This document shows positions 1 through 64,000 of a stretch of DNA of 64,000 nt, one piece after another; the first letter of the stretch is position 1; the number at the start of each line of letters is the position of its first letter. The notes under the pieces are model-generated. The model made no database searches, was not told the origin of the DNA, and saw only the letters and a list, made by a program, of their open reading frames with translations. The stretch spans positions 2,356,001 to 2,420,000 of the forward strand of contig NZ_AP025592.1 in assembly GCF_023169965.1 (NCBI RefSeq). The letters run 5' to 3'. Position numbers and translations under genes: made by a program. Origin of the DNA: Anaeromyxobacter paludicola (lineage in GTDB: Bacteria; Myxococcota; Myxococcia; Myxococcales; Anaeromyxobacteraceae).

Positions 1-903
1 AGCCTCGCGCTCGTGCGCGGCACCGAGCTGCAGGCGGGCCGCACCTTCGGGCTCGGCGCCGGCGATCCGGTCCGCGCGCTCTCCCGCGAGCTGCGCGCCA
101 CGCTGCGCGCCTGGCGCGCCCGGCTCGGCCCGGGGCACCACCCGGTGGCGCGGCTCCACCTCGCGGGCGAGGCGGCCCGGCTCCCGGGGCTGCCGGAGGC
201 GCTGGCGCCGGAGCTCGAGGGGCCGGTCGCGCCGCTCGCGCTCGCGCCCTGGGCGGCGTCGCGGCTGCCGGACGGGGCCGGCCCGGACTACGCGCTCGCC
301 CTGGCGCTGGCGCTCCGGGGCCAGCAGGGCGCCCGCGCCGGCCGGCTCAACCTGCGGCGCCGCGACCTCGCCTTCACCCGCGACTTCGAGCACCTGCGCG
401 GCAAGGTGGCGCGGCTCGCCGTCTACGCGGCCCTGGTGCTGGCGCTCGCCCTCACGAGCGCGGTGGTGCGGGTGGTGGCGCTCTCGCACCAGGAGTCGCT
501 CCTCGACGGGGCGCTCTGCGAGACCACCAAGAAGGTCGTCGGGCGCTGCCTCGACAACTTCGAGACCGCCGAGGCGGTGCTCAAGGGGCGCGGCACGCCG
601 TCGGCGGCCATCCCCCGGATCTCGTCGGTGGACGTGCTGGCCGAGCTCGAGCAGCGCGCCCCGGACGTCCCGATGAAGCTCGAGCGGATCGAGATCACCC
701 GCGAGAAGCTGCACCTCCAGGGCACCACCGAGGCGGCCGAGAACGTGGACCGGATCGTGACCAGCCTGCGCGGCTCGCGCTGCTTCGGCGACGCGCGCTC
801 GGGCGGCGCCCGCAAGCGCGCCAGCGACGGCAAGTTCGAGTTCAGCGTGGACTCGGACCTCACCTGCGACGTCACCGCCGCCGCCCAGGGCGGGAAGGGC
901 TAG
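1..903 (+). CDS. gspL: Type II secretion protein GspL, C-terminal part (5' end outside window)
   Basis: The reading frame is open from base 1, so the start lies upstream. The visible 300 residues begin in the cytoplasmic actin-like region, followed by an RLNLRRRDLAF segment typical of the GspL linker. A single hydrophobic helix follows (about residues 141-160, around AVYAALVLALALTSAVV), then a periplasmic ferredoxin-like domain. GspL links the cytoplasmic ATPase GspE to the inner-membrane platform of the type II secretion system. The stop is 3 bp before the next gene, which is GspM-like, followed by GspN-like, as expected in a gsp operon. The two Cys near residues 170-180 and those near the C-terminus could form disulfides. 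Identification rests on architecture and gene order more than on strong motifs. Confidence 0.82.
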   Translation, partial: SLALVRGTELQAGRTFGLGAGDPVRALSRELRATLRAWRARLGPGHHPVARLHLAGEAARLPGLPEALAPELEGPVAPLALAPWAASRLPDGAGPDYALALALALRGQQGARAGRLNLRRRDLAFTRDFEHLRGKVARLAVYAALVLALALTSAVVRVVALSHQESLLDGALCETTKKVVGRCLDNFETAEAVLKGRGTPSAAIPRISSVDVLAELEQRAPDVPMKLERIEITREKLHLQGTTEAAENVDRIVTSLRGSRCFGDARSGGARKRASDGKFEFSVDSDLTCDVTAAAQGGKG

Positions 904-905
904 CC

Positions 906-1469
906 GTGGAATACCTCCGGAAGCTGCGCAGCGATCTCGAGAACGCCCTCTCCCGCCTCTCCCCGCGCGAGCGGGTGATGGTGGCCGCCGCCGCCGCCGC
1001 GGTGGTGCTCTTCGTCCTCCTCATGGTCTCCACCTCCGTCTCGCGCTCGATCCGCGCCCGCGAGTCGCGCATCGACGACAAGACCCGGGTCCTGTCGGAG
1101 ATCGGCCGTCTGGCCCAGGGCTACCGGTCGGCGCAGGCCGAGCGCCAGGCGATGGAGTCGCGGCTCAAGGGGCCGCCCATCCAGCTCATGAGCTACGTCT
1201 CGCAGGCGGGCTCGCGGCTCGGGATCGAGGTCAACGACCTGCGCCCGGGGCAGAGCACCAGCGGGACCGGCAGCGACCAGGTGCTCGAGGACAGCGTCGA
1301 GGTGAACCTGGCCCGCATCGACCCGCCGCGCCTGGTGCAGCTCCTGCGCGCGCTGGAGGCGGGGCCCGGGGTGGTCAAGGTCCGCCGGCTCCGCATCTCG
1401 ACCCGCAGCGACGATCCCAACCTGGTGGACGTGACCCTGCTCGTCGCCACCTACCAGCTCAAGGGGTAA
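906..1469 (+). CDS. gspM: Type II secretion protein GspM
   Basis: A 187-residue bitopic membrane protein. The N-terminus is short, cytoplasmic and charged (LSPRERVMV, the usual GspM motif just before the membrane). One transmembrane helix follows (residues about 23-42, Ala/Val/Leu-rich), then a coiled linker and a small ferredoxin-like periplasmic domain. GspM partners GspL in the inner-membrane platform. The start is GTG at 906, 2 bp after the gspL stop, so the genes are translationally close. The next gene (gspN) starts 4 bp after the stop. Size and layout match the family. Confidence 0.85.
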   Translation: MEYLRKLRSDLENALSRLSPRERVMVAAAAAAVVLFVLLMVSTSVSRSIRARESRIDDKTRVLSEIGRLAQGYRSAQAERQAMESRLKGPPIQLMSYVSQAGSRLGIEVNDLRPGQSTSGTGSDQVLEDSVEVNLARIDPPRLVQLLRALEAGPGVVKVRRLRISTRSDDPNLVDVTLLVATYQLKG

Positions 1470-1473
1470 CCCC

Positions 1474-2388
1474 GTGGAACTGCCCGCCCTCAAGCCCTGG
1501 CAGCGCCGGCTCGCCTACGGCGCCTTCACCGTTCTCGCCTTCCTCTTCGCGCTCCAGCGCACCTTCCCGTCCGACGCGGTCAAGGAGCGGCTGGTGCTGG
1601 CGGCGGCGGCGCAGGGCTGGCAGCTCTCGATGGACGACATCCGCCCGCGCGGCTTCCCCGGCGTGCGCGCCACGGGGGTCACGCTCGAGTCGGCGGAGGG
1701 GACGCGCATCCCCGTGGACGAGCTCGACGCCACGCTGCGGCTCTGGCCGCTCCTGCTCGGCCGGCGCGGGGTCTCCTTCGAGGCGAAGCTGTACGACGGC
1801 CGGGTGAAGGGGCTCTCCGAGGAGGGGCGCACCGCGAGCCGGCTCGCCCTCACCGCCTCGGGCATCGACCTCGCCCGGGCGGCGGCGGTGAAGAAGGTCT
1901 CGGGGCTCGACCTCGCGGGCACCCTCTCGGCCGACGTGGACGTCACCATCGACTCCAAGGACGCCGCCCGGAGCAACGGCCACGCCGACCTCGACGTGCA
2001 GCGGGCGGTCCTGAACGGCGGCACGCTGCAGCTCCCGAGCATGGGCGGTGGCCTCACCCTGCCCCGCGTCGGCCTGGGGACGGTCGCGGCCCGCATGACC
2101 GTCAAGGACGGCAAGGGGGTCTTCGAGCGGATGGAGGTGAAGGGCGAGGACCTCGACGCCGCCAGCGAGAACCTCTACTTCGTGGTCCAGCCGCGCCTCG
2201 AGTACGCGCCGCTCTACGGCACGGCGCGCGTGAAGCTGAGCGACGCCTTCTTCTCGCGCCCCGGCTCGTCGGGCTTCAAGAGCGTGCTCGAGCTGGCGCT
2301 CGCGCAGGCGAAGCGCAAGGACGGGGCTTACGGCTTCCAGATCTACGGGACCGTCGGCCACCCGCAGCTGCGGCCGGGCGCGCAGTAG
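1474..2388 (+). CDS. gspN: Type II secretion protein GspN
   Basis: A 304-residue protein with an N-terminal membrane anchor (residues about 8-27, LAYGAFTVLAFLFAL). The remainder is a beta-rich periplasmic region with AsmA/TamB-like features (repeated short Gly-containing strands such as YDGRVKG, and LDLAGTLSADVDV). This is the delta-proteobacterial type II secretion GspN form. Its exact role is unclear; it is an accessory inner-membrane component. It starts with GTG at 1474. It is the last gene of the gsp operon, and the next gene is convergent, with its stop at 2416. The 27-bp gap between the two stops is a GC-only run of CCG/GGC triplets that can fold but has no T-tract. Confidence 0.8.
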   Translation: MELPALKPWQRRLAYGAFTVLAFLFALQRTFPSDAVKERLVLAAAAQGWQLSMDDIRPRGFPGVRATGVTLESAEGTRIPVDELDATLRLWPLLLGRRGVSFEAKLYDGRVKGLSEEGRTASRLALTASGIDLARAAAVKKVSGLDLAGTLSADVDVTIDSKDAARSNGHADLDVQRAVLNGGTLQLPSMGGGLTLPRVGLGTVAARMTVKDGKGVFERMEVKGEDLDAASENLYFVVQPRLEYAPLYGTARVKLSDAFFSRPGSSGFKSVLELALAQAKRKDGAYGFQIYGTVGHPQLRPGAQ

Positions 2389-2415
2389 GCGCCGCCGCCC
2401 CGGCGGCCGCCGCCG

Positions 2416-3282
2416 CTACGCCGCCTGCGCCGGCCCCTCGCTGCCCGCCATCTCGAGCAGGAGCTCGGCGGTGCGCCCCGGACACTCGAGCTGCGGGCAG
2501 TGCCCGCAGTCGGGCACGGGCTCGTAGCGCACGCCCGGGAGCTGCTCCAGGAACCAGGCGCGGCAGCCCTCCGGGATGAGGCCGTCCGCCTCTCCCCAGA
2601 TGAGCGCCACCGGGCAGCGGACCCGCTGCACCTCCTCGGCGCTGAGGAAGTCCTCGGCCTCGAGGTGGGCCAGCATCTGCGCCACGGGCGGAGCGGTGAG
2701 GATGCGGCGGAAGTCGCGGGTGAGGAGCTGCGCGCCGAGCGGGGGCCGGTGGAACACGCGCGAGAAGTACTGCCGCATCGCGGACGGCTCGCCGGCGACC
2801 AGGGCCACGAAGCTGGCCCAGTCCTCGGCGCGCAGGGCGGGGCCGCCCGGGTTGAGGAGGGCGAGCCCCCGCACCAGGTCGGGCCGGCGGACCGCGAGCT
2901 TGGCGGCCATCCACCCGCCCATCGAGTTGCCGGCGACGTACGCCCCGCGCGGCGCCACCGCGTCCACGAAGGACTCGGCGGCCCGCACCTGCTCGGCGAA
3001 CGTCAGGTACTCCCGGCCGGCGGGCAAGGTGGAGACCCCGCAGCCGGGCAGATCGGGCACCACCACCCGGTACCCGCGGCGCAGGAGCGGCGCGAGGGGA
3101 TAGAAGCTCAGGCCGGAGGCGCCCAGGCCGTGCAGGAGCACGAGCGTCGGGCGGTCCGCTCCCTCGTCGAGCGGCGCGAACTCGGCCCAGCCGACGCGCG
3201 CGCCCTCGAGGTCGAGCTCGCGGAAGGTCGCGCCGTCGCGGCGCCAGCCGAGCGCGAGGAGCTTCTGGAGCAGTTCGAGCAT
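2416..3282 (-). CDS. Alpha/beta-hydrolase
   Basis: A 288-residue alpha/beta-hydrolase fold protein with a complete catalytic triad in the expected order. The oxyanion HG motif is LLHGLGASG (about residue 50). The nucleophile elbow is GNSMGG (Ser120), the acid Asp233 is in WGEADGLIP, and His261 is in DCGHCPQLE. The closest named relatives by pattern are MhpC/BphD-type C-C bond hydrolases and generic esterases; substrate cannot be told from the sequence. There is no signal peptide, so it is cytoplasmic. It lies 45 bp downstream of the chemoreceptor gene on the same strand and could be cotranscribed, but no functional link is evident. Confidence 0.88.
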   Translation of the reverse strand: MLELLQKLLALGWRRDGATFRELDLEGARVGWAEFAPLDEGADRPTLVLLHGLGASGLSFYPLAPLLRRGYRVVVPDLPGCGVSTLPAGREYLTFAEQVRAAESFVDAVAPRGAYVAGNSMGGWMAAKLAVRRPDLVRGLALLNPGGPALRAEDWASFVALVAGEPSAMRQYFSRVFHRPPLGAQLLTRDFRRILTAPPVAQMLAHLEAEDFLSAEEVQRVRCPVALIWGEADGLIPEGCRAWFLEQLPGVRYEPVPDCGHCPQLECPGRTAELLLEMAGSEGPAQAA

Positions 3283-3326
3283 GGTCCCACCGAGGCGGGG
3301 ACCCGACCGCGCCCCGCCTCGCTGGG

Positions 3327-5810
3327 CTAAACCTTGAACCTCCCGACCCGTTCCGCCAGGGCCCGGGAGCGCCCGTCGAGCCGCTCGGCGACCCCGGAGA
3401 GCTCACCGACCGCCTGCTCGTGCAGCTCGGCGGTCCGGGTGAGGTGCCGCAGCGAGTCGCGCACCCGGCGGGTGGCCTGGTCGTGGTTCTCCACCGCCAG
3501 GGTGATGTCGCCGATCATGCCGTTGATCCGCTCCAGGCTCTCGAGCTGCTGGCGGCCGAGGCCGGTCTGCTCCTCGAGGGCCCGGCTGATCCGGTCGGCC
3601 ATGTCGCCCACGCCGCGGCTGACGGTGCCGACCGCGCTCACGCTGCGGCCCACCAGCTGCACGGCCTCGGAGAGGGTCTTCGAGCCGTCGGCGACCGAGC
3701 CGACCAGCGCCGAGACGTCGCGGCTCGACTGCACGTGGCTCTTCACCGCCTGCCCGATGGTCTCGGCCACCTCCCGGCCGCGGGCGGTGGCGACCCGGAT
3801 CTCCTCGAGGGCGTCGAGGGACTTGCGCGCGAGCCCGACGCCGTCGCCAGCGAGCCGGTCGCCGCGCTCGATCAGGGCGGCGGTGCCCTGCACGTCGTCG
3901 CGCACGGCGCCGATGATGGCGCCGATCGACTTGGTGGAGCTGGCGATCTGCGAGGCGAGATCGCGGATCTGGTCGGCGACCACGGCGAAGGCCTTGCCGT
4001 GCTCGCCCGCCTGCGCGGCGATGATCGAGGCGTTGAGCGAGAGGAGGTTGGTCCGGCCGGCCACCTCGGCGATGAAGTCGACGATCTGGTCGATGTCGTC
4101 GGAGCGGCGGCCCAGCGCGGTCACCTTGCGCTGGGCGTCGCCCACCGCCTCGCGCAGCCGCTCGATCCCCTGCACCGCCTCCTCCACCACGCCGCCGGAG
4201 CGCTCGGCCATCTCGGCCACCTGCACCGCGGTGACCTGGCTCTCCTCGGCGGAGACCTCGAGCCCGGACAGCGAGGCGTTCACGCCGGCGAGGCTGGTCG
4301 CGGCCTGCCCGGCGAGGGCGTCGAGGGTGGAGATGGCCTGCTGGGCCCGGCGGCCGGCGTCGGAGAGGCCGTCCACGTCGTGCATGGCGGTCTCCATGGC
4401 GCGCTCCATCTCCGCGCCCTGGCGCCGCACCTCCTCGAGCGCCGCCGCCATCTCGCCCACCGCGGCGCTGGTCGAGGCGACGTAGTCCGAGAGCCCCTCC
4501 ACGCCCCGGCCCACCTGCGTGACCGAGCCGTGCATGGCCTCCACGGCGGCCTGCACGGCGACCACCCGCTCGTGCTCCTGGAGGGCGCCGCTCTTCACGC
4601 GCTCGCCGATCTCGCCGATCTCGTGCGTGCCCTCGCCCACGCTGCGGCTCGCGGCGGCGACGTCGCCGACGAGGCTGGTGAGGCCGCCGATGGTGCGGCG
4701 GAAGGTGGCGGCGAGCTGCCCCATCTCGTCGCGCGACAGGCTGGGCGGCGCCACCGTGAGGTCGCCGGCGGCGAGCTGGACCGCGGCGGTCTCGAGGGCG
4801 TTGATGGGCACGGTGAGGGTGCGGGAGGCGATCCAGACGAGCAGCGCCACCGCGGCGTAGACCACCACCCCGAGCAGCAGCGCCGAGCTCCAGAAGCCCT
4901 CGCGCCGCTCGGTGAGCTCCGCCTCGGGGAGGAGCGTCACGAGCCGCGCCCCGCCGGCGATGGGCCGGTGCACCCGCCAGCCCGCGGCGATCTTCTCCAC
5001 GCCGGCCCCCTCGGGCAGCCCGGAGAGCAGCGGCGCGTCGGCGTTGCCGTAGCGGGCGAGCACCTCGCCGCCCGCGCCGAGCACCGCCGTGGGCGCGCCC
5101 ACGGTGAGCCAGACCGCCTCGGCCGCGCCCTGCGGGCCGCGCAGCTCGGCCCAGCCGGCGGCCTTCTCCTGCGCCCGGCGCGCCGCCGCCACGTAGCTCT
5201 CGTCGGCGTCCACCCGGAAGCGCACGTAGCTCGTGGCGGTGACGAGCAGGGTCACGATGCTGAGCAGGCCGTAGCAGACGAACAGGATCTTGCCGCGGAG
5301 GGTCCCCTTCTCGCGCAGCTCGACCGCGCCCAGGACCTCGAGGGCCGGCGCCACCTCGATCGCGCAGACCGAGTAGGCGAGCATGGCGGCCATGATGCCG
5401 GCGGAGGAGGTGACGGCGACCGCGCTGAGCGCGAGGTCGAGCGCGAAGCCCTGCCCGCTCGCGGCGAGGAGCAGCGCGGCCGCGCTCACGCCCGTCAGCA
5501 CCACGATCACCGCCGCCGCGCGGCCGGGGAGCCGGTGGCCGCAGAGCGCCCCGCCCTGCGCGTCGCGGGCGGCGAGCTCACCGCCGCCGAGCCGGGCGGC
5601 CACCGCCGTCCGCAGCGGCGCGAGGTAGCTCCAGACCGTGAAGAAGGTGAGCCCCTCGGCGACCGCCAGGGCGAGCGGGACGGCCACGCGCAGCAGGTCG
5701 AGCTGGCCCGGCGTCAGCGGGAAGAAGCTCGCGAGGACGTACCAGGCGACGAGCCCGGGGATGGCGAGCAGGACGGTGAGCTGGAGCAGGAGGCGGCGCG
5801 CGAAGGCCAT
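3327..5810 (-). CDS. Methyl-accepting chemotaxis protein with multi-helix N-terminus
   Basis: An 827-residue chemoreceptor. The N-terminus has several hydrophobic helices (about six before residue 315). Between the last two is a roughly 110-residue extracytoplasmic stretch that may be a small sensor domain. A HAMP linker follows (TLTVPINALETAAVQLAAGDLT), then a long cytoplasmic coiled coil with the signalling hairpin tip RTNLLSLNASIIAAQAGEHG and AFAVVADQIRDLA. It would report to CheA/CheW; no che genes are present in the window. The start chosen is ATG at 5810, which places the first helix right after MAFARR. An upstream ATG at 5897 is possible but would add a polar, Pro/Arg-rich leader and would read through a perfect palindrome. 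The hydrolase gene follows 45 bp after the stop. Confidence 0.9.
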   Translation of the reverse strand: MAFARRLLLQLTVLLAIPGLVAWYVLASFFPLTPGQLDLLRVAVPLALAVAEGLTFFTVWSYLAPLRTAVAARLGGGELAARDAQGGALCGHRLPGRAAAVIVVLTGVSAAALLLAASGQGFALDLALSAVAVTSSAGIMAAMLAYSVCAIEVAPALEVLGAVELREKGTLRGKILFVCYGLLSIVTLLVTATSYVRFRVDADESYVAAARRAQEKAAGWAELRGPQGAAEAVWLTVGAPTAVLGAGGEVLARYGNADAPLLSGLPEGAGVEKIAAGWRVHRPIAGGARLVTLLPEAELTERREGFWSSALLLGVVVYAAVALLVWIASRTLTVPINALETAAVQLAAGDLTVAPPSLSRDEMGQLAATFRRTIGGLTSLVGDVAAASRSVGEGTHEIGEIGERVKSGALQEHERVVAVQAAVEAMHGSVTQVGRGVEGLSDYVASTSAAVGEMAAALEEVRRQGAEMERAMETAMHDVDGLSDAGRRAQQAISTLDALAGQAATSLAGVNASLSGLEVSAEESQVTAVQVAEMAERSGGVVEEAVQGIERLREAVGDAQRKVTALGRRSDDIDQIVDFIAEVAGRTNLLSLNASIIAAQAGEHGKAFAVVADQIRDLASQIASSTKSIGAIIGAVRDDVQGTAALIERGDRLAGDGVGLARKSLDALEEIRVATARGREVAETIGQAVKSHVQSSRDVSALVGSVADGSKTLSEAVQLVGRSVSAVGTVSRGVGDMADRISRALEEQTGLGRQQLESLERINGMIGDITLAVENHDQATRRVRDSLRHLTRTAELHEQAVGELSGVAERLDGRSRALAERVGRFKV

Positions 5811-5850
5811 CCGGGGCAGTCTATCCCGGGAGGGGCGCGAGGGGCAGTTT

Positions 5851-5872
5851 GCCTCCCGCCTAGGCGGGAGGC
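5851..5872. repeat. Perfect 22-bp palindrome upstream of the chemoreceptor gene
   Basis: Bases 5851-5872 read GCCTCCCGCCT followed directly by its exact reverse complement, with no loop. It lies 41 bp upstream of the preferred MCP start (5810). A TATGGT-like -10 on the minus strand lies at 5893-5898, so the palindrome could be in the transcript leader or an operator. Function is inferred only. Confidence 0.6.
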
Positions 5873-6006
5873 CTTCTCCACCCGTGACGGTGACCATACA
5901 TGACTCGCCACGTAAGGCGCCAATTTCCGGGCGCTTTCCGACCGCCCGGCTGGCCGGACGGCCTCGCCCCGACGGCTGGAAAGGTCAAGACTTATCGGGA
6001 CTTGCC

Positions 6007-6036
6007 TTGAAACGACCCATGGGAGTGTGCTACCAG
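6007..6036 (+). promoter_or_regulatory. Candidate sigma-70 promoter of smc, giving a leaderless mRNA
   Basis: TTGAAA at 6007-6012, then an extended -10 TGCTACCAG (TG at 6028-6029, hexamer 6031-6036) after an 18-bp spacer. The predicted start site falls at about 6042-6043, on the ATG of smc. No Shine-Dalgarno sequence is visible before that ATG, which is consistent with a leaderless message. The -10 matches only three consensus bases, so this is tentative. Confidence 0.35.
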
Positions 6037-6041
6037 ACCGC

Positions 6042-9000
6042 ATGCGCATCAAGCGCCTCGACATCACCGGCTTCAAGTCCTTCATGGACCGCACCGTGGT
6101 CGCCTTCGACGAGGGCGTCACCGGCGTGGTCGGGCCCAACGGCTGCGGCAAGTCGAACGTGGCCGACTCCATCCGCTGGGTGCTCGGCGAGCAGTCCGCC
6201 CGCCAGCTCCGCGGCCGCTCGATGGAGGACATCATCTTCAACGGCTCCGAGTCGAAGGCGCCGCTCTCGATGGCGGAGGTGATGATCACCTTCGAGAACG
6301 ACCGGCCGGCGGAGGTGCCCGCGCAGTTCCAGGGCTTCTCGGAGATCACGGTCGGGCGCCGCCTGTTCCGGACCGGCGAGTCCGAGTACTACATCAACAA
6401 GGCCCAGGCGCGGCTCATGGACGTGAACGACCTCTTCATGGGGTCGGGCGTCGGGCGCACCGCCTACTCGATCATCGAGCAGGGCCGCATCGGCCAGATC
6501 GTCTCCGCCCGCCCGGAGGACCGGCGCTCCATCATCGAGGAGGCCGCCGGCATCACCAAGTACAAGAAGCGGCGCGAGGCGGCCGAGCGGAAGATGGAGG
6601 CCACCGAGCAGAACCTGCTCCGCGTCGCCGACATCGTGCAGGAGCTCGGAAAGCAGCTCGAGAGCCTCAACCGCCAGGCGCGCAAGGCCGAGAAGTACAA
6701 GGCCGTGAAGGCGCAGGTCCGCGAGCTCGAGCTGGCGCAGGCCGCCGCCCGCTACCTCGAGCTCACCGCCACCCGCCGCGCCGCCGAGCAGCGGCACCTC
6801 GAGGTGAAGGCCGAGGAGGCCGAGGTGGCGGCCCGCCTCGCCGAGCTCGAGCAGTCGATCGAGGCCGACCGGGCCCGCCTCGCCGAGGGCGAGAAGCAGC
6901 TCCAGGGGCTCGCCGAGCGCGAGCACGAGCTCGCGAGCCAGGAGCGGGTGTCGCAGGTCTCCACCGAGGCCGCCGCCCGCGAGCTGGAGCAGATCGCCGA
7001 GCGCACCCGCGCCCAGGCGGCCGAGGTCGAGGCGCTCAAGGCGCAGGCCGAGGCGCTCGCCGCCGAGCGCGAGCAGCTCGAGGAGCAGCGCTCCCAGCTC
7101 TCCACCCTCACCGGCACCGACGAGCAGCGGCTCTCCGAGGCCGAGGTCACGCTGCGCGAGCTCGGCATCGAGCAGGGGCGCGCGGCGCAGGCCCTCGAGG
7201 TGTCCCGCGGCGAGGCCGGGGCCGCCCTGGGGCGCGCCTCGGGCCACAAGAGCGAGCTCGCCCAGGTGGAGCGCCGCCGCGCCGACCTCAAGGAGCGGCT
7301 CTCGCGCAACCGCGGCGAGAACGAGCAGCTCGCGAAGAAGGCGGCCGAGCTCGACGGCTCCCGCTCGGCGCACACCGAGAAGCTCGGCAAGACGCGGCAG
7401 ATGAAGCTCCGCCTTGAGGAGCAGCGCGGGGCGCAGGAGGAGCTGCTCGAGCGCACGCGGGCCGAGTTCATCCAGAACGAGGCCAAGCTCATCACCCTGC
7501 GCGAGGAGCTCGGCGACAAGCGCGCCCGCCTCAACTCGCTCACCGAGGTGCTGCGGAACTACGAGGGGTACGGCCGGGGCGTCCGCAGCCTCATGACCCG
7601 CGCCGGCCAGGGCGAGCAGCCGGCCCGCGACAAGGGCATCTTCGGCCTCGTGGCCGACGTGGTCTCCGCCCCGCCGGAGTACGAGAACGCGGTCGAGGCG
7701 GTGCTCGGCGAGCGGCTGCAGTACGTCATCGTCGAGAGCCACAGCCAGGGCGTCGAGGCCATCGACTACCTCAAGACCGCCGCCGAGGGGCGCGCCTCGC
7801 TCATCCCGGTGGCCCGCCTGCGCGAGCACGACGCGGGCGGCGCCGAGGCCGAGCGGAGCCACCCCGGCTTCGTGGCCTCCTGCCTCGACGTGGTCAAGTA
7901 CGAGCCCTCGTACGAGAAGGTGGTCCGCTTCCTCCTCGGCGACGCGGTGGTGGTGCGCGACCTCCCGGCCGCGCTCGACCTCTGGCAGTCCTCGGCGGTG
8001 AAGAAGACCCTCGTCACCCTCGACGGCGAGGTGCTCGACCCCTACGGCGTCGTCACCGGCGGCCCCCTCGAGGGCGAGGGGCACGGCGCCCTGCAGCGGC
8101 GGCGCGAGGTGGCGGAGCTCGAGGAGACGGTCCGCCAGTTCGAGGCCGAGTTCTCGATGGCGCAGGAGCGCCACCGCATGCTGCAGGCCCGCCTGCTGCA
8201 GCTCGAGGCGGCCCTCAAGAACCTCGACAAGGACGGCCGCGAGAAGGAGCTGGCGCTCCTCGAGCAGGAGAAGGACCTCGTCCGCGTCGGCGAGGAGCTG
8301 GAGCGGATCGCCGGCCGCCTCGGCCAGCTCGAGGCCGAGAAGGGGCAGCTCGACGACGCCCTGCGCGCCCTCGAGTCGGAGGAGGAGGAGCACCGGGTGG
8401 CGGGCGCCACCGCCGAGGCCGAGCAGAGCCGCGCCGAGGAGCGGGCCCGCGAGGCGCAGCAGCGGCTGGAGCAGCTCCGCCAGCAGTCGGACGCGCTCAC
8501 CGCGCAGCTCATGAACCTGAAGGTGAAGGTGGCGGCCGACGGCGAGCGGCGCGAGTCGATCGGCGCCTCGCTGAAGCGGATCGAGGAGGCCCGCCGCGAG
8601 GTGGAGGAGCGGCGCGGCCGGCTCTTCGCCGCCCTCTCCGAGGGGAACGCCCGGGCCACCGAGCTCAAGGGGCGCATCGAGGGGACCACGGTGGACATGG
8701 GCCGGGTCACCGCCGAGCTGGCGGAGGTCCGCGACGAGCTGGCCCGCGCCCGCGGGGCCCACGACGCCTCGTCCGAGCAGGTGCGCACGCGCGACCAGGA
8801 GGTGCGCGACCTGCGCCGGCGCGCCGAGCTCATCTCGCAGCACGCCAACGAGTCGGCCCTGACCGCCCGCGAGAACGCGCTCGCCCTCACCCACCTCGAG
8901 GAGCAGACCCGCGAGCGGTGCCAGGCGGAGCTCAAGTGGGAGGTGGCCCGCTTCCACCTCGAGAAGCCGCCGACCGACGCGGACCGCGAGCGGCTCGACG

Positions 9001-9650
9001 AGCTCAAGGCCCAGGCCGAGCGCATGGGCGCCATCAACCTCACCGCCATCGAGGAGTACGACGACCTCTCCAAGCGGCACGAGTTCATGGCCGCCCAGAA
9101 GGCCGACCTCGAGGCGTCGCTCGCCGACCTCAAGAGCGCCATCGTGAAGATCAACCGGGCCAGCCGCGAGCGGTTCCGCGAGACCTTCGACCGGGTGAAC
9201 GAGAAGTTCCAGGCGGTCTTCCCGCGCCTCTTCAACGGCGGCCGGGCCGGCCTGGTCCTCACCCAGCCCGAGTCGGGCAGCGAGCTCGACGCCGGCGTCG
9301 AGATCTTCGCGCAGCCCCCCGGCAAGAAGCTGCAGAGCGTGAACCTGCTCTCCGGCGGCGAGAAGGCGCTCACCGCCGTCTCGCTGATCTTCGCCATCTT
9401 CCTCATCAAGCCGACGCCGTTCTGCCTCCTCGACGAGGTGGACGCGCCGCTCGACGAGGCCAACGTCGGCCGCTACAACGAGATGGTGAAGGAGATGAGC
9501 AAGACGTCCCAGTTCATCCTCATCACCCACAACAAGCGGACGATGGAGATGGTGGACACGCTCTACGGCGTGACCATGCAGGAGCCGGGCGTGTCGAAGC
9601 TCGTCTCGGTGAAGCTGTCGCAGAAGGCGAAGGAGGTCGCGGCGGCGTAG
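6042..9650 (+). CDS. smc: Chromosome segregation protein SMC
   Basis: A 1202-residue SMC ATPase of full family length. The N-terminal Walker A is GPNGCGKSN (residues 31-39), within the typical MRIKRLDITGFKSF start. Two long Glu/Arg/Ala-rich coiled-coil arms flank a hinge (about residues 510-680, containing GIFGLVADVV and VVTGGPLEGEG). The C-terminal head carries the signature LSGGEKALTA (about residue 1104) and Walker B LLDEVDAPLDEANV (about residue 1127). With ScpA/ScpB it forms condensin and organises the origin region. Those partners are not in the window. The start is ATG at 6042; an in-frame GTG at 6027 would add only five residues and lose the conserved N-terminus position. Confidence 0.97.
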   Translation: MRIKRLDITGFKSFMDRTVVAFDEGVTGVVGPNGCGKSNVADSIRWVLGEQSARQLRGRSMEDIIFNGSESKAPLSMAEVMITFENDRPAEVPAQFQGFSEITVGRRLFRTGESEYYINKAQARLMDVNDLFMGSGVGRTAYSIIEQGRIGQIVSARPEDRRSIIEEAAGITKYKKRREAAERKMEATEQNLLRVADIVQELGKQLESLNRQARKAEKYKAVKAQVRELELAQAAARYLELTATRRAAEQRHLEVKAEEAEVAARLAELEQSIEADRARLAEGEKQLQGLAEREHELASQERVSQVSTEAAARELEQIAERTRAQAAEVEALKAQAEALAAEREQLEEQRSQLSTLTGTDEQRLSEAEVTLRELGIEQGRAAQALEVSRGEAGAALGRASGHKSELAQVERRRADLKERLSRNRGENEQLAKKAAELDGSRSAHTEKLGKTRQMKLRLEEQRGAQEELLERTRAEFIQNEAKLITLREELGDKRARLNSLTEVLRNYEGYGRGVRSLMTRAGQGEQPARDKGIFGLVADVVSAPPEYENAVEAVLGERLQYVIVESHSQGVEAIDYLKTAAEGRASLIPVARLREHDAGGAEAERSHPGFVASCLDVVKYEPSYEKVVRFLLGDAVVVRDLPAALDLWQSSAVKKTLVTLDGEVLDPYGVVTGGPLEGEGHGALQRRREVAELEETVRQFEAEFSMAQERHRMLQARLLQLEAALKNLDKDGREKELALLEQEKDLVRVGEELERIAGRLGQLEAEKGQLDDALRALESEEEEHRVAGATAEAEQSRAEERAREAQQRLEQLRQQSDALTAQLMNLKVKVAADGERRESIGASLKRIEEARREVEERRGRLFAALSEGNARATELKGRIEGTTVDMGRVTAELAEVRDELARARGAHDASSEQVRTRDQEVRDLRRRAELISQHANESALTARENALALTHLEEQTRERCQAELKWEVARFHLEKPPTDADRERLDELKAQAERMGAINLTAIEEYDDLSKRHEFMAAQKADLEASLADLKSAIVKINRASRERFRETFDRVNEKFQAVFPRLFNGGRAGLVLTQPESGSELDAGVEIFAQPPGKKLQSVNLLSGGEKALTAVSLIFAIFLIKPTPFCLLDEVDAPLDEANVGRYNEMVKEMSKTSQFILITHNKRTMEMVDTLYGVTMQEPGVSKLVSVKLSQKAKEVAAA

Positions 9651-10393
9651 CGGGGGGGCGGGCGCGGGCGCCGAGGGGCTGCGTGGCACGATCGGCTGCG
9701 CTCGCCGCCGGCGAGTCGCTGACCATCGACCGGCTGCGCTCCCGCGCCGGGGTGTGCTCCGGGCGCTGGGCTCCGCGCCGGCTGGGCTCGACACGGCCGG
9801 TCCGCGCAGGCTGGGGTCGAGCGAGGGCGCGCCTGCGGAACTCCGCCGCCCGGCGCCTTGCGCCGGTCGTCGTCGGGCAGTCCTCGGCGCGCTCACGAGG
9901 CACGACTGGCGCGGCCCGGCACACGAGGGACTCATGGCGGCGCTCCGCAAGGCGCCCTCCGCCCACCCCGGCGCTTCGCTCCGCAGCCGTGATGGCGGGC
10001 GGGGCTCGACCGCGGCGGCGGGCGGCGACGGGGGCGTTCCGCAGCGCCGGTGTCGATTGCGGGCCAGGGCGGTGGAGCGCGCGGCGCGGGTCGGACAAAG
10101 GCCCGGAGGCCGCCGGTCCCGGCGACGTTCTAGCGTGGGCGGCCATCCGCGCGAGGAGAGGACCGGCAGAGTCCAAAGGTGAGGGTCCGCCGTTTCAAGT
10201 CGGGGGGAACGCGGTCCTGGATCGTTCGTAGGAGGAAGCCGTGCGCGCGAGGACCCCCGCTCGCCCCACGAGTTCCGCACCAGGAACCGCTGGCCGCCTC
10301 CAGCGCGAGGGTCCGCCAATTCAAGAGCAAGATTCGACGGACCGCCCCAAGTGAACCTGAACGTCTGTTCCGTGTTTGTGGCATGATGCACTC
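9651..10393. other. 743-bp stretch with no recognisable gene
   Basis: Between smc and the transposase-like gene no frame gives a convincing protein; open frames on both strands are Arg/Pro/Ala-rich and lack domains. The first half has imperfectly repeated phrases such as GGCTGCGCTC at 9694 and about 9732, and short hairpins (CGGCGC CTT GCGCCG near 9851). The second half holds a pair of 19-bp direct repeats and becomes relatively AT-richer just before 10394. It may be decayed sequence accumulated next to a mobile-type gene. Confidence 0.6.
10181..10325. repeat. Pair of 19-bp direct repeats upstream of the RAYT-like gene
   Basis: Copy 1 is at 10181-10199 and copy 2 at 10307-10325. They share GAGGGTCCGCC then two variable bases (GT or AA) then TTCAAG, so 17 of 19 positions are identical. 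They are 126 bp apart and end 68 bp before the start of the transposase-like gene. They could be recognition sites, duplicated promoter elements or remnants of an insertion. Confidence 0.55.
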
Positions 10394-11080
10394 ATGCCCT
10401 CGCGCTCGCACCGCACCCGCCGTTCCCGCCAGGCCGAGCTCGCCTTTCGCTCCCACGGCGGCGCGCGGCGCGGCGCCGGGCGCAAGCCGAAGAACGGGGT
10501 GAAGGCGGGTGCCTCCCACGCCGTGCGCGCCGAGCTCTCCCCGCGCCACCCCGTCCACCTGACGCTCCGGCCGAGAGCCGGCGTCTGGAACCTGCGCAGC
10601 CGCCGGGCCTTCCGCGTCATCGGTCGCGCGCTGCTCGGGCTCGCCTCGGCACGGCGCGACTTCCGGGTGGTCCACTTCTCGGTCCAGGGAAATCACCTGC
10701 ACCTCCTCGCGGAGGTCCAGGGCAAGTCGGCGCTCACCGAGGGCGCGCGCTCGCTCGCGGTCCGGCTCGCCATGGGCCTGAACCGGCTCATGGGCACCCG
10801 CGGCCAGGTCTTCGACGACCGCTACCACGCCCACGTGCTCCGGACGCCGGCGGAGGTGAAGCGCGCCCTCGCCTACGTCCTCGGCAACTTCGCCTCGCAC
10901 GCGCGGCGCCGGGGCGAGCCGCTGCCGCCCGGGTTCGTGGACCCGTTCTCGTCGGCGGCGTTCCGGTGCTGTGGCGAGGAGGACGCGGCGGGAGCGGCCT
11001 GGGGCCCACCGCGCTGGTTCGGCGGCCTCGAGCGGCTGGTGGCGCCGCCGCGGACGTGGTTGCTGCGAACTCAGGCGTGA
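10394..11080 (+). CDS. RAYT-like HUH/Y1 transposase (IS200-like, REP-associated tyrosine transposase family)
   Basis: A 228-residue protein of a transposase-like family common in myxobacteria. The basic N-terminus has GARRGAGRKPK, a DNA-binding-like patch. The Y1_Tnp core has the metal-binding HUH motif as HLHLL (in VQGNHLHLLAEV). A helix follows with FDDRYHAHVLRTP, whose Tyr is the likely nucleophile, then AYVLGNFASHAR. The C-terminal tail, DPFSS through PRTWLLR, is typical of the family. Such enzymes cut and join single-stranded DNA, and in other bacteria they are tied to palindromic REP repeats. It is single copy and bears no obvious IS ends. The start is ATG at 10394; an upstream TTG at 10376 is less likely. 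Whether it is active cannot be told. Confidence 0.85.
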   Translation: MPSRSHRTRRSRQAELAFRSHGGARRGAGRKPKNGVKAGASHAVRAELSPRHPVHLTLRPRAGVWNLRSRRAFRVIGRALLGLASARRDFRVVHFSVQGNHLHLLAEVQGKSALTEGARSLAVRLAMGLNRLMGTRGQVFDDRYHAHVLRTPAEVKRALAYVLGNFASHARRRGEPLPPGFVDPFSSAAFRCCGEEDAAGAAWGPPRWFGGLERLVAPPRTWLLRTQA

Positions 11081-11164
11081 GGCACTCCGCGGCCCGGCCG
11101 CCATGAGAGCGCCGCCGAGCGTTCTCGAGAAACGCCGCCGACGTTCGGCCTCCCCCCGCCCGCC

Positions 11165-11548
11165 TCACCGCACCGGCCCCTCGAGCGGCGCCATGCTGCA
11201 GCGGGTGCCGATGTCGGGGTGGCGCCGGGCCACGTAGTCGTACCGCTCGGCCGTGGTCCCGGTGACCCCGTCGTACAGGGGCGAGCCGCCGGCGTACGGC
11301 GTGCCCACCGGGTCCCCGAACTCGTTGAGGCCGCGCCGCGCCAGCTCGAGGTCGAGGCAACGCGCCCGCTCGCCGCGCCAGGTCGAGCCGGGGATCACGG
11401 GAGCGACCGGCGGCTGATCGGGCGAGCCGCCGATCGGCCGCGGCAGCACCGCGGCCGAGGGGGGCTGGTCACCCGACCCGGGCGCGGGGCCACCGGCATG
11501 GCCGCAGGCGGCCAGCAGCAACAGGGTTCCCAGAGCTCGCCCGCGCAT
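11165..11548 (-). CDS. Small putative lipoprotein
   Basis: A 127-residue protein with a short signal peptide ending in a lipobox (LLLLAAC, Cys at about residue 15), so it is predicted to be lipid-anchored. A Pro/Gly-rich linker follows, then a compact C-terminal part with ARCLDLELARRGLNEFGDPVGTPYAGG and a second Cys near the end, which may pair with the first for a disulfide. A good Shine-Dalgarno (GGAGGG) precedes the ATG at 11548. No family is recognised; similar short Cys-containing lipoproteins occur in myxobacteria. It stands alone between the convergent transposase-like gene and a palindromic repeat. Confidence 0.75.
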   Translation of the reverse strand: MRGRALGTLLLLAACGHAGGPAPGSGDQPPSAAVLPRPIGGSPDQPPVAPVIPGSTWRGERARCLDLELARRGLNEFGDPVGTPYAGGSPLYDGVTGTTAERYDYVARRHPDIGTRCSMAPLEGPVR

Positions 11549-11654
11549 CGCGCCCCCCTCCCTCGCGGCGGCATGCGTCGCCGCCCGCCCCTGCTCATGT
11601 GCGGCGCGCGGCCGCAGCGCCAGCGGGAGAGTCGGGAGGCCGCGGGGAGCTCCT

Positions 11655-11758
11655 GGCCGCCCCTCCCCCGCCCTCCCCGCCCGAGCGGGGAGGGAGTGCA
11701 GCGGGTGACTCGGGGTTCCCCTCTCCCTCGGAGCGGAGGAGGCGGTGAGACGCGGGGC
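11655..11758. repeat. REP-like palindromic element, copy A (intergenic)
   Basis: The left part matches the other elements of this window: GCCCCTCCCC, then a stem with CCCTCCCCGC at 11671-11680, loop CCGA, and GCGGGGAGGG at 11685-11694. About 43 bp are nearly identical to copy B at 30974. The right half (11719-11758) is a degenerate second stem ending in GGGGCC. The element lies between a lipoprotein gene and a convergent stop, and could also act as a transcription terminator. Confidence 0.7.
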
Positions 11759-11768
11759 CCGCGAGCGG

Positions 11769-12119
11769 CTACCCCTTCTTCTTCCGCTCCGGTGCCTCGC
11801 GGCGGCCGTCGAGGAGGTGACGCACCGCGAGCCAGGGGTGGCGCGTGAGCATCCGCGGCCCCGCCCAGCGCATCACCTCGCGGACCTTCTCGCGGGTCTC
11901 GGGCTTGTAGCAGTGGATGGGGCACTTGGCGCAGGCGGGCTTCTCGTCGCCGTAGGGGCAGTTGCCGAGCCGGGCCGCGGCGTAGTCGAGGAGCTCGCGG
12001 CACGCGCCGCACGGCCCTCCGGCGCCGGGGGCGTGGTGCGCGGCGCACCAGAGCTCGAACATCTTCTCGATGGTCCGGAGCTCGCGCGAGAGGCGGGGCG
12101 AGGCGAGGGAGTTCTTCAT
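11769..12119 (-). CDS. YgbA-type (nitrous oxide-stimulated promoter family) Cys-rich protein
   Basis: A 116-residue cytoplasmic protein of the YgbA_NO family (PF11756 type). Recognisable pieces are [12 protein letters not shown] near the start, then [20 protein letters not shown], a CPYG segment and CAKCPIHCY. The seven or so conserved Cys and His residues suggest bound metal or an Fe-S cluster. Enterobacterial YgbA is induced by nitrosative stress; its biochemical role is not settled. The start is ATG at 12119 ([10 protein letters not shown]); longer upstream frames add unconserved Arg/Gly-rich sequence. It is divergent from ftsY, with 114 bp between the starts. Confidence 0.82.
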
Positions 12120-12177
12120 GCGGCCGCGCAGGGTCGCAAAACGCCCCCCGCCGCGCAAGGGACGGCGCCCTCCTTCG

Positions 12178-12207
12178 TTGACACCTCCCCGCGCCAAACC
12201 CTATATC
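12178..12207 (+). promoter_or_regulatory. Candidate sigma-70 promoter of ftsY
   Basis: A perfect -35 TTGACA at 12178-12183, an 18-bp spacer, and -10 TATATC at 12202-12207. The predicted start site at about 12214 leaves a leader of about 20 nt with a GGAGG ribosome-binding site at 12220-12224, 9 bp from the GTG start. Confidence 0.6.
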
Positions 12208-12233
12208 CTGCCGTTTTCCGGAGGTTCTCCCGG

Positions 12234-13619
12234 GTGATCCCCCTGCGCGCACATCCCGTCCTCGCCCTCACCACCGCCGACGCGGCCGGCATCGCCGTCC
12301 TCGTCGCGCTGGTCGCCCTCATCGTCCTCGCCGCGATCCGGCTGGCGCGCAAGAAGCGCGAGGCGGCGCCGCCGGCCGCCCGCGGCGGCGAGCTGCCGCC
12401 CCGGACCACCCCGCCCGTCCCCGCGCCTCCCCGCCCCGCCGAGAAGGTCCGGCCGGCCGAGAAGGCCCGGCCCGAGCTCAAGCGGCTCTCGCCGGAGGAG
12501 CGCGCCGCCGAGGAGGCGCGGCGCAAGGAGGAGTACCGGCGGCGCAAGGAGGAGGAGCGGGCCGAGAAGGAGCGGCGGCGGCTCGCCCGCGAGGAGGAGG
12601 CCCGGCGCGCCGAGGAGGAGCGGCAGCGGCTCCTGCGCGAGGCGGAGGAGGCGAAGGCCCGCGCCGCCGAGGAGGAGCGGCGCCGCGTCGAGGCCGAGGC
12701 CGGCAAGACCCTCGCCGCCGGGCTCGAGAAGACCCGCGGCGGCTTCATGTCCCGCCTCAACGCCCTCTTCGGCGGCGAGCGGCCGGTGGACGACGGCGTG
12801 CTCGCCGACCTCGAGGAGGTGCTCTTCACCGCCGACATCGGCGTGAAGACCGCCACCCGGCTCCTCGAGACGGCGCGCGAGCGGGTGCGCAAGAAGGAGC
12901 TCTCCGACCCGGCGAAGCTCAAGGCCGCCCTGCGCGAGGAGATCGCCCGCATCGTCTCGCTCGACGGCCGGCTCGACGCGGGCGAGGAGCTCGCCATCGG
13001 GGCGCAGCGGCCGTTCGTGGTGATGGTGGTCGGCGTCAACGGCGCCGGCAAGACCACCACCATCGGCAAGCTCGCCGCCAAGGTCCAGGCGCGCGGCCAC
13101 TCCGTGCTGCTCGGGGCCGGCGACACCTTCCGCGCCGCGGCCGGCGAGCAGCTCGAGATCTGGGCCGAGCGCGTGGGCGCCCCGGTGGTGCGCGGCAAGG
13201 AGGGCTCCGATCCGGCCAGCGTCTGCTTCGAGGCGGCGAAGAAGGGGGCCGAGGGCGGCGTGGACGTGGTCATCTGCGACACCGCCGGCCGGCTCCACAC
13301 CAAGGCGCCGCTCATGGAGGAGCTGAAGAAGGTGAAGCGGGTGATCGACAAGGCGGTGCCCGGCGCGCCGCACGAGGTGCTCCTCGTGCTCGACGCCACC
13401 AACGGGCAGAACGCCATCGCCCAGGCCCGCCAGTTCCACGAGGCGCTCGGCGTGACCGGCATCGTCCTCACCAAGCTCGACGGCACCGCCAAGGGCGGCG
13501 TGGTGATCGGGATCTGCGACGAGCTGGGGCTGCCGGTCCGGTACGTCGGCGTCGGCGAGAAGGTCGCCGACCTGCGGCCGTTCTCGCCCCGCGAGTTCGT
13601 GGAGGCGCTGTTCGCGTGA
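12234..13619 (+). CDS. ftsY: Signal recognition particle receptor FtsY
   Basis: A 461-residue SRP-receptor GTPase. The N-terminus has one transmembrane helix (residues about 18-37). A long, highly charged Glu/Arg/Lys segment (about residues 75-160, predicted coil) forms an expanded A domain. The NG domain follows: N subdomain with [12 protein letters not shown]1 GVNGAGKTT (about residue 267); [12 protein letters not shown]3 DTAGRL (about residue 349); G4 [10 protein letters not shown] (about residue 415). FtsY receives SRP-bound ribosomes for cotranslational membrane insertion. The start is GTG at 12234, supported by the GGAGG 9 bp upstream. The membrane-anchored N-terminus replaces the soluble acidic domain of E. 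coli FtsY. Confidence 0.96.
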
Positions 13620-13668
13620 CGGCCCGCCCCCCGCCCGCCGCGGGCGGACCGGCCCGGAAGGGAGGCGC

Positions 13669-15306
13669 GTGAGCCTCCTCGACGTCAGCGTCCTGCTGGG
13701 CGGCCTCGCCGTCTTCCTCCACGGCCTCGCGCTCACCCGCGAGGGGCTGCAGATCATGGCCGGCGAGAAGCTGCGGACGGTGCTCTTCGCGCTCACGCGC
13801 AACCGGCTCCTCGGCCTCGTCTCCGGCGCCATGGTCACCACCGTGGTGCAGTCGTCCACGGCGACCACCGCGATGCTGGTGGGGTTCGCCGGCAGCGCGC
13901 TCCTCACCCTCCCCCAGGCGATGGCGGTGGTGCTCGGCGCCGACGTCGGCACCACCCTCACCGTGCAGCTCCTCAGCTTCCGCGTCGCCACCTGGTCGCT
14001 CGCGCTCGTGGCGGCCGGCTTCGGGATCCGCTTCACCTCCCGGAAGCGGCGGAACCGCTACATGGGGCAGGCGCTGCTCGGGCTCGGGCTCCTCTTCTAC
14101 GGCATGAAGCTCATGGGCGACGCCACGCTGCCCCTGCGCGCCTCCCCCGCCTTCGCCGAGGCGCTCCAGTACCTCGCCGGGCGCCCCTTCGCCGGCCTCG
14201 CCGCGGCGGCGGTGGTCACGGTGATGATGCAGGGCTCCGCCCCCACCATCGGGCTCCTCATCGCCATGGCCGGCGCGGGCAGCATGCACGTGACCGCGGC
14301 CCTGCCGATGGTGCTCGGGGCCAACGTCGGCACCACCCTCACCCCCATCGTCGCCGCCGCCGGCGCGCCCGCCGAGGGGAAGCGCGTCGCCTTCGCGCAC
14401 GGCGTGTTCAAGGTGGTCGGCGTGGCGCTCTGGCTCCCCTTCCTCGGGCCCCTGCAGCGGCTGGTGGCGCTCCTGGGCGGCCCCGAGGCGCGCCAGATCG
14501 CGAACGCCCACACGCTCTTCAACGTGGTGAACGCGCTGCTCTTCCTCCCCTTCGTCGGGGCCGGCGCGGCGCTCATCACCCGCTACTACCGCCCGGAGGA
14601 GGAGCGGGCGCCGTTCCGGCCGCGCTACCTCGACCCGCGCGCCCTCGAGAGCCCGGCGCTCGCCTTCGGCAACGCGCAGCGCGAGTTCCTGCGCATGGCG
14701 GACCTCGTCGGCGACATGGTGAAGGACTGCCTGCGGCCGTTCGAGCAGAACGACCTCGACCTCGCGGCCGAGATCGAGGCGCGCGACGACCAGGTGGACA
14801 TCCTCGATCGCGAGATCCGCTTCTACCTCGCGAAGCTCGGCGCCGAGGAGGCGATGACCCCCGAGCAGACGCAGCGCCAGCTCGAGCTCATCAGCCTCTC
14901 GAGCGACCTCGAGAACGTGGGGGACGTGGTGAACCGGAACATCCTCGCGCTGGCCCGCAGGAAGGCGGCCCACGGGCTCGCCTTCAGCCAGCCCGGCTGG
15001 GCGGAGATCCGCGGCTTCCACGAGAAGGTCTGCGAGAACTACGACCTCGCCACGGTGGCCTTCTCCGCCGGGGACGAGGAGCTCGCGCGCAAGGTCCTCC
15101 GCCACCGGCTGGCGATCGTGGAGATCGAGGCCCAGCTCAAGGAGCAGCACATCGGCCGGCTCGCCCAGGGGCTCCGGGAGTCCATCGAGACCTCGAGCAT
15201 GCACCTCGACCTGCTCTCCTTCCTGCGGCGCATCAACGGGCTCGTGGGGAACCTGGCCCAGGCGGTGGTGGAGCGGCGGCAGCAGCCGGCGGAGGGGACG
15301 CCGTGA
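13669..15306 (+). CDS. Na+/phosphate symporter family protein with PhoU-like tail
   Basis: A 545-residue membrane protein of the Na/Pi-cotransporter II family (NptA/YjbB type). Two inverted transport repeats are seen. The first carries the diagnostic QSSTATT motif (about residue 61). The second has QGSAPT (about residue 187) at the matching place, a divergent form. About eight to nine hydrophobic helices run to residue 305. From about residue 335 the protein is soluble and helical, resembling PhoU (LVGDMVKDCLRPF, DLENVGDVVNRN). It is expected to move phosphate with sodium. The start is GTG at 13669, with GGAGG 4 bp upstream of it. The stop overlaps the next start by 4 bp (GTGA), so the HAD gene is translationally coupled. 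Confidence 0.9.
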   Translation: MSLLDVSVLLGGLAVFLHGLALTREGLQIMAGEKLRTVLFALTRNRLLGLVSGAMVTTVVQSSTATTAMLVGFAGSALLTLPQAMAVVLGADVGTTLTVQLLSFRVATWSLALVAAGFGIRFTSRKRRNRYMGQALLGLGLLFYGMKLMGDATLPLRASPAFAEALQYLAGRPFAGLAAAAVVTVMMQGSAPTIGLLIAMAGAGSMHVTAALPMVLGANVGTTLTPIVAAAGAPAEGKRVAFAHGVFKVVGVALWLPFLGPLQRLVALLGGPEARQIANAHTLFNVVNALLFLPFVGAGAALITRYYRPEEERAPFRPRYLDPRALESPALAFGNAQREFLRMADLVGDMVKDCLRPFEQNDLDLAAEIEARDDQVDILDREIRFYLAKLGAEEAMTPEQTQRQLELISLSSDLENVGDVVNRNILALARRKAAHGLAFSQPGWAEIRGFHEKVCENYDLATVAFSAGDEELARKVLRHRLAIVEIEAQLKEQHIGRLAQGLRESIETSSMHLDLLSFLRRINGLVGNLAQAVVERRQQPAEGTP

Positions 15307-16013
15307 AGCGGGTGCTGCTCTTCGACATCGACGGGACGCTCGTCTCGACCGGCGCCGGCCGCCGCGCGCTGGAGCGCTCGCTCGGGGATCACCTCGGGGC
15401 GGCGCGGGCGCTCGCGCCCGGCGAGACCTGGCTCGCGGGGATGCGGCTCGACGGCATGACCGACCGGCTCATCGTCCGGGAGGCGCTCCTGGCGCTCGGG
15501 CTCGCGTACGACGCGGCGCTCTGCGCCCGGGTGCTCGCGGGCTACGTGGCCCACCTGCGCGAGGAGATCCAGGGCCCCGGCTACCGCGTCCTCCCGGGCG
15601 TCGCGGCGCTCCTGCCGCGGCTCGCGGCGGCCGGCGCGCTCGTCGGGCTCTGCACCGGGAACCTGGCCGAGGGAGCGCGCGTGAAGCTCGCCCGCGGCGC
15701 GCTCGACCACCACTTCGGCTTCGAGCCGCCCGGCGTCTACGGGTTCGCCGAGGACGCCGAGGCGCGCGAGGAGATCGTCGCGGCGGCGCTCCGGCGGGCC
15801 TCGGCGCGGCTCGGCCGGACGGTGCGCCCGGAGGAGGCGCTGGTGGTGGGCGACACGCCCCGCGACGTCACCGCCGCGCGCGCCTGCGGCGTCGCCACGC
15901 TGGCGGTGGCCACCGGGCGGTTCACCGCGGCGGAGCTGCTCGAGGCGGGGGCGGCGCACGCGGTGGCGAGCCTCGACGCGCCCGAGGCGCTCCGGATCCT
16001 GCTCTGCGACTGA
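15303..16013 (+). CDS. HAD-superfamily hydrolase (phosphoglycolate phosphatase-like)
   Basis: A 236-residue HAD phosphatase. Motif I is FDIDGTLVST (Asp8 nucleophile, Asp10). A helical cap with GMRLDGMTDRLIVREAL follows. Motif II is CTGN (about residue 119), and motif IV is VVGDTPRDVTAARACG. The LDGMTD sequence in the cap is typical of the Gph/PGP-like subgroup. The substrate is a small phosphomonoester, not resolved here. The gene starts with GTG, overlapping the end of the phosphate-symporter gene by 4 bp, so a link with phosphate supply is plausible but inferred. Confidence 0.87.
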   Translation: MKRVLLFDIDGTLVSTGAGRRALERSLGDHLGAARALAPGETWLAGMRLDGMTDRLIVREALLALGLAYDAALCARVLAGYVAHLREEIQGPGYRVLPGVAALLPRLAAAGALVGLCTGNLAEGARVKLARGALDHHFGFEPPGVYGFAEDAEAREEIVAAALRRASARLGRTVRPEEALVVGDTPRDVTAARACGVATLAVATGRFTAAELLEAGAAHAVASLDAPEALRILLCD

Positions 16014-16030
16014 GGGCCCGGCGCCCCGGC

Positions 16031-16074
16031 CCGACCCCGCCCGACCCCGCCAGACCCGGCCAGACCCGGCCAGA
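16031..16074. repeat. Short 10-bp tandem repeat
   Basis: Four and a half 10-bp units: CCGACCCCGC twice, then CAGACCCGGC twice, then a partial CAGA. It lies in the 102-bp gap between the HAD phosphatase and the acetyltransferase genes. It is too short and simple to be more than replication slippage. Confidence 0.7.
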
Positions 16075-16115
16075 GGGCTGAACCCGCGGCGCTCCTGCGG
16101 CATAATGGAGAAACC

Positions 16116-16646
16116 ATGAACCTGAGCGAAGGCGCGGAGCAGGTGGAAGGCGGACTGCCCCTCGAGTGCCCCCGGCTGCACGCCGTGCCGGCCGGGCGAT
16201 CGCACGCGAGCCAGATCCAGGCCTGCTTCGAGGGCGCGCCCGACTACTTCTCGCTCACCGAGGGCCAGCCCCCGGGCGGCGGCGCGGCGGAGCACCTGCT
16301 CGAGGACGCCGAGGCCGACGCGAACCGGCGCGTCTACCTGCTCGTGCCGCGCGTCGGCGGGCCGGCGGTGGGCGTGCTCGACCTGCACCTGCACTACCCC
16401 GAGCCCGGCACGGCCCACGTCGGGCTGCTCCTCTTCCGCGAGTCCTGCCAGGGGCTCGGCTACGGCAAGGAGACCGTCGCCGCCGCGGAGCAGGCCCTGG
16501 CCGAGGCCGGCTTCGACGCGCTCCGGCTCTCGGTGGTGGACGAGAACGTGGAGGCGAAGGCGTTCTGGGAGCGGCTCGGGTTCGGCGAGGCGGGCCGCCT
16601 CGACCGCGGCGTGACGGTCTACGAGAAGCGGCTCCAGGCCGACTAG
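16116..16646 (+). CDS. GNAT-family N-acetyltransferase
   Basis: A 176-residue GNAT protein. The core runs through beta4 (AVGVLDLHLHYPEPGTAHVGLLLF) and the acetyl-CoA pyrophosphate loop CQGLGYGKETV (Q/RxxGxG/A type). It continues through LRLSVVDENVEAKAFWERLGF, a very typical GNAT C-terminal motif. The acceptor substrate is unknown; RimJ/RimL-like and small-molecule acetyltransferases are both possible. The start is ATG at 16116 (a potential TATAATG-like box overlaps 16101-16106). It is convergent with the GT2 gene, with stops 13 bp apart. Confidence 0.88.
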   Translation: MNLSEGAEQVEGGLPLECPRLHAVPAGRSHASQIQACFEGAPDYFSLTEGQPPGGGAAEHLLEDAEADANRRVYLLVPRVGGPAVGVLDLHLHYPEPGTAHVGLLLFRESCQGLGYGKETVAAAEQALAEAGFDALRLSVVDENVEAKAFWERLGFGEAGRLDRGVTVYEKRLQAD

Positions 16647-16659
16647 GAGCCGCTCCGGC

Positions 16660-18171
16660 TCACGCCCCCGGCTCGACGTCCGGCTGCGCCTGCATGAGGC
16701 CGAGCCGCGCCCAGAGGTCGCGGGTGCCCTCGAGCAGGCTCTTCAGGCCGACGTAGCCGTACCCGGCCTGGAACAGGAACAGGAAGGGCAGCGAGTAGTA
16801 CACGCCCCGGTCGATCACGAACAGGATGCCGTAGGTCATGTAGATGGCGAGCGAGAGCTCGACCACCGGCTGCCAGGTGATGGCGGCCTTGTAGCGCTTC
16901 TTCGCGACCGGCTCGCCGGCCTTCCTCACGCCGAGCTTGGGCGTGCGGGTGAAGCCGGTCTGGTGGCCGAGGAGCGCCTCCACGACGGCGCGGGCGTTGT
17001 TGACCGAGAGGCCGATGCCGAGCGCCATGAGGAACGGCAGGTACTTGAGCTGCTGCCACCGGGAGGCGCCGATCTCGCGCTGGCTCGCCACGTAGAACGA
17101 GCAGACCGACAGGGTGGCGGCGGCGAAGAACGGGATGTCGAGGAGCAGCACCTCGAACCAGCCGTGCGACACGCGGACGATGACCGAGATGGGCATCAGC
17201 ACCGCGAGGGGGATCATGAGCAGGTAGGCGAAGTTGGCGGTCAGGTGGAAGAAGGCCTCCTTCTTCACCTGGAACGGCAGGTCGCTCGCGAAGATGCGCG
17301 GCAGGAGCTTGAGCGCGGTCTGGATGGAGCCCTTGGCCCAGCGGTGCTGCTGGCTCTTGAAGGCGTTCATCTCGACCGGGATCTCGGCCGGCGCCACCAC
17401 CTGCGGCAGGAACACGAAGCGCCAGCCGGCGAGCTGCGCCCGGTAGGAGAGGTCGAGGTCCTCGGTGAGCGTGTCGTGCTGCCAGCCGCCCGCGCTCGCG
17501 ATGGTCTCGCGCCGCCAGACGCCGGCGGTGCCGTTGAAGTTGAAGAAGCAGCCGGAGCGGTTGCGCGCCGTGTGCTCGATGACGAAGTGGCCGTCGAGGA
17601 AGATGCTCTGGGCCTGGGTCAGGGCCGAGTAGGAGCGGTTCAGGTGCTCCCAGCGGACCTGCACCATCCCGATGCCGGGGTCGGTGAAGAAGTGGACCGT
17701 CTTCTCGAGGAAGTCGGGCTCGGGCACGAAGTCGGCGTCGAAGACCGCCACGAACTCGCCCTTGGCGAGCTTCAGCCCGTTCTCGAGGGCGCCCGCCTTG
17801 AACCCCTGCCGGTTGGTCCGGTGGATGTAGGCGATGTCGATGCCCTGCTCGCGCCAGCGCTCGACGCAGCGGCGGGCGATCTCGCGGGTCTCGTCGATGG
17901 AGTCGTCGAGGACCTGGATCTCGAGGAGGTCGCGGGGATAGGCGATCTTGCAGACCGCCTCGACCAGCCGCTCCACCACGTACATCTCGTTGAAGATGGG
18001 GAGCTGGATGGTCACCCGGGGAAGGGCCTGGAACCGTCCCTGGGGCGTCGGCAGCTTGTACTTGTGCCGGTAGTACAGGTACGCCATGACGTACCGGTGC
18101 GAGCCGTACAGTGAGAGCACGAGCAGCACCGCGACATAGGCGACGACGACAGCAATCTCGAGTGGGTCCAT
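16660..18171 (-). CDS. Cellulose synthase-like family 2 glycosyltransferase
   Basis: A 503-residue membrane glycosyltransferase. An N-terminal helix (residues about 7-30) precedes the GT2 domain (about 52-290), followed by several C-terminal helices. Catalytic motifs are all present: DDS (Asp89-Asp90), DAD (145-147), TED (236-238) and QQHRW (274-278). The D,D,D,QxxRW pattern marks processive, polysaccharide-forming enzymes such as cellulose/mannan-type synthases. The product is unknown; it may be an exopolysaccharide or a glucomannan-like chain. No BcsB or BcsC partner is adjacent. The start is ATG at 18171; upstream in-frame starts give no conserved sequence, and a strong promoter lies at 18286-18313. 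Confidence 0.92.
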
Positions 18172-18285
18172 CGTGGGGTTGTCCGCCGGCTGACGGGAGC
18201 GCGTATGGGCGCTCACCGACACCAATTTTCCGCGTCTCCCGTACGGCCGGGGGCTCACCCCCCTCCCCGGCCAAGAGCCGGGCGG

Positions 18286-18313
18286 ACTATAGCCATTCCG
18301 ACGTTGAAGTCAA
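18286..18313 (-). promoter_or_regulatory. Candidate sigma-70 promoter of the GT2 gene
   Basis: On the minus strand TTGACT (18308-18313), a 16-bp spacer, then TATAGT (18286-18291). The leader would be about 105 nt, with a GC-rich fold near 18240-18285. The rest of the 288-bp gap to the ctpA stop (18172-18459) has a 7-bp inverted repeat CCAGTTC/GAACTGG at 18398-18415, without a T-run, that may end ctpA transcription. Confidence 0.6.
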
Positions 18314-18459
18314 AGCAAAACGCCCCCACTGCGAGAGGAAACAGCCCTCCTGGGAGGCCGGAATCATTGAAGAAAAGGCTCAATCGACGCGACCTGACCA
18401 GTTCGAGTGAACTGGGTCGGGACGGTCGGTGATATCGCGCGGCGGGCCCGCGCGGCCCG

Positions 18460-19770
18460 CTACTGACGCGCCGCGACGGGGCGCTGCCGGGCCGGGGCCG
18501 CGGCCTTGAAGATCTCCACCGCGCGCAGGTAGTCGAGCGCGGTGCGCAGCTGGTTGTCCTGCTCGGGCGAGCCCGCCCCGGGCGGCGGCGTCACGGCGGC
18601 GTCGTTCTTGAAGTGGCCCTTGAGGTCGCGCTCGCCCGGGAGCTCCTCGGCGCGCGCCGCCGGGGCGGTCTCCGGGACCACCACGTCGGGGGTGATGCCG
18701 AGCTCCTGGATCGAGCGGTGCTTGGGCGTGAAGTAGCGGGCGATGGTGAGCTTGATGCCCGAGCCGTCCTCGAGGTCGATGATGGTCTGCACCGAGCCCT
18801 TCCCGAAGGTCTGGGTGCCCATGATGACCGCCCGGCCGTGGTCCTGCAGCGCCCCGGCCACCACCTCGCTCGCGCTCGCCGAGCCCTTGTTGACGAGGAC
18901 GATCATCGGGTAGGGCGGCTCGGTCCCCTTCTCGTGGGCCCGCTCCACCTCGGCGCTGCGCTTGTCGCGCCCCTCGGTGCTCACGATGACGCCGGAGGCG
19001 AGGAACCGGTCGGCCACCTTCACCGCCTGGTCGAGCAGGCCGCCCGGGTCGTTGCGCAGGTCGAGCACCAGGCCGCGGATCTCGCCCTTCAGCTCGGCCC
19101 GGGCGTCGTCGAGCGCCTTCTTGAGCGCGCGGTCGGTCCGGTCCTGGAACTGCTTCACCCGCACGTGCACCACGCCGCGCGCCGCGTCGATCACCTTCCA
19201 CTCCACGCTCTGGGTGCGCACGTGGTCGCGCAGGAGCGTGAGGCTCTGGGGCGCCTGGAAGCCGTCCCGCATGATGTCGAGGGTCACCTTGCTGCCGGCC
19301 GGCCCCTTGAGGCGGCGGATCGCCTCCATCAGCTGCAGGTCGCGGGTGGGGGCGCCGTCGATCTTGACGATCCGGTCGCCCGGCTTGATGCCGGCGCGCT
19401 CGCCGGGGGAGTCGGACATGGGGGCGATCACGGTGAGCTGCTCGCCCTGGATGGTGAGCTCGATCCCGAGCCCGTCGAACTCGCCGGTGGTCTCGTCCTT
19501 CATGAGCTTCACCACCTCGGGCCGCATGAACTGCGAGTGCGGATCGAGCCGCCCCATCATCCCGTCGATGGCGGCGTAGGCGAGCTCCTTCTCCGGCACC
19601 GGCTCCACGTAGTTGTTCTCGATGTAGGCGAGCGCCTCGGAGAAGACGTCGAGCGGCCGGTAGCCGTCCTTCCGAGCCGCGCGGGCGGCGTGGTCGAAGC
19701 CGAGCCCGGCGACGAAGGCGACCGCGAGCAGCGCGGCGGTGAGGAGGGTGCGGACGGTCGTGCGGTGCAT
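18460..19770 (-). CDS. ctpA: Carboxyl-terminal processing protease (S41)
   Basis: A 436-residue periplasmic S41A protease. A signal peptide or anchor covers residues about 8-30. The tail-protease N-terminal part carries DGMMGRLDPHSQFM, followed by a PDZ domain (about residues 88-180, EFDGLGIELT to MRDG). The S41 core has the catalytic dyad Ser299 (in NKGSASASEVV) and Lys324 (in TFGKGSVQT), spaced 25 residues as in E. coli Prc and plant D1 protease. Such enzymes trim periplasmic proteins, often peptidoglycan hydrolases. It is the last gene of the ftsE-ftsX-envC-like operon, 9 bp after the M23 gene. That position fits a role in controlling the M23 protein or its amidase. Confidence 0.93.
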   Translation of the reverse strand: MHRTTVRTLLTAALLAVAFVAGLGFDHAARAARKDGYRPLDVFSEALAYIENNYVEPVPEKELAYAAIDGMMGRLDPHSQFMRPEVVKLMKDETTGEFDGLGIELTIQGEQLTVIAPMSDSPGERAGIKPGDRIVKIDGAPTRDLQLMEAIRRLKGPAGSKVTLDIMRDGFQAPQSLTLLRDHVRTQSVEWKVIDAARGVVHVRVKQFQDRTDRALKKALDDARAELKGEIRGLVLDLRNDPGGLLDQAVKVADRFLASGVIVSTEGRDKRSAEVERAHEKGTEPPYPMIVLVNKGSASASEVVAGALQDHGRAVIMGTQTFGKGSVQTIIDLEDGSGIKLTIARYFTPKHRSIQELGITPDVVVPETAPAARAEELPGERDLKGHFKNDAAVTPPPGAGSPEQDNQLRTALDYLRAVEIFKAAAPARQRPVAARQ

Positions 19771-19779
19771 GCGCGCTCT

Positions 19780-20883
19780 CTACGGGAGGGAGATCCAGGC
19801 GCGCGGGTCGACCGGCCGGCCGCGCTCGCGGACCTCGAAGTACAGGAAGGGGCCCTGGTTGGACTCGGTGTCGCCGACCGTGCCGAGGAGCGCCCCCTGG
19901 GCGACCTCCTCGCCGGTGGCGGTGCTCATGGAGGCGAGGTGGGCCACGAGCGTGTGGTACCCCTCGCCGTGATCGACGATGACGAGGTTGCCGTAGCCCT
20001 TGAACCAGCCGGCCCAGGCCACCCGGCCGGCGGCGACCGCCCGCACCGGAGCCCCGGCGGGCGCGCGCAGGTCCACGCCCTTGTGCAGCGTCACGGTGTT
20101 GAAGGTGGGCTCCACCACCTTGCCGTAACCGAGGGCCAGGGTCCCGTCCACCGGCGGAGGGAGCCGCCCCCGGAGGGCGCGGAACCCGCGGGCCCCGGCG
20201 CCGGCCCGCGCCGGCAGGGCGCCGATGAAGCGGGCCAGCCGGGCCTCCTGCTCGGCGGCCTCCCGGGCGGCCTGCTCGTGCCGGGCGCGCTCCTGCGAGA
20301 GGCTGGCGAGCAGCGTCTGCCGCTCGGCGCGGAGCCGCTCCGCCTCGGCGCGCCGGGCCGCCACCTCCGCGGAGAGCGCCCCGAGCCGCGAGGACTCCGC
20401 CTCGCTGCGCCGCCGCGAGGCCTCGGCCGCGGCCACGGCGTCGTGCGAGGCGCGCAGCAGGGCGAGGTCGCCGGCCAGGATCCGCTCGAACAGGTAGCGG
20501 CGCTTCACCAGCTCCGCGAGCGACGGGGCGGCGGCGAGCACGCGCAGCTCGCCCATCCGGCCCATCCGCGCCCGGGCCGCGAGCCGGGGGCGGAGCCCCT
20601 CCACCTGGGCGGAGAGGGCGCGCTCGGCCCCGGCCTGCTCGGCGCGGGCGCGCGCCAGCGCCGGCTCGGCCGCCGCGCGGGCCGCCTCCAGCCGGGCCGC
20701 CTCGGCCTCGGCCCGCTCCAGCGCCGCGTCGGCGGCGGCGAGCGAGGCGCGCGCGCTCCGCTCCTCCCCCCGCAGCCGGCGCGCCGCGGCCTCCTCGGCC
20801 GCCTTGCGGGCGCGGGCGGCGTCGAGGTCGCTCGGGCCGCCCTGCCCGGCGGCGAGCGCGAGGGCGAGGAGCGCGGCGATCAT
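19780..20883 (-). CDS. EnvC-like LytM-domain protein, degenerate active site
   Basis: A 367-residue exported protein: short signal peptide (residues 1-13), a long Ala/Glu/Arg coiled coil (about 18-215), and a C-terminal M23/LytM domain (about 235-360). In catalytic LytM enzymes zinc is held by H and D of HxxxD and the second His of HxH. Here HKGVDL (His267, Asp271) and VAHL (His315) are present, but the HxH position reads FLY (346-348). Cleavage is therefore unlikely. This matches EnvC, which activates cell-wall amidases under FtsEX control. The gene overlaps ftsX by 4 bp, strongly supporting that role. Loss of only part of the site makes it an intermediate between an enzyme and a fully degenerate EnvC. 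Confidence 0.87.
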   Translation of the reverse strand: MIAALLALALAAGQGGPSDLDAARARKAAEEAAARRLRGEERSARASLAAADAALERAEAEAARLEAARAAAEPALARARAEQAGAERALSAQVEGLRPRLAARARMGRMGELRVLAAAPSLAELVKRRYLFERILAGDLALLRASHDAVAAAEASRRRSEAESSRLGALSAEVAARRAEAERLRAERQTLLASLSQERARHEQAAREAAEQEARLARFIGALPARAGAGARGFRALRGRLPPPVDGTLALGYGKVVEPTFNTVTLHKGVDLRAPAGAPVRAVAAGRVAWAGWFKGYGNLVIVDHGEGYHTLVAHLASMSTATGEEVAQGALLGTVGDTESNQGPFLYFEVRERGRPVDPRAWISLP

Positions 20884-21764
20884 TCCATCCGCCGGAGGAA
20901 GCGGCTCACCGCCACGGCGCTGGCCACGAGCCCGAGGAGCGCGCCGCCGAGCCAGAGCCCGGCGAGCAGCGACAGCGGCAGCACGTCGGCGCGGCGCAGG
21001 TGCGCCGCGAGCGCGACCGCGCCGTGCAGCCGGGGCGCGAGCGCGGCGTAGAGCGCGAGGAGCGAGAGCGTGGCGAGCCCGGCGCCGATGAGCCCCTGCA
21101 AGAGCCCCTCGATGAGGAAGGGCAGCTCCACGAAGGCGTTGGTGGCGCCCACGAGCTTCATGATCTCGATCTCGTCGCGCCGGGCGTACACGCCGAGCCG
21201 CAGCGTGTTGGCGACGAGCACCGCCGCCGCCACCGAGAGCACGCCGAAGAGCACCGCGCCCACCTGGCGCAGCCGCCGGAGCAGCTTCTCGAGCCGGTCG
21301 AGCCAGGCGTTCCCGAAGTCCACGTCGGTCGCGCCGGGCACCGCCTTGAGCCGCGCCGCGAGCTGCTCGGCCTGGTCCACGCTCGCGCCCGGCGCGCGCA
21401 CCTCGATGGACGCCGGGAGCGTCGCCTCGCCCACGCCGTCGAGGAGCTTGCGCTCGTCGCCGAGCGAGCCCGCGAGCCGCTCCAGCGCCTCGCGCGAGGT
21501 GACCGCCTCGATCTGGGCGCCCGGCGCGAGCCGCCCGGCGGCGGCCGCCGCCTGGTCGAGGTCGGCCCCCGGCTGCAGGTACACGCTCACCTGCACGTCG
21601 CCGCCCCAGGCGGTGAGGAGCCGCTCCGCGCTCTGCAGGGCGCCCGCGAACAGGCCGGTCAGGAACACGGCCACGAAGATGGTCGCGGTGGCCACCAGCG
21701 TGACGAAGGGCGTCCGCCGCATGGCGTCGAGCGCGCGCCGGAAGAAGTAGAGGAGCGGGTACAT
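20880..21764 (-). CDS. ftsX: Cell division ABC transporter permease FtsX
   Basis: A 294-residue protein with the FtsX layout: cytoplasmic N-terminus and first helix (residues about 20-42), an extracytoplasmic loop (about 45-160), then three further helices. The core motif RRDEIEIMKLVGAT lies just after the second helix and is the hallmark of FtsX permeases. The periplasmic loop recruits a hydrolase regulator (EnvC in enterobacteria, PcsB or RipC in Gram-positives). The start overlaps the ftsE stop by 1 bp (TGATG), and the stop overlaps the EnvC-like start by 4 bp. All three are thus translationally linked. Confidence 0.94.
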   Translation of the reverse strand: MYPLLYFFRRALDAMRRTPFVTLVATATIFVAVFLTGLFAGALQSAERLLTAWGGDVQVSVYLQPGADLDQAAAAAGRLAPGAQIEAVTSREALERLAGSLGDERKLLDGVGEATLPASIEVRAPGASVDQAEQLAARLKAVPGATDVDFGNAWLDRLEKLLRRLRQVGAVLFGVLSVAAAVLVANTLRLGVYARRDEIEIMKLVGATNAFVELPFLIEGLLQGLIGAGLATLSLLALYAALAPRLHGAVALAAHLRRADVLPLSLLAGLWLGGALLGLVASAVAVSRFLRRME

Positions 21765-22450
21765 CAGCGGGCCGCCGCCTTCGGCGCGAGCTCGCCGTCG
21801 AAGGCCACCCGGCCCGCCTCGAGGGCCACCACCCGGTGCCGGTAGCGCTCGAGCAGGCTCCGGTCGTGGGTGGCGACGAGCACGGTCGTGCCGCGCCGGT
21901 TGGCGCCCGAGAGCAGGTCCATCACCTCGAGCGTCATGTCGGGGTCGAGGTTGCCGGTCGGCTCGTCGGCGAGGAGCATGGGCGGATCGGCGACGAGCGC
22001 GCGGGCCACCGCGACCCGCTGCTGCTCGCCGCCGGAGAGCGAGAGCGGGAACTTGTCGGCCTTCCCGGCGAGCCCCACCTGCTCCAGCACCGCGAGCGAG
22101 CGGCGCCGCACCTCCCGCGGCGAGAAGGCGCGCACCTCCAGCGGGAACCCGACGTTCTCGAGCACCGTCCGCTGCGGGAGCAGCTTGAAGTCCTGGAACA
22201 CGAACCCCATGTTCCGCCGGATCACCGGGACGGAGGTGTCGCGGATGCGCGCCACGTTCCGGCCGAAGATGAGGAGCTGCCCGCTCGTGATCTGCTCGGC
22301 GCAGAGCACGAGCTTGAGGAGCGTGGACTTGCCCGCGCCGGAGGGGCCGGTGAGGAAGACGAACTCGCCCTTGTCGATGTCGAGGCTCACGTCGGCCAGC
22401 GCCGGCGCCTCGCCGGCGTACTGCTTGTAGACGTGGAAGAGCTGGATCAT
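21764..22450 (-). CDS. ftsE: Cell division ATP-binding protein FtsE
   Basis: A 228-residue ABC ATPase. Walker A is GPSGAGKST (residues 35-43), the Q-loop is in FVFQDFKLLPQRTV, the signature is LSGGEQQRVAVARAL, Walker B is MLLADEPTGNLD, and the switch His is in VATHDRSL. Residue choices such as the DFKLLPQRTV run after the Q-loop are typical of FtsE. With FtsX it couples ATP use to septal peptidoglycan hydrolysis. It is the first gene of the four-gene operon; the gene upstream (stop at 22454) lies 3 bp away on the same strand and may share the transcript. Confidence 0.95.
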   Translation of the reverse strand: MIQLFHVYKQYAGEAPALADVSLDIDKGEFVFLTGPSGAGKSTLLKLVLCAEQITSGQLLIFGRNVARIRDTSVPVIRRNMGFVFQDFKLLPQRTVLENVGFPLEVRAFSPREVRRRSLAVLEQVGLAGKADKFPLSLSGGEQQRVAVARALVADPPMLLADEPTGNLDPDMTLEVMDLLSGANRRGTTVLVATHDRSLLERYRHRVVALEAGRVAFDGELAPKAAAR

Positions 22451-22453
22451 CGG

Positions 22454-23350
22454 TCAGGGGGCCTTCTTCAGGTCCTCGGCCAGGTACGAGAGGATCACCT
22501 CGTCGAGGCTCTTCTCGCTGATGAGGTCCTCGCCGAAGAGGCTCGTGCTGCGCGGCGGCGAGGGGGGTGGCGGAGCGGCCGGCGCGCGCGGAGGGGGCGG
22601 CGGCGCCGGGCGCGGGGCGGGTCGAGGCGGCGGGGCGACGCGGGGCGCGACCGGCGGCGGCGCGGCGGCGCGGGCGGGGCGGCCCGGGGGAGCGGGACGC
22701 GGCGGGGGGCGCGCGACGTTCCGGGGCTGCCCGCCCGGCGGGGTGGGCGGCGCGGCGCGGGGCGCGAGGGGCGGCGCGCGCGCAGCGGGGGGCGCGGGGC
22801 GCGCAGCGGGAGGAGGCGGGGCCGCCGCCCGGGGCGGCGCCGCGGGGTGCCTGGCGCTCGCGACGGCGGCCGCGGCCGCGGCGGCGGTCGGGAACGCGGC
22901 CGGGCTCGCGGCGGGGAGCTTCGGCGCGGGCGGCGCCTCGTGGACCGGCTCGGCAGGGGCGGCTTCCGGGGCTGGCCGGGCGGCCGCCGCCAGGGCTGGA
23001 GCTTCCGGGGTCGGCTCGGCGGCCGGCGCGGTGTCAGCCGCCTCGGGATGGAGCTCGCCGGGCTGGAACACGACGGCCTGCCGGGTCATCCGCTCGACCA
23101 GCGCGTCGTAGGCGCCCTTCACGAGGCCGCGGAGGAGCTCCTTGTGCTGCGCCTCCATGAGCGCGCGCACCCGCTGCTCCAGGTCGTCGCCCGGCGCGAG
23201 GTCGGCGTAGCCGGTCCGCTTGCTGGCGACCACGTTGCCGCCGAGGAACAGGTGGGTCACCACGACCGGGTTGGACGCGCCACAGTCCTCCGTCTGGACG
23301 TGGAACGCCCTGCCCTGGTGCTGCACCGTGTGATTGAAGCCGGTGACCAT
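22454..23350 (-). CDS. Myxobacterial conserved protein with Pro/Ala-rich linker
   Basis: A 298-residue protein with two conserved ends and a low-complexity middle. The first 100 residues form a small domain starting FNHTVQHQGRAFHVQTEDCG, with VVTHLFLGGNVVASKRTGYAD. Domains of this look occur in several myxobacterial proteins; no function is known to me. Residues about 105-270 are mostly Pro and Ala with scattered Arg, probably an extended flexible linker. The last 28 residues, SLFGEDLISEKSLDEVILSYLAEDL, look like a conserved short helix or binding peptide. There is no signal peptide or membrane helix. It lies 3 bp before ftsE, so it may belong to the division operon. Start ATG at 23350. Confidence 0.72.
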   Translation of the reverse strand: MVTGFNHTVQHQGRAFHVQTEDCGASNPVVVTHLFLGGNVVASKRTGYADLAPGDDLEQRVRALMEAQHKELLRGLVKGAYDALVERMTRQAVVFQPGELHPEAADTAPAAEPTPEAPALAAAARPAPEAAPAEPVHEAPPAPKLPAASPAAFPTAAAAAAAVASARHPAAPPRAAAPPPPAARPAPPAARAPPLAPRAAPPTPPGGQPRNVARPPPRPAPPGRPARAAAPPPVAPRVAPPPRPAPRPAPPPPPRAPAAPPPPSPPRSTSLFGEDLISEKSLDEVILSYLAEDLKKAP

Positions 23351-23430
23351 CCGCCCTCGCCCCGCTCGAGACGGGAAGAGTAACGGGCCGCCCGGGGTGC
23401 CGTCCAGACGCCGGCCGGCCGGAAAAGCGC

Positions 23431-24213
23431 CTAGACGTCCACGTGTTCGGCCCGGCTGACCGTCCGGCCGAGGAAGCGCCCGGCGACCCCGAGGAAGCGC
23501 TCCGGGGTGTCGGTGACGAAGAACTGGTGGTCGGCCGGGCGGGCCGGGTCGGTGGCGCCGACGAGCGCCCCCACCTCGGCGGCGATCGCCTCGGCGCTGT
23601 CCACGAGCGCCACCCCGGGCAGCTCCCGGGCGATGGCTCCCCGGAGCAGCGGGTAGTGGGTGCAGCCGAGCACGAGCGTGTCCACGCCGGCCTCCGCGAG
23701 CGGCGCGAGGTAGCGACGGGCCACGAGCCGCACCACCTCGTCCTCCGGGTCGGTCCAGCCCTCCTCGGCGAGCGGCACGAAGAGCGGGCAGGCGCGCGCG
23801 GTCACGGTCGAGCCGGGGCTCGCCTGGGCGATGGCCTGCTGGTAGGCGCCGCTCGCGATGGTGCTCTGCGTCCCGATGACGCCGATGCGGCCGCCGCGGG
23901 TGGCCCGCGCCGCCGCCCGCGCGCCCGGCTCGACCACCCCGAGCACGGGGAGGTGCAGCGACTCGCGCAGCGCCGGCAGCGCCAGCGCCGAGGCGGTGTT
24001 GCAGGCGACCACGAGCAGGTCGATGCCGCGCGACGCGAGGAACCGGGCGTTCCGGAGCGAGTAGTGCGTCACCACGTCGCCCGACTTGGTGCCGTACGGC
24101 AGCCGGGCCGTGTCGCCGAGGTAGACGGTGTCGAGCCCGGGGAGCCGCTCGAGGATGGCGCGGTGGACCGTGAGGCCGCCCACGCCGGAGTCGAAGATGC
24201 CGATGCGTGCCAT
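23431..24213 (-). CDS. murI: Glutamate racemase
   Basis: A 260-residue glutamate racemase, making D-glutamate for peptidoglycan. Family motifs are complete: IGIFDSGVGGLTV at the N-terminus, the first catalytic Cys in VVACNTASA (Cys71), GVIGTQST, and the second catalytic Cys in LGCTHYPLL (Cys184). Length is normal. The gene sits 80 bp upstream of the Pro/Ala-rich protein and the ftsEX operon, so this minus-strand block is rich in cell-wall functions. The start is ATG at 24213, right before IGIFDSG. Confidence 0.96.
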   Translation of the reverse strand: MARIGIFDSGVGGLTVHRAILERLPGLDTVYLGDTARLPYGTKSGDVVTHYSLRNARFLASRGIDLLVVACNTASALALPALRESLHLPVLGVVEPGARAAARATRGGRIGVIGTQSTIASGAYQQAIAQASPGSTVTARACPLFVPLAEEGWTDPEDEVVRLVARRYLAPLAEAGVDTLVLGCTHYPLLRGAIARELPGVALVDSAEAIAAEVGALVGATDPARPADHQFFVTDTPERFLGVAGRFLGRTVSRAEHVDV

Positions 24214-24269
24214 GGGAGTCGCGCATCCTACTCCAAGGGCTACGGACCGGTGCGGCCGTCCGTTCGGGC

Positions 24270-25016
24270 TCAGCGCACGCAGCCGCTCGCCGACGGCAGC
24301 AAGTTGAAGTCCAGGGCCACCCCGAGGTGCGAGAGCGGCTGCTCGCAGACCTCATAGACCGACTGCGGCGCCCCGCCCACGAGCGTCACCGCCTGCAGGT
24401 GCCCGAGGGTGTAGTTGCCGAGCGGCAGGTCGCGCGTGAGCAGGCCGAAGCTGTTCGGGTCGCAGGCGACGCCGGTCGCGGCCGTCGCGTCGACCTGCAC
24501 GTTGTTGGCGTCGTAGATGGCGTAGTTGATGCCGGTGATCGGGGTGCCGTCGGCGGCGACGCAGCGCTGCACGCCGTCGAGCGTGTAGTAGATCGGGATG
24601 CTCTGCGGCGAGAGCGCGTCGAGGGTCACGTCGCGCGAGTTGTCGGGCCCGCCGTGGACGCCGATGGTCCCGGTCTGCTCGTACACCAGCGCGCCGCTCC
24701 GGTAGCCGCGGATGGTGAAGTCGTAGGTCCCCGCGCGGAAGTTCGAGACCGTGATGCCCGGCACCCGCTGCGACCCGGCCTCGCAGGAGGGGTTCCCGCT
24801 CGCGTCCTGCACCTGGAACACGTGACCCGCGAAGGTGACGTCCACCTCGTCCACGACCGCGTCGGAGCAGCCGGTGTTGGTCCGGCCGAAGTCGCCGTGC
24901 TGCGTGCCGGAGGCGTCGCGGAAGTTCCAGTAGAAGGTGACGTCCCCGTAACTGGCGCTGCTGGAGCACCCGGCGAGGACGACGAGGGAGGCGGCGAGCA
25001 GGGCGGTGGTCTTCAT
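24270..25016 (-). CDS. Putative lipoprotein of unknown function
   Basis: A 248-residue exported protein with a lipobox (LAGC, Cys at about residue 17) after a short signal peptide. The mature part is beta-rich with several Cys (about five), for example NTGCSDAVVDEV, NPSCEAGSQRV, and a C-terminal SASGCVR. Phrases such as FRAGTYDFTIRGYRSGALVYEQTG resemble Ig-like or carbohydrate-binding beta-sandwich folds. No family is recognised. The start is ATG at 25016, preceded by GAGGA at good spacing; an upstream in-frame start at 25049 lacks a ribosome-binding site. It is divergent from tolQ. Confidence 0.72.
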   Translation of the reverse strand: MKTTALLAASLVVLAGCSSSASYGDVTFYWNFRDASGTQHGDFGRTNTGCSDAVVDEVDVTFAGHVFQVQDASGNPSCEAGSQRVPGITVSNFRAGTYDFTIRGYRSGALVYEQTGTIGVHGGPDNSRDVTLDALSPQSIPIYYTLDGVQRCVAADGTPITGINYAIYDANNVQVDATAATGVACDPNSFGLLTRDLPLGNYTLGHLQAVTLVGGAPQSVYEVCEQPLSHLGVALDFNLLPSASGCVR

Positions 25017-25262
25017 GTCGTCCTCACTGGTGAGCAACGGCCGTGCCACGCGGGGAAGACGGCCGGCCCTCGCATTTGTTCAACCCGGCGAGCGCCCGGA
25101 TGTCGCTCGCCCGCCACGCCGTGGCTCCCGCGCACGGCCCCACGATCCGAGAGAAAAGCCCTCGCCGGACGAATAGGAGTGGGGGGCTCGCCCGCCTGCA
25201 CCAAAATGGACGCCCCCTGGGTCGCGTGCTAAAAAATCAACTTCTTCAACCCCTTGCGTGAC

Positions 25263-26009
25263 ATGAGCCCTTTCGGACCCCCCTTCGCCGCACTGCGTCC
25301 TGTCTTCGGTGCCGCCGCCCGCGCGGGCGACCTCGACTACGTCGAGATCATCCGCAACTCCGGGCCGGTGGTCATGGCCGTGCTCCTCGTCCTGCTGGCC
25401 GCCTCCGTCGTCTCCTGGGCCATCATCTTCAAGAAGTGGCTCCGGCTGCGGCAGGCGCAGGTGCAGTCGCTCGAGTTCCTGGACGCCTTCTGGCAGTCGC
25501 GGCGGCTCGACTCGATCTACCAGAAGGCCGAGAACCTCTCGGCGAGCCCGGTGAGCCAGGTCTTCCGGGCCGGCTACGTCGAGCTCTCCAAGGTGACCGC
25601 CAAGAAGGGCGGCGAGGGCGAGAGCCCGCTCGTCGATCAGATGGGCGGCATCGAGAACGTCGAGCGCGCGCTCAAGCGGGCGGCGATGTCCGAGGTGACC
25701 GCGCTCGAGGCCACCATCCCCTTCCTCGGCACCACCGCGTCGGCCGCCCCGTTCATCGGGCTCTTCGGCACGGTCTGGGGGATCATGCGGGCCTTCAACG
25801 ACATCTACCAGATGGGCAACGCCAACCTCGCCACCGTGGCGAAGCCGATCTCCGAGGCGCTCATCGCCACCGCCTTCGGCCTCTTCGCGGCCATCCCGGC
25901 GGTGGTCTTCTACAACTACTTCGTCTCGCGGATCCGGGTGCTCGACAGCGAGATGACCAACTTCTCGAACGACTTCCTGAACATCGTTCGCCGCACCTTC
26001 TTTGCGTAG
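25263..26009 (+). CDS. tolQ: Tol-Pal proton channel subunit TolQ
   Basis: A 248-residue MotA/TolQ/ExbB-family protein with three membrane helices: the first near residues 35-58 (VVMAVLLVLLAASVVSW), the others in the C-terminal half (IPFLGTTASAAPFIGLFGTVWGIM and ALIATAFGLFAAIPAVVFYNYF). The conserved GLFGTVWGIM and the AIPA segment define the family. With TolR it forms the proton-driven motor of the Tol system that helps outer-membrane constriction. The start chosen is ATG at 25263; TTG at 25254 is possible. The Tol rather than Exb assignment rests on the tolR-tolA-tolB neighbours. Confidence 0.93.
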   Translation: MSPFGPPFAALRPVFGAAARAGDLDYVEIIRNSGPVVMAVLLVLLAASVVSWAIIFKKWLRLRQAQVQSLEFLDAFWQSRRLDSIYQKAENLSASPVSQVFRAGYVELSKVTAKKGGEGESPLVDQMGGIENVERALKRAAMSEVTALEATIPFLGTTASAAPFIGLFGTVWGIMRAFNDIYQMGNANLATVAKPISEALIATAFGLFAAIPAVVFYNYFVSRIRVLDSEMTNFSNDFLNIVRRTFFA

Positions 26010-26039
26010 CGCCCGGGCCTCCCTCCTTCACGAACAGCC

Positions 26040-26495
26040 ATGGCCCTCGGAACCAGCGGCTCCGGCCGACAGACGCTCACGGAGATCAACGTCACGCCGC
26101 TCGTGGACGTGATGCTGGTGCTCCTCATCATCTTCATGGTCACCGCGCCGCTCATCCAGCAGGGCGTCGAGGTGAAGCTGCCGCAGGCGAAGGCCCCGCC
26201 GGTCAAGGCCGACGAGGCGGCGCTGGTGCTCTCGGTGCGGTCCGACAAGAGCATCTGGCTCGGCGAGGGGAAGGACGCCGTGCAGCTCACGCTCCCCACG
26301 CTCGAGGAGAAGCTCTCCGCCAACTCCCGCGTGGCGCGCGAGAAGGAGCTCTACCTCATGGCCGATCGCGGGCTCCCGTACGGCTTCGTGGTCGAGGTGA
26401 TGGCGGCGGTGCAGCGCGCCGGCGTGCAGAACCTCGGCATGATCACGAGCCCCGCGCCGGGCGAGGAGGCCGGGGGCTCGGGGGCGGCGCCGTAG
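26040..26495 (+). CDS. tolR: Tol-Pal protein TolR
   Basis: A 151-residue ExbD/TolR-family protein. A short cytoplasmic start (LTEINVTPLVDVMLVLL) runs into one membrane helix carrying the essential Asp23. A periplasmic domain follows with VKLPQAKAPPVKADEAALVLSV, typical of TolR/ExbD. It pairs with TolQ to use the proton gradient. The stop directly abuts the ATG of the next gene (26496). Confidence 0.93.
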   Translation: MALGTSGSGRQTLTEINVTPLVDVMLVLLIIFMVTAPLIQQGVEVKLPQAKAPPVKADEAALVLSVRSDKSIWLGEGKDAVQLTLPTLEEKLSANSRVAREKELYLMADRGLPYGFVVEVMAAVQRAGVQNLGMITSPAPGEEAGGSGAAP

Positions 26496-27335
26496 ATGGA
26501 GCACGCGGCCACACCGCTGCTGGTCCGGCGCGAGAAGCTCGGGGGCGTCCTGCTCCTTTCGCTCGCCGTGCACGCCGGGCTCATCACCTGGGCCCTCTAC
26601 CACCGGCCCGCGCCGGTGCTCGACGTGCGCCGGCAGGTCATCGCCGCCAAGCTCGTGCGCCGCGGTCCGGAGCGCCCCAAGAACTGGCTGCCCTCGAAGC
26701 CGACCGAGTCGCGGGCCGCCGCGCCCGCCCCCGCCCCCGCCCCGCCGAGCCCGGCGCCCGCCCCGGCCGCGCCGCCGGCGCAGGCCCACGCCAAGCCGGC
26801 GCCGCCCGCCCCCGCGCCGCCGCCCCCGGCCCGGCCGGTCCCCGGCCAGAAGCCGCCGCCGCGCGTGGCGCAGGCCCAACCCTCGCGCCCCGCGCCCGGG
26901 CGCACCGCGCCGGCGGCCGGCGGTGGCGCCGCCGGGATCGGCGGGGTGATGGACCGGATGCGGCGCGGCCTCATCGCCGAGCGGCGGGACGAGCCGGCCT
27001 GGGGCAACCCCAACGGCAGCGACGAGGGCACCTCCGACACCGGCCAGGAGGGCGACCTCTACGCCGGGCTGGTGGAGCAGCGGCTCCGGGAGGTCTACCA
27101 CCTGCCGAGCACCATCTCGGAGCGCGACCGGCTCCACCTCTTCGCCACCGTGGTCCTCTACATCCAGCCCGACGGGCGGATCCTGCGCTACGCCTTCGAG
27201 CAGCGCAGCGGCAACTCGAGCTTCGACGACGCGCTCCAGCGCGCCATCGGCAACGCCCGCCTCCCCGCGCCGCCGGTCGAGCAGCGGCGCGAGTACCAGA
27301 CCGTCGGCCTCGCCGTCACCTTCCGCGCGCACTGA
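26496..27335 (+). CDS. tolA: TolA-like energy transducer (TonB-fold C-terminus)
   Basis: A 279-residue protein with an N-terminal membrane helix (residues about 17-37, GGVLLLSLAVHAGLITWAL; the His may interact with TolQR). A Pro/Ala-rich linker spans about 70-145, where E. coli TolA has a long Ala/Lys helix. The C-terminal domain (about 185-279) has TonB/TolA-fold traits: YAGLVEQRLREVYHLPSTI, VVLYIQPDGRILRYAFEQRSGNSSFDDALQRAI. The role is to span the periplasm and contact TolB/Pal. TonB-like function is an alternative, but position between tolR and tolB favours TolA. Confidence 0.87.
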   Translation: MEHAATPLLVRREKLGGVLLLSLAVHAGLITWALYHRPAPVLDVRRQVIAAKLVRRGPERPKNWLPSKPTESRAAAPAPAPAPPSPAPAPAAPPAQAHAKPAPPAPAPPPPARPVPGQKPPPRVAQAQPSRPAPGRTAPAAGGGAAGIGGVMDRMRRGLIAERRDEPAWGNPNGSDEGTSDTGQEGDLYAGLVEQRLREVYHLPSTISERDRLHLFATVVLYIQPDGRILRYAFEQRSGNSSFDDALQRAIGNARLPAPPVEQRREYQTVGLAVTFRAH

Positions 27336-27362
27336 CCCGCGCGCCCACGCGAAAGAGCCCGC

Positions 27363-28658
27363 ATGACCCGACTGTCGCTCCTCCTGGCGCTCCTCCCCGC
27401 CGTCGCCCTCGCGCAGCCCCCGCAGCAGCGGCCGCACATCGAGATCGACCGGCCCGACTTCAAGCCGCTGCCGCTCGCGGTGGCGCCCTTCAAGGCCGAC
27501 ACCGACGCCCTCGCCGCCGCGACCGAGGTGAACGCCACGCTGCGCGGCGACCTCGGCCTGACCGGGCTCTTCGAGCTCCTCGACCCGAGGAGCTTCCTCG
27601 CCGATCCGTCGGAGGGGCTCACCGCCCCGAGCATCCGGTTCCAGCGCTGGATCGACGTCGGCGCCGACGGCCTCGTGAAGGGCGCCGTGCGCGCCGCGGG
27701 CGGCCAGGTCTCGGGCGAGCTCCACCTCTTCGAGGTCCGGGGCGGCCGCGAGGGGCTGTCGGTCACGCGCACCGCGCCGGGCCCGCGCGCCCTGGCCCAC
27801 CTGCTCGCCGACGAGATCGTGCGGTACTACACCGGCGAGCCGGGCGTGTTCGGCACCCGCATCGCCGCCATCCGCAAGGTGAAGGGCGCCCGGGAGCTGG
27901 TCCTCTTCGACGTGGACGGCAAGGACCCGCAGGTGCTGCTGCGCGATCCCTCGCTGGCGATGCTCCCCGCCTGGCGCCCCGACGGGCGCGCCCTCCTCTT
28001 CACGAGCTACCGGGGCGGCAAGCCCGAGCTCTGGACGGTGGACGTCTCCACCCGCGCGGTGAAGCGCGTCGCCTCGGTGGGCGAGCTCGCCACCGGGGGC
28101 GCCTTCTCCCCCGACGGCCGCCTCCTCGCCTTCGCCGCGTCCGAGGCCGGCAACTCCGACATCTGGGTGGCGAACGCCGACGGCTCGAACCCGCGCCGGC
28201 TCACCCACGACCCCGCCACCGACACCTCGCCCACCTGGTCGCCCGACGGCCGCCGCATCGCCTTCGTCTCCACCCGCGCCGGAAACCCGCACCTGTACGT
28301 GATGAACGCCGACGGCTCCGGCCAGCGCCGCCTCACCTTCAAGGGCACCTACAACCAGACCCCGCGCTGGAGCCCGCGCGGCGACCTCATCGCCTTCACC
28401 GGCCGCGACGAGCGCAAGGTCTTCGACGTGTTCCTGGTGAACCCCGACGACGGCAACGACATCCGCCGCGTCACCCAGGACCAGGGCTTCACCAACGAGG
28501 AGCCGACCTGGGCGCCCAGCGGGCGGATGCTCGCGTTCACCAGCGACCGGAACGGCCGGCCGCAGCTGGTGATCTCCACCGCCGACGGGAACCACCAGAA
28601 GGTGGTCACGGCCGATCCGGGCGAGCTGCAGACGCCGGCCTGGGGCCCGCTGCCGTGA
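27363..28658 (+). CDS. tolB: Tol-Pal protein TolB
   Basis: A 431-residue periplasmic protein: signal peptide (residues 1-17), an N-terminal alpha/beta domain (about 20-165), then a beta-propeller made of PD40-type blades. Repeats such as PAWRPDGRALLFTSYRGG, SPTWSPDGRRIAFVSTR and PRWSPRGDLIAFTGRD are clear. TolB binds Pal and the TolA C-terminus. No pal gene follows here, unlike most tol clusters; the next gene starts inside the TolB stop (GTGA overlap). Confidence 0.95.
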   Translation: MTRLSLLLALLPAVALAQPPQQRPHIEIDRPDFKPLPLAVAPFKADTDALAAATEVNATLRGDLGLTGLFELLDPRSFLADPSEGLTAPSIRFQRWIDVGADGLVKGAVRAAGGQVSGELHLFEVRGGREGLSVTRTAPGPRALAHLLADEIVRYYTGEPGVFGTRIAAIRKVKGARELVLFDVDGKDPQVLLRDPSLAMLPAWRPDGRALLFTSYRGGKPELWTVDVSTRAVKRVASVGELATGGAFSPDGRLLAFAASEAGNSDIWVANADGSNPRRLTHDPATDTSPTWSPDGRRIAFVSTRAGNPHLYVMNADGSGQRRLTFKGTYNQTPRWSPRGDLIAFTGRDERKVFDVFLVNPDDGNDIRRVTQDQGFTNEEPTWAPSGRMLAFTSDRNGRPQLVISTADGNHQKVVTADPGELQTPAWGPLP

Positions 28659-29602
28659 GCGACCGCGCCGCCGCCATCGACGTCGGGACCAACACCGTCC
28701 TGCTCCTCGTCGCCGAGCGGCGGGAGGACGGCACCTTCGCGCCGCTGGTGGAGCGGGCCGAGATCACGCGGCTCGGGCGCGGCGTGGACCGGACCGGCCG
28801 GCTCGACCCGGCCGCCATCCGCGACACCGTGACGGTGGTCGCGGCCTACGCCGCCGAGGCGCGCGCGCTCGGGGCCGCGCGCATCGCCTGCGTGGCCACC
28901 AGCGCGGCCCGCGACGCCGCCAACAGCGCCGAGTTCTTCGACGCCGCCCGCGACCAGGCCGGCCTCGTGCCGGAGGTGATCAGCGGCGACGAGGAGGCGC
29001 GGCTCGTCTACGCGAGCGCCTGGCGCGACTTCGGGATCCTCCCGGGCGCCGCGCCCGGCCCGCTCGCGGTGGTGGACGTGGGCGGCGGCTCCACCGAGGT
29101 CACCTTCGGCGACGGCCCGCTCCCGCGCGGGCGCCAGAGCCTGCAGGTGGGCGCGGTCCGGCTCACCGAGCGGCACGTGCGCGCCGACCCGCTCCCGCCG
29201 GCGGAGGCTCGGGCGCTCCGGGAGGCCGCGGCGGAGGCGATGCGGCCGCTCGCGCCCTGGCGCGGCGTGGGCGCGGCGCCCGGCGCGCGGCTCGTCGGCG
29301 TCGCCGGCACGGTCACCACGCTGTCGGCGGTCTCGCAGGGGATCGCCCAGTACGACGCCGGGCGCGTGCACGGCGCGGCCCTCTCGCTCGCCGAGGTGGA
29401 GCGGCTCTACGCGCTCCTCGCCGGCCTCACCGTGGCCGAGCGGGCGCGGCTCCCGGGCATGGAGCCGAAGCGGGCCGACGTGATCGTGGGCGGGTGCGCG
29501 GTGGTGGCCGAGTCGATGCGGGCGCTCGGCTTCGACCGGCTCACCGTCTCGGATCGCGGCGTGCGCTGGGGGCTGCTCTACGACCGGGCGGATCGCGGCT
29601 AG
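28655..29602 (+). CDS. Ppx/GppA-family exopolyphosphatase
   Basis: A 315-residue ASKHA-fold phosphatase. The phosphate-1 motif AIDVGTNTVLLLV starts the protein and the phosphate-2 motif is VVDVGGGSTEVTFGDG (about residues 140-155). A GVAGTVTTLSAV segment follows. The short single-domain form cleaves polyphosphate or pppGpp; which one cannot be decided. The start is GTG at 28655 overlapping the tolB stop by 4 bp, so translation is coupled. Confidence 0.92.
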   Translation: MSDRAAAIDVGTNTVLLLVAERREDGTFAPLVERAEITRLGRGVDRTGRLDPAAIRDTVTVVAAYAAEARALGAARIACVATSAARDAANSAEFFDAARDQAGLVPEVISGDEEARLVYASAWRDFGILPGAAPGPLAVVDVGGGSTEVTFGDGPLPRGRQSLQVGAVRLTERHVRADPLPPAEARALREAAAEAMRPLAPWRGVGAAPGARLVGVAGTVTTLSAVSQGIAQYDAGRVHGAALSLAEVERLYALLAGLTVAERARLPGMEPKRADVIVGGCAVVAESMRALGFDRLTVSDRGVRWGLLYDRADRG

Positions 29603-29624
29603 CGCGCTCGGCGCGGCGCGGGCC

Positions 29625-30263
29625 CTGGCCCGCCGCGTCGCCTTCGGGCCGGCGGCGCCGATCTACGAGCGCCTCACCGACAGCGCCCCCTGGCGCGCCG
29701 ACTGCCGCGCCCTGGCGGCGCTCCTGCCGCCGGGCCGGATCCTCGACCTCGGCGTCGGCCCCGGCACCTCCGCGGTGGAGATGGCCCGGGCCGCGCCCGG
29801 CCGGCGCTTCGTCGGCCTCGACCGGGCCTTCGAGATGCTCCCCCGCGCCCGGCGCCGCGCCGCGCGGGCCGGGGTGGTCCTGCCGCTCCTGCGCGCCGAC
29901 GCCCTCGCCCTCCCCTTCCGCGCGGCGAGCTTCGACGGCGCCGCCGGCCACAGCGTGCTCTACCTCCTCCCCGACGCGGCGCGGGCGCTCGCCGAGCTGC
30001 GCCGGGTGCTGCGCCCGGGCGGGCGGCTGGCGCTGCTCGAGCCGCGCGCGACGCGCGGCGACCTCCTCGCGGCCGGCCGCGACGGGCTGCGGTTCGGCGC
30101 GTCGATGGCGCTCTGGCGCGTCATGTCCGGCCTCCACGGGCGCTACGCCGAGGCGGCGCTCGAGCGGCTGCTCGCCGAGGCCGGGTTCGTCGAGGTCTCG
30201 GCGCGGCCGGTGCTGCGCGGCTTCGGCGTGGTGGCGACCGGCGCCGCGCCGCCCGCGGGTTGA
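29625..30263 (+). CDS. SAM-dependent class I methyltransferase (non-standard or unclear start)
   Basis: A methyltransferase with SAM motif I ILDLGVGPGTSAVEMA, motif II FVGLDRAFEML, DALALPFRAASFDGA, and LRRVLRPGGRLALLEP, as in UbiE/COQ5-type enzymes. The coding frame (open from 29484) has no ATG, GTG or TTG ahead of the motif. The first standard starts (GTG 29769, ATG 29775) would remove motif I. I give CTG at 29625 as the boundary, yielding 212 residues. Conserved-looking sequence (FGPAAPIYERLTDSAPWR) begins just after. Alternatives are ATC at 29592, frameshift from ppx, or a sequence error. The stop is 30 bp before the next gene. Confidence 0.75.
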   Translation: MARRVAFGPAAPIYERLTDSAPWRADCRALAALLPPGRILDLGVGPGTSAVEMARAAPGRRFVGLDRAFEMLPRARRRAARAGVVLPLLRADALALPFRAASFDGAAGHSVLYLLPDAARALAELRRVLRPGGRLALLEPRATRGDLLAAGRDGLRFGASMALWRVMSGLHGRYAEAALERLLAEAGFVEVSARPVLRGFGVVATGAAPPAG

Positions 30264-30293
30264 CCCGCCCGGACGCGCCCCGTACAAACGGGC

Positions 30294-30971
30294 ATGACCG
30301 AGCCCACCCCCGCGCGCCCCGACCGGTGGGCCATCCTCTGCGACTTCGACGGCACCGCCGTCATGGAGGACATCGGCGACCGGGTGGCCATCCGCTTCGC
30401 CGGCCACGACCTCTGGCGCCGCGAGTGCGACGCCTACCTGGCCGGCGCGTTCAGCTTCTCCGCGCTCCTCGGCCGGATCTTCGAGCCCATCACCGCGAGC
30501 GCCGAGGAGATCGCCGCCTTCGCCCGCCAGGTGGCCGTGCTGCGGCCCGGCTTCGAGCGCTTCGTCGCCGCGGCGCGCGACGCCGGGCGGCCCTTCATCG
30601 TCTGCTCGGCCGGGCTCGACGTCTACATCGGCCCGGTGCTGGAGCGGCTCGCCCCCGAGCTGCGGGAGTACCTGAAGCTCCGCTCCAACCACGCCACCTG
30701 CTCGCCGGAGGGGATGAAGATCTCCTTCCACGCCGGCTTCGAGGGGTGCGGGCGCTGCGGCTTCTGCAAGGGCGCGGTGGCGCGGGCGCTCCAGGCGGAG
30801 GGCTACCGGGTGGTGCTCTGCGGCGACGGCACCGCCGATCGCTGCGCCGCGGCCGCCGCCGACCTCGTGTTCGCGCGCGGGAAGCTGGTGCGGTACTGCG
30901 GCGCGGAGAGGATCCCCTGCATCCCCTTCGAGACGTTCGACGAGGTGCTGGCGCGGTTCCCGCCGGGCTGA
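30294..30971 (+). CDS. MtnX-like HAD-IB phosphatase
   Basis: A 225-residue HAD phosphatase. The N-terminus has ILCDFDGTAVMEDIGD (nucleophile and general-acid Asp), then VCSAGLDVYIGPVL, and VVLCGDGTADRCAA (GDGxxD acidic motif). A Cys-rich insert, GCGRCGFCKG, follows FEGC. The pattern matches MtnX/SerB-related HAD-IB enzymes (2-hydroxy-3-keto-5-methylthiopentenyl-1-phosphate phosphatase or relatives); no other methionine-salvage gene is present, so the substrate is unsure. It is the last gene of the plus-strand block and faces tamA. Confidence 0.85.
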   Translation: MTEPTPARPDRWAILCDFDGTAVMEDIGDRVAIRFAGHDLWRRECDAYLAGAFSFSALLGRIFEPITASAEEIAAFARQVAVLRPGFERFVAAARDAGRPFIVCSAGLDVYIGPVLERLAPELREYLKLRSNHATCSPEGMKISFHAGFEGCGRCGFCKGAVARALQAEGYRVVLCGDGTADRCAAAAADLVFARGKLVRYCGAERIPCIPFETFDEVLARFPPG

Positions 30972-30973
30972 CT

Positions 30974-31090
30974 GGTCGCCCCTCCCCAGCCCTCCCCGCC
31001 CGAGCGGGGAGGGAGCGCAGCGCAGCAGCAGGCGCGGTGATCGCAGGAGGGGGCCCCGCGAAGCGGGGGAGGGGCGCAGCCCCTCGGGCC
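30974..31090. repeat. REP-like palindromic element, copy B (intergenic)
   Basis: GCCCCTCCCC, then a stem CCCTCCCCGC (30990-30999), loop CCGA, GCGGGGAGGG (31004-31013), nearly the same as copy A. A second stem, CCCCGC/GCGGGG, lies near 31054-31068. It fills most of the gap between convergent genes (stop 30971 and stop 31188). A perfect 12-bp palindrome GCTTCGCGAAGC follows at 31097-31108. Confidence 0.7.
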
Positions 31091-31165
31091 GGGCGAGCTT
31101 CGCGAAGCGAAACGCAAGGGACCCGGCGAGCGGAGGGTGGGGCCCCGACGGCTCCGCCGGCGGGG

Positions 31166-31182
31166 CGGGACAGCATGTCCCG
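31166..31182 (-). terminator. Hairpin after tamA
   Basis: CGGGACA (31166-31172), loop of three, TGTCCCG (31176-31182): a 7-bp perfect stem 5 bp past the tamA stop on the minus strand. No T-tract follows, so termination is uncertain. Confidence 0.35.
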
Positions 31183-31187
31183 TCAGA

Positions 31188-34100
31188 TCAGAACAACCCG
31201 ATCGAGAAGTGTGGCGCCACCACGCGCTCTCCCACGAGCGGGTCCGGCGAGAGGTTGAAGCCGACGTCGAGCGCCGCCGGGCCGATGGGCGTGAGGAACC
31301 GGAGCCCGGCGCCGACGTTCACCCGCAGGTCGAGGTAGTCGGCGTTGACCGGGTCGAGCCAGAGGTTCCCGAGGTCGCTGAAGAGGCCCAGCTCGGTGGA
31401 CCGGGAGAGCGGCACGCGCAGCTCCGCCTTCACGAGCGCGAAGGCCTGTCCGCCTTCCGAGGTGGGCGTGGCGGGCACGCAGCTCGTGCCCCCGCCGGCG
31501 CGGCAGGCCGCCACCTGCGAGGCAACGAGGGAGCGGTAGTCGGAGGGGAGCATCTCGTCCTCGCCGTAGCCGCGCATGGAGGCCGCGCCGCCGAGGAAGA
31601 AGCGCTTCGGGCCGATGGTGCGCGAGTTGGCCTCGAGCGACAGGATCCGGCCGCCGCGCACCGACAGCGCGAACACGCTCTGGGCGCCGACCGGCAGGTA
31701 GCCGGTCAGGCTTCCCGAGAGCTTCAGCATGCTCGTGAAGTTGGCGGCGTCGGAGGCGGGCACCGCGCCGAAGAGGAGCGCGGTCGAGATCGAGTGGGCG
31801 AGGTCGGCGGTGCCGGTCGCCAGGAAGCCGTGGCGCGGGTGGACGGCGTTGTCGCGGAAGTCGAAGGTGAGCGTGGGCCGGAAGGACTGCAGGGTGGTGA
31901 TGCCCTCCGGCAGCCGCAGCCGCTCGAGGTCGGCGCGGGTGAGCGTCTCGGTGGTGCTGCGGGTCACCATGTGGTCGAGCTCGAGCTCGTACGAGAGCGC
32001 GAGGGTGATCCGGTCGGAGAGCGGCACGTCGAGGCCCGGCACGAAGGAGCCGCGGGCGAGGTCGTAGGCGCTCCGGTGCAGCCGCTCCACGATGGCGTCG
32101 AAGCGGGCGGCGGCGGCGAAGGGCAGGAAGTGCACGCGGGGGTAGTGCAGCCCGACGTCGCCGCGCCCCTCGATCCGCTCCGCCGGGTCGCTCGAGAGGT
32201 TCTTGCGGAACTCGGGGAGCGGGTAGTTCACCTTGCCGCGGGCGGTGAAGTCGAGCGCGCGGCCGAGCAGGTTGGGCTGGTTCCACTCGAGGAAGGCGCG
32301 CGGCCCGTCGGCGAGCGAGAAGCCGACGCCGGGCGCGAGCGTGGCCCAGGGCCGCTCCGAGAGCTCCACCGCGAGGTCCTTGTGCTCCTCCGGGACGTCC
32401 GGATCGCCGAGCCGCAGCCCCACCGAGCGGAACGCCCCCATCCGCAAGAGGCTGGTCTGGCTCCGCGCCACCGCCTCCGGGTCGTAGACGTCGCCCGGCT
32501 TGAGGGCGAGCGCGCCCTTCACCACGTCCTCGCGCGTGCGCCGGTTGCCCGAGACGACCACGTTGGCGATCCGGACCTGCGGCCCCTCGCTGACCCGGAA
32601 CCGCACCAGGGCGGTGCGCCGGTCGGCCGACAGCTCCTCCTGCGACTCCACCTTCGCGTAGACGTAGCCCTGCCGCGCGTAGAGCCCGAGGATGGCGTCG
32701 CGGGTCTGCGCCACCTCCTCGCCCGAGAGCGGGGCGCCGGGGGCGAGCCGGGCCGTGCGGGCGAGTTCGGTGAGCCCCACCGCGCGGTTCCCCTCGAAGG
32801 CGATCGACTCCACCACGGTGCGGGCGCCCTCGAGGAGCCGGATCTCCACGTCCACCACGCCCTGGCGGGCGTCGGCGTCGAGCCGCGCGCCCTCGACGGC
32901 GGCGTCGAGGAAGCCCTCGCCGTGGTAGAGGTCCAGGAGTTGCGAGAGCGCGCGGTCCCACGAGGGCTCGTCGTAGACCTCGCTCGGCGCGGCCGGGGCC
33001 CGGGCCGGCCGCGACACCGGCGTCCCCGCGGCCCGCTCCAGCCGCTCGCGAGACACCGCGACCGGGTCCTGATCCTCCGGAGCCTGCTCGTCGAGCCACT
33101 CCCGCAGCCTCTCCCGGAGCCAGGGCTCGGCGTGGTGCGCGGCGCCCAGGAAGCGGACCCGCCCGACCCGGTAGCGCCGCCCCTCGTCCACGTGGAAGAC
33201 CAGCGCCCGCCCGGCGCCCTCGGCCTCCTCGCGCGCCGTGACCCGCGCGAAGAGGTGGCCCTGCGAGACGTAGAAGGCCTGCAGCCGCGCCGCCGCGGCG
33301 TCGGCGGCGGGCCCGTCGAGCGGCTCGTCGGGATCGAGCCCGAGCCGCTCGCGCAGCTCGGACGGCCCGAAGGCCGCGGCGCCGGGGAAGCGGAACGCGA
33401 GCCGCGGGCCGGGCTCGACCGGGAGCTCCACGTCGGCGCGGGGCCCGTCCTCGTCGGCGGTGAGGTGGAGCCGGGCCGCGCCCACCCGCGCGCGCAGCCG
33501 CCCCTCGGCCCGGAGCCGGGCGAGCACCGCGCGACCGTCCTCCTCGAGCGCGTCGAGGTCGAGCGGCGCGCCGGGGTGCGTGCGCAGGCCGGCGAGGAGC
33601 GGGCGCTGCGCCTCGGGCGGCACGCCGGCGAGCGCGAGGCCGGCCACCAGGGTGGGGGCGCGCGCGAGCACCTCCACCGAGACCGTCACCCGGGCGTCGC
33701 CCTCGACCTGCGCGCGGGCGCGGGCCTGCCGCCACCCGGCGCGGCCCAGGGCGGCCTCGAGCCGGCGCAGCCCGCGGTCGAGCCGCGCCGGGTCGAACTC
33801 GGCGCCGGGGGCGAGATCGGTGGCGCGGAGCAGGCGCGACTCGGGGAAGCCCGGCGGGGCCTGGCCGCTGAACCGCACCGCCGCCACCACGCGGCGCGGC
33901 AGGCAGCGCACGGTGAGCGCCACGCTGCCGGGCGCGGCCGGGTCGGGCGCGCTCGTGACCACCACGTTCCCGAAGCGGCCCACGCCGTAGAGCGCCTGGA
34001 CGGTGCGGCGGAGCGCGCGCGGCGAGAGCGGCTCCCCCGCCGCTACGGCCAGGAGCGGCCGGAGCGCCGCTGGGTCCTCGCCGGGCGGGACGATCAGGTC

Positions 34101-34247
34101 CACCCGCGACACCCGCGGCCGCGCCGGCGCCGTCGCCGGACCGACCGCGTCGGCGGCCCGGGCCTGCGGCGGCGCCGGGCGGGCGCCCGCCGGTCCGGCG
34201 AGGGCGAGCAGCAGGGCCGCGCCGGCGGCCAGGGAGGCCCGCGTCAC
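31188..34247 (-). CDS. tamA: TamA/BamA-family outer-membrane assembly protein
   Basis: A 1019-residue Omp85 protein. The signal peptide is at residues about 3-21 (LAAGAALLLALAGPAGA). A long POTRA region follows with about five or more modules (recurring VRFLG..., IAFEGNRAVGLTELAR, VVVSGNRRTREDVVKGAL). The beta-barrel fills the last 400 residues, with FDFRDNAVHPRHGFLATG, FFLGGAASMRGYGEDEM (the RGY lock motif) and a C-terminal Phe (HFSIGLF). Its coupling to tamB (4-bp GTGA overlap) makes it the TamA partner rather than essential BamA. Extra POTRA modules make it larger than E. coli TamA (about 577). Confidence 0.9.
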   Translation of the reverse strand: MTRASLAAGAALLLALAGPAGARPAPPQARAADAVGPATAPARPRVSRVDLIVPPGEDPAALRPLLAVAAGEPLSPRALRRTVQALYGVGRFGNVVVTSAPDPAAPGSVALTVRCLPRRVVAAVRFSGQAPPGFPESRLLRATDLAPGAEFDPARLDRGLRRLEAALGRAGWRQARARAQVEGDARVTVSVEVLARAPTLVAGLALAGVPPEAQRPLLAGLRTHPGAPLDLDALEEDGRAVLARLRAEGRLRARVGAARLHLTADEDGPRADVELPVEPGPRLAFRFPGAAAFGPSELRERLGLDPDEPLDGPAADAAAARLQAFYVSQGHLFARVTAREEAEGAGRALVFHVDEGRRYRVGRVRFLGAAHHAEPWLRERLREWLDEQAPEDQDPVAVSRERLERAAGTPVSRPARAPAAPSEVYDEPSWDRALSQLLDLYHGEGFLDAAVEGARLDADARQGVVDVEIRLLEGARTVVESIAFEGNRAVGLTELARTARLAPGAPLSGEEVAQTRDAILGLYARQGYVYAKVESQEELSADRRTALVRFRVSEGPQVRIANVVVSGNRRTREDVVKGALALKPGDVYDPEAVARSQTSLLRMGAFRSVGLRLGDPDVPEEHKDLAVELSERPWATLAPGVGFSLADGPRAFLEWNQPNLLGRALDFTARGKVNYPLPEFRKNLSSDPAERIEGRGDVGLHYPRVHFLPFAAAARFDAIVERLHRSAYDLARGSFVPGLDVPLSDRITLALSYELELDHMVTRSTTETLTRADLERLRLPEGITTLQSFRPTLTFDFRDNAVHPRHGFLATGTADLAHSISTALLFGAVPASDAANFTSMLKLSGSLTGYLPVGAQSVFALSVRGGRILSLEANSRTIGPKRFFLGGAASMRGYGEDEMLPSDYRSLVASQVAACRAGGGTSCVPATPTSEGGQAFALVKAELRVPLSRSTELGLFSDLGNLWLDPVNADYLDLRVNVGAGLRFLTPIGPAALDVGFNLSPDPLVGERVVAPHFSIGLF

Positions 34248-37200
34248 TCCTGCCACTCCCAGCGCAACTTGAGGTCGAGGCCGTGGTCGCCGCCGTACTC
34301 GGTCACCACGTCGGGCGTCTCGTTGTCCCACTGGTACTGGAGCGAGGTGTGATCGCCCAGCCGGACCTCGGCCTGGGCGCGCTGCCCGCGGCCGCCCGAC
34401 ATCGGCGCCTGGTAGCGCAGCCAGAGCCGGTCCTCGAGCGCGCGCGACTCGAGCTCCGCCCGCGGCTCCACCTGGCCGGTGGCCTCGGAGTAGGCGCTGG
34501 TGACGCGCATGCCGAAGTCGGACAGCACCCGGCCGCGCGGCAGGAAGCGCCGCACCTGCGCGTCGAGCCCCGAGGCGCTGATGAGGGCCTGCGCCGCGGC
34601 CGCGGTCGCCACGCCGCCCACCCCGCCGGCGGCGGCCGCGTCGCGCGCGGTGTAGCCGAGCGACAGGAGGGTGATGAGGTCCTCCTGCGTCAGCGCCGGC
34701 GTGCTGGTGAGCTGGAGGCGCGGCGACTCGTAGGGGCCGGTCACGCTCATGAACACCCGGTACTCCTTCACCTGCGCCTCGCCCTGCGCGTCGAGGCCGG
34801 CCCGGAGCCGGCTCCGGTCGGAGAAGTCCATCACCGCGTGGGAGAGGATGAACTCGTTGCCGCGGAAGGTGGCGCGGCTGCCCTCGGCCATCGACAGCGA
34901 GCCGACGAGGCCGAAGGCGGAGGGGGTGCCGGTGAGCGTGAGCGCCCCGGTGACCGGCCCGCGCAGGAGGTCGTTCTCGACCCGCGCGTCGCCGTCGAGC
35001 AGGAGGCCCACGTCGAAGTGGAGCCACTCGCCGGAGCGGTCGAACGGGCGGGGGGCCTCGGCGGCGCGCCGGCGCAGCGCCAGCACCCGCTTCTCGAGGT
35101 CCACGTTCTCGGTGTAGCGGGCGCGCAGCACGTGCAGCCGGCCCGAGAGCGTGACCGCCTCGAAGCTCCCCTCCAGGTCGAGGTCGCCCGAGACCTGCGA
35201 CGGGATCCAGTCCGGGATCCGGACCGGCACGTCCTCGAGCGCGCCGTGGACCCGCAGGCGCGACGGCCAGAGCCGCGCCAGCTCGACCTCCGCGGAGAGC
35301 GCGGCCTTGCCGCCGTTCACCGTGCCGGTCACCGCGGGCAGCAGGATCCGGTTCTGCGAGAAGGCGAGCTCGCCGGCCAGGCCGGCGAACCCGACGGGCA
35401 CCCGCTCGAGCTGGAAGCCGCCGTCGCGCAGCGAGCCCGCGCCGACCAGCGACGGCTCGGCGAGGGTGCCGCCCACCCGCGCCTCGGCGCTGAGCTGGCC
35501 GCGCGGCGACACCACGCCCGGGATGGCGCCGGCGAGCAGCCGCAGGTCGAGCGCGAGCTGCCCCTCGAGCGAGAGGGCGCCGGAGGCCGCCAGCGAGCCG
35601 GAGAGCGCGAGCCGGGTGCTCTGGCCCTTGAGCGAGAGCGCGTCCACCGCCAGCCCGCCGCGCTCGAGCGTGAGGGTGGCCGGCGCGTCGTTCTCGAGCC
35701 GCAGCTCGCCGAGCGAGACCGCCACCGTGCCGAAGCGCACCGAAGCCCGGCTCGCCGGGAGGTCCGAGAGCTCGCCGCGCGCCTCGGCCTCGGCCTGGAG
35801 CCGCACCTTCACGCCCTTCTGCGCGAGCGCCGGCACCCGGCGGGCCGCGTCGGGCAGGTCGAGCGTGCCGCGAGCCTGGTAGGGGAGGCCGCCCTCGAGG
35901 CGGGCGGTCCCGGCGAGCCGGGCCCCCTCGGCGCTGGCCGAGAAGGCGACGTCGCGCCCCGCCACCGTGCCCTCGAGCTGCGTCGCGCCGACCGCCACCG
36001 GGCCGATGGCGACCCTCTCGCCCGCGAGCGCGAACCGGCCGCGGAGGGCGTCTCGCGGTCCCCGCAGCGTCCCCTCCCCGCGCACGGTGCCGGCGAAGGC
36101 GTCCGGCAGGCCGAGGTCGTCGAGGCGGAGCCCGGCGGCGGAGAGCGCCACCTCCACCGGGTACGGGGCGAGGAGCCCGAGCGTCGCCTCGCCGCGCACG
36201 GCGCCGCCGCCGGCCTGCCGCAGCTCGGCCCGCTGGAGCACCACGCGCTCGGCCCGCTCCACGCGCCCGGCGAGGAGGCCGCCCTCGAAGGGCCGGCCCG
36301 CGAGCGCGCCGCGCCCGAGGCGGGCGGAGAAGGTGGCGTCGAGCGCGGCGGCGGGGCCGGAGAAGCTCCCCTCCCCCTCCAGCTCGGCGTCGAGCAGCTC
36401 GCCCAGCCGCCGCGCCCCGGGCTGCCAGCCCTCGGCGGCCTCGAGGAGGTCGCGCACGCGGCCGTGGGCCGCGAAGCGGGCGTCGCGGATGGCGACCGGC
36501 GTGGCGCCGAGGTCGAGCGCCAGGCCGCCGCCGTAGCGGGTCTCGCCGACGCGCCCCGACACCTCCTCGGCGCGGAGCACGAAGCCCTGGTACTCGACGC
36601 GCCCGTCCACCTCCCCGAGCGCGAGGTCGAGGATCCGGAAGCGGGAGAGGTGCGCCCGCCCGCTCACCCGCGGGTTGCCGTAGGGGGCGGCGGCGAGCGT
36701 GGCCTGGATCGGCCCGTGGCCGTCGAGCGGGACCGAGGCCACGTGGCGCAGCAGGCCGAGGTCGATCGGCCCGGCCACCCCGATCCGGAAGCCCCGCGCG
36801 TCCTCGAAGTGGAGCACCGCGCTCACGTCCAGCGCGGCCTGGCCCGAGCGGAGCCGCCCGCCGTCGATGTGGACGCCGTCGCGGTCGATCCGGAGCGGCG
36901 CGTCCACGCGGGCGCGGGAGAGGTCGAGCACGGTCGGCTCGCCCGGGCGGTAGCGGCTCCAAGAGTGGTCGAGCACCCGGAACTCGCTCACGTCGAGCCC
37001 GCCGTCGCCGGTGAGGGCGAGCGGGCTCGCGGTGCCGCGCACCCGGAGCTTCCCGCCCACGCGGGCCATCACCCAGGCGCCGGGCACCTGCAGCCGCTGC
37101 AGCACCTCGGCGAGCTCCACCCGGTCGAGGTCCGCCTCGGCCTCGAGCCCCACCTGCGCCCCGAGCGTCACCTTGCCGCTCGCCGACACGCGCCCGCCGG

Positions 37201-38191
37201 TGGCGAGCGGGATCTCGAGCCGCTCCACCTTCACCTCGCGGCCGGCGAGCCGGAAGCTGGCGCGGGCGTCCCCCGGCTCCCAGCCGTCGAGCCTCGCCCC
37301 GGCGAGCGCGACCTCGCCCCGGGCCTCCAGCCGCGCGAGCGGGCCGCGCGCCCGGGCCGAGAGGTCGAGCCGGCCGGCCGCGCCGGGCGGGCTCGCGCCG
37401 GCCGCGCCGAGCAGGGTGGGCAGGGAGCCGGAGAGCTGCGCCTGGAGGTCGAGGCGGGGGCGGCAGAGGTCCTCGATCGAGCCGGTGACGCTCCCGGAGA
37501 GCCCCGGGCCCTCGGCGCGGGCGTCGAGGATCCTCGCCGAGGAGAGATCGAGCGCCAGCTCCGAGGCGACGCGCACCGCGTCGAGCCGGACCTGCCGCGG
37601 CCCGTCCTCGTAGGCGAGCGCGCGGGCGTCGAGCTGCACCCGGGCGCGCGGCGTGCGGCCGGCGAGCGTGCGGAGCTCGTCGGCGAGCCGCTCCCGGCCG
37701 GTGGCGAGGTCGATCCGGCCGGCCGAGATCCGGGCGCCGCCGGGGAGCGACAGCTCCAGCGCGCCCCGCTCGATGCGGAGCGCCCGGACGTCCACCTTGG
37801 ACAGGGCCGGCGGCGGGCAGGCCGCGGGGGCGCCGCCGCCGGAGCTCGCGGGCACCGTGGCGCGCAGCCGCGGCGCGAGCACCTCCACCTCGGCGAGGTG
37901 CAGCCGGCCGCCGATGGGCTGGAGCGCGGCCAGCCGGATCCTGAGCCGCTCGGCGGTGAAGACCGGCGCCTCCGGCGCGCCGAGCCGCACGCCGTCGAGG
38001 CGCGCCTCCAGGCGGAGCGGGTCGAGCTGGCAGGAGTCGATCGCGAGGGGCAGGCCCAGCGCGGCGCCGGCGCGCGCCTCGGCGAGCGCGCAGACCCGCC
38101 GGCCGACGAGCGGCGAGCGGAGCGCGAGCAGGGCGGCCGCGGCCACGCCGAGGACCCCGGTCAGGAAGGCGATGGCGAGCTTGCGCTTCAC
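34244..38191 (-). CDS. tamB: Translocation and assembly module protein TamB (DUF490/AsmA-like)
   Basis: A 1315-residue protein: N-terminal membrane anchor (residues about 7-25), then a long repetitive beta-helical body with many short amphipathic strands (for example RLDLSARARGPLARLEARGEVALAGARLDG). The conserved C-terminal DUF490 part runs over the last 350 residues. It includes YRVFMSVTGPYESPRLQLTSTPALTQEDLITLLSLGYTARD (cited in part) and closes with QLEYQ-like LQYQWDNETPDVVTEYGGDHG. TamB-type proteins bridge both membranes and are implicated in phospholipid transport and outer-membrane protein insertion. It overlaps tamA by 4 bp and follows an AAA ATPase gene by 49 bp. Confidence 0.92.
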   Translation of the reverse strand: MKRKLAIAFLTGVLGVAAAALLALRSPLVGRRVCALAEARAGAALGLPLAIDSCQLDPLRLEARLDGVRLGAPEAPVFTAERLRIRLAALQPIGGRLHLAEVEVLAPRLRATVPASSGGGAPAACPPPALSKVDVRALRIERGALELSLPGGARISAGRIDLATGRERLADELRTLAGRTPRARVQLDARALAYEDGPRQVRLDAVRVASELALDLSSARILDARAEGPGLSGSVTGSIEDLCRPRLDLQAQLSGSLPTLLGAAGASPPGAAGRLDLSARARGPLARLEARGEVALAGARLDGWEPGDARASFRLAGREVKVERLEIPLATGGRVSASGKVTLGAQVGLEAEADLDRVELAEVLQRLQVPGAWVMARVGGKLRVRGTASPLALTGDGGLDVSEFRVLDHSWSRYRPGEPTVLDLSRARVDAPLRIDRDGVHIDGGRLRSGQAALDVSAVLHFEDARGFRIGVAGPIDLGLLRHVASVPLDGHGPIQATLAAAPYGNPRVSGRAHLSRFRILDLALGEVDGRVEYQGFVLRAEEVSGRVGETRYGGGLALDLGATPVAIRDARFAAHGRVRDLLEAAEGWQPGARRLGELLDAELEGEGSFSGPAAALDATFSARLGRGALAGRPFEGGLLAGRVERAERVVLQRAELRQAGGGAVRGEATLGLLAPYPVEVALSAAGLRLDDLGLPDAFAGTVRGEGTLRGPRDALRGRFALAGERVAIGPVAVGATQLEGTVAGRDVAFSASAEGARLAGTARLEGGLPYQARGTLDLPDAARRVPALAQKGVKVRLQAEAEARGELSDLPASRASVRFGTVAVSLGELRLENDAPATLTLERGGLAVDALSLKGQSTRLALSGSLAASGALSLEGQLALDLRLLAGAIPGVVSPRGQLSAEARVGGTLAEPSLVGAGSLRDGGFQLERVPVGFAGLAGELAFSQNRILLPAVTGTVNGGKAALSAEVELARLWPSRLRVHGALEDVPVRIPDWIPSQVSGDLDLEGSFEAVTLSGRLHVLRARYTENVDLEKRVLALRRRAAEAPRPFDRSGEWLHFDVGLLLDGDARVENDLLRGPVTGALTLTGTPSAFGLVGSLSMAEGSRATFRGNEFILSHAVMDFSDRSRLRAGLDAQGEAQVKEYRVFMSVTGPYESPRLQLTSTPALTQEDLITLLSLGYTARDAAAAGGVGGVATAAAAQALISASGLDAQVRRFLPRGRVLSDFGMRVTSAYSEATGQVEPRAELESRALEDRLWLRYQAPMSGGRGQRAQAEVRLGDHTSLQYQWDNETPDVVTEYGGDHGLDLKLRWEWQE

Positions 38192-38240
38192 GCGGCTCCC
38201 TGGCGTCCGGCGCGGCGCGGGGCCGCACCTCCACCGCGGC

Positions 38241-39152
38241 TCACTTGCCGAGCGCGTCCAGGTAGCGGTCGATCGCCTCGAAGTCCACGCCGGCCCCGGC
38301 GGCGGGGCGCGGCAGGGCCGGAGGAGGCGGCGGCGGCTCGGCGTCGAGCCCCAGGTCGTGCGCGGTCCGCTCCACGATGGCGGCGTCGATCTCGCGGGCC
38401 CGGGCCAGGAAGCCCTCGAACAGCGCGTTGTCGCAGAGCGTGTTCACGAGCCGCGGCGTGCCGCCGCTGAACTCGTGCACGAGGGCGACGGCCTCGGGGG
38501 TGAAGGGCACCCGCGGCGCGCCGGCCAGCTTGAGCCGGTGGCGCAGGTAGGCGTCGGTGGAGGCCTCCGAGAGCGGCTGCAGCCGGTAGCGCATCGCCAC
38601 CCGCTGCGCGAGCGGCGGGTCGAGCCGCAGGTTCTCCTCGAGCTCCGGCAGGCCGAAGAAGACGAAGGAGATGAGCTTCCGCTCCGGGACCTCGAGGTTC
38701 AGGAGCCCGCGGAACTCCTCCATGATCTCGCGCGAGGTGAGCATCTGGGCCTCGTCGATGAGCACGACGGCCTTGCGCCCCTCCTCGTAGATCTTCACGA
38801 GCTGCTGGTAGAGCTGCGACAGGAGCGCGAGCTTGTCCTCGGCCGGCTGCTCCACGCCGAGCTGCAGGGCGATGCGCTTGAGGAGCCAGCCGGCGGTGAT
38901 GCCGGAGTGGATGATGACGAGGAGGGCCGCCTCGTACTGATCCTCGGGCAGCGAGTCGAGGAGCCGGCGCGCCAGGGTGGTCTTGCCCGCGCCGATGTCG
39001 CCGACGAGCAGCGCGAGCCCCTTCATGTTGGACACGGCGTGCTCGAGCCGGGCCAGGGCCTGCGCGTGCTGCTCGGAGTCGTAGTAGAAGCGCGAGACCG
39101 GAGCGTTCGAGAAGGGCTCCTGCTCGAGCTCGTAGAATTCGAGGTAGTTCAC
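38241..39152 (-). CDS. GspA/ExeA-like AAA ATPase
   Basis: A 303-residue AAA+ ATPase of the ExeA/GspA group. The conserved N-terminal segment YLEFYELEQEPFSNAPVSRFYYDS is typical. Walker A is GDIGAGKTT (51-59), Walker B is AVVLIDEAQML (about residue 138). Sensor/second-region features are RVAMRYRLQPLS and SGGTPRLVNTLCDNAL. The C-terminus (about 260-303) is a Pro-rich linker and a short acidic helix, lacking the membrane helix and peptidoglycan domain of ExeA. It may therefore act in the cytoplasm with a partner, possibly the TPR protein encoded just upstream (26-bp gap). Confidence 0.87.
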   Translation of the reverse strand: MNYLEFYELEQEPFSNAPVSRFYYDSEQHAQALARLEHAVSNMKGLALLVGDIGAGKTTLARRLLDSLPEDQYEAALLVIIHSGITAGWLLKRIALQLGVEQPAEDKLALLSQLYQQLVKIYEEGRKAVVLIDEAQMLTSREIMEEFRGLLNLEVPERKLISFVFFGLPELEENLRLDPPLAQRVAMRYRLQPLSEASTDAYLRHRLKLAGAPRVPFTPEAVALVHEFSGGTPRLVNTLCDNALFEGFLARAREIDAAIVERTAHDLGLDAEPPPPPPALPRPAAGAGVDFEAIDRYLDALGK

Positions 39153-39177
39153 GGGATGGGCCCTCTGGAGCCGAATC

Positions 39178-42099
39178 CTACACGTATCCGATTTTCTTGC
39201 GAGGTCCGGGCCGGCCGGCGGCCGCGGCCACCGGGGTGGGCTCCGGCTCGGCGGGCGGCTCCGGCGGAGGCGGCGCCGCGGGGGCGGGCCGGGTCGCGGC
39301 GGGGGCCGGGGGGGCGCTCGGCGCGGCGGGGCCGCCGACGAGCGGAGCCGGGGGGCGGCCGGGGCCGCCGCCGAGGCGGGCGACCACCCCCGCCACCTCG
39401 CGATAGCGCGGGTCGATCCGGACGATCTTCTGCAGGTAGAAGAGGGCCGCCTGCGGGTCGCCGGCCCCCTCGTAGGCGAGGCCGAGCTCGTAGTGGAGCG
39501 CCTTGGCCTGCTCCACCCCGACGCCGTCGGAGCCGAGCGCGCGCCGGAAGGCGTCCGCCGCCTGCAGGGGCGCGCCCTGCGCCATGCGGCAGAGGCCGAT
39601 CATGTTGAGGCAGTCGAGCTCGGGGTGGCCCCCGGCGGCGAGGGCGACCTCGAACTCCTGGACGGCGTCGTCGAGGAGCCCCATCTCCTTGTAGGCGATG
39701 CCGAGGTCGTAGTGGGTCGCGCCGTCCTCGGGGCGGACCGTCTGCTCGACGCCCTTCTTGAACTGGGAGAAGACGTCGTCCACCGAGTACTGGAAGTCGC
39801 CCGGGGACGGCGGTGCCGGAGGGTCCTCGGCGAGCTCGGAGGCGAGCTCCTTGCCGAGGTCGAAGGTGTCGTCGCCCGAGACCGCCAGCGGGGCGACGGC
39901 GTGCGGGGCGAGCTCGGAGGGCGGGGCGGCGGCGGGCGGCGCCTCCGGGGCGGCCGGCGCTTCCGGCTGCTCGGCGCCGGCCGCGGCGAGGGCGGCGAGC
40001 CGCGCGGCGACCTCCGGGTCGCCGGGGTGCGCGCTCGCGAGCTGCTCGAGGAGCTCGCGGGCCTCCTCGAGGAGCCCTTGCTGGATGAAGAAGTCGAGCT
40101 CGCCGAGGGCCTCGGGGTCGGGGGCGGCGAAGGCTCCCGGGGCCTGGCCATCCAGCGGGGCGCTCGTGGCGGCCCCTCCCCTGCCCTCCCCGCCCGGCGG
40201 GGAGGGAGCGGCTTCGAGGCGGCCGGGCGCGGAGGAGATGGGCGCAGCGGGGCCGGCCGCGGAGGAGATGGGCGCAGCGAGGCCGGGCGCGGCAGGGCCG
40301 CCCGCCCGGGGGCCGGGCGCAGCGGCGGCGGCGCCGTCTCCCTCCCCCGCTCCGCGGGGGAGGGTCGGGGAGGGGGCCGGCCCGGCCGCGGGGGCCGCGA
40401 CGGCGAGCACGTCCACCGTGACCTCGGCCACGTCGGCGGCCGGCTCGCGGGACGGGGCGCTCGCGCCGGCGCGCGCCGGCGCGGCCCCGGCCGTCGCCGC
40501 GCCGTAAGGCGGCTCGTCGTCCGGGACGACCTCCTGCCCCTCCTCGGCGGCCATCGAGAGCGCGAGGGCGTCCTCGTCCACCGGCTCGATGTCCTCCTCG
40601 CCGACCACCAGCGCCTCGCCGTCGTCGAACGCGACGCGCTCCTCGCCCCCGCCCTCGAACGCGACGGTCTCGCCGCCGCCCTCGAACGCGACCACCTCCT
40701 CGCCGCCACCCTCGAAGGCGACGACCTCCTCGCCTCCCGCGGGCGTTGCGGGCGGGGTCGCCGGGCCGCAGGCGGCCTCGAGCTCCGGGAGCTCGGGGTG
40801 CCCGGGCGCGAGCTCGCGCAGGCGCGCCAGGGCGGCCTCGGCCTCGAGCGGGCGGCCCTTCGCGAGGTGACCGCGCACCGCGAGCGCCCCCTCGCGCGCC
40901 GCCGAGGCCGGGTCGCCGGCGCGGACGTGGATCTCCCGCGCCCGCTCGTGGGCCTCGGCGTGGCCCGGGTCGAGCGCGAGCACCTTGTTGACGTGCTCGA
41001 GCGCCCGGGCGGTGAGGCCGTACTTCAGGTAGACGTCGAGCTCGGTGAGCAGCCGCGGGATGGCGTCCACGCCCGGCGCCGCGGGGCCGGGCTGCGCCGC
41101 CGAGGCCGGAGCGGGGGCGGCGCTCGGCGGGGCGGCGGCCGGGGCCGGCGCCGGGGTCGCGCTCGCCGGCGGCCAGGCCGGGGCCCGGGCCGGCTCGGGC
41201 GCGCGGCGCACGCCGGCCCCCTCCTGCGCCTCGGCGTCGTCGGGCGCGAGCTCGAGCACCTTGCGGAAGGTGGCGCGGGCGTCCTCGGCGCGGCCCCGCT
41301 CCGCGTAGACGTGGGCGAGCTCCTTGTAGACCGAGAGCGTCTTCGAGAGCTGCCCGAGATCGCGGAACGCCTGCGCCAGCAGCGTGAGCGTCTCCACGTC
41401 CTTCGGGTCGGCCTTGAAGCAGAGCTGCAGCTTCGCGAGGGCGCGCTTGGTGTCGCCGCGCGCGAGGTAGACGTTGGCGAGCTCGCGGGTGAGCTGGAGG
41501 TCCTGCGGCGCGAGCGAGGCGACCCGCTCGGCGACCTTGAGGTACTCGTCCACCCGCGCCGTCTTCTTGAGCGCGGCGGCGGCGCGCCGGAACTGCTCCA
41601 GGGCCGGCCCCGGCTGGCCGCCGCGCACGTAGAGCTCGCCGAGCTTCACGGCGGTGGCGACGTTGTCGGGATCGAGCTCCGCCATGCGGCGGAGCGCGTC
41701 CATCACCTTGGCCTCGTCCCCCGCCCGCTCCCAGGACTGCGCCAGCGCGTGCATCTGCCCCATCGCGTCGGAGAGGAGGCCGAGCTGCTGGTAGAGCGCG
41801 GCGAGCTTCTCCGGGACGCGCGGGTCGTCGGGGGTGAGCCGGGCGATCTGCTTGTAGACCGCGACCGCCTTGAGCGCGAAGCCCTGCTCGCCGTACGCCT
41901 GCGCGCAGAGGTGGAAAGTCTCGGCGGCGCCGGAGAGGTCGTTCTTCTTCTGCTGGGTCTCGCCGATCTTCAGCCGGACGCGGACGTCCTTCGGATCCTC
42001 GGAGAGGATCTTCTCGTAGAGCTTGATCGCCTTGTCGTACTGCCCCTTCTGGGCGTACTTGCTCGCCTCTGCGACGATCTTGTTCTTGTCGAGGGCCAA
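39178..42099 (-). CDS. Large TPR protein with repeated acidic motif and an in-frame REPIN-like insert
   Basis: A 973-residue protein. Residues 1-300 are tandem TPR units (KGQYDKAIKLYEKILSEDPKDVRVR and following), then a second TPR block near 340-440 and another near 815-910. Between them is a low-complexity region. It holds four tandem VAFEGGGEE-type repeats (nucleotides about 40624-40735) and, at residues about 575-643, the product of an inserted palindromic element. The C-terminus is Pro/Ala-rich. It looks like a scaffold; similar proteins are frequent in myxobacteria. The start is TTG at 42099, with the frame conserved (ALDKNKIVAEASKYAQKG). No closely placed ribosome-binding site is seen, and a candidate promoter is nearly on top of the start. 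Confidence 0.85.
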   Translation of the reverse strand: MALDKNKIVAEASKYAQKGQYDKAIKLYEKILSEDPKDVRVRLKIGETQQKKNDLSGAAETFHLCAQAYGEQGFALKAVAVYKQIARLTPDDPRVPEKLAALYQQLGLLSDAMGQMHALAQSWERAGDEAKVMDALRRMAELDPDNVATAVKLGELYVRGGQPGPALEQFRRAAAALKKTARVDEYLKVAERVASLAPQDLQLTRELANVYLARGDTKRALAKLQLCFKADPKDVETLTLLAQAFRDLGQLSKTLSVYKELAHVYAERGRAEDARATFRKVLELAPDDAEAQEGAGVRRAPEPARAPAWPPASATPAPAPAAAPPSAAPAPASAAQPGPAAPGVDAIPRLLTELDVYLKYGLTARALEHVNKVLALDPGHAEAHERAREIHVRAGDPASAAREGALAVRGHLAKGRPLEAEAALARLRELAPGHPELPELEAACGPATPPATPAGGEEVVAFEGGGEEVVAFEGGGETVAFEGGGEERVAFDDGEALVVGEEDIEPVDEDALALSMAAEEGQEVVPDDEPPYGAATAGAAPARAGASAPSREPAADVAEVTVDVLAVAAPAAGPAPSPTLPRGAGEGDGAAAAAPGPRAGGPAAPGLAAPISSAAGPAAPISSAPGRLEAAPSPPGGEGRGGAATSAPLDGQAPGAFAAPDPEALGELDFFIQQGLLEEARELLEQLASAHPGDPEVAARLAALAAAGAEQPEAPAAPEAPPAAAPPSELAPHAVAPLAVSGDDTFDLGKELASELAEDPPAPPSPGDFQYSVDDVFSQFKKGVEQTVRPEDGATHYDLGIAYKEMGLLDDAVQEFEVALAAGGHPELDCLNMIGLCRMAQGAPLQAADAFRRALGSDGVGVEQAKALHYELGLAYEGAGDPQAALFYLQKIVRIDPRYREVAGVVARLGGGPGRPPAPLVGGPAAPSAPPAPAATRPAPAAPPPPEPPAEPEPTPVAAAAGRPGPRKKIGYV
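40171..40378. repeat. REPIN-like element, copy C, in frame inside the TPR gene
   Basis: Two REP-type stems lie in opposite orientation at the ends of 208 bp. Left: GGCCCCTCCCC then CCCTCCCCGCC (40184-40194) and GGCGGGGAGGG (40196-40206). Right: CCCTCCCCCGC (40340-40350) and GCGGGGGAGGG (40354-40364), followed by TCGGGGAGGGGGCC. Between them is a tandem 30-bp repeat (40221-40280). The TPR reading frame passes through without a stop. Confidence 0.78.
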
Positions 42100-42107
42100 G
42101 CCTGTCG

Positions 42108-42136
42108 AGCGTAGTGGAACCCCAGGACAGGGTCAA
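42108..42136 (-). promoter_or_regulatory. Candidate sigma-70 promoter of the TPR gene
   Basis: On the minus strand TTGACC (42131-42136), 17 bp, then TACGCT (42108-42113). The start site would be at about 42101, two bases ahead of the TTG start at 42099, so the message would be leaderless or nearly so. Confidence 0.45.
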
Positions 42137-42200
42137 GCGGACGGCCGGCGGAATCCCGCGAACCTACGCAGGAATTTCCGCTTTCGGCCCCCCGGTCGAG

Positions 42201-43583
<1,383 letters not shown>

Positions 43584-43605
43584 GTGGCCGCCTGAGGCTT
43601 TGGCG

Positions 43606-44166
43606 CTACGCCGGCTCGATGCGGAAGAGCGGCTCGCCGAACTCCACCGGGGTGGCGTTCTCGACCAGGATCTCGGCGATCTTGCCCGGGACCTCGGCCT
43701 CGATCTCGTTCATGAGCTTCATCGCCTCGACGATGCAGAGCACCTGGCCCTTCTTGACCACGGCGCCCACGTCCACGAACGGCGGCGACTCGGGCGAGGG
43801 CGCCCGGTAGAAGGTCCCGACGAACGGCGAGGTCACGATGACGCCCGGCTTGCTCTCGGCCTTGGGGGCCGGGGCGGGGGCGGCGGCCGGCGCGGCGGCC
43901 GCGGCCGCCGGCGCGGACACGGGCGGCAGCGGCGCGAGCGGCGCCACGGCGGCCGCGGGCGACGGGTAGGCCACGGCGACGGTCGCGGGCTTCTCGCCGC
44001 GGCGGATGACCACCTTGTCGCCGCTCCGGCTCCACACGAAGCTCGTCACGTCGGTGCCCTCGAGGGCCTCGACGAGCTGCTTCACGTCGGAGAGCGTGAA
44101 CGGCCCCGCCTCCACGACCGGCTTCTCCTGCTCCGCCTGCTGCACCCGCTCGACTCGTCTCGCCAT
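43606..44166 (-). CDS. accB: Acetyl-CoA carboxylase, biotin carboxyl carrier protein
   Basis: A 186-residue carrier protein. The N-terminal part includes [18 protein letters not shown]. An Ala/Pro-rich mobile linker covers about 65-105. The biotinyl domain follows: [21 protein letters not shown] and the biotinylated Lys150 in [11 protein letters not shown]. Biotin ligase and AccC act on it. It is between efp (22-bp gap) and accC. Confidence 0.95.
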
Positions 44167-44188
44167 GGGGCTCTCCTGGAGGGCGCGG

Positions 44189-44761
44189 CTAGCCGGCCAC
44201 GCGGGTGAGGTACTCGCCGGTGCGCGTGTCGATGCGCAGGATCTCGCCCTCGTTGATGAAGAGCGGCACGTTGACGACGTAGCCGGTCTCGAGGGTGGCG
44301 GGCTTGGTGGCGCCGGAGACGGTGTCGCCCCGGACGCCCGGATCGCACTTCACCACCTTGAGGTCCATCGAGTTGGGCAGCGTCACCCCGATGGCCTTCC
44401 CGTTGAAGAACATGATGTGGGTGGTGGTGTTGTCCTTGATGAACTTGGCCGCGTCGCCCATCTGCTCCACGGACAGGAACGTCTGCTCGAACGTCTTGTT
44501 GTCCATGAAGTTGTAGTGGTCGCCCTCCTTGTAGAGGAACTGCATCTCCTTCTCCTCCACGTCGGGCTTGCCCACCACGTCGCCGGACTTGAACGTCTTG
44601 TCGATGGTGCGGCCGGTCAGCAGGTTCTTGATGCGGGTGCGCACGAAGGCCGAGCCCTTGCCCGGCTTGACGTGCTGGAACTCCACGATCTCCCAGGGCT
44701 CGCCGTCGATCTCGATCTTGAGCCCGCGGCGGAACGCCGAGGTGTCCAGGGTATCGGCCAT
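44189..44761 (-). CDS. efp: Translation elongation factor P
   Basis: A 190-residue EF-P with three beta-barrel domains. The acceptor loop is [11 protein letters not shown], with Lys35 at the tip, the kind modified by beta-lysylation (EpmA type). Other family motifs are [17 protein letters not shown] and the C-terminal [29 protein letters not shown] relieves stalling at poly-Pro stretches, which are abundant in proteins of this window (TolA, the 22454 gene, EnvC region). The start is ATG at 44761, after GAGGAG. Confidence 0.95.
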
Positions 44762-44841
44762 CTGTGTCACTCCTCGTGAATAAAGGGTTTCGATGGGGAC
44801 GCGGCTGCCAGGCGGCTCTCCGCCGCGCCGGCCGCGACCCC

Positions 44842-45204
44842 CTACAGCTCGGTTCTCAGCTTGGGGGCGAGCAGCCTCAACAGGTAGCGCGCCTTGCCGA
44901 AGTTCCCGTCCGGGCGGAGGGCAACGACCATGAAGTACTCGGGGGAGACCATCCGAGCCACCGTGAGCATCTGGTCGGTGGCGATGGACAGCTCCGAGAC
45001 CTCGCCCGCCCCGTGCGTCCGCGACGCCTCGGCGGCGCCCCGGAACAGCGTGGCGTACTCGATGAGCAGCGAGCGGAGGTCGGGCTGCCCGCCCTCCTCC
45101 TCGAGGTGGGTCTCCACCTCGATGCCGTCGGTGGCCATGAGGGCGCAACCGACCGCGCCGTCGACGTTCTTGCAGAGGCCCTGCAGGTGCTCGCGGAAGC
45201 TCAT
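44842..45204 (-). CDS. Roadblock/LC7-domain protein
   Basis: A 120-residue single-domain roadblock/LC7 protein. Recognisable pieces are REHLQGLCKNVDGAVGCALMATDGIEVE at the N-terminus and RMVSPEYFMVVALRPDGNFGKARYLLRLLAP at the end. In M. xanthus, MglB of this fold regulates the small GTPase MglA in motility; many paralogs exist and a role here is not proved. The start is ATG at 45204, with GGAGGG before it. Confidence 0.88.
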   Translation of the reverse strand: MSFREHLQGLCKNVDGAVGCALMATDGIEVETHLEEEGGQPDLRSLLIEYATLFRGAAEASRTHGAGEVSELSIATDQMLTVARMVSPEYFMVVALRPDGNFGKARYLLRLLAPKLRTEL

Positions 45205-45258
45205 GGTGGTCCCTCCCCCGCCCTCCGGCCGTGCGGCGGGGCCTCGGGGGATGGACGC

Positions 45259-45287
45259 TATTAGCCCGCTCCGGAGCCGCGGGTCAA
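45259..45287 (-). promoter_or_regulatory. Candidate sigma-70 promoter of the roadblock gene
   Basis: On the minus strand TTGACC (45282-45287), 17-bp spacer, CTAATA (45259-45264). The leader would be about 48 nt, with the GGAGGG ribosome-binding site near its 3' end. A GGTCCCTCCCCCGCCCTCC run in this leader (45208-45226, plus strand) looks like a worn piece of the REP family. Confidence 0.5.
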
Positions 45288-45333
45288 GCACGGAGCCGAC
45301 GCGGCCCCGACCGCGCCGGCCTGACGCGGCGCG

Positions 45334-45996
45334 CTACTGGCAGACGTAGAGCGACTGATCCTGGCCCGGGTCGAAGCAGCTCGGCGCGCGCGTGAGCGTC
45401 TTGCCGGTGGCGCAGGTGGGCTGGGCGAGGAGGCAGCCGTCGCAGATCTCGATCGAATAGAACTTCTCGGCCGTGTCGTGCGTGCCGTCGTCGGCGGTCC
45501 GGCCGAGGAGCTGGTACCCGATCTCCACCGTCTTGAAGCCCGAGAACGAGCCGGCGGCGGCCTTGATCTGGGCGCCCAAGGCCGGCTGGACGAGCGGGAC
45601 GAAGAGCACCTGCTTCGTGCCCTCCTTCACGCTCGTGGTGTCGGCCGGCATGATGCTCTCCGCCGGCACCGTGAGGAGCTGCGGCGTGAAGCCGGTGGAG
45701 ACGATGCGGGTGCGCACCTTCTCGGCGGTCCAGGTGAGCGCGGCGGGGCTGCCGGTGCCGTTGGTCCCCGGGTCCGCCATGTTGTTGTCCACCTCGACCG
45801 GGAGCAGGTAGGTGAGCGCACCCTGCAGGTCGAGGATGCCGCCGCTCGTGTAGGTGCCCGTGGCGAACGTGCACGCGGTGTTGGCGCTGGCGGTCGGGGT
45901 GGCGACGCGCCCGACCACCTGGATGGAGGAGCCGTCGTTGGCGCCGCAGCCGGCGGCGGCGAGGCAGAGGAGCGCGAGGATCCGCTTGGCGTTCAT
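45334..45996 (-). CDS. Putative lipoprotein next to pilQ
   Basis: A 220-residue exported protein. The signal peptide ends in lipobox LAAAGC (Cys17). The mature part is beta-rich, with AEKVRTRIVSTGFTPQLLTVPAESIMPAD and IGYQLLGRTADDGTHDTAEKFYSIEIC. The C-terminal 45 residues hold five Cys (IEICDGCLLAQPTCATG, APSCFDPGQDQSLYVCQ). No known family. It lies 13 bp downstream of pilQ on the same strand, so it may be the final gene of the pilMNOPQ transcript. Confidence 0.72.
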   Translation of the reverse strand: MNAKRILALLCLAAAGCGANDGSSIQVVGRVATPTASANTACTFATGTYTSGGILDLQGALTYLLPVEVDNNMADPGTNGTGSPAALTWTAEKVRTRIVSTGFTPQLLTVPAESIMPADTTSVKEGTKQVLFVPLVQPALGAQIKAAAGSFSGFKTVEIGYQLLGRTADDGTHDTAEKFYSIEICDGCLLAQPTCATGKTLTRAPSCFDPGQDQSLYVCQ

Positions 45997-46009
45997 GGGA
46001 GGCCTCCGG

Positions 46010-48307
46010 TTACCCGCCGGCGACGGCGTTCTGCGCCAGCGGCTGCCGGTTCAGGATGCGCGGCGTGATGAAGATGAGGAGCTCGGTGTGATCGTCCGAC
46101 TCGGACCGGCCGCGGAAGAAGAAGCCGAGCACCGGGATCTTGCTGAGCCAGGGCACGTCCGACTCGTGCCGGGCCGTGGACCGGGTGTAGATGCCGCCGA
46201 TGACGGTGGTGTCGCCGTCCTTGACGAGCACCTCGGTCTCGGCCTCGCGCTTGGAGATCGACGGCTGGCCGTTGGCGCCGGTCAGCGACGAGTTGGGCGA
46301 GTTGTTGGTGGCCTTGATCTTGAGGAGGATCGAGCCGTCGGCGGAGACGTGCGGCGTGACCTTCAGCTCGAGCTTGGCCTCGATGAAGGTGGTGTTCACG
46401 CCGGCCGCGGAGGTCTGCGAGAAGGGGATGCTGAGCCCCTGCCCGATGGTCGCCTCCTTGTTGTCGATGGTGGCGATCTTCGGCGCCGAGATGGTCTTCA
46501 CGACGCCCGTGCTCTCGAGGGCCGAGAGGCGGAGGTTCAGGTTGAAGGCGCCGCTGGCCGAGCCGAACACGAGGCCGATGCCGCCGCCCGAGCCCTGGCC
46601 GATGGCCGCCGGCAGGTTCACCGCGTAGTTCGGCGCGCTCGCGGTACCGGTGGTGGGGCCGCCGCCCGAGGCGCCGGTCGCGCCGACGGTGTTCGGGAAG
46701 GAGAGGCCGGTGGAGTTGCCGGTGGCCGGGCTGAAGCTGGCGTTGCCGCCCCACTGCACGCCCACCGCGCGGCTGAAGTTGGAGGAGGCCTCGACGATGC
46801 GGCTCTCGATGAGCACCTGCGGGATCTCGGTGTCGAGGTTCCGCACCAGCTTCTCGGCCTTCTCGAGGTTCTCCGCCACGTCCTTCACGATGAGGACGTT
46901 GGTGCGGTCGTCGGTGGAGACGGTGCCGCGCTCGGAGAGCAGGTCCTTCACGCGCGCCGAGACCTCGTTGGCGCGGGTGAAGTTGACCGGGATGAGCCGG
47001 ACCTTGAGCGGGAGCAGCGGCGCCTGCGACTTGATGGCGTCGAGCCGCGCCTGGCGCTCCTTCGCGATCTGCTCGTACTTGGCGACGCGGATGACGTTGC
47101 CGAGCTCCTCCTTGTCGAGCCCCTTGGTGCGGAGCACGAGGTCGAGGGCCTGGTCCCAGGGCACGTTGCGCAGCGAGACGGTGACCTTGCCGGTCACGTC
47201 GTCGGCCACCACGATGTTCTTCTTCGAGACGTCGGCGATGAGCCGCAGCAGGTTGCGGATGTCGATGTCGTGGAAGTCGAGGGTGATGCGGCGGCCGGCG
47301 TAGTCGTCCTTGCGGTGCGGCGCGGCGGACGGCTCGGCGGCCGCGGCGGCGGCCTCGGCGTGGACGCGCATCGAGACCGGGGCGACCGGCGCGGCGGCGG
47401 ACGGCGCGGGGGCCGCGGCCGGCTCGGGCGCGGCGCGGGCCACCAGCGCCGGCGCAGCGGCGCGGGCGGGCGCGGCGGGCTGGGCCACGGCCGGGGCGGC
47501 CTCGCCGAGCGCGACGACGACCGCGCCCGGGACCCGCTTCAGCTGGAAGCTCGGCAGGCCGGCGGCGGCGTCGAGCACCACCCGCACCTTGCCCTGGTCG
47601 CGGCCGAAGCGGACCTGGCGGAACGGGCCGGCGCCCGGGACGGCGGCGCGCGGGGCGCGGCTCACGCCGAAGAGGTCGAGCGCGAGGCGCGGCGGGTTGG
47701 CGAGCTCGATCACCTCGATCCGGCCCACGTCGCCGTCCACGGCGAGGGAGACGCGGTCGGGGCTCACCCGCACGCCGGTGACGGCGGTGGCGGCGCGCGA
47801 GACCGGCGCCTCGTCGGCGCGGCGGGAGACGACGTTGTCGGCCGGCGCGGCCGGGGCGGTGGCGACCGCCACCGGAGCGGGCGCGGGGGCCGGGGCGGCG
47901 GCCTGGGCGGCGCCGCGGGTCACCTTGACCGCGACCGCGTCGCCCCGCGGGCCGACCTCGTAGCGGGCGCCCGGCTCGAGCGCGACCACCACCCGGCCCA
48001 CGCTGCTCTTGTCGTCCTTGTACTGGGCGGTGCTGATGGCGAGGACGCCGTCCTTGCCCACCTGGATGGGCGAGGCGAGCTGCGACACGTCGGCGCCGGC
48101 GAGGTCGAGCACGAGCCGCGGCGGGTCCTGCAGCTTGAACACGGTGTAGCTCGGCGCCCGCGTGCCGCGGATGTCGATCTCCACCGCGCCGCCCCGCTCG
48201 GCCACGTCGATCGCGCGGATGGCATTCGGGGCGCTTGCGGCGCGGGCGCTGCCCGCGGCGAGCGCCAGGAACGTCAGGCCCGCGAGGCGGATGGTCGTGG
48301 TCTTCAT
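46010..48307 (-). CDS. pilQ: Type IV pilus secretin PilQ
   Basis: A 765-residue secretin. Signal peptide to about residue 23. Two AMIN domains (about 29-131 and 178-268) bind peptidoglycan; Ala/Pro-rich linkers separate them from the N0/STN domain (about 335-410) and N1 (about 435-495). The secretin barrel (about 500-754) carries SAPKIATIDNKEATIGQG and the signature VPWLSKIPVLGFFFRG. It forms the outer-membrane pore for the pilus. The start overlaps the pilP stop by 4 bp. Confidence 0.96.
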   Translation of the reverse strand: MKTTTIRLAGLTFLALAAGSARAASAPNAIRAIDVAERGGAVEIDIRGTRAPSYTVFKLQDPPRLVLDLAGADVSQLASPIQVGKDGVLAISTAQYKDDKSSVGRVVVALEPGARYEVGPRGDAVAVKVTRGAAQAAAPAPAPAPVAVATAPAAPADNVVSRRADEAPVSRAATAVTGVRVSPDRVSLAVDGDVGRIEVIELANPPRLALDLFGVSRAPRAAVPGAGPFRQVRFGRDQGKVRVVLDAAAGLPSFQLKRVPGAVVVALGEAAPAVAQPAAPARAAAPALVARAAPEPAAAPAPSAAAPVAPVSMRVHAEAAAAAAEPSAAPHRKDDYAGRRITLDFHDIDIRNLLRLIADVSKKNIVVADDVTGKVTVSLRNVPWDQALDLVLRTKGLDKEELGNVIRVAKYEQIAKERQARLDAIKSQAPLLPLKVRLIPVNFTRANEVSARVKDLLSERGTVSTDDRTNVLIVKDVAENLEKAEKLVRNLDTEIPQVLIESRIVEASSNFSRAVGVQWGGNASFSPATGNSTGLSFPNTVGATGASGGGPTTGTASAPNYAVNLPAAIGQGSGGGIGLVFGSASGAFNLNLRLSALESTGVVKTISAPKIATIDNKEATIGQGLSIPFSQTSAAGVNTTFIEAKLELKVTPHVSADGSILLKIKATNNSPNSSLTGANGQPSISKREAETEVLVKDGDTTVIGGIYTRSTARHESDVPWLSKIPVLGFFFRGRSESDDHTELLIFITPRILNRQPLAQNAVAGG

Positions 48308-48843
48308 GGCACCTGCTCCTCGAGGTTCAGCGAAGCTTCCTTGGGCAGCCGCAGGACGGTCTGGGACTTGTCGCGGGTGCCGTCGGCGCGGACGGTCCAC
48401 TCCGAGACCACCAGCTCGCCCGAGCGCACCGCGGCCACCGTGCCGCCGTTCTTGCCGATGCACATGCCCGGCCGGACGCTGTAGCCGACGCCGCCGGGGG
48501 TCTCGAGCATGGCGACGGGGTCGGCGAGGCCGGTGACCACCGCGACGAGCTTGAGCTGCTCGAGCTCGTAGCGGCCGAGCGGCGTGGTGCAGCGGGCCGA
48601 GCCGGCGGCGTGCGTGGTCTCGAGCTCCGAGAGGAAGCTGCGGAAGGGGTCGCGCTTGCCGGCGCCGGAGTAGGACCACTGGGCCGCCGCGGGCTGCGCG
48701 GCGGCGGGGGCCTGCGCCGCCGCGGCCGCCGGGGCGGCCTGCGCCGGGGCGGCCGGCTTCGCCGCCGGGGCCTTCTTCTGCTCCTTGCACCCGGCGACGA
48801 GCGCCACGGCGCAGAGGAGCGCCATCCGAGCCTGGGGCCTCAT
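48304..48843 (-). CDS. pilP: Type IV pilus lipoprotein PilP
   Basis: A 179-residue lipoprotein (lipobox LVAGC, Cys19). A flexible Ala/Pro-rich linker (about 24-62) leads to a beta-sandwich HR domain with KRDPFRSFLSE, LGRYELEQLKLVAVVTGLADPVAMLE and RPGMCIGKNGGTVAAV. It bridges PilNO and the PilQ secretin. It overlaps both neighbours by 4 bp. Confidence 0.94.
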   Translation of the reverse strand: MRPQARMALLCAVALVAGCKEQKKAPAAKPAAPAQAAPAAAAAQAPAAAQPAAAQWSYSGAGKRDPFRSFLSELETTHAAGSARCTTPLGRYELEQLKLVAVVTGLADPVAMLETPGGVGYSVRPGMCIGKNGGTVAAVRSGELVVSEWTVRADGTRDKSQTVLRLPKEASLNLEEQVP

Positions 48844-49475
48844 TTCCCGCTCCTCGCCACCGCCGGGCCGCTCTTCTTCTCGGTGAACATGAAGGTGGTC
48901 ACCAGGAACCTGGCGTTGACCGTCACCTTGCCGTTCACGACCTTGGGATCGGCGAGCACGATGTCGCTGATGTTCACGATCCGGCGCAGCCGGCCCAGGG
49001 CGTCGAAGAAGGTGGCGATCTCGTGGTAGTTGCCGCTGGCGGTCATCGGCACCGGGATGCGCGCGTAGAAGCCGCTCGACTGCTCGGCCTGCGGCTCGAT
49101 GGTGCCGATCTCGAGGCCGGCCTTGACCGCGCGGTCCTGGAAGAGCTGCAGGAGCTCGTCGAGGTTCTTCTGGTCGGGGAGCTCGGCGAGCGCCTCGGCC
49201 AGCTTCTGCTCGAGCAGCTCCTTCTCGCGCCGGAACTGGTTCAGGTTGTTGGCGATCGCCGTCTTCTCGATCAGGTCGGCGTCGAGCTTCTTCTGCTCGC
49301 CCTCCACCTTCCGGATCTTGGCCTCGGTCTCGGTGATGCTGTCGCCGAAGGCCGGCACGCCGATGGCGAAGTAGTTGGCGGCGGTGAGCAGCACCGCCAC
49401 GCCGGCCGCCACGCCCAGCTTGGCCGCCAGGGGGGCCTTGACGACGCGCTCCAGGAACTTGGTGTCGATGGCCAT
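48840..49475 (-). CDS. pilO: Type IV pilus protein PilO
   Basis: A 211-residue bitopic membrane protein: one helix near residues 20-42 (LGVAAGVAVLLTAANYFA), a coiled coil (about 50-105), then a ferredoxin-like periplasmic domain (VPMTASGNYHEIATFFDALGRLRRIVNISD). It pairs with PilN. The start lies 6 bp after the pilN stop. Confidence 0.93.
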   Translation of the reverse strand: MAIDTKFLERVVKAPLAAKLGVAAGVAVLLTAANYFAIGVPAFGDSITETEAKIRKVEGEQKKLDADLIEKTAIANNLNQFRREKELLEQKLAEALAELPDQKNLDELLQLFQDRAVKAGLEIGTIEPQAEQSSGFYARIPVPMTASGNYHEIATFFDALGRLRRIVNISDIVLADPKVVNGKVTVNARFLVTTFMFTEKKSGPAVARSGK

Positions 49476-49481
49476 GGCGGG

Positions 49482-50093
49482 TTACCGGGCGACGGGGGCC
49501 GCGGCGGCCGCGGCACCGGAGGAGGCGGCGGGGACCCCGGGCGCCGCCGCGGGCGTGTAGGTGCAGGCCGTGTCGAGCGTGAAGTCCACGAGCTTGTAGC
49601 GCCCCTCGGTGCGGGCCGTGGTCTTCTTCAGCTCCACCTTGGTGAAGAAGCGGGACTGCTTGAGGGCGCTCATGAGCGCCGAGACGTCGTCGATGGTGGC
49701 GGCGCTGCCGTCGAACACCATCGCCCCGCCCTTCTCCTCGATCTTCTTGAACCAGAGCCGCTTCGGCGTGAGGGTGGCGAGCTCGTCGAGCAGCTTCACC
49801 GGGCCGGTGCGCCCCTGCTTCAGCTTGTCGAGGACGTCGAGCTTCTCCTTGAGCGCCGCCTGCTCGGCCTTGATGTTCTTCACCTCGCCGATGATCTTCT
49901 CGAGCTGCGCGATCTCGGCCTTGGTGTGGGCGAGCTTCGACTGGCGGGCGGCGAGATCGGCGGAGCGGGCGTGGTCCCAGGCGTAGTTGCCGGCGAGGGC
50001 CACCACCAGCACCGCGGCCGCGAGGGCCAGCTGCTGCTTGCCGGCCTCCTTCTTCTTCGAGACCCGAACCGCGAGCAGGTTGATCCGGACCAT
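49482..50093 (-). CDS. pilN: Type IV pilus protein PilN
   Basis: A 203-residue bitopic protein. The N-terminal motif MVRINLLAVR (the conserved INLL that binds PilM) is followed by a membrane helix (about 22-40), a coiled coil (about 45-95), and a small periplasmic domain. The last 25 residues are Ala/Pro-rich, with one Cys just before. The start (ATG 50093) is 2 bp after the pilM stop. Confidence 0.94.
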   Translation of the reverse strand: MVRINLLAVRVSKKKEAGKQQLALAAAVLVVALAGNYAWDHARSADLAARQSKLAHTKAEIAQLEKIIGEVKNIKAEQAALKEKLDVLDKLKQGRTGPVKLLDELATLTPKRLWFKKIEEKGGAMVFDGSAATIDDVSALMSALKQSRFFTKVELKKTTARTEGRYKLVDFTLDTACTYTPAAAPGVPAASSGAAAAAAPVAR

Positions 50094-50095
50094 GG

Positions 50096-51154
50096 CTACT
50101 TGTCCCCGGGGCCGCGCAGGGCCAGGCCCACCGCCACCGCAGCGCTCGGCGCGACGCCCATCATCACGTTGGGGTCGAACTGGCGGTTGTCGATGTCGAT
50201 GTTCTTGAAGGGGTTCAGGATCTCGACGGGCACTGCGGCGCGCTGCTCGATGGTCTTGAAGAGGGCGGCGATGCGGGCCGCCCCGCCGGACAGGTAGACG
50301 CGGGCGATGCGGCTGTCGGGCGCGGTGGAGGCGAAGAAGTCGAGGGAGCGCTGGATCTCGCTGCCGAGCTGGTCGGCCACGCCCTGGATGACCCGCTCGA
50401 CCTCCTGCGGGACCACGGCGTCCATCTCCCCCTGGCCGCCCACCTTCAGCGCCTCGGCCTCCTCGTAGGAGATGTTGAGCTGCTTCTGGATCTCCTCCGT
50501 GAAGGCGTTGCCGCCCATGGTGACGTCGCGGGTGAAGGTGGTGGTCCCGCCGGAGAGGATGTTGATGTTGGTGACCGAGGCGCCGACGTTGATGAGCACC
50601 ACCGTGTCCTTCGGCGGCAGCTCGTAGTTGGCCTCGAAGGCGTTCTGCACCGCGAAGGCGTCCACGTCCACGACCGACACCGTGAGGCCGGCCTCGGCGC
50701 AGACGGCGGTGTAGTCGTTGATCATGTCCTTCTTGGCGGCGACGAGGAGGACGTCCATCTGCCCGGCGGCGTCGCCCTGATCCGAGAGGATCTGGGTGTC
50801 GATGTTCACGTCCTTCACGTCGAAGGGGATGTACTGCTCCGCCTCCCACTGGATGGACTCGTCCACCTCCTCCTGCGACATGCGCGGGAGGGAGATCTTC
50901 TTGATGATGACCGAGTGGCCGCGGACGCCGATGGCGACGTTCTTGGCGCGGACGTGCTGCTCGTTCATCACCTGCTGGATGGCCTCGACGATCGCCGAGG
51001 AGTTCATCAGCGCGCCGTCGACGATGGCCTCGGGCGGCAGCGGCGCGGAGCCGAAGGCGGTCAGCGTGTACCCGCCCTTCCGCGGCTTCAGCTGCACCAG
51101 CTTGACGCTGCTGGAGCCGATGTCGAGACCCACGGCCAGCTTGGTCTTCCCCAT
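50096..51154 (-). CDS. pilM: Type IV pilus actin-like protein PilM
   Basis: A 352-residue actin-like ATPase (FtsA/MreB fold). The N-terminal motif is AVGLDIGSSSVKLVQL; further ATP-site sequences are INVGASVTNINIL and VYLSGGAARIAAL. It caps the cytoplasmic side of the PilNOPQ alignment complex through PilN. The start is ATG at 51154 preceded by AAGGGAG. It is the first gene of pilMNOPQ, with its own candidate promoter. Confidence 0.96.
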   Translation of the reverse strand: MGKTKLAVGLDIGSSSVKLVQLKPRKGGYTLTAFGSAPLPPEAIVDGALMNSSAIVEAIQQVMNEQHVRAKNVAIGVRGHSVIIKKISLPRMSQEEVDESIQWEAEQYIPFDVKDVNIDTQILSDQGDAAGQMDVLLVAAKKDMINDYTAVCAEAGLTVSVVDVDAFAVQNAFEANYELPPKDTVVLINVGASVTNINILSGGTTTFTRDVTMGGNAFTEEIQKQLNISYEEAEALKVGGQGEMDAVVPQEVERVIQGVADQLGSEIQRSLDFFASTAPDSRIARVYLSGGAARIAALFKTIEQRAAVPVEILNPFKNIDIDNRQFDPNVMMGVAPSAAVAVGLALRGPGDK

Positions 51155-51612
51155 CGCGCTCCCTTCAGTGCGTGCGGGGGCACGAGAGGCACCCCGACTG
51201 CGTCGAATACTTCCCGTGCAACCCGGCGGGGCCCACTATAGCCGAGCAACCCCGCGCCACAAAGTCCGCCACTTCCGCCACCTTCCGCCCGGCCGATCGC
51301 CGGACGAGCCCTCGCCGGGGCTGCAATCGCAGGGCCACCGGCCCGCACGAAACGTCCCACATTCGAGGTACGGCGGGGTTACCTGCTGCAGGGGCCCGGC
51401 TCCCCCCCTCGACACGGGCCGCGCGGCGCGACGGCTGCCGCGGATCGCCCCGCTGGCGCAGTCCCCTCGGCCGTGCTCCCCCCGGTTCGAGCATCCGCCG
51501 TTGACGCTACCCTGTGGGTGCCGGGGCGCAAGAAACCCGCCCGATCCGATATCGCGCCCCACCCCGCCGGCGAGGCCGGCGAGCGGCCGCGGCGCGAGCG
51601 CCCGGCGCGGCG
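51155..51612. other. 458-bp gap between pilR and pilM
   Basis: No gene is seen on either strand; frames are Arg/Pro-rich. Its 3' end on the minus strand holds the pilM promoter and ribosome-binding site. The remainder, including a tract with scattered AT (51330-51370), has no recognisable hairpin with T-run, so it is unclear how pilR transcription ends. Confidence 0.6.
51235..51262 (-). promoter_or_regulatory. Candidate sigma-70 promoter of pilMNOPQ
   Basis: On the minus strand TTGTGG (51257-51262), 16-bp spacer, TATAGT (51235-51240). The -10 matches five of six consensus bases, and the same TATAGT with a 16-bp spacer appears before the GT2 gene. The leader would be about 75 nt. Confidence 0.45.
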
Positions 51613-52992
51613 TCAGGCGTCGATCCCGTACTCCTTGATCTTGTAGAGGAGCGCCCGGTACGAGAGGTCGAGCAGCTCGGCGGCGCGGGTGCGGTTGCCG
51701 CCGGTGCGCTCGAGCGCCCGCCGGATCAGCCGCTCCTCGAGCGCGAGCGTGGCCTTCTTGACCGAGAGCTCCTCGGCCCCGTCGGCCGGCGGGAGCGCGG
51801 CCGGGGAGCGGGGCGCCTCGCGCAGCCGCTCCGGCAGGTCCTCCTCGCGGATCAGGCCGCCCTCGCAGAGCACGACCGCGCGCTCGACGGCGTGCTCGAG
51901 CTCGCGGACGTTGCCGGGCCAGCGCCAGGCGCGGATCGCCTCCAGGGCCTCGGGGGCGAAGCCGGCCACCGGCGCCTCGGGGCGCAGCCGCGCGTAGCGG
52001 GCGAGGAAGTGGCGCGCCAGCTCGTCGATGTCCCCGGGGCGCTCGCGCAGCGGCGGCAGCCGCACGCCGATCACGTTGAGCCGGTAGAAGAGGTCCTCGC
52101 GGAACTGCCCCTGCTCCACCGCGCGGCCGAGGTCGCGCGCCGTGGCCGCCACCACGCGGACGTCCACCGGCTCGGAGCGGACGTCGCCGACGCGCCGGAC
52201 CTCGCCCTCCTGGAGGAACCGGAGGAGCTTCACCTGGAGCCCCTGCGGCAGCTCGCCGATCTCGTCGAGGAAGAGCGTGCCGCCGTCGGCCTCCGCCACC
52301 AGCCCCTTCTTGTTGCGGGAGGCGTCGGTGAAGGCGCCCTTCACGTGGCCGAAGAGCTCCGACTCGACCAGCTCGGCGGGGATGGCGCCGCAGTTCACCG
52401 CCACGAAGGGCAGGCTCGCCCGCGGCGAGAGCTCGTGGAGCGCCCGGGCCACCAGCTCCTTGCCGGTGCCCGACTCGCCGGTGAGGAGCACCGTCGTCTT
52501 GAGCGGCGCCACCTTGCGCACCTGGCGCAGCACCTCGGCCATGGCCTCCGAGCCGCCCACGATCCGGTCGAGCCGGTAGCCCTGGGCGAGCTCGCTCCGG
52601 AGCCGCCGGTTCTCGCGCCAGAGCCGCTCGCGCTCCTCGGCCTTCTTGAGGACCAGCAGCACCTCGTCCGGCCGGAAGGGCTTCGAGACGTAGTCGTAGG
52701 CGCCGGCCTTCATGGCCTGGATGGCGGCGTCGTGCGAGCCGTAGGCGCTCATGACGATGAACGTCAGCTCCGGGTGGAGCCGCTGCACCTCCCCGAGCAG
52801 CGCCAGCCCGTCCATGCGCGGCATGCGGACGTCGGAGAGGACCACGTCGTAGTCGCGGGCGGCGAGCTCCTTCAGCGCCTCCTCGCCGTTGGCCACGGCG
52901 CGCACCTGGTAGCCCTGGTCGGTGAGGAAGACCGAGAGGAGGTGCCGCATCGACTCTTCGTCGTCGGCGATGAGGACGTCGCGCAGGGCCAC
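51613..52992 (-). CDS. pilR: NtrC-type response regulator PilR
   Basis: A 459-residue sigma-54 activator. Receiver domain (1-120) with the phospho-Asp54 in VVLSDVRMPRMDG. AAA+ domain (about 140-370): Walker A GESGTGKE, the sigma-54 contact loop GAFTDA, Walker B GGTLFLDEIGELP. A FIS-type helix-turn-helix is at the end (GGNRTRAAELLDLSYRALLY). It should drive pilA from its -24/-12 promoter, with PilS as the kinase. It is 12 bp downstream of pilS. Confidence 0.94.
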   Translation of the reverse strand: MALRDVLIADDEESMRHLLSVFLTDQGYQVRAVANGEEALKELAARDYDVVLSDVRMPRMDGLALLGEVQRLHPELTFIVMSAYGSHDAAIQAMKAGAYDYVSKPFRPDEVLLVLKKAEERERLWRENRRLRSELAQGYRLDRIVGGSEAMAEVLRQVRKVAPLKTTVLLTGESGTGKELVARALHELSPRASLPFVAVNCGAIPAELVESELFGHVKGAFTDASRNKKGLVAEADGGTLFLDEIGELPQGLQVKLLRFLQEGEVRRVGDVRSEPVDVRVVAATARDLGRAVEQGQFREDLFYRLNVIGVRLPPLRERPGDIDELARHFLARYARLRPEAPVAGFAPEALEAIRAWRWPGNVRELEHAVERAVVLCEGGLIREEDLPERLREAPRSPAALPPADGAEELSVKKATLALEERLIRRALERTGGNRTRAAELLDLSYRALLYKIKEYGIDA

Positions 52993-53004
52993 GAGAGCCC
53001 GACT

Positions 53005-54108
53005 CTAGCACGCGAAGCGGAGCACGAAGCGCGCCCCGCCGCCCGGCCCGTTGCCGGCCGAGATGGCGCCGCCGAAGCCCTCCATGATGCGGTGGCTGAT
53101 GGCGAGCCCCAGCCCGGTCCCCCGCCCCGGCTCCTTGGTGGTGAAGAAGGGGTCGAAGATCCGCTCCAGGTCCTGCGGCGGGATGCCCGGCCCGGCGTCG
53201 GCGAGGGCGAGCGCGACCGTGCCGTCCGGCCCGAGGCGCCCCTCGATCCGGAGCGCGCCGCGCCCCTGCATCGCGTCGCCGGCGTTGAGGAGGAGGTTGA
53301 GGAGCACCTGCGAGAGCTGGTGCGGATCGGCGCGGACCGGCGGCAGGCCGGGCGGGAGATCGACGGTCACCTCGACCTCCTTGAAGCGGGACTGCACGCG
53401 GGCGAGCCGCAGGGCCGAGTCCACCGCCGGCGCGAGCGGCACCGGGACGAGCAGCGGCGCCGAGGGCCGGGCGAAGTCGAGGAGCTCGCGGACGGTCCGG
53501 TCGATCCGCTCCGCCGCCGCGGCGATCCGGTCGAGGGCGCCCGCGAGCTCCGGGTCGGCGCCGGGCGGCAGCCGCGTGCGGGCGAGCTCGACGTAGCCGG
53601 TGACCGCGCCGAGCGGGTTCCCGACCTCGTGGGCCAGCCCGGCGGCGAGCCGGCCGACGGTGGCGAGCCGCTCCGAGCGGAGGAGCGACTCGCGCGCCTC
53701 CTCGAGCGAGCGGTTGGCGGCGGTCAGCTCCGCCACCTTGGCGGCGAGCTGCGCCCGCTCCTCGGCGAGCGCGGCGGCGAGCCGCTCGAAGGCCACCGCG
53801 GCGCGCGAGAGGCCGTGGCCGCCCGGCTCGCCCAGGAGCGGCAGCCCCGGGGCGCCGGGGAGATCGCCGAGCCGCTCGGCGGCGGCGAGGAGCCGGTCCA
53901 CCGGGCGGGCCACGGCGCGCGAGAGCAGGAGCGAGCCCGCGGCGAGCGTGGCGATCCCGGCGCCGAGCGCGAGCGCGGTGAAGGCGGCCGGACCGAGCGC
54001 CCGGGTCGAGAGGAGCGGGAGCCCGGCCGCGAGGAGCACCGTGGGCCCGACCGCGGCGAGGGCCACGAGCTGCAGGGCGAGCAGGGGGCGCGCGCCGCGG
54101 GTCGGCAT
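53005..54108 (-). CDS. pilS: Sensor histidine kinase PilS
   Basis: A 367-residue kinase. Two N-terminal helices (about residues 8-27 and 38-58) with a very short outside loop, then a HAMP-like segment and coil. The H-box is LAAGLAHEVGNPLGAVTGY, the N-box NLLLNAGDAM, G1 DAGPGIP and G2 GTGLGLAI. P. aeruginosa PilS has six helices and senses PilA in the membrane; here only two are seen. The start is ATG at 54108, 2 bp past the pilD stop; an upstream ATG (54171) would lie inside pilD. Confidence 0.87.
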   Translation of the reverse strand: MPTRGARPLLALQLVALAAVGPTVLLAAGLPLLSTRALGPAAFTALALGAGIATLAAGSLLLSRAVARPVDRLLAAAERLGDLPGAPGLPLLGEPGGHGLSRAAVAFERLAAALAEERAQLAAKVAELTAANRSLEEARESLLRSERLATVGRLAAGLAHEVGNPLGAVTGYVELARTRLPPGADPELAGALDRIAAAAERIDRTVRELLDFARPSAPLLVPVPLAPAVDSALRLARVQSRFKEVEVTVDLPPGLPPVRADPHQLSQVLLNLLLNAGDAMQGRGALRIEGRLGPDGTVALALADAGPGIPPQDLERIFDPFFTTKEPGRGTGLGLAISHRIMEGFGGAISAGNGPGGGARFVLRFAC

Positions 54109-54110
54109 GG

Positions 54111-55205
54111 TCAGCGGAAGAGGCCGAGCGCCGGGACGAGCCGCGACAGGGGCTGGGAGAGGTAGAGCCACTCGAACGCGGCGAGCACCAAGAACGGGCC
54201 GAAGGGGACCGCGTTCTTGGGAGGCACCCAGTCGGCGTCGGGGTCGACCGCGTCGGGCTCGGCGTCGGGCTCGGCCCCGTCCCCGACCCTCCCCCGCTCC
54301 GCGGGAGGGGGGAAGAGCGGCTCATCCCCGCCGGGCAGCGGAGCCTCGCTGGTCAGTGGAGCTTCCCTCTCACAGCCGGGCGGGGACGCCGCGACGGCGT
54401 CGCCGGCAGGCGGGCCGTGAAGCTCCCCCTCCCCGCCGGGCGGGGAGGGCTGGGGAGGGGCCGCCAGCGCGCCCTCGCCGCCCGCCGCCTCGCGCGGCTT
54501 CGGCCCCGGCTGCCCCTTGCCGAGCGCGATGAGCGCGAGCCCGACCACCGAGCCCTGCAGCGACGCGAGCAGCACGACGGGCAGGAGCGCGGCGAGCCCG
54601 TGCCACGCGCCGAGCCCCGCGAGCAGCCAGACGTCGCCGAAGCCCATCGCCTCCTTGTGGAACACCTTCTCCCCGATCACCGACACCGCCCCGAAGGCGA
54701 CGAAGCCGGCGGCCGCGCCCATCGCCGCCGAGCGGAACGACGGCGCCGCCGAGAGCCCCAGGCCCGCCGCGGCGAGCCCGAGGAGGATGAGCGGCCAGGT
54801 GAGCGCGTTCGGCAGGAGCCAGGTGTCGAGGTCGATGAAGGCGAGCGAGAGGAGCACCGCGGCGTAGGCGAACTCGGCGGCGGCCTCGGCCGAGAGCCCG
54901 TGGCGGTAGAAGGCGAGCCAGGCGAGGCCGGCCCCGAGCGCCTCCACGACCGGGTAGCGGATCGAGATCGGCGCGCGGCAGCGGCGGCAGCGGGCCCGCA
55001 GGAGGAGCCACGACAGCACCGGCACGTTGTCGTACCAGGCGATGCCGGCGCCGCAGCGCGGGCAGCGGGAGCGGGGGCGGACGATCGACTCGCCGGCCGG
55101 CACGCGGGCGATCACCACGTTGAGGAAGCTGCCCACCACGGCGCCGAGGGCGACGACCCACAGCGCGGCGAGGAGCTCGGCGATCTGTCCTTCTTCGATG
55201 GGCAC
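54111..55205 (-). CDS. pilD: Prepilin peptidase PilD with an inserted repeat-encoded segment
   Basis: A 364-residue aspartyl prepilin peptidase and N-methylase. The N-terminal GSFLNVVIARVP is followed by the Cys quartet (Cys48, 51, 73, 76) of the zinc-binding methylase part. Catalytic Asp125 is in FIDLDTWLLP and Asp191 in GFGDVWLL. About eight helices. A normal enzyme would pass from GKGQPGPKP directly to the VPFGPFLVLA motif. Here about 64 residues (about 248-311) encoded by a REPIN-like element lie between, probably in a cytoplasmic loop. Both catalytic sites are intact, so activity may be kept. Confidence 0.94.
   Translation of the reverse strand: MPIEEGQIAELLAALWVVALGAVVGSFLNVVIARVPAGESIVRPRSRCPRCGAGIAWYDNVPVLSWLLLRARCRRCRAPISIRYPVVEALGAGLAWLAFYRHGLSAEAAAEFAYAAVLLSLAFIDLDTWLLPNALTWPLILLGLAAAGLGLSAAPSFRSAAMGAAAGFVAFGAVSVIGEKVFHKEAMGFGDVWLLAGLGAWHGLAALLPVVLLASLQGSVVGLALIALGKGQPGPKPREAAGGEGALAAPPQPSPPGGEGELHGPPAGDAVAASPPGCEREAPLTSEAPLPGGDEPLFPPPAERGRVGDGAEPDAEPDAVDPDADWVPPKNAVPFGPFLVLAAFEWLYLSQPLSRLVPALGLFR
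54273..54462. repeat. REPIN-like element, copy D, in frame inside pilD
   Basis: Two inverted REP-type stems bound 190 bp. Left: GGCCCCGTCCCCGA then CCCTCCCCCGC (54287-54297), loop TCC, an imperfect partner to 54312. Right: CCCTCCCCGCC (54427-54437) and GGCGGGGAGGG (54439-54449), followed by CTGGGGAGGGGCC. The inner 115 bp differ from copy C. No stop arises in the pilD frame. Confidence 0.78.
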
Positions 55206-55217
55206 GGGCGGGCGGGG

Positions 55218-56174
55218 CTAGCCGGCGCGCCGCATCGGCGCCGCGCCCGCCCCGTTCTCGGCGATGCGGCGCATGAAGAAGTCCTCGAGCGTCTCGCGGT
55301 GCGGGGTGAGCGAGACGAGCCGCCCGCCGGCCGCGCCGAGCGCGCGGACGGCGTCGTCGGCCTCCTTCGAGGCGGACTCGCCCTCGAAGCGCACCGTCAC
55401 CCGGCTCCCCTCCTCCGACAGCACGCGCGCTCGGGAGAGCGCCGCGCGCGCCGCGCCGGTGGCTTCGGCGGTGAGCTCCACGCTGCCGACGCGCGGCGAG
55501 AGCAGCTCCCCGAGGCGGCCCACGTCGCGCAGCACGCCGCCCACGATCACCCCGACGCGGTCGCAGAGCGACTCGACGTCGGGCAGGATGTGGGTCGAGA
55601 AGAAGACCGTCTTGCCGCGCCGCTTCAGCTCCAGGATGACGTCGCGCATCTCCTTGCGGCCGTTCGGGTCGAGCCCGCTCATGGGCTCGTCGAGCACCAC
55701 GAAGGCCGGATCGGCCACCAGGGCCTGCGCGATGCCGAGCCGCTGCTGCATGCCCTTCGAGTACTTCCGGATCTGCCGGTCGGCGGCCTGCGTGAGCCCG
55801 ACGAGCTCGAGCAGCTCCTCGCAGCGCCGCCCCTGCTCCGCGCGCGGCACCTCGGCCAGGGTGGCGAAGAGCCGCAAGGCCTCGCCGCCGGTGAGGAACT
55901 CGTAATAGGTGGGGTGCTCGGGCAGGTAGCCGATGCGCGCCTTGGCGGAGTGGCTGGGGATGGGCGCGTCGAAGATGAAGGCGCGCCCGCGCGTCGGGTG
56001 GATGAGCCCCATCAGCATCTTGATGGTGGTGGTCTTGCCGGCGCCGTTCGGGCCGACGAAGCCGAAGATCTCACCCTCCTCCACCTGGAAGGTGACGTCC
56101 TTCACGGCCTCGACGCGGCGGCGCCAGAAGCCGACCTCGAACGTCTTGCTCAGCCCCTCGGTCTTCAAGATCAC
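55218..56174 (-). CDS. pilH: ABC transporter ATP-binding protein, PilH-like
   Basis: A 318-residue ABC ATPase of the ABC-2 (drug/gliding) type. Walker A is GPNGAGKTT, the Q-loop is in YLPEHPTYYEFLTG, the signature is YSKGMQQRLGIAQAL, Walker B is FVVLDEPMSGLDP, and the switch is FFSTHIL. A 90-residue C-terminal extension follows. It precedes pilD, as pilH does in the M. xanthus cluster, where PilGHI is needed for pilus export. Its permease, by this view, is the pilI-like gene across the divergent promoter region. The start chosen is GTG at 56174 (before ILKTEGLSKTF). Confidence 0.82.
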   Translation of the reverse strand: MILKTEGLSKTFEVGFWRRRVEAVKDVTFQVEEGEIFGFVGPNGAGKTTTIKMLMGLIHPTRGRAFIFDAPIPSHSAKARIGYLPEHPTYYEFLTGGEALRLFATLAEVPRAEQGRRCEELLELVGLTQAADRQIRKYSKGMQQRLGIAQALVADPAFVVLDEPMSGLDPNGRKEMRDVILELKRRGKTVFFSTHILPDVESLCDRVGVIVGGVLRDVGRLGELLSPRVGSVELTAEATGAARAALSRARVLSEEGSRVTVRFEGESASKEADDAVRALGAAGGRLVSLTPHRETLEDFFMRRIAENGAGAAPMRRAG

Positions 56175-56219
56175 GGCCGGATGATCGGCGGGGCGCTCCG
56201 GGCTGTCAAACGAGGACTG

Positions 56220-56236
56220 GTGACAAATAACGTCAC
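56220..56236. promoter_or_regulatory. Dyad GTGAC-N7-GTCAC between pilH and pilA
   Basis: GTGAC at 56220-56224 and GTCAC at 56232-56236 frame a 7-bp AT-rich centre. It is 85 bp upstream of the sigma-54 -24 element, a usual distance for an activator (PilR) site, and 46 bp before the pilH start. The P. aeruginosa PilR motif (C/GTGTC) is similar. Function is inferred. Confidence 0.42.
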
Positions 56237-56320
56237 GCGAACCGCCCGGCTGCCGCGAACCGTCATGTGCGCCCAAAAACTTCACGCCGTCCTTTCGCCC
56301 GCTTACCCTCTCGCCCTGGC

Positions 56321-56336
56321 TGGCATCGCACGTGCT
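56321..56336 (+). promoter_or_regulatory. Sigma-54 (-24/-12) promoter of pilA
   Basis: TGGCATCGCACGTGCT: TGGCA at -24 and TGC at -12, with exactly 10 bp between the GG and GC pairs. The start site would be at about 56347, giving an 80-nt leader. A PilR-type activator is encoded nearby, matching sigma-54 control of pilA in M. xanthus. Confidence 0.82.
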
Positions 56337-56428
56337 TTACCGCTCACCGACGCCGGGATCGCGTCGCGGACCCCGAACGTCGCCGCGGCAGGAAGCTGCC
56401 CGAGCGGCCCCACTACCGGAGGTTTCAC

Positions 56429-57073
56429 ATGTTCAAGAAGGCCAAGGGCTTCACGCTGATCGAGCTCATGATCGTCGTGGCCATCATCGGCATCCTCGCC
56501 GCCATCGCCATCCCCAACTTCCTGCGCTACCAGCTCCGCTCCAAGTTCGGCGAGCTCAAGTCCAACGTGCAGGCCATCTACCAGTCGGAGGAGTCGCTGC
56601 GTCAGTCCGAGCGGCAGGCCTGCCCGAGCGCCATGAGCGGCTACTACGTGGCCCTCACCCAGGTGCCGAGCGGCACGCCCGGCCCGACCAAGATGGTCTG
56701 GGCGGCGACCGACATCGCGGCCGCCAACTCGATCGACTGGGTGGTCCAGGGCGCGACCTACGGCGCCTACCAGGTCGCTACCGACGCCCAGCCCGCCGTC
56801 GCCGGCAGCCTGCAGAACAAGTGCAGCGGCTCGCTCGGCAACCTCGGCGGCGCGATGTCGATCGGCGCCTGGTCGGACATCGACGGCGACAGCGTGACCT
56901 CGGCCGTGGCCGCCTTCCAGCCGCTGCTCAACGCGAGCGGCAGCGTGGCGACCGCCGCCCCCAAGGCCCCGTACCCCTCGGGCTCCAACACCGACAACTG
57001 CAGCGGTCAGCTGCAGCCCGGCACGGTCGGCAACGGCCAGGTCACCAACTGCTCCGCTGACAACGTCTTCTAG
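56429..57073 (+). CDS. pilA: Type IV major pilin PilA
   Basis: A 214-residue type IVa pilin. The leader is seven residues ending in Gly7; Phe8 is the methylated mature start, and Glu12 (position +5) is present (GFTLIELMIVVAIIGILAAI). The N-terminal helix runs to about residue 60. The globular part is Ser/Thr/Gly-rich and has four Cys (65, 132, 191, 208), allowing two disulfides. GGAGG lies 6 bp upstream of the ATG. It has its own sigma-54 promoter and a terminator 26 bp past the stop. Confidence 0.97.
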   Translation: MFKKAKGFTLIELMIVVAIIGILAAIAIPNFLRYQLRSKFGELKSNVQAIYQSEESLRQSERQACPSAMSGYYVALTQVPSGTPGPTKMVWAATDIAAANSIDWVVQGATYGAYQVATDAQPAVAGSLQNKCSGSLGNLGGAMSIGAWSDIDGDSVTSAVAAFQPLLNASGSVATAAPKAPYPSGSNTDNCSGQLQPGTVGNGQVTNCSADNVF

Positions 57074-57099
57074 GATCAGCTCGTCTCAAGTGACGTCGA

Positions 57100-57130
57100 G
57101 GGCCGCCCGAGGAAGCTCGGGCGGCCCTTT
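57100..57130 (+). terminator. Rho-independent terminator of pilA
   Basis: A perfect 12-bp stem: GGGCCGCCCGAG (57100-57111), loop GAAG, CTCGGGCGGCCC (57116-57127), then TTT. It would separate abundant pilA mRNA from the pilG-like gene. Confidence 0.85.
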
Positions 57131-57206
57131 GCGTTTCTGCTGGTGACCGCGCGGCCCGGCTTCTACCCGGCCGGGATCCGCGCTATCCTTCCGCCCGCCT
57201 CCGCCC

Positions 57207-58115
57207 ATGACCGGCGCCCTCCGCACCATCCTCCTCGGCTGCCTGCTCCTCGCCGCCTCGGCCGCCCTCGACTTCCGGCTCGCGACCACGACGCAGAACC
57301 GGCCGTACGACGTGGCCCACGTGCCGCGCGGCGCGGTGGCCCGAACGGCATCACTCGGCCAGCGCGGCCTCGTCGCCGACCTCTACTGGCTGATGCTCGT
57401 GCAGTACGTGGGCGAGCCGAGGGCCCAGGAGCGCGGCTGGAGCCAGCTCCTTCCGCTGGCCGAGCTCGTCACCGACCTCGATCCGCGGCACGGCTACGTC
57501 TACCAGACCGCCGGGCTCGTGCTCTCGGCGGCCGGGCGGCTCGACGAGAGCGACCAGATCCTGCGGAAGGGGATCGAGAAGGGGCCGTTCTGGTGGACCT
57601 ACCCCTACTACCTCGCCTTCAACGCCTGGTTCTACCGCGGGGACTACCCCGCCGCGGCCCACTGGGCGGAGATCGCGGCGAAACGGCCCGGCGCCTCCCG
57701 CAACGTGAGCCACCTCGCGGTCGCGCTCGCCGCGAAGAGCGGCTCTCCCGAGGACGCCATCGCCGTCATCGAGGAGCTGCGGCGCGGGGCGCAGGACGAG
57801 GTGTCCCAGGAGCGGCTCGACGAGCAGCTCAAGCTCGCCATCCTGGAGCGCGACGCGCAGCGGCTGGAGAAGGCGGCCGAGCGCTACGAGCGCGAGCAGG
57901 GGAAGCCCCTCCGACGGCTGGAGGAGCTGGTCCAGGCCGGGCTCGTCCCGGCCATCCCGCCCGATCCCTTCGGCGGCGAGTACGTCTGGGTGTTCACCCA
58001 CCACAAGGTCCGCTCGAGCGCCAACCCGTTCCGGTTCGAGGTCCGGCCCCCGACGCAGGCCCCGAGCTTCCAGTACCGCCCGAGCGACAAGGCGGCGGAA
58101 AGGATCGACCGTTGA
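57207..58115 (+). CDS. pilG: PilG-like accessory protein with TPR-type helices
   Basis: A 302-residue protein with a signal anchor (about residues 5-22). Conserved-looking pieces are LGQRGLVADLYWLMLVQYVGE, TDLDPRHGYVYQTAGLVLSAAGRLDES (TPR-like), and a C-terminal IPPDPFGGEYVW. That last piece resembles proteins assisting secretion or pilus systems (DPFGG motif as in pseudopilin-like sequences). It lies between pilA and the ABC permease, the place and probable role of M. xanthus pilG. Identity with PilG is inferred from position. The stop overlaps the next start (TTGA). Confidence 0.68.
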   Translation: MTGALRTILLGCLLLAASAALDFRLATTTQNRPYDVAHVPRGAVARTASLGQRGLVADLYWLMLVQYVGEPRAQERGWSQLLPLAELVTDLDPRHGYVYQTAGLVLSAAGRLDESDQILRKGIEKGPFWWTYPYYLAFNAWFYRGDYPAAAHWAEIAAKRPGASRNVSHLAVALAAKSGSPEDAIAVIEELRRGAQDEVSQERLDEQLKLAILERDAQRLEKAAERYEREQGKPLRRLEELVQAGLVPAIPPDPFGGEYVWVFTHHKVRSSANPFRFEVRPPTQAPSFQYRPSDKAAERIDR

Positions 58116-58888
58116 AGAAGATCGCTGCCATCGCCCAGGTCACGCTCCGTGAGGCGCTGCGCCAGAAGCTGGCGGTGAACCTGCTCATCTTCGCCGTCGC
58201 GCTGGTGGCGGCCTCGATCGGCATCTCCACCATCACCTTCGGCGAGCAGTACCGGATCATCGTCAACCTCGCCCTCTCCTCGATGGAGATCTTCGGCACC
58301 CTCATCGCGGTGTTCCTGGGGGCAGGGCTCGTCTCGCGGGACGTCGAGCGGCGCACGCTCTACCCCATCATCGCGAAGCCGGTCTCGCGCGGCGCCTACG
58401 TGGCCGGGCGCTACCTGGGCCTCGTCGCCACCACCACGCTCAACCTGCTCGTGATGGCCGCGGTCTTCCTGGGCGTGCTCGCCCTCTACACCCGCGGGTT
58501 CCACTTCCTGCGCGACGCGCCCCTCGTCACGGTGATCGCCTCGCTGGCGGTCCAGTTCGCCATGATCGGCGCCGTCGCCACCTTCTTCTCCTGCTTCACC
58601 ACCACCACCCTCGCGGCCATCTTCAGCCTGAGCGTGACCGCGGGCGGGCACCTCGCCACCGACCTGGTCCGCTACTGGGGCAAGCAGGGCGAGGCGGGAC
58701 GCTGGCTCGGACGCCTCACCTACGTGCTCGTCCCCAACCTCGACGTCCTCGACTTCAAGGACGCCGTCGTCTACCGCGAGGCCGTCCCCGGGCACGCGGC
58801 GGTGATGGGGCTCGGCTACGGCGTGCTCTACGCCGCGGCGGTGCTGGCGTTCTCCGCGGCGGTGTTCGCCCGGCGCGACCTGCGATGA
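58112..58888 (+). CDS. pilI: ABC-2 type permease, PilI-like
   Basis: A 258-residue membrane protein with six predicted helices. The motif SRDVERRTLYPIIAKPVSRGAYVAGR, after the second helix, marks ABC-2/NosY-like permeases. It should pair with the PilH-like ATPase (55218-56174) transcribed the other way. Start TTG at 58112 overlapping the pilG-like stop by 4 bp; no better start is available without losing the first helix. Stop overlaps the next ATG by 4 bp. Confidence 0.78.
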   Translation: MKKIAAIAQVTLREALRQKLAVNLLIFAVALVAASIGISTITFGEQYRIIVNLALSSMEIFGTLIAVFLGAGLVSRDVERRTLYPIIAKPVSRGAYVAGRYLGLVATTTLNLLVMAAVFLGVLALYTRGFHFLRDAPLVTVIASLAVQFAMIGAVATFFSCFTTTTLAAIFSLSVTAGGHLATDLVRYWGKQGEAGRWLGRLTYVLVPNLDVLDFKDAVVYREAVPGHAAVMGLGYGVLYAAAVLAFSAAVFARRDLR

Positions 58889-60810
58889 CGGCGGGCTCGC
58901 CAGCGCAGCCGGAAGGGCGCCGGCCACCGCGGCCGGGGCTGCTGCTCTTCGCGGTGCTCGCGCTCGTCTTCACCTCGTACTCGGGCGTGGTGCGGGCTCC
59001 CTTCGTCTGGGACGATCACCTGCTCATCGAGAGCGATCCGCGGATCCACGCGATCCGGCCGGCGCAGTGGCTGCTCGAGCCCTTCTGGAACAAGGGGGCG
59101 CAGCTCACCGAGACCGCCTACTACCGGCCCGGCGTCATCGCCACGTTCTCCCTCGAGTGGTGGCTCTCCCGCGGCCGCCCGTGGCTCTTCCACCTCGTCA
59201 ACCTCACGGCGCACCTCGCCACCACCGCGCTGCTCTTCGAGCTGGTCCGCCGGCGGTCGGGGCCCGTCCCGGCAGCCCTCGCCGCCGCCCTGTTCGGCCT
59301 CCATCCCCGGCTGACCGAGTGCGTCGCCTGGGTGAGCGGGCGCACCGACGTGTTCGCGGGCTTCTTCGCGCTCGCCGCGCTGGCGCTCCACCGGCCGGGG
59401 CCGGAGAGGGGACGCGCCCGCTGGCTCTCGGCGGCGGCCCTCTTCTCCGGGCTGCTGTTCAAGGAGGTGGCGCTGGCCGGCCTCGTCGCCGTCGCCGCGC
59501 AGGGGTGGGCGAGGTGGCGCCGGCAGGAGCTGGCCGGCCGGCGGGCCCTCCTCGACCTCGTCCCGGGCGCGGTGGCCGTCGCGGCCTACGTGCTGCTGCG
59601 GCTCGTCGCGACCGCGGGAGCGGTCCCGGTCGAGCAACCGGCCGGCATCAACCGCCTGGAGCTCGCGCTGCAGGCGACCGGGCGCTACGTCGCCATGCTG
59701 GCCGACCCGCTCCGCCCGAGGCTCCAGATCGGCGCGGTCGGGCGCACGGCGCCCGGATACGCGGCGCTCGGCGCCCTGGCCCTCGCCGCCGGCGCCGCCC
59801 TGGCGATCAGGGCCTGGCGGCGGCCGCCCCGCCCCGAGCTCGCCGGAGCGCTGGCGTTCGCCGTGGCCAGCATCGCCGCCGTCCTCCAGGTGGTGCCGCT
59901 CGCGACCGCGAACGTCGCCGCCGATCGCTATCTCTATCTCCCGGTGGCCGGCCTGGCGCTGGCCGCCGGGATCGCCGCCGCCGACCTCCGCGCCTCGCTG
60001 AGGCGCCCGGTGCTGGCCGCGGCGGCCTGCGCCGGGCTGGCCTTCGCCGGTGGCACGCTGATCCGGGTGGAGGACTGGACCGACGAGCTGCGGCTCTGGC
60101 GCACCGCGGTCGCGACGGCGGATCCCGGCCTGCCCTTCCCCTACGTCTCGCTCGGCAACGCGCTGTACCAGCGGGGCCGGATCGAGGAGGCCGCCGAGGC
60201 GTATCGCGCCGCCGCCGCCCGCGCCAGCGGCCGCTTCCAGCGGGAGGCGCTCGGCAACTACGCGAGCGCCCTCGCGGACCTGGGCCGGCTCGACGAGGCC
60301 TGCGCCCAGCAGCGTCAGGCCATGGCGATCGCTCCGCCGCGCCCCATCGACCACTACAACTTGAGCCTGTTCGAGGCCCGGCGGCTCCGGTTCGACGAGG
60401 CCGACCTCGAGCTCCGCCGCGCCCTCGAGCTCCTGCCGGGCTACGAGGACGCCCTCCGCGGCCGCCGCTACGTCGCCGAGGCGCGGGCGCTCGCGGACGC
60501 GCTCCCTCCGGAGCGGCCCGGGGAGCCCACCGCGGTGCGCGCCAGGCGCGCCGCCCTCTGGATGCGGCTCGGGATGCCGCGCCGGGCCGGGCCCTACTTC
60601 ACCGAGGTCGCGGCGGCGCCGGACGCCGAGCCCCAGGATCTCCTCCGCGCCGCCGCCTTCCTCGTGGATCAGGGGAGCGTCGAGGACGCCCGGCGCGCCG
60701 TGGCCCGCCTCCAGGCGGCGGGCGCTCCGCCCAAGGCCCTGGCCCGGCTCGACGCCGCGCTCGCCGCCCGCGAAAGCGGGCAGTACGGGAGCGCCGGAGA
60801 GGCGCGATGA
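58885..60810 (+). CDS. TMTC-like membrane glycosyltransferase with TPR tail (first copy)
   Basis: A 641-residue protein with many helices up to about residue 390 and a TPR-like tail (FPYVSLGNALYQRGRIEEAAEAYRAAAAR). Motifs are APFVWDDHLLIESDP with the acidic pair of GT-C enzymes, LHPRLTECVAWVSGRTDVFAG, and ADRYLYLPVAG. This pattern is found in TMTC-type O-mannosyltransferases and their bacterial relatives. The natural acceptor is unknown. It overlaps pilI by 4 bp and the next, similar gene by 4 bp, so it may be cotranscribed with the pilus genes. Confidence 0.82.
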   Translation: MTAGSPAQPEGRRPPRPGLLLFAVLALVFTSYSGVVRAPFVWDDHLLIESDPRIHAIRPAQWLLEPFWNKGAQLTETAYYRPGVIATFSLEWWLSRGRPWLFHLVNLTAHLATTALLFELVRRRSGPVPAALAAALFGLHPRLTECVAWVSGRTDVFAGFFALAALALHRPGPERGRARWLSAAALFSGLLFKEVALAGLVAVAAQGWARWRRQELAGRRALLDLVPGAVAVAAYVLLRLVATAGAVPVEQPAGINRLELALQATGRYVAMLADPLRPRLQIGAVGRTAPGYAALGALALAAGAALAIRAWRRPPRPELAGALAFAVASIAAVLQVVPLATANVAADRYLYLPVAGLALAAGIAAADLRASLRRPVLAAAACAGLAFAGGTLIRVEDWTDELRLWRTAVATADPGLPFPYVSLGNALYQRGRIEEAAEAYRAAAARASGRFQREALGNYASALADLGRLDEACAQQRQAMAIAPPRPIDHYNLSLFEARRLRFDEADLELRRALELLPGYEDALRGRRYVAEARALADALPPERPGEPTAVRARRAALWMRLGMPRRAGPYFTEVAAAPDAEPQDLLRAAAFLVDQGSVEDARRAVARLQAAGAPPKALARLDAALAARESGQYGSAGEAR

Positions 60811-62390
60811 CGGAGGCCGCCGCCGCGGGCGGCGCGCCCCCCGCGACCGGCCAGCGGGAGGCGCTCCTCGACCTCGGCGTGCTCTGCCTCGCCGTGCTCG
60901 CTGCGCACGGGCTCTCGCTCGCGGCCGGCTTCGTCTGGGACGACGTCCACACGGTCCAGGGCAACCCGGCCTTCGCCGGGCCGGGCGCCCTCTGGCGCGC
61001 CCTCGGGATGGACGACTGGCAGGGCTACGGCCTGCACGCGCGCGGCGTGTGGCGCCCCCTCGCCACCCTCTCGCTCTTCCTCGAGCACCAGCTGTTCGGC
61101 CTGCGCCCGGCCGGCTACCACGCCGTGAGCCTCGCCCTGCACGCGGCGGCGGCCTTCGGGGTGCGCGCGGTCCTGCGGGCGCTCGGGGTCCGGCGCTCGC
61201 TCGCGCTCGCGGCCGCGCTCCTCTTCGCGCTCCACCCGCTCGCGGCGGAGCCGGCCGACTGGATCTCGGCCCAGCCCGACCTCCTCGCCGCGGCGCTCGC
61301 GCTGGGCGCGCTCTGGGCCGCCCTCGCCGGCCGCCCCCTGCTCGGCGCGGTCCTCGCCGCCGCGGCCCCGTTCGGCAAGGAGCCGGGGCTCCTGGCGATC
61401 CCCGCGGTCCTCGCCGTCGTCTGGACCCGGCCCGGCCGCCGCCGCGCCGGGCCCGCCACCCTCGCCGCGCTCGGCGGGGCGGGCGCGTACCTCTGGCTGC
61501 GCCACGCCGCGGGGGTGCCCCAGGCGCCGCTCGCCGGCGCCCTGTCGCTCGCCGGGCTCGGCCCGCTCCTCGGCCGGCTGGGCGGCGCCGCCGCCGGCCT
61601 CGTCTCCGGGCTGCTCTTCCCGCTGCCGCTCGACGCCTGCCGCCGGCTCCCCGCGCTCGGCCGGGCCGGCCTCCCCGCCGCCGGCGCGCTCCTCCTCGCC
61701 GGCGCGGCGGCGCTCCTCCCGCTCCGGCGCGGCCGGGGGCTCCCGGCCGCCCTCGCCTGTCTCGCGCTCGGGCCGCTCCCGCTCGTGGCGCTCTACGACG
61801 CCGACCTCTCGGAGCGCTACCTCTACCTGCCGCTCGCCGCGTCGTGCCTCGCCGCCGGGGCGGGGCTAGAGGCGCTGGCGCGGAGGCTCGCCGGCCGAGG
61901 GCGCGACCCCGCCCCGCTCCTCGCCGGCGTGATGGGCCTCCTCGCGCTCGCGAGCCTGCCCGCCGACGCCGCGCGCGCCCGCGACTGGGCGAGCCCCATC
62001 GCGCTCTTCGGCGGGGCCGCCGCGGCCGATCCGGCGAACCCCGACGCCCAGCACCTGCTCGGCGCGGCGCTCTACCAGGCCGGCGACCGCGCCGGAGCGC
62101 TCGCCGCCTTCGAGCGGGCCGAGGCGCTGCACGGTCGCCGGGCCGGCCTCTTCTCCAACCTCTGCGCGCTGCGGCGCGAGGCGGGCCAGCTCGAGCGGGC
62201 CCGGGAGGACTGCGACCGCGCCGTGGCCGCCGCCCCCGACGACCCGCGCCCGCGGTTCAACCGCGCCCTCCTCCTCGCCGCCAGCGGCGACCCGGCGCGC
62301 GCCCGCGCCGAGCTCGAGGAGGTGGCGCGGCAGCACCCCGGCTACGCCCCCGCGCGGCGCGCGCTCGCGGCGATGGAGACGACCCGGTAG
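60807..62390 (+). CDS. TMTC-like membrane glycosyltransferase with TPR tail (second copy)
   Basis: A 527-residue paralog of the previous protein, shorter by about 110 residues. Motifs are GFVWDDVHTVQGNP, LHPLAAEPADWISAQPDLLAA and SERYLYLPLAAS. A TPR-like tail (HLLGAALYQAGDRAGALAAFERAEAL) closes it. The GRTD motif of the first copy reads AQPD here, so specificity may differ. It starts at ATG 60807 in a 4-bp overlap. Confidence 0.82.
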   Translation: MTEAAAAGGAPPATGQREALLDLGVLCLAVLAAHGLSLAAGFVWDDVHTVQGNPAFAGPGALWRALGMDDWQGYGLHARGVWRPLATLSLFLEHQLFGLRPAGYHAVSLALHAAAAFGVRAVLRALGVRRSLALAAALLFALHPLAAEPADWISAQPDLLAAALALGALWAALAGRPLLGAVLAAAAPFGKEPGLLAIPAVLAVVWTRPGRRRAGPATLAALGGAGAYLWLRHAAGVPQAPLAGALSLAGLGPLLGRLGGAAAGLVSGLLFPLPLDACRRLPALGRAGLPAAGALLLAGAAALLPLRRGRGLPAALACLALGPLPLVALYDADLSERYLYLPLAASCLAAGAGLEALARRLAGRGRDPAPLLAGVMGLLALASLPADAARARDWASPIALFGGAAAADPANPDAQHLLGAALYQAGDRAGALAAFERAEALHGRRAGLFSNLCALRREAGQLERAREDCDRAVAAAPDDPRPRFNRALLLAASGDPARARAELEEVARQHPGYAPARRALAAMETTR

Positions 62391-62467
62391 CTGCTCCGGG
62401 CCAGGCTCGCACCGGGGCGCGGCTCTCGGCTGTTCCCGAAGCGCGATCGGTCGTCTAGTCTCGGCAC

Positions 62468-64000
62468 ATGGATCGACCCGGGAACGCGGAGCGGCAGGGA
62501 GCGGCGGGACTGGGGCCGGCCTCGCGGTGGGCCGGGCCGGCTGCAGCGGTCCTGCTCGCGCTCGCCGTCCTCTCCCCCTACCCGCGCCTGCTCACCGGCG
62601 CGGAGCTGCCCGTGCCCGACGACATCTTCGTCTCCGACCTCGCCGACGGCGAGCTCGCGGTGCGGGTCGAGGCGGGGAGGCTCCTCCGGGCCGGCGAGCC
62701 GCCCATCTGGACGCCCCGCGTCTACACCGGCGCGCCGCTCTGGACCTTCGACCCGGCCGCGCTGCTGCTCTTCACGGCGCTTCCGGCGGCGATGGCGCTC
62801 GGCTGGCTCGTCGCCTGCTACCTCGTGACCGCGGCGCTGGGCACGTACGCGCTGGCGCGGCACCTCGGCGCCGGGCGCGCCGGCGCCTTCCTCGCGGGGT
62901 TCGCCTTCGCCTGGTCGGGCTTCTTCGTGAGCCAGCTTCGCCACCTGAACGAGCTCGGCACGGTGGCGCTCTTCCCGCTCGCGGTCTACTGCCTGGAGCG
63001 CGCGGCGGCCGCGCTGCGAGGCGCGGAGCCCGGCGCGGCCGCGGCTCCGCGGCGCGCCGCCGGCTGGCTGCTCGGGTTCGCGGCGACCTTCGGCCTGCAG
63101 CTCCTGCAGTCCTTTCCCCAGACCGCGTACTTCTGCGCGCTGTTCTACGGCGCGCTGGTCGCGGCCCGCGCGGTCTGGCTGGCGCGCGGCGCCCCCCCCG
63201 GCGCGGCCTCGCGGCGGCTCGCGCCGGCGCTCTCGCTCGCCGGCGGCGCGGCCGGCGCGGTGCTTCTCGGCGCGCTGGTGGGCATGGTCTCCCTCCTGCC
63301 GCTCGGAGCGCTCGGCGGGGTCTCGGATCGCGCCGGGGCGGCCGGGTACGAGTGGGCCACCGCCTTCGCCTACTGGCCGAGCAACGTCCTCACCTTCTTC
63401 TTCCCCTACGTGAACGGCGACATCTCGAACGTCACCTACCGGGGCAAGGGGATCTTCTGGGAGGACTACGGCTACGTCGGCCTCGCCACCGTGCTCCTCG
63501 CGCTCGGCGCGGCCTGGTCGGGGCGGCGGCGCTTCGCGCCCGCCTTCTGGGCGGTCGCGACGATGATCGCCTACCTGCTGGTGCTCGGGCGCGCCACGCC
63601 GCTCTACCGGCTCGCCTTCGCGATCGTGCCCGGGCTCGACCGGTTCCGCTTCCCCACCCGGTTCCTCTTCGTGGTGGAGCTCGGCCTCTGCCTGCTGGGC
63701 GGCCTCGGGCTGACCTGGCTCTCGGAGCGGGTCGCCCGCGGGGCGCCGGCCCCCCGGCGCCGCCGGCTCGAGGCGGCCCTCGCCGGCGGGCTCGCGCTCC
63801 TCACCGCGGCCGAGCTCGTCCACCAGAACCGGCGCCAGAACCCGTTCGCCGACGCCGCCCGGTGGCTCGCCCCGCCGCGCACCGCCCAGGCGATCCGCGA
63901 GAGCGGCCAGGAGGGCCGGGTCTACACCCCCGCCACCATCGCGCTCCACCGGGCCGCCTTCGCGGCCGCGCGGGGCTGGAGCGGCGACCTCGAGCCGTAC
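62468..64000 (+). CDS. YfhO-like multi-helix membrane protein (3' end outside window)
   Basis: At least 511 residues, open to the window end. Many hydrophobic helices; motifs include SDLADGELAVRVEAGRLLRAGEPPIWTPRVYTGAPLW (cited loosely), YALARHLGAGRAGAFLAGFAFAWSGFFVSQLRH and RFPTRFLFVVELGLCLLGGLGL. These match the bacterial YfhO/GT-C family, linked to lipoteichoic-acid glycosylation in Bacillus. It starts with ATG at 62468, 78 bp past the second TMTC-like gene, so a glycosylation block of three membrane proteins follows pilI. Confidence 0.8.
   Translation, partial: MDRPGNAERQGAAGLGPASRWAGPAAAVLLALAVLSPYPRLLTGAELPVPDDIFVSDLADGELAVRVEAGRLLRAGEPPIWTPRVYTGAPLWTFDPAALLLFTALPAAMALGWLVACYLVTAALGTYALARHLGAGRAGAFLAGFAFAWSGFFVSQLRHLNELGTVALFPLAVYCLERAAAALRGAEPGAAAAPRRAAGWLLGFAATFGLQLLQSFPQTAYFCALFYGALVAARAVWLARGAPPGAASRRLAPALSLAGGAAGAVLLGALVGMVSLLPLGALGGVSDRAGAAGYEWATAFAYWPSNVLTFFFPYVNGDISNVTYRGKGIFWEDYGYVGLATVLLALGAAWSGRRRFAPAFWAVATMIAYLLVLGRATPLYRLAFAIVPGLDRFRFPTRFLFVVELGLCLLGGLGLTWLSERVARGAPAPRRRRLEAALAGGLALLTAAELVHQNRRQNPFADAARWLAPPRTAQAIRESGQEGRVYTPATIALHRAAFAAARGWSGDLEPY

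What the first reader, a model, noticed from the sequence alone, without database searches (positions are those of the whole stretch)
29484..29775. Methyltransferase frame without a standard start codon ahead of its SAM motif
From the frame opening at 29484 to 29769 no ATG, GTG or TTG exists, while the conserved N-terminal SAM-binding sequence is encoded at about 29712-29775. Initiation at CTG 29625 or ATC 29592, frameshifting from ppx (stop at 29602), or a base error are options.
Basis: seen in the sequence. Interest (0 to 1): 0.5.

Follow-up and report, generated by a model that had tools for sequence, protein, structure and literature searches.

The report
Methyltransferase gene lacking a standard start
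A maintained bacterial methyltransferase gene, lying directly behind a polyphosphatase gene, has no usual start codon in front of its essential part, and some relatives share this, so its protein is probably begun at an unusual start codon, a rare but known trick.

Summary
The frame 29484-30263 (+) has no ATG, GTG or TTG before GTG 29775, which lies after SAM motif I (29745-29768). A base error is unlikely: in 6 of 10 readable orthologues (window included) the MTase frame is +1 to ppx with no standard start within 25 nt of the ppx stop; window and G022 have none for 173 and 98 nt. The other 4 have ATG overlapping the stop, in another frame. In the two longest cases the start-less stretch is about as constrained as the rest. 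Of 922 coding-like ORFs scanned in this genome, 6 lose over 10 nats of coding signal before a standard start; the other five are prfB, a UGA-interrupted peroxiredoxin, infC, a CTG-started gene and a lipoprotein-like gene. CTG stands where an orthologue has ATG or GTG in two other genes. Best reading: non-canonical initiation beside the ppx stop, with ATC 29592 (11-nt overlap) and CTG 29625 (aligned with outgroup starts) about equally likely. A +1 frameshift from ppx is not excluded but has no slippery site. Known kind; interest modest.

The parts
28655..29602 (+). ppx, Ppx/GppA exopolyphosphatase; GTG start overlapping the tolB TGA (read by eye), stop TAG followed by C
   Evidence: Pfam PF02541 E 1.9e-55; NCBIfam TIGR03706 224 bits, below its cut-off of 307
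29484..30263 (+). open frame of the class I SAM methyltransferase, +1 relative to ppx, no ATG/GTG/TTG before 29775
   Evidence: Pfam PF08241 E 2.1e-20; AlphaFold2 mean pLDDT 93.8
29592..29594 (+). candidate start ATC, giving an 11-nt overlap with ppx
   Evidence: short overlaps favour termination-reinitiation (PMC10666635, passages); infC of this genome also lacks a standard start ahead of its conserved part and has an in-frame ATC there
29580..29582 (+). in-frame ACG, 7 nt behind GGGGG of ppx; in frame in all six no-start members but imposed by ppx codons
   Evidence: codon control
29625..29627 (+). candidate start CTG, 22 nt after the ppx stop, no Shine-Dalgarno
   Evidence: aligns without gap with the starts of both f9 orthologues; two other genes of this genome have CTG where an orthologue has ATG or GTG; weak anti-SD pairing -3.4 kcal/mol
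29745..29768 (+). SAM motif I, DLGVGPGT
   Evidence: beta strand at residues 49-53 of the model
29775..29777 (+). first standard start codon in frame (GTG), residue 62 of the modelled protein, after motif I

Best explanation
The MTase is an intact gene whose translation begins at a non-canonical start codon next to the ppx stop, probably fed by ribosomes that have just translated ppx. Shown here: no standard start ahead of motif I, an unbroken frame, protein-level constraint upstream of the first standard start, and the ppx-MTase order in all ten readable junctions (window included). Inferred: that it is expressed, initiation itself, the coupling, and the codon. ATC 29592 (11-nt overlap, near the reach of termination-reinitiation) and CTG 29625 (place of the outgroup starts, codon evidently used elsewhere in this genome) are about equally likely (roughly 0.3 each), with another near-cognate taking up to 0.1.
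For: Six of ten readable orthologues share the +1 frame without a standard start within 25 nt of the ppx stop, and this state is paraphyletic on the ppx+MTase tree. Window against the nine others, 52 codons ahead of its first standard start: pN 0.22-0.31, pS 0.37-0.48; behind it 0.26-0.29 and 0.35-0.47. G022 against its ATG sister G021: 0.16 and 0.38 ahead, 0.17 and 0.40 behind. Coding signal extends up to the ppx TAG, though its last 7 codons before CTG add only 1.9 nats. The same genome has other genes without a standard start, among them two CTG genes whose G004 orthologue has ATG or GTG at the aligned place. Starts of the two f9 orthologues align with CTG 29625. GTC and ATC starts are documented in Streptomyces (PMC5472188, abstract and passages). 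Short overlaps favour reinitiation (PMC10666635, passages).
Against: No peptide or ribosome data. CTG 29625 has no Shine-Dalgarno and sits 22 nt past the stop; distances of about 20 nt nearly abolished reinitiation in tests in E. coli and Haloferax; the two other CTG genes both have a Shine-Dalgarno. ATC 29592 has no usable Shine-Dalgarno either, and its 11-nt overlap lies just outside the -8 to +10 nt range that paper takes as predictive. No near-cognate codon except ACG is common to all six no-start members, so each lineage would need its own codon; G023 has none in the ppx overlap except ACG. AAR just upstream of CTG resembles genus g3 and speaks mildly against CTG; the outgroup alignment speaks for it. 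G022 against G003, G019 and G016 shows higher pN ahead of the start (0.26-0.28) than behind (0.18-0.19), so constraint is not equal in every pair.
Confidence: 0.7

Rival explanations
1. Programmed +1 ribosomal frameshifting: a share of ribosomes shift +1 near the end of ppx and make a Ppx-MTase fusion.
For: All six no-start members have the MTase in the +1 frame relative to ppx while all four ATG members have it in the -1 frame; the stop is followed by C in all six (TAGC or TGAC, a context recalled as weak for termination) and by G or T in the four. The genome has the +1 site of prfB (CTCCGGGGGTCCCTTTGAC).
Against: The codon before the stop is GGC, GGA, CCG (three) or GGC, none of which, by my reading, re-pairs well one base on; no shift-prone site is conserved. 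The GGGGG run is ordinary: Gly codon GGG occurs in 7 of 9 family genomes without the MTase whose ppx end can be read. The +1 frame is also the phase of 8-nt and 11-nt start overlaps, so the frame correlation does not need a frameshift.
Confidence: 0.12
2. Initiation further inside: GTG in the AVY position (G003, G019, G016, G023) or ATC 29661 in the window, giving an N-terminally shorter enzyme.
For: GTG stands at the same aligned codon in four no-start members, and ATC there in the window and G022. G003 and G019 also have an earlier GTG, only 9 codons in.
Against: In G023 the 14 codons ahead of that GTG show pN 0.07-0.24 and pS 0.32-0.55 against the eight other g3 genomes; F18, upstream of that place, is invariant in 22 orthologues; the four ATG members carry ATC there internally. 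Counts are small, and G016 against G021 shows pN 0.20 above pS 0.08.
Confidence: 0.08
3. Decaying or silent gene in this genome that lost its start.
For: No standard start, no expression data.
Against: No stop or frame break; constraint ahead of the first standard start is like that behind it in the window's comparisons. The confident fold (pLDDT 93.8) fits but does not prove activity.
Confidence: 0.06
4. Sequencing or assembly error removing a start.
For: GC-rich sequence.
Against: Single-contig genome with estimated completeness 99.97; five other genomes share the +1 frame without a standard start within 25 nt of the ppx stop, and G022 (also one contig, contamination estimate 6) lacks one for 98 nt.
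Confidence: 0.02

Closest known systems
sigR of Streptomyces (GTC start, repressed by IF3, coupled to rsrA); PMC5472188, abstract and passages
   Same: High-GC bacterium, non-ATG/GTG/TTG start shown by experiment, two-gene coupled unit
   Different: There the non-canonical gene is the upstream one and a regulatory role was shown; here nothing is tested
infC with ATT or ATC start
   Same: Near-cognate start; infC of this same genome also has no standard start before its conserved part
   Different: infC has a known feedback reason; none is known for this MTase
Translational coupling by termination-reinitiation at overlapping genes (ATGA, TGATG); PMC6728339 and PMC10666635, passages
   Same: Four orthologues have these overlaps (ATGA in three, TGATG in one)
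   Different: The window and five others have no standard start within 25 nt of the ppx stop
prfB +1 programmed frameshift
   Same: Downstream frame without a start, +1 to the upstream frame
   Different: No conserved slippery codon at the ppx stop

Membership tests
class I SAM-dependent methyltransferase (Methyltransf_11/25) | Pfam domain above the curated cut-off with motif I | tested here: met
   PF08241 73.6 bits against 21.2; PF13649 70.6 against 27; fold matches to solved methyltransferases
a named NCBIfam methyltransferase equivalog (DVU_1556, UbiE/MenG, BioC) | score above the curated cut-off | tested here: not met
   best NF045667 75.9 bits against 155; TIGR01934 60.3 against 158; none of the 25 shown of 28 reaches its cut-off; substrate unknown
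genes with a non-canonical start codon | no ATG/GTG/TTG compatible with the conserved protein | tested here: met
   for the window:
genes with a non-canonical start codon | N-terminus or initiation site measured | not testable with these tools
   needs N-terminal peptide mapping or ribosome profiling
termination-reinitiation coupled pair | start overlapping or within about 10 nt of the upstream stop | tested here: inconclusive
   ATC 29592 overlaps by 11 nt, CTG 29625 lies 22 nt beyond; distance rule from PMC10666635 passages
programmed +1 frameshift | conserved shift-prone codon before a stop or slow codon | tested here: not met
   codon and stop in six members: GGC TAG, GGA TAG, CCG TGA (three), GGC TGA

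The most novel reading that the evidence does not exclude
A lineage-wide arrangement, ancestral to this branch of the family, in which the MTase is made without any standard start, through a common mechanism tied to the +1 frame: either a weakly sited +1 frameshift giving a Ppx-MTase fusion, or initiation at the ACG that the ppx codons impose 7 nt behind a GGGGG Shine-Dalgarno-like run.
Probability: 0.15. Interest if true: 0.6.

Novelty: new member of a known kind. Interest (0 to 1): 0.35.

Why it matters
Gene callers mostly assume ATG, GTG or TTG, so such genes can be cut short or lost; here that cut would remove the cofactor site. The genome offers several parallel cases (CTG in two genes, probably ATC in infC, perhaps ACG) that would make start choice in a GC-rich myxobacterium testable, and one orthologue set that keeps a methyltransferase behind ppx with and without a standard start.

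Tried and rejected
G5 run as signal: the GGGGG in ppx (RWG codons) looked like a shared Shine-Dalgarno or slip site, but GGG occurs in 6 of 6 no-start, 1 of 4 ATG and 7 of 9 MTase-less family genomes with a readable ppx end, so it is background.

Synonymous-site conservation in the ppx tail as a sign of overlapping coding: the last full block (DRGVRWGLLY) shows a synonymous share of 0.17 in the six no-start and 0.30 in the four ATG genomes, but blocks further inside the no-start ppx are as low (0.14, 0.17, 0.20) and three of the six genomes are close kin; I do not count it.

Sister genome G001: its contig breaks inside the MTase; a DNA search of G001 with 601 bases round the junction gave 29 matches, that contig end and otherwise short ones spread over the query, so its junction could not be read. 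The ten junctions are 10 of the 11 family genomes with the MTase, of 24 searched.

Codon log-odds between 29604 and 29624 sum to 1.9 over 7 codons, too little to choose ATC over CTG.

Family of the L105 gene: no Pfam or NCBIfam match at 1e-5; the name metallophosphoesterase-like, used in my notes, is from recalled motifs.

Papers: PMC3711429 (passages) mentions neither exopolyphosphatase nor Anaeromyxobacter. Six searches were made; in the rows shown (15 of 29, 15 of 2,669, 8 of 55, 12 of 16, 15 of 17, 10 of 28) no title or abstract start deals with this gene pair. Papers not in the library were not searched.

Full report
Observation. The frame of the methyltransferase runs from 29484 to 30263 on the plus strand and holds no ATG, GTG or TTG before GTG 29775. 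ppx (28655-29602) ends in TAG; the MTase frame is +1 to it. SAM motif I lies at 29745-29768, ahead of that GTG, so the first standard start would give a protein without its cofactor site. By composition alone such a run has a chance of about 0.012.

Identity. The frame is a class I SAM methyltransferase (Methyltransf_11, E 2.1e-20), below the curated cut-off of each of the 25 NCBIfam models shown of 28. AlphaFold2 on the alignment of 22 orthologues gives pLDDT 93.8 with a first helix at residues 2-17 counted from ATC 29592 (block mean 80 for the first ten residues), beta 1 at 49-53, and GTG 29775 at residue 62. The 50 PDB matches shown are methyltransferases or relatives at 14-29% identity, many acting on small molecules. 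Substrate is unknown.

Relatives. The genome is one contig of 4.59 Mb. Of 24 genomes held for the family, 11 have the MTase at E 1e-25 or better; one (G001) is cut before its N-terminus, so 10 junctions can be read, window included, and ppx stands directly in front in all 10. In G008, G013 and G020 the MTase starts with ATG in an ATGA overlap, in G021 with ATG in a TGATG overlap; in these four the MTase frame is -1 to ppx. In the window, G022, G003, G019, G016 and G023 the MTase frame is +1 to ppx. Their first standard starts lie 173, 98, 26, 26, 50 and 74 nt past the last base of the ppx stop, costing 58, 33, 9, 9, 17 and 25 codons of the post-stop frame. The claim is therefore strong for the window and G022, fair for G023 and G016, and weak for G003 and G019, which could begin at GTG +26.

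Tree. On ppx plus MTase proteins rooted with the two f9 genomes the no-start state is paraphyletic: window outermost in the family, G022 sister to G021 (support 100), G023 sister to the G008 group (support 84, and only 49 with ppx alone). Two gains of ATG or four losses explain it; parsimony prefers an old +1, start-less arrangement.

Is the start-less stretch translated? I compared pN and pS ahead of and behind the first standard start (the ragged first 19 alignment columns left out). Window against the nine others, 52 codons: ahead pN 0.22-0.31, pS 0.37-0.48; behind 0.26-0.29 and 0.35-0.47. G022 against the nine others, 31 codons: ahead pN 0.13-0.28, pS 0.23-0.42; behind 0.17-0.25 and 0.35-0.41; against its ATG sister G021 0.16 and 0.38 ahead, 0.17 and 0.40 behind, but against G003, G019 and G016 pN ahead (0.26-0.28) exceeds pN behind (0.18-0.19). 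G023 against the nine others, 14 codons: pN 0.07-0.32, pS 0.32-0.55. G016, 14 codons, is mixed (against G021 pN 0.20, pS 0.08). For G003 and G019 only 6 codons can be compared and some pairs show pN above pS. So the gene is kept as a protein upstream of its first standard start in the window, and very likely in G022 and G023; the rest is too short to tell.

Control in the same genome. I took 60 stretches of 20 kb plus the window and asked how much coding signal each of 922 coding-like ORFs of at least 100 codons loses before its first standard start. Six lose more than 10 nats: prfB (TIGR00020, with the CTTTGAC shift site); a gene beginning with CTG (L105); this MTase; a peroxiredoxin with an in-frame UGA (PrxQ-like); infC (TIGR00168); and a GH5-like protein with a lipoprotein-like leader (L115). 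The scan thus recovers genes known elsewhere for recoding or non-canonical starts. The L105 gene has CTG in both genomes held for the genus and ATG at the same place in G004, the third of the 3 of 24 genomes with it. An EamA transporter below the line (7.5 nats) has CTG where G004, the one other genome of 24 with it at 1e-40, has GTG. Both have AGGGAG ahead in this genome. So CTG is very probably a start codon here.

Which codon? For CTG 29625: starts of the two f9 orthologues (ATG in L016, GTG in L018) fall in its alignment column without gaps, and most f7 starts fall one column before; CTG is evidently used elsewhere. Against it: no Shine-Dalgarno (-3.4 kcal/mol), 22 nt past the ppx stop, when about 20 nt nearly abolished reinitiation in E. 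coli and Haloferax (PMC10666635, passages), and an AAR upstream that resembles the AAR or AGR of genus g3 (by eye). For ATC 29592: 11-nt overlap with ppx, just outside the -8 to +10 nt range of that paper but overlapping; it includes the AAR; infC of this genome has an in-frame ATC near its expected start. Against it: no usable Shine-Dalgarno; but the ATG starts of G008, G013 and G020 have little or none either (0.3, -2.7 and 0.4 kcal/mol). ACG 29580 stands 7 nt behind GGGGG with the strongest pairing of the window's candidates (-8.4 kcal/mol) and its like is in frame in all six, but both ACG and GGGGG follow from ppx coding and codon habit. In G003, G019 and G016 a GTC makes an 8-nt overlap; GTC is the start of Streptomyces sigR (PMC5472188, abstract and passages).

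Frameshift. The +1 frame in all six and the C after each stop (G or T in the four ATG members) fit a +1 shift, but the codons before the stop (GGC, GGA, CCG, GGC) are not shift-prone by my reading and not conserved. Overlaps of 8 and 11 nt have the same phase, so the frame bias does not need a shift.

Rarity. [quoted passage not shown] A non-canonical start is rare but of a known kind, and I score the finding accordingly. The less ordinary part is that several relatives share the missing start at the same junction without sharing an obvious replacement.

Noticed in passing
L105:7589-8764 (-); G000:C1:4007589-4008764: Gene starting with CTG behind AGGGAG; same CTG in the sister genome (L148), ATG at the aligned place in G004 (L149).
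   Followed up: yes
L100:8867-9763 (-): EamA transporter with CTG behind AGGGAG where the G004 orthologue (L154) has GTG.
   Followed up: yes
L115:11566-13269 (+): GH5-like protein with a lipoprotein-like leader and no standard start in its leader; ACG stands 6 nt behind GGAGG. The G021 orthologue has ATG and the G008 orthologue GTG ahead of the leader.
   Followed up: partly
L121:16625-16942 (-) and upstream: Peroxiredoxin frame interrupted by one in-frame UGA, perhaps a selenoprotein; no SECIS element or Sec tRNA was searched.
   Followed up: partly
L094:18314-19360 (-): prfB with the +1 shift site CTTTGAC.
   Followed up: yes
L130:8849-9505 (+): infC without ATG/GTG/TTG before its conserved part; an in-frame ATC upstream is the likely start.
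   Followed up: partly
L080, ppx end of G006: In a genome without the MTase the gene after ppx looks like the HAD phosphatase, apparently started at GTG in an 8-nt overlap, the same phase as the no-start MTases (read by eye).
   Followed up: no

Follow-up and report, generated by a model that had tools for sequence, protein, structure and literature searches.

A small palindromic element recurs hundreds of times in the genome of Anaeromyxobacter paludicola, and a 211-bp block within the gene of a TPR protein is very probably one of its copies. This copy of a genus-specific, non-autonomous, REPIN-like mobile element appears to have been inserted in a linker of the protein and retained there. 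Complete elements have two unlike ends, termed here the left end (LE) and the right end (RE). Positions are those of the window, i.e., the whole 64,000-nt stretch of DNA that was analysed, unless genome positions are specified.

Results

TPR families (Pfam) match the N- and C-terminal parts of the product of the TPR gene (Table 1). The first-pass annotation had placed a block of 208 bp at 40171-40378, bounded by two stems of one REP-type sequence. A block does lie there, and the pair defined by our profiles runs from 40167 to 40377 (211 bp). The stems carry outward tags and face each other as an inverted pair at 40184-40206 (CCCTCCCCGCCCGGCGGGGAGGG) and 40340-40364 (CCCTCCCCCGCTCCGCGGGGGAGGG); however, they are not two copies of one sequence, as LE and RE are different palindromes. 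Translation on the minus strand confirms that no stop interrupts the frame, and the element supplies about residues 575-644 of the 973-aa protein, in agreement with the ~69 added residues claimed earlier. The tandem 30-bp unit is also real (40221-40250 and 40251-40280, with a weaker third). The element is long for its family, partly because its spacer holds this duplicated unit. Tandem duplications of ~30 bp occur in the spacers of several elements (window 40221-40280; genome 2985079 and 3556501) and may be the source of some long length outliers. Similarity to other copies extends, more weakly, for ~10 bp past either end of 40167-40377, so the insertion points are only approximate. In the AlphaFold2 model, residues 515-656 show pLDDT values below 50 and lie between helical repeats; the insert falls within this stretch, which is predicted to be disordered.

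Table 1. Genes and palindromic elements located in the 64,000-nt window
Feature	Position	Strand	Evidence
TPR protein gene with element in frame (973 aa, TTG start)	39178-42099	-	ORF and translation; orthologs across the family
Complete LE-RE palindromic element, 211 bp	40167-40377	+	LE/RE profile matches, canonical order
LE: outward tag CCCCTCCCC and stem-loop	40167-40209	+	LE profile, 41.2 bits
RE: stem-loop and outward tag GGGGAGGGGG	40337-40377	+	RE profile, 30.7 bits
Two head-to-tail 30-bp spacer units, peptide AAPISSAxGP	40221-40280	+	Sequence, translation
Prepilin peptidase (A24) gene with second in-frame element	54111-55205	-	Pfam PF06750 and PF01478; orthologs
Second complete LE-RE element, in frame	54275-54467	-	LE/RE profiles; absent from congener (G001)
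LE copy outside high-scoring coding sequence, with a degenerate RE-like palindrome after it	11653-11698	+	LE profile
LE copy directly downstream of phosphatase-like gene (30294-30971)	30972-31017	+	LE profile

The recurrence of the ends at three other loci of the window was borne out by the LE/RE profiles (Table 1). One of these loci had not been recognised as a complete pair in frame in a gene; it is placed in the linker ahead of the last hydrophobic segment of a prepilin peptidase. The stem pattern CCCTCCCCN2-9GGGGAGGG has five matches in the window and none in 100 dinucleotide shuffles. An Rfam search of the window gave no match.

Across the 4.59-Mb genome, the same pattern occurs 119 times, compared with nine occurrences of a reversed control pattern. 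Counts of the strict LE motif are 75 in A. paludicola and 39 in the single other genome from this genus (hereafter the congener), which is 80% complete. Among 22 other genomes of the family, it is absent from 21 and present once in the remaining one; the family of elements was therefore amplified within this genus. Relatives were found by name among Anaeromyxobacter species and myxococcal metagenome bins.

Profiles were built for both end types and searched on both strands of 1.10 Mb of the genome, comprising the known sites with their flanks plus a contiguous 0.81 Mb. The LE consensus is CTGGCCGCCCCTCCCCNGCCCTCCCCGCCCG(A)GCGGGGAGGGAGTGC and the RE consensus is CTTCCCCTCTCCCGCGGAGCGGGGGAGGGACAGGGAGGGGGCGG; the two are unlike in stem, loop, and tag spacing. 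The search returned 173 ends (93 LE and 80 RE), forming 56 LE-RE pairs of 87 to 273 bp, with a mode near 125 bp and the tags outward. Only five same-strand neighbours stood in the opposite order. A genome search with the stems had been suggested by the first-pass annotation; they prove to belong to a high-copy family. Folded as single-stranded DNA, the tags are predicted to pair and the two stems to form hairpins; the fold energy is only a little better than that of shuffled sequence (z of -1.5) and is unexceptional for the composition. The core LE and RE consensus sequences, as read off, are free of stop codons in all six frames. GTAG or CGTC showed no consistent occurrence at the element ends among the 56 pairs. 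The elements have imperfect inverted ends, and no target-site duplication was recognised by eye at the empty and filled sites described below. Length modulo 3 was compared between intragenic and other elements, with 7 of 10 intragenic pairs parsable.

Could the block simply be native Pro/Ala/Gly-rich linker coding sequence, with palindromes that arose by chance from extreme GC content? The window is 74.6% GC, and orthologs from other genera have long Pro/Ala-rich linkers at the same place, as this explanation would expect. Against it, the ~45-bp ends match profiles derived from dozens of unrelated and intergenic copies, no shuffle yields the stem, and relatives in the family with comparable GC content are essentially devoid of the strict LE motif. 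A native linker is therefore highly improbable. Chance palindromes from high GC were ruled out by the shuffles, the genome control pattern, and the profile matches.

Elements were assigned to reading frames with a codon model trained on the same genome, which separates coding frames well. Under strict thresholds, 12 of the 117 sampled elements are in frame on both flanks; frame inspection extends this to 18 of 117 through the visual addition of elements that missed the threshold on one flank. In the contiguous, unbiased 0.81 Mb, the strict rule places 5 of 48 elements in frame as against 50% of random places, i.e., genes are avoided about five-fold. The family is predominantly extragenic, with roughly 85-90% of elements outside genes. 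Hosts of in-frame copies include an AddA/UvrD-like helicase, a uracil-DNA glycosylase, a double ABC ATPase, an AMP-binding enzyme, an NtrY-like histidine kinase, a BatA-type protein, a DUF4175 protein, and the prepilin peptidase of the window (54111-55205). The in-frame copies, in 18 ORFs with coding flanks, are placed between or beside Pfam domains of single proteins. For example, the element lies exactly between the lipoyl and E3-binding domains in a 2-oxoacid dehydrogenase E2, between Hpt and P2 in CheA, and between the two ABC domains in the double ABC protein.

In-frame elements favour Pro/Ala/Gly/Glu-rich linkers. For 16 in-frame copies, with 20 residues taken on each side, the fraction of these four residues in the flanks is 0.52 versus 0.36 at random coding places, and that of hydrophobic residues is 0.21 versus 0.32; 5000 random draws of coding places included no sample as extreme as this. 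The copies occur in both orientations and in several frames, with inserts of up to ~90 residues. When LE is read in the sense direction, most in-frame copies of this small sample use one frame, giving LAAPPxPSPP; the Arg-rich peptides encoded by the other frames may be the reason. At genome 2041548-2041656, an in-frame element links a glycosyltransferase and a GNAT-domain stretch in one ORF and may have fused two genes.

Comparison of filled and empty sites bears directly on insertion. In the histidine kinase, 16 orthologs from other genera continue across the site with no large gap, and their flanks are conserved, i.e., the site is empty. In the two species of the genus, an LE-containing insert occupies the site, unlike in length and residues and in frame in each; by homology, the site is the loop between two dimerisation helices. 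In the prepilin peptidase, the element is absent from 16 of 16 aligned orthologs, the congener among them. The prepilin peptidase of a genome from another genus (G019) has a different palindrome, CCCTCTCCCCCGCTCCCGCGGGGGAGAGGG, in frame in the same linker, and its sister genome (G018) lacks CCCTCTCCCCCGCTCCCGCGGGGGAGAGGG there; this linker may therefore be a repeated insertion site. One 12-kb stretch was compared with the congener. Both species have the elements of the BatA and DUF4175 genes, with different interiors and frames that stay open in both. One more pair is complete in A. paludicola and represented in the congener by its LE alone. Entire elements of the congener are missing from A. 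paludicola; a 0.3-kb cluster and one LE occur in the congener alone. Such shared-but-changed, partial, and one-species elements indicate turnover of elements while the host frames are kept.

At the sequence level, insertion can thus be seen directly in other genes, e.g., that of the histidine kinase. Aligning TPR orthologs had been proposed as a check on the block itself. The orthologs from other genera have no stems, but their linkers are Pro/Ala-rich and unalignable, and the congener contig ends before the element position. For these reasons, we infer the insertion into the TPR gene by analogy rather than see it directly. The earlier proposal of an inserted, in-frame REPIN-like repeat is supported in that the family exists and empty sites occur elsewhere. 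Neither of the results that the first-pass annotation had named as refuting was obtained: the stems recur genome-wide, and the orthologs do not all carry the segment as a conserved peptide encoded by varied DNA.

For the histidine kinase, BatA, and DUF4175 genes, the insertion has been retained in both species, and several in-frame LE copies share the LAAPPxPSPP reading. These observations would fit an element that has been adopted, its peptides or mRNA hairpins serving in domain spacing, translation control, or mRNA stability. Such a role is unlikely. The inserts differ strongly in residues and length between the species while their flanks are conserved, the host proteins are unrelated, and in-frame copies fall about five-fold below random placement.

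No RAYT was found beside the elements, and no transposase gene flanks them. The A. paludicola genome has three distant Y1_Tnp genes, with no LE or RE within 1.5 kb; none was found in the congener genome, which is incomplete as stated above. Furthermore, the presence of Y1_Tnp does not track that of the repeats across 24 genomes. A RAYT-linked family was rejected on these grounds, i.e., three Y1_Tnp genes without adjacent repeats and no co-occurrence over the 24 genomes. Similar Y1_Tnp-like genes with an SNHYHLV motif are present at genome 2651244 and 3968371, where elements are not flanking. In a search of the sampled 1.1 Mb for autonomous LE-gene-RE copies with ends no more than 4 kb apart, only host-like genes were found in between.

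The missing linked transposase, together with the tandem-duplicated look of some neighbouring copies, could mean that the family owes its spread to recombination or gene conversion among copies plus local duplication, not to transposition. We give this only a small chance, since the empty sites in unrelated genes require that a defined block be inserted at new places. Recombination between copies may nevertheless add to turnover. For the transposition that we favour, the likeliest agent, at about an even chance, is a Y1/HUH (TnpA-REP-like) enzyme working in trans on a folded single strand, as the analogy with TnpA-REP suggests.

Discussion

The REPINs of Pseudomonas fluorescens consist of two inverted REPs around a less conserved spacer, reach high copy number, have like ends, and are linked to a flanked RAYT (PMC3116915). 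The family described here shares with them the inverted pair around a less conserved spacer, the high copy number, a hairpin predicted for the single strand, and the lineage-specific distribution. In contrast to REPINs, its ends are two different palindromes and no RAYT is flanked by the repeats (PMC3116915). Moreover, only 14 of 1,067 core 16-mers overlap genes in SBW25 (PMC3116915), whereas ~10% of the elements are intragenic here.

GTAG/CGTC-tagged REPs have been described in frame in genes of Opitutus terrae, Thauera, Rickettsia conorii, and Xanthomonas (PMC3733652). These intragenic REPs are sometimes dimers, their hosts include the repair genes recBCD and uvr, and linkers and loops were proposed as tolerated sites; Anaeromyxobacter and Myxococcus are not mentioned there (PMC3733652). 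Our elements are likewise palindromes, arranged as outward-tagged (HH-type) heterodimers and read in frame in unrelated proteins, and they too have a repair-gene host, the AddA/UvrD-like helicase (PMC3733652). They differ in having neither tag, the outer tag being CCCCTCCCC, and in giving inserts of up to ~90 residues. The Rickettsia RPE are the classic translated palindromes, mobile and present in many unrelated proteins (PMC10969869). The present elements, apparently mobile palindromes in frame within many unrelated protein genes, are similar in this respect, but by description they differ in being very GC-rich, ~85-90% extragenic, and found in both orientations and several frames (PMC10969869). 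In-frame palindromes in Rickettsia, Opitutus, and Thauera mean that the phenomenon is already known. As far as the literature examined shows, what is new is the family itself, its unlike ends, the missing partner RAYT, and the comparison of empty and filled sites in Myxococcota.

In the mechanism that we propose, the unit would comprise an LE hairpin, a short variable spacer, and an RE hairpin, with outward complementary tags. One such copy would have entered the TPR gene in the part that encodes a disordered linker. It could have been retained because it added no stop, preserved the frame, and brought extra residues that are harmless there. The inserted peptide would then be neutral rather than useful.

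A broader proposition is that a REPIN-like element with unlike ends spreads without a RAYT and is free of stops on both strands, which allows it to stay within genes, and that the genus thereby keeps remodelling the linkers of its core proteins. This we regard as a tentative possibility. If true, linkers would have been remodelled in the dimerisation loop of a histidine kinase, in CheA, in a 2-oxoacid dehydrogenase E2, and in a prepilin peptidase. Since empty and filled sites exist in neighbouring species, the effects of insertion on protein linkers are directly testable. A REP-like family without a visible partner transposase also bears on how such repeats move. In A. paludicola, a mobile repeat would supply a bacterium with new protein sequence.

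Follow-up and report, generated by a model that had tools for sequence, protein, structure and literature searches.

An in-frame insertion of about 194 bp (64-65 codons) lengthens the prepilin peptidase gene pilD in the 64,000-nucleotide stretch of Anaeromyxobacter paludicola DNA analysed here (the window), and it very probably arose when a genus-restricted, multicopy REPIN-like element transposed into a loop of PilD, gene-breaking copies of the element having been lost while tolerant loops retain the survivors. A preliminary description of this DNA had placed a REPIN-like element in frame at 54273-54462, between GKGQPGPKP and VPFGPFL, and had credited it with about 64 added residues. Its coordinates lie within ~5 bases of the canonical ends at ~54274 and ~54467, its placement and size hold (Table 1), and its reading of the insert is borne out by a multicopy family, by inverted hairpins and by a PilD without the element in the sister species. 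In the sequence of events that we propose, two GC-rich inverted hairpins around a variable spacer would have transposed into the loop ahead of the last transmembrane helix of PilD. Insertions would hit genes and intergenic DNA alike, and selection would remove most of those in genes, leaving as survivors the ones with a frame-keeping length and a loop position. We infer both the loss of gene-breaking copies and the survival in loops from the intergenic excess of the copies and from their loop positions.

Table 1. Features of the window bearing on the pilD insertion (positions are those of the window).
Feature	Position	Strand	Evidence and remarks
pilD, prepilin peptidase, 364 aa	54111..55205	-	Pfam A24_N_bact 2e-34 and Peptidase_A24 6e-19
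PilD linker, residues ~235-328, predicted disordered; helix 204-227 before, helix 335-356 after	54222..54503	-	AlphaFold2
REPIN-like element, in frame in pilD, read antisense to element orientation	54274..54467	+	profile matches A and B, own-genome family, absent from sister PilD; ends approximate, ~5 bases
Hairpin A half (CCCTCCCCCGCTCCGCGGGAGGGGG)	54268..54325	+	nhmmer 35.5 bits
Variable spacer with decayed hairpin-like copy at 54364-54386 (87% to 54424-54446)	54326..54415	+	direct repeat D3
Hairpin B half (CCCTCCCCGCCGGGCGGGGAGGGCTGGGGAGGGG)	54416..54469	+	exact pattern match, genome 2410427-2410460
Second in-window in-frame family element, in TPR-protein gene (39178-42099)	40155..40378	-	profile matches; real
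Pilin gene with prepilin motif (MFKKAKGFTLIELMIVV), likely PilD substrate	56429..57073	+	ORF translation

Several lines of evidence tie the insert to a repeat family. The A core pattern matches three times in the window against 0.02 expected, which is not chance, and the whole pilD element, searched against its own 4.59 Mb genome, finds at least 67 matching places, from 40 scored candidates. The ends of the element are related to each other in inverted orientation (CCCCCTCCCTGGCCCTCCCC / GGGGAGGGCTGGGGAGGGG); in the predicted fold of the pilD element strand the two ends pair (folding z = -4.0). At E <= 0.1 no Rfam match was obtained, and a known structured RNA was rejected as the identity of the element on that ground. 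No clear target duplication was established at the element. The peptide stretch AAPPQPSPPGGEGELHGPPAGDAVAASPPGCER belongs to the translation of the pilD insert.

Copy statistics were taken from 2.46 Mb of the 4.59 Mb genome, sampled as nearly evenly spaced 20 kb stretches together with the window, with separate profiles built for the A and B halves. Merging the 81 A and 64 B profile matches gave 92 places. In 42 cases A and B form a pair on one strand, with spacers of about 0 to 200 bp between them, and 61 halves are unpaired; the genome as a whole would have about a hundred copies or more. The family shows two features of REPINs, namely two inverted REP palindromes combined in one hairpin unit (the 42 pairs, and ends that pair in the pilD copy) and dispersed high copy number mainly outside genes. 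Intergenic copies make up 63 of the 92 and fall in the non-coding ~10% of a sample that is 90% coding (p = 6e-41); among the 62 copies with both neighbours called, 25 occupy gaps between convergent genes, compared with 13% of intergenic bases. The family is dense from 2.5 to 4.5 Mb and nearly missing from about 0.5 to 1.5 Mb (2 matches in 520 kb sampled).

A strict B pattern with its tail has 76 matches in this genome, 43 in that of the sister species (G001, the sole other genome of the genus, 80% complete), and none in 22 other genomes of the family Anaeromyxobacteraceae; a reversed-pattern control gave 0 matches in every genome searched. Judged by this strict pattern, the element family is confined to one genus. 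The tip of the hairpin covaries, being G-C or A-T at one pair and C-G or T-A at the next, and the T-A type accounts for 27 of 43 tips in the sister genome and for none of the 74 own-genome tips counted. The compensatory nature of these changes suggests that the hairpins matter and that amplification was lineage-specific, and the distinct predominant tips would be a sign of separate amplification after the species split. The predominant tip reads GTCGCAC in the sister and GCTCGGGC or GCCGGGC in the genome itself.

The gene that received the insertion seems to have remained intact. An independent codon-usage caller gave the same gene limits for the 364-codon ORF, and the product has both A24 peptidase domains together with the Asp pair expected of a prepilin peptidase. 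Asp125 and Asp191, which we take to be the catalytic pair of the family, are retained, as the preliminary description had noted, and are invariant across the orthologue alignment. PilD would be made with a linker of ~94 residues, against ~30-50 otherwise. It most likely retains its function, given that the search turned up no other PilD in this genome and that a pilin gene whose prepilin motif is clear is located 1.2 kb away. The remaining match in the own-genome PilD search is weak and falls on an element peptide inside another gene.

Comparison with relatives places the insertion in a variable part of the protein. Measured between the GKG(Q/E)xG and W(V/I)PPxNAVPFGPFL motifs, the linkers of ~20 family orthologues range from about 10 to 70 residues and are unrelated in sequence; they are short in L054 and L046 and acidic or proline-rich in L036 and L038, and in the sister PilD a low-complexity linker some 45 residues long takes this place, with the element missing. 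A linker of the same length in every related PilD, which the preliminary description had named as evidence against an insertion, was thus not found. In an AlphaFold2 model built from an 8-orthologue alignment (mean pLDDT 70.9), residues 235-314 and 318-328 have pLDDT < 50, few residues excepted, while the core and the last helix mostly reach 80-94 and confident helices flank the linker. The insert would thus lengthen a disordered loop ahead of the last helix, and by the orthologue comparison the element is inserted into a hypervariable loop, in agreement with the earlier suggestion that the insertion spots are tolerant ones. No PDB relative of PilD was found by sequence.

Long linkers of unrelated low-complexity or tandem-repeat sequence in other family members (L036, L037) could be taken to mean that the PilD linker of this GC-rich gene lengthened through ordinary drift of low-complexity sequence and that its likeness to a repeat is superficial. 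We give this reading almost no credence, since both hairpin halves in pilD match the multicopy family specifically (A at 35.5 bits, B through an exact core) and stand in the same order and orientation as in dozens of intergenic copies. The linker of L037 (G017) is expanded by a (PTST)n-like tandem repeat. That of L040 (G019, another genus) contains at 1311-1343 a perfect palindrome with 14-bp arms whose exact sequence differs from the element. It may represent another insertion, independent of the first and of a different repeat; the exact pattern occurs in just one place in G019 and is not claimed here as a repeat.

Copies in uninterrupted ORFs number 21 of 92, a count that may be slightly raised by one sampled stretch chosen to contain a known weak match, and 12 of 92 have both flanks coding in the same frame, the reduction from 21 to 12 involving nos. 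0, 27, 46, 57, 62 and 80 in low-complexity or doubtful ORFs. The in-gene share is accordingly 13-23% of copies from strict to loose count. The hosts are functionally unrelated to one another and include an NtrY-like histidine kinase whose HisKA match is shortened by an insert located behind the H-box, a DUF58 protein whose domain match is divided in two by the element, a MEMO-like protein, an FtsX-like permease, a BatA-like protein, a methyltransferase, an outer-membrane efflux protein, an ABC ATPase-permease ORF and a TPR protein. The last of these lies in the window, and the preliminary description was right that two genes are hit, this one and pilD both carrying real in-frame copies. In-frame insertion into unrelated, intact genes thus extends over 21 in-gene copies, 12 of them flanked by coding sequence, and was checked against sister orthologues for seven.

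Among these seven comparable host genes, four are without the element in the sister and three have a shared copy in the same frame. The DUF58 gene has an empty site, where sister positions 3405-3980 and 3981-4304 abut at the element position in the base alignment and the matches to residues 1-192 and 227-334 meet at 3980/3981; the element is likewise absent from the sister orthologues of an oxidoreductase-like gene and of the methyltransferase. The NtrY-like, MEMO-like and BatA-like genes have a copy at the same site and in the same frame in both species, differing in length and with spacers and flanks that have diverged. On the simplest reading, the three shared insertions would be older than the species split and would have stayed in frame through later changes.

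Retention in frame despite diverged spacers and flanks is also what one would expect if in-gene copies were kept for a function, either as a flexible linker or as an mRNA or DNA hairpin at domain borders that delays ribosomes or stops antisense transcription. The strong folding of the element and a palindrome in the BatA-like gene that is more conserved than its flanks fit such a role. We nevertheless consider it improbable, because four of the seven comparable genes have an empty site or an unrelated linker in the sister and are apparently intact, the host genes share no function, and plain tolerance with inheritance yields the same pattern. In the NtrY-like kinase (L108:2302-3891, and L197) the REP insert lies just past the H-box helix and is in frame in the sister too, so that the phospho-acceptor hairpin would carry an inserted loop.

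The preliminary description had further proposed that the element is selected to have at least one open frame through it, and this the analysis does not support. Genomic copies are not closed by stops in every frame, the other outcome that the preliminary description had named as refuting it, and at least one open frame was found in 31 of 31 intergenic pairs; dinucleotide shuffles and random genome segments each give 30.9 of 31, so that composition accounts for the property and selection is not needed. Openness is a by-product of the ~79% GC of the element in a 74% GC genome, and it comes free because sequence this rich in GC is almost without stop codons in any frame. The idea of a single stop-free frame was rejected by the phase test, in which intergenic hairpins were 84-100% open in each of the six phases.

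A stronger version of this proposal holds that the element is selected to be readable and, like RPE-1 of Rickettsia, donates a fixed peptide from a dedicated open frame. Some of the counts lean in its direction: intergenic A..B copies have on average 4.58 of 6 frames stop-free, slightly above the 4.27 (sd 0.15) of dinucleotide shuffles, of which 5 in 200 reach the observed mean, and random segments average 3.95 across the genome and 2.73 in intergenic DNA. Among in-gene A halves in antisense reading, moreover, 7 of 8 share a single phase (p about 0.007, in one of four tests). We regard a dedicated frame as very improbable all the same: the intergenic copies too are 84-100% open in all six phases, copies inside genes are read in either orientation and in several phases, and practically every shuffled or random segment is expected to have an open frame. 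A conserved peptide encoded in one dedicated frame was not found, all phases being open. The phase preference of the A half is best treated as a lead. It could also result from a target sequence whose codon phase is fixed, or equally from target-site sequence acting together with the strong codon periodicity at 74% genomic GC. A broader interpretation, which we think unlikely, is that in this genus the REPIN-like population uses coding loops as a regular landing site and so repeatedly supplies proteins with disordered linkers, some of them retained in frame across the species split, possibly aided by this phase preference.

As to how the element moves, passages in PMC8266576 and PMC3116915 indicate that RAYT (TnpA-REP) HUH transposases are thought to move REPs via single strands, and by analogy with REPs elsewhere the present element may be mobilised by an HUH transposase on single-stranded DNA. 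A clear link to RAYT genes was not established. The six RAYT-like genes in the genome score 28-61 bits against a curated cut-off of 80, no family hairpin lies within 1.5 kb of the three that were inspected, and such genes occur throughout the family, relatives without the element included, with none found in the sister genome (80% complete). One of the six, a RAYT-like HUH gene, lies in the window at 10394-11081 (+; NF047646 28 bits, below the cut-off), with a family hairpin ~0.6 kb downstream (11643-11742).

The element resembles several known systems and coincides with none. With REPINs (Bertels and Rainey 2011, PMC3116915) it shares an inverted REP pair with a spacer, a long hairpin, high copy number, restriction to close relatives and a mostly intergenic location, and differs in that no RAYT gene could be tied to it. 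In P. fluorescens SBW25, 14 of 1,067 REP 16-mers overlap genes (PMC3116915), about 1% as against 21/92 (strictly 12/92) here, a contrast that is indicative given that the counting methods differ. With the GTAG/CGTC REPs of 'REP-decorated proteins' (PMC3733652) it shares in-frame REP dimers in intact unrelated genes and a preference for positions between convergent or unidirectional genes, and REP clusters encoding up to 82 residues are a further likeness; the hosts found here, however, are not DNA repair genes, and the GTAG or CGTC tag is absent from the consensus ends GCGCCCCCTCCC (A) and GGGGAGGGGCGGCCAG (B). Rickettsia palindromic elements (Ogata 2000/2002, per PMC10969869) are likewise ~150 bp palindromes in frame in many unrelated genes, but are reported to encode a conserved peptide, whereas the openness seen here derives from GC content and extends to several frames. 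Enterobacterial small mobile sequences with ORFs, as portrayed in part of PMC2759123, are also small MITE-like repeats between and inside genes, with a different sequence and in a different host lineage. We use the name REPIN-like because the element has no GTAG/CGTC tag, no dedicated frame and no established RAYT link.

In-frame REPs in proteins were already known (PMC3733652, PMC10969869), and the added interest of the present case is the high in-gene share, together with the explanation of open frames by GC content. Anaeromyxobacteraceae join the few cases of palindromic mobile elements rewriting proteins in frame as a GC-rich lineage, and since high GC leaves nearly every frame of the element stop-free, REPINs in GC-rich genomes can become linkers. 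Because a single sister genome offers orthologues with an empty site as well as orthologues that share the insertion, the tolerance and age of insertions can be tested directly. For annotation, peptides such as PSPPGGEGE, ALPRCAGEGE or PLSREAGEGQGGG should be recognized as translated repeats. Two further ORFs illustrate what such repeats may do to proteins. At L175:10743-12971 the element joins an ABC ATPase and an ABC-2 permease in a single ORF, a possible repeat-caused gene fusion. The proline-rich ORF at L180:10684-12237 has two or more B halves in frame and regularly spaced (PPSPPRGEGRGGAARS), and looks as if the repeat had turned into a protein repeat unit.
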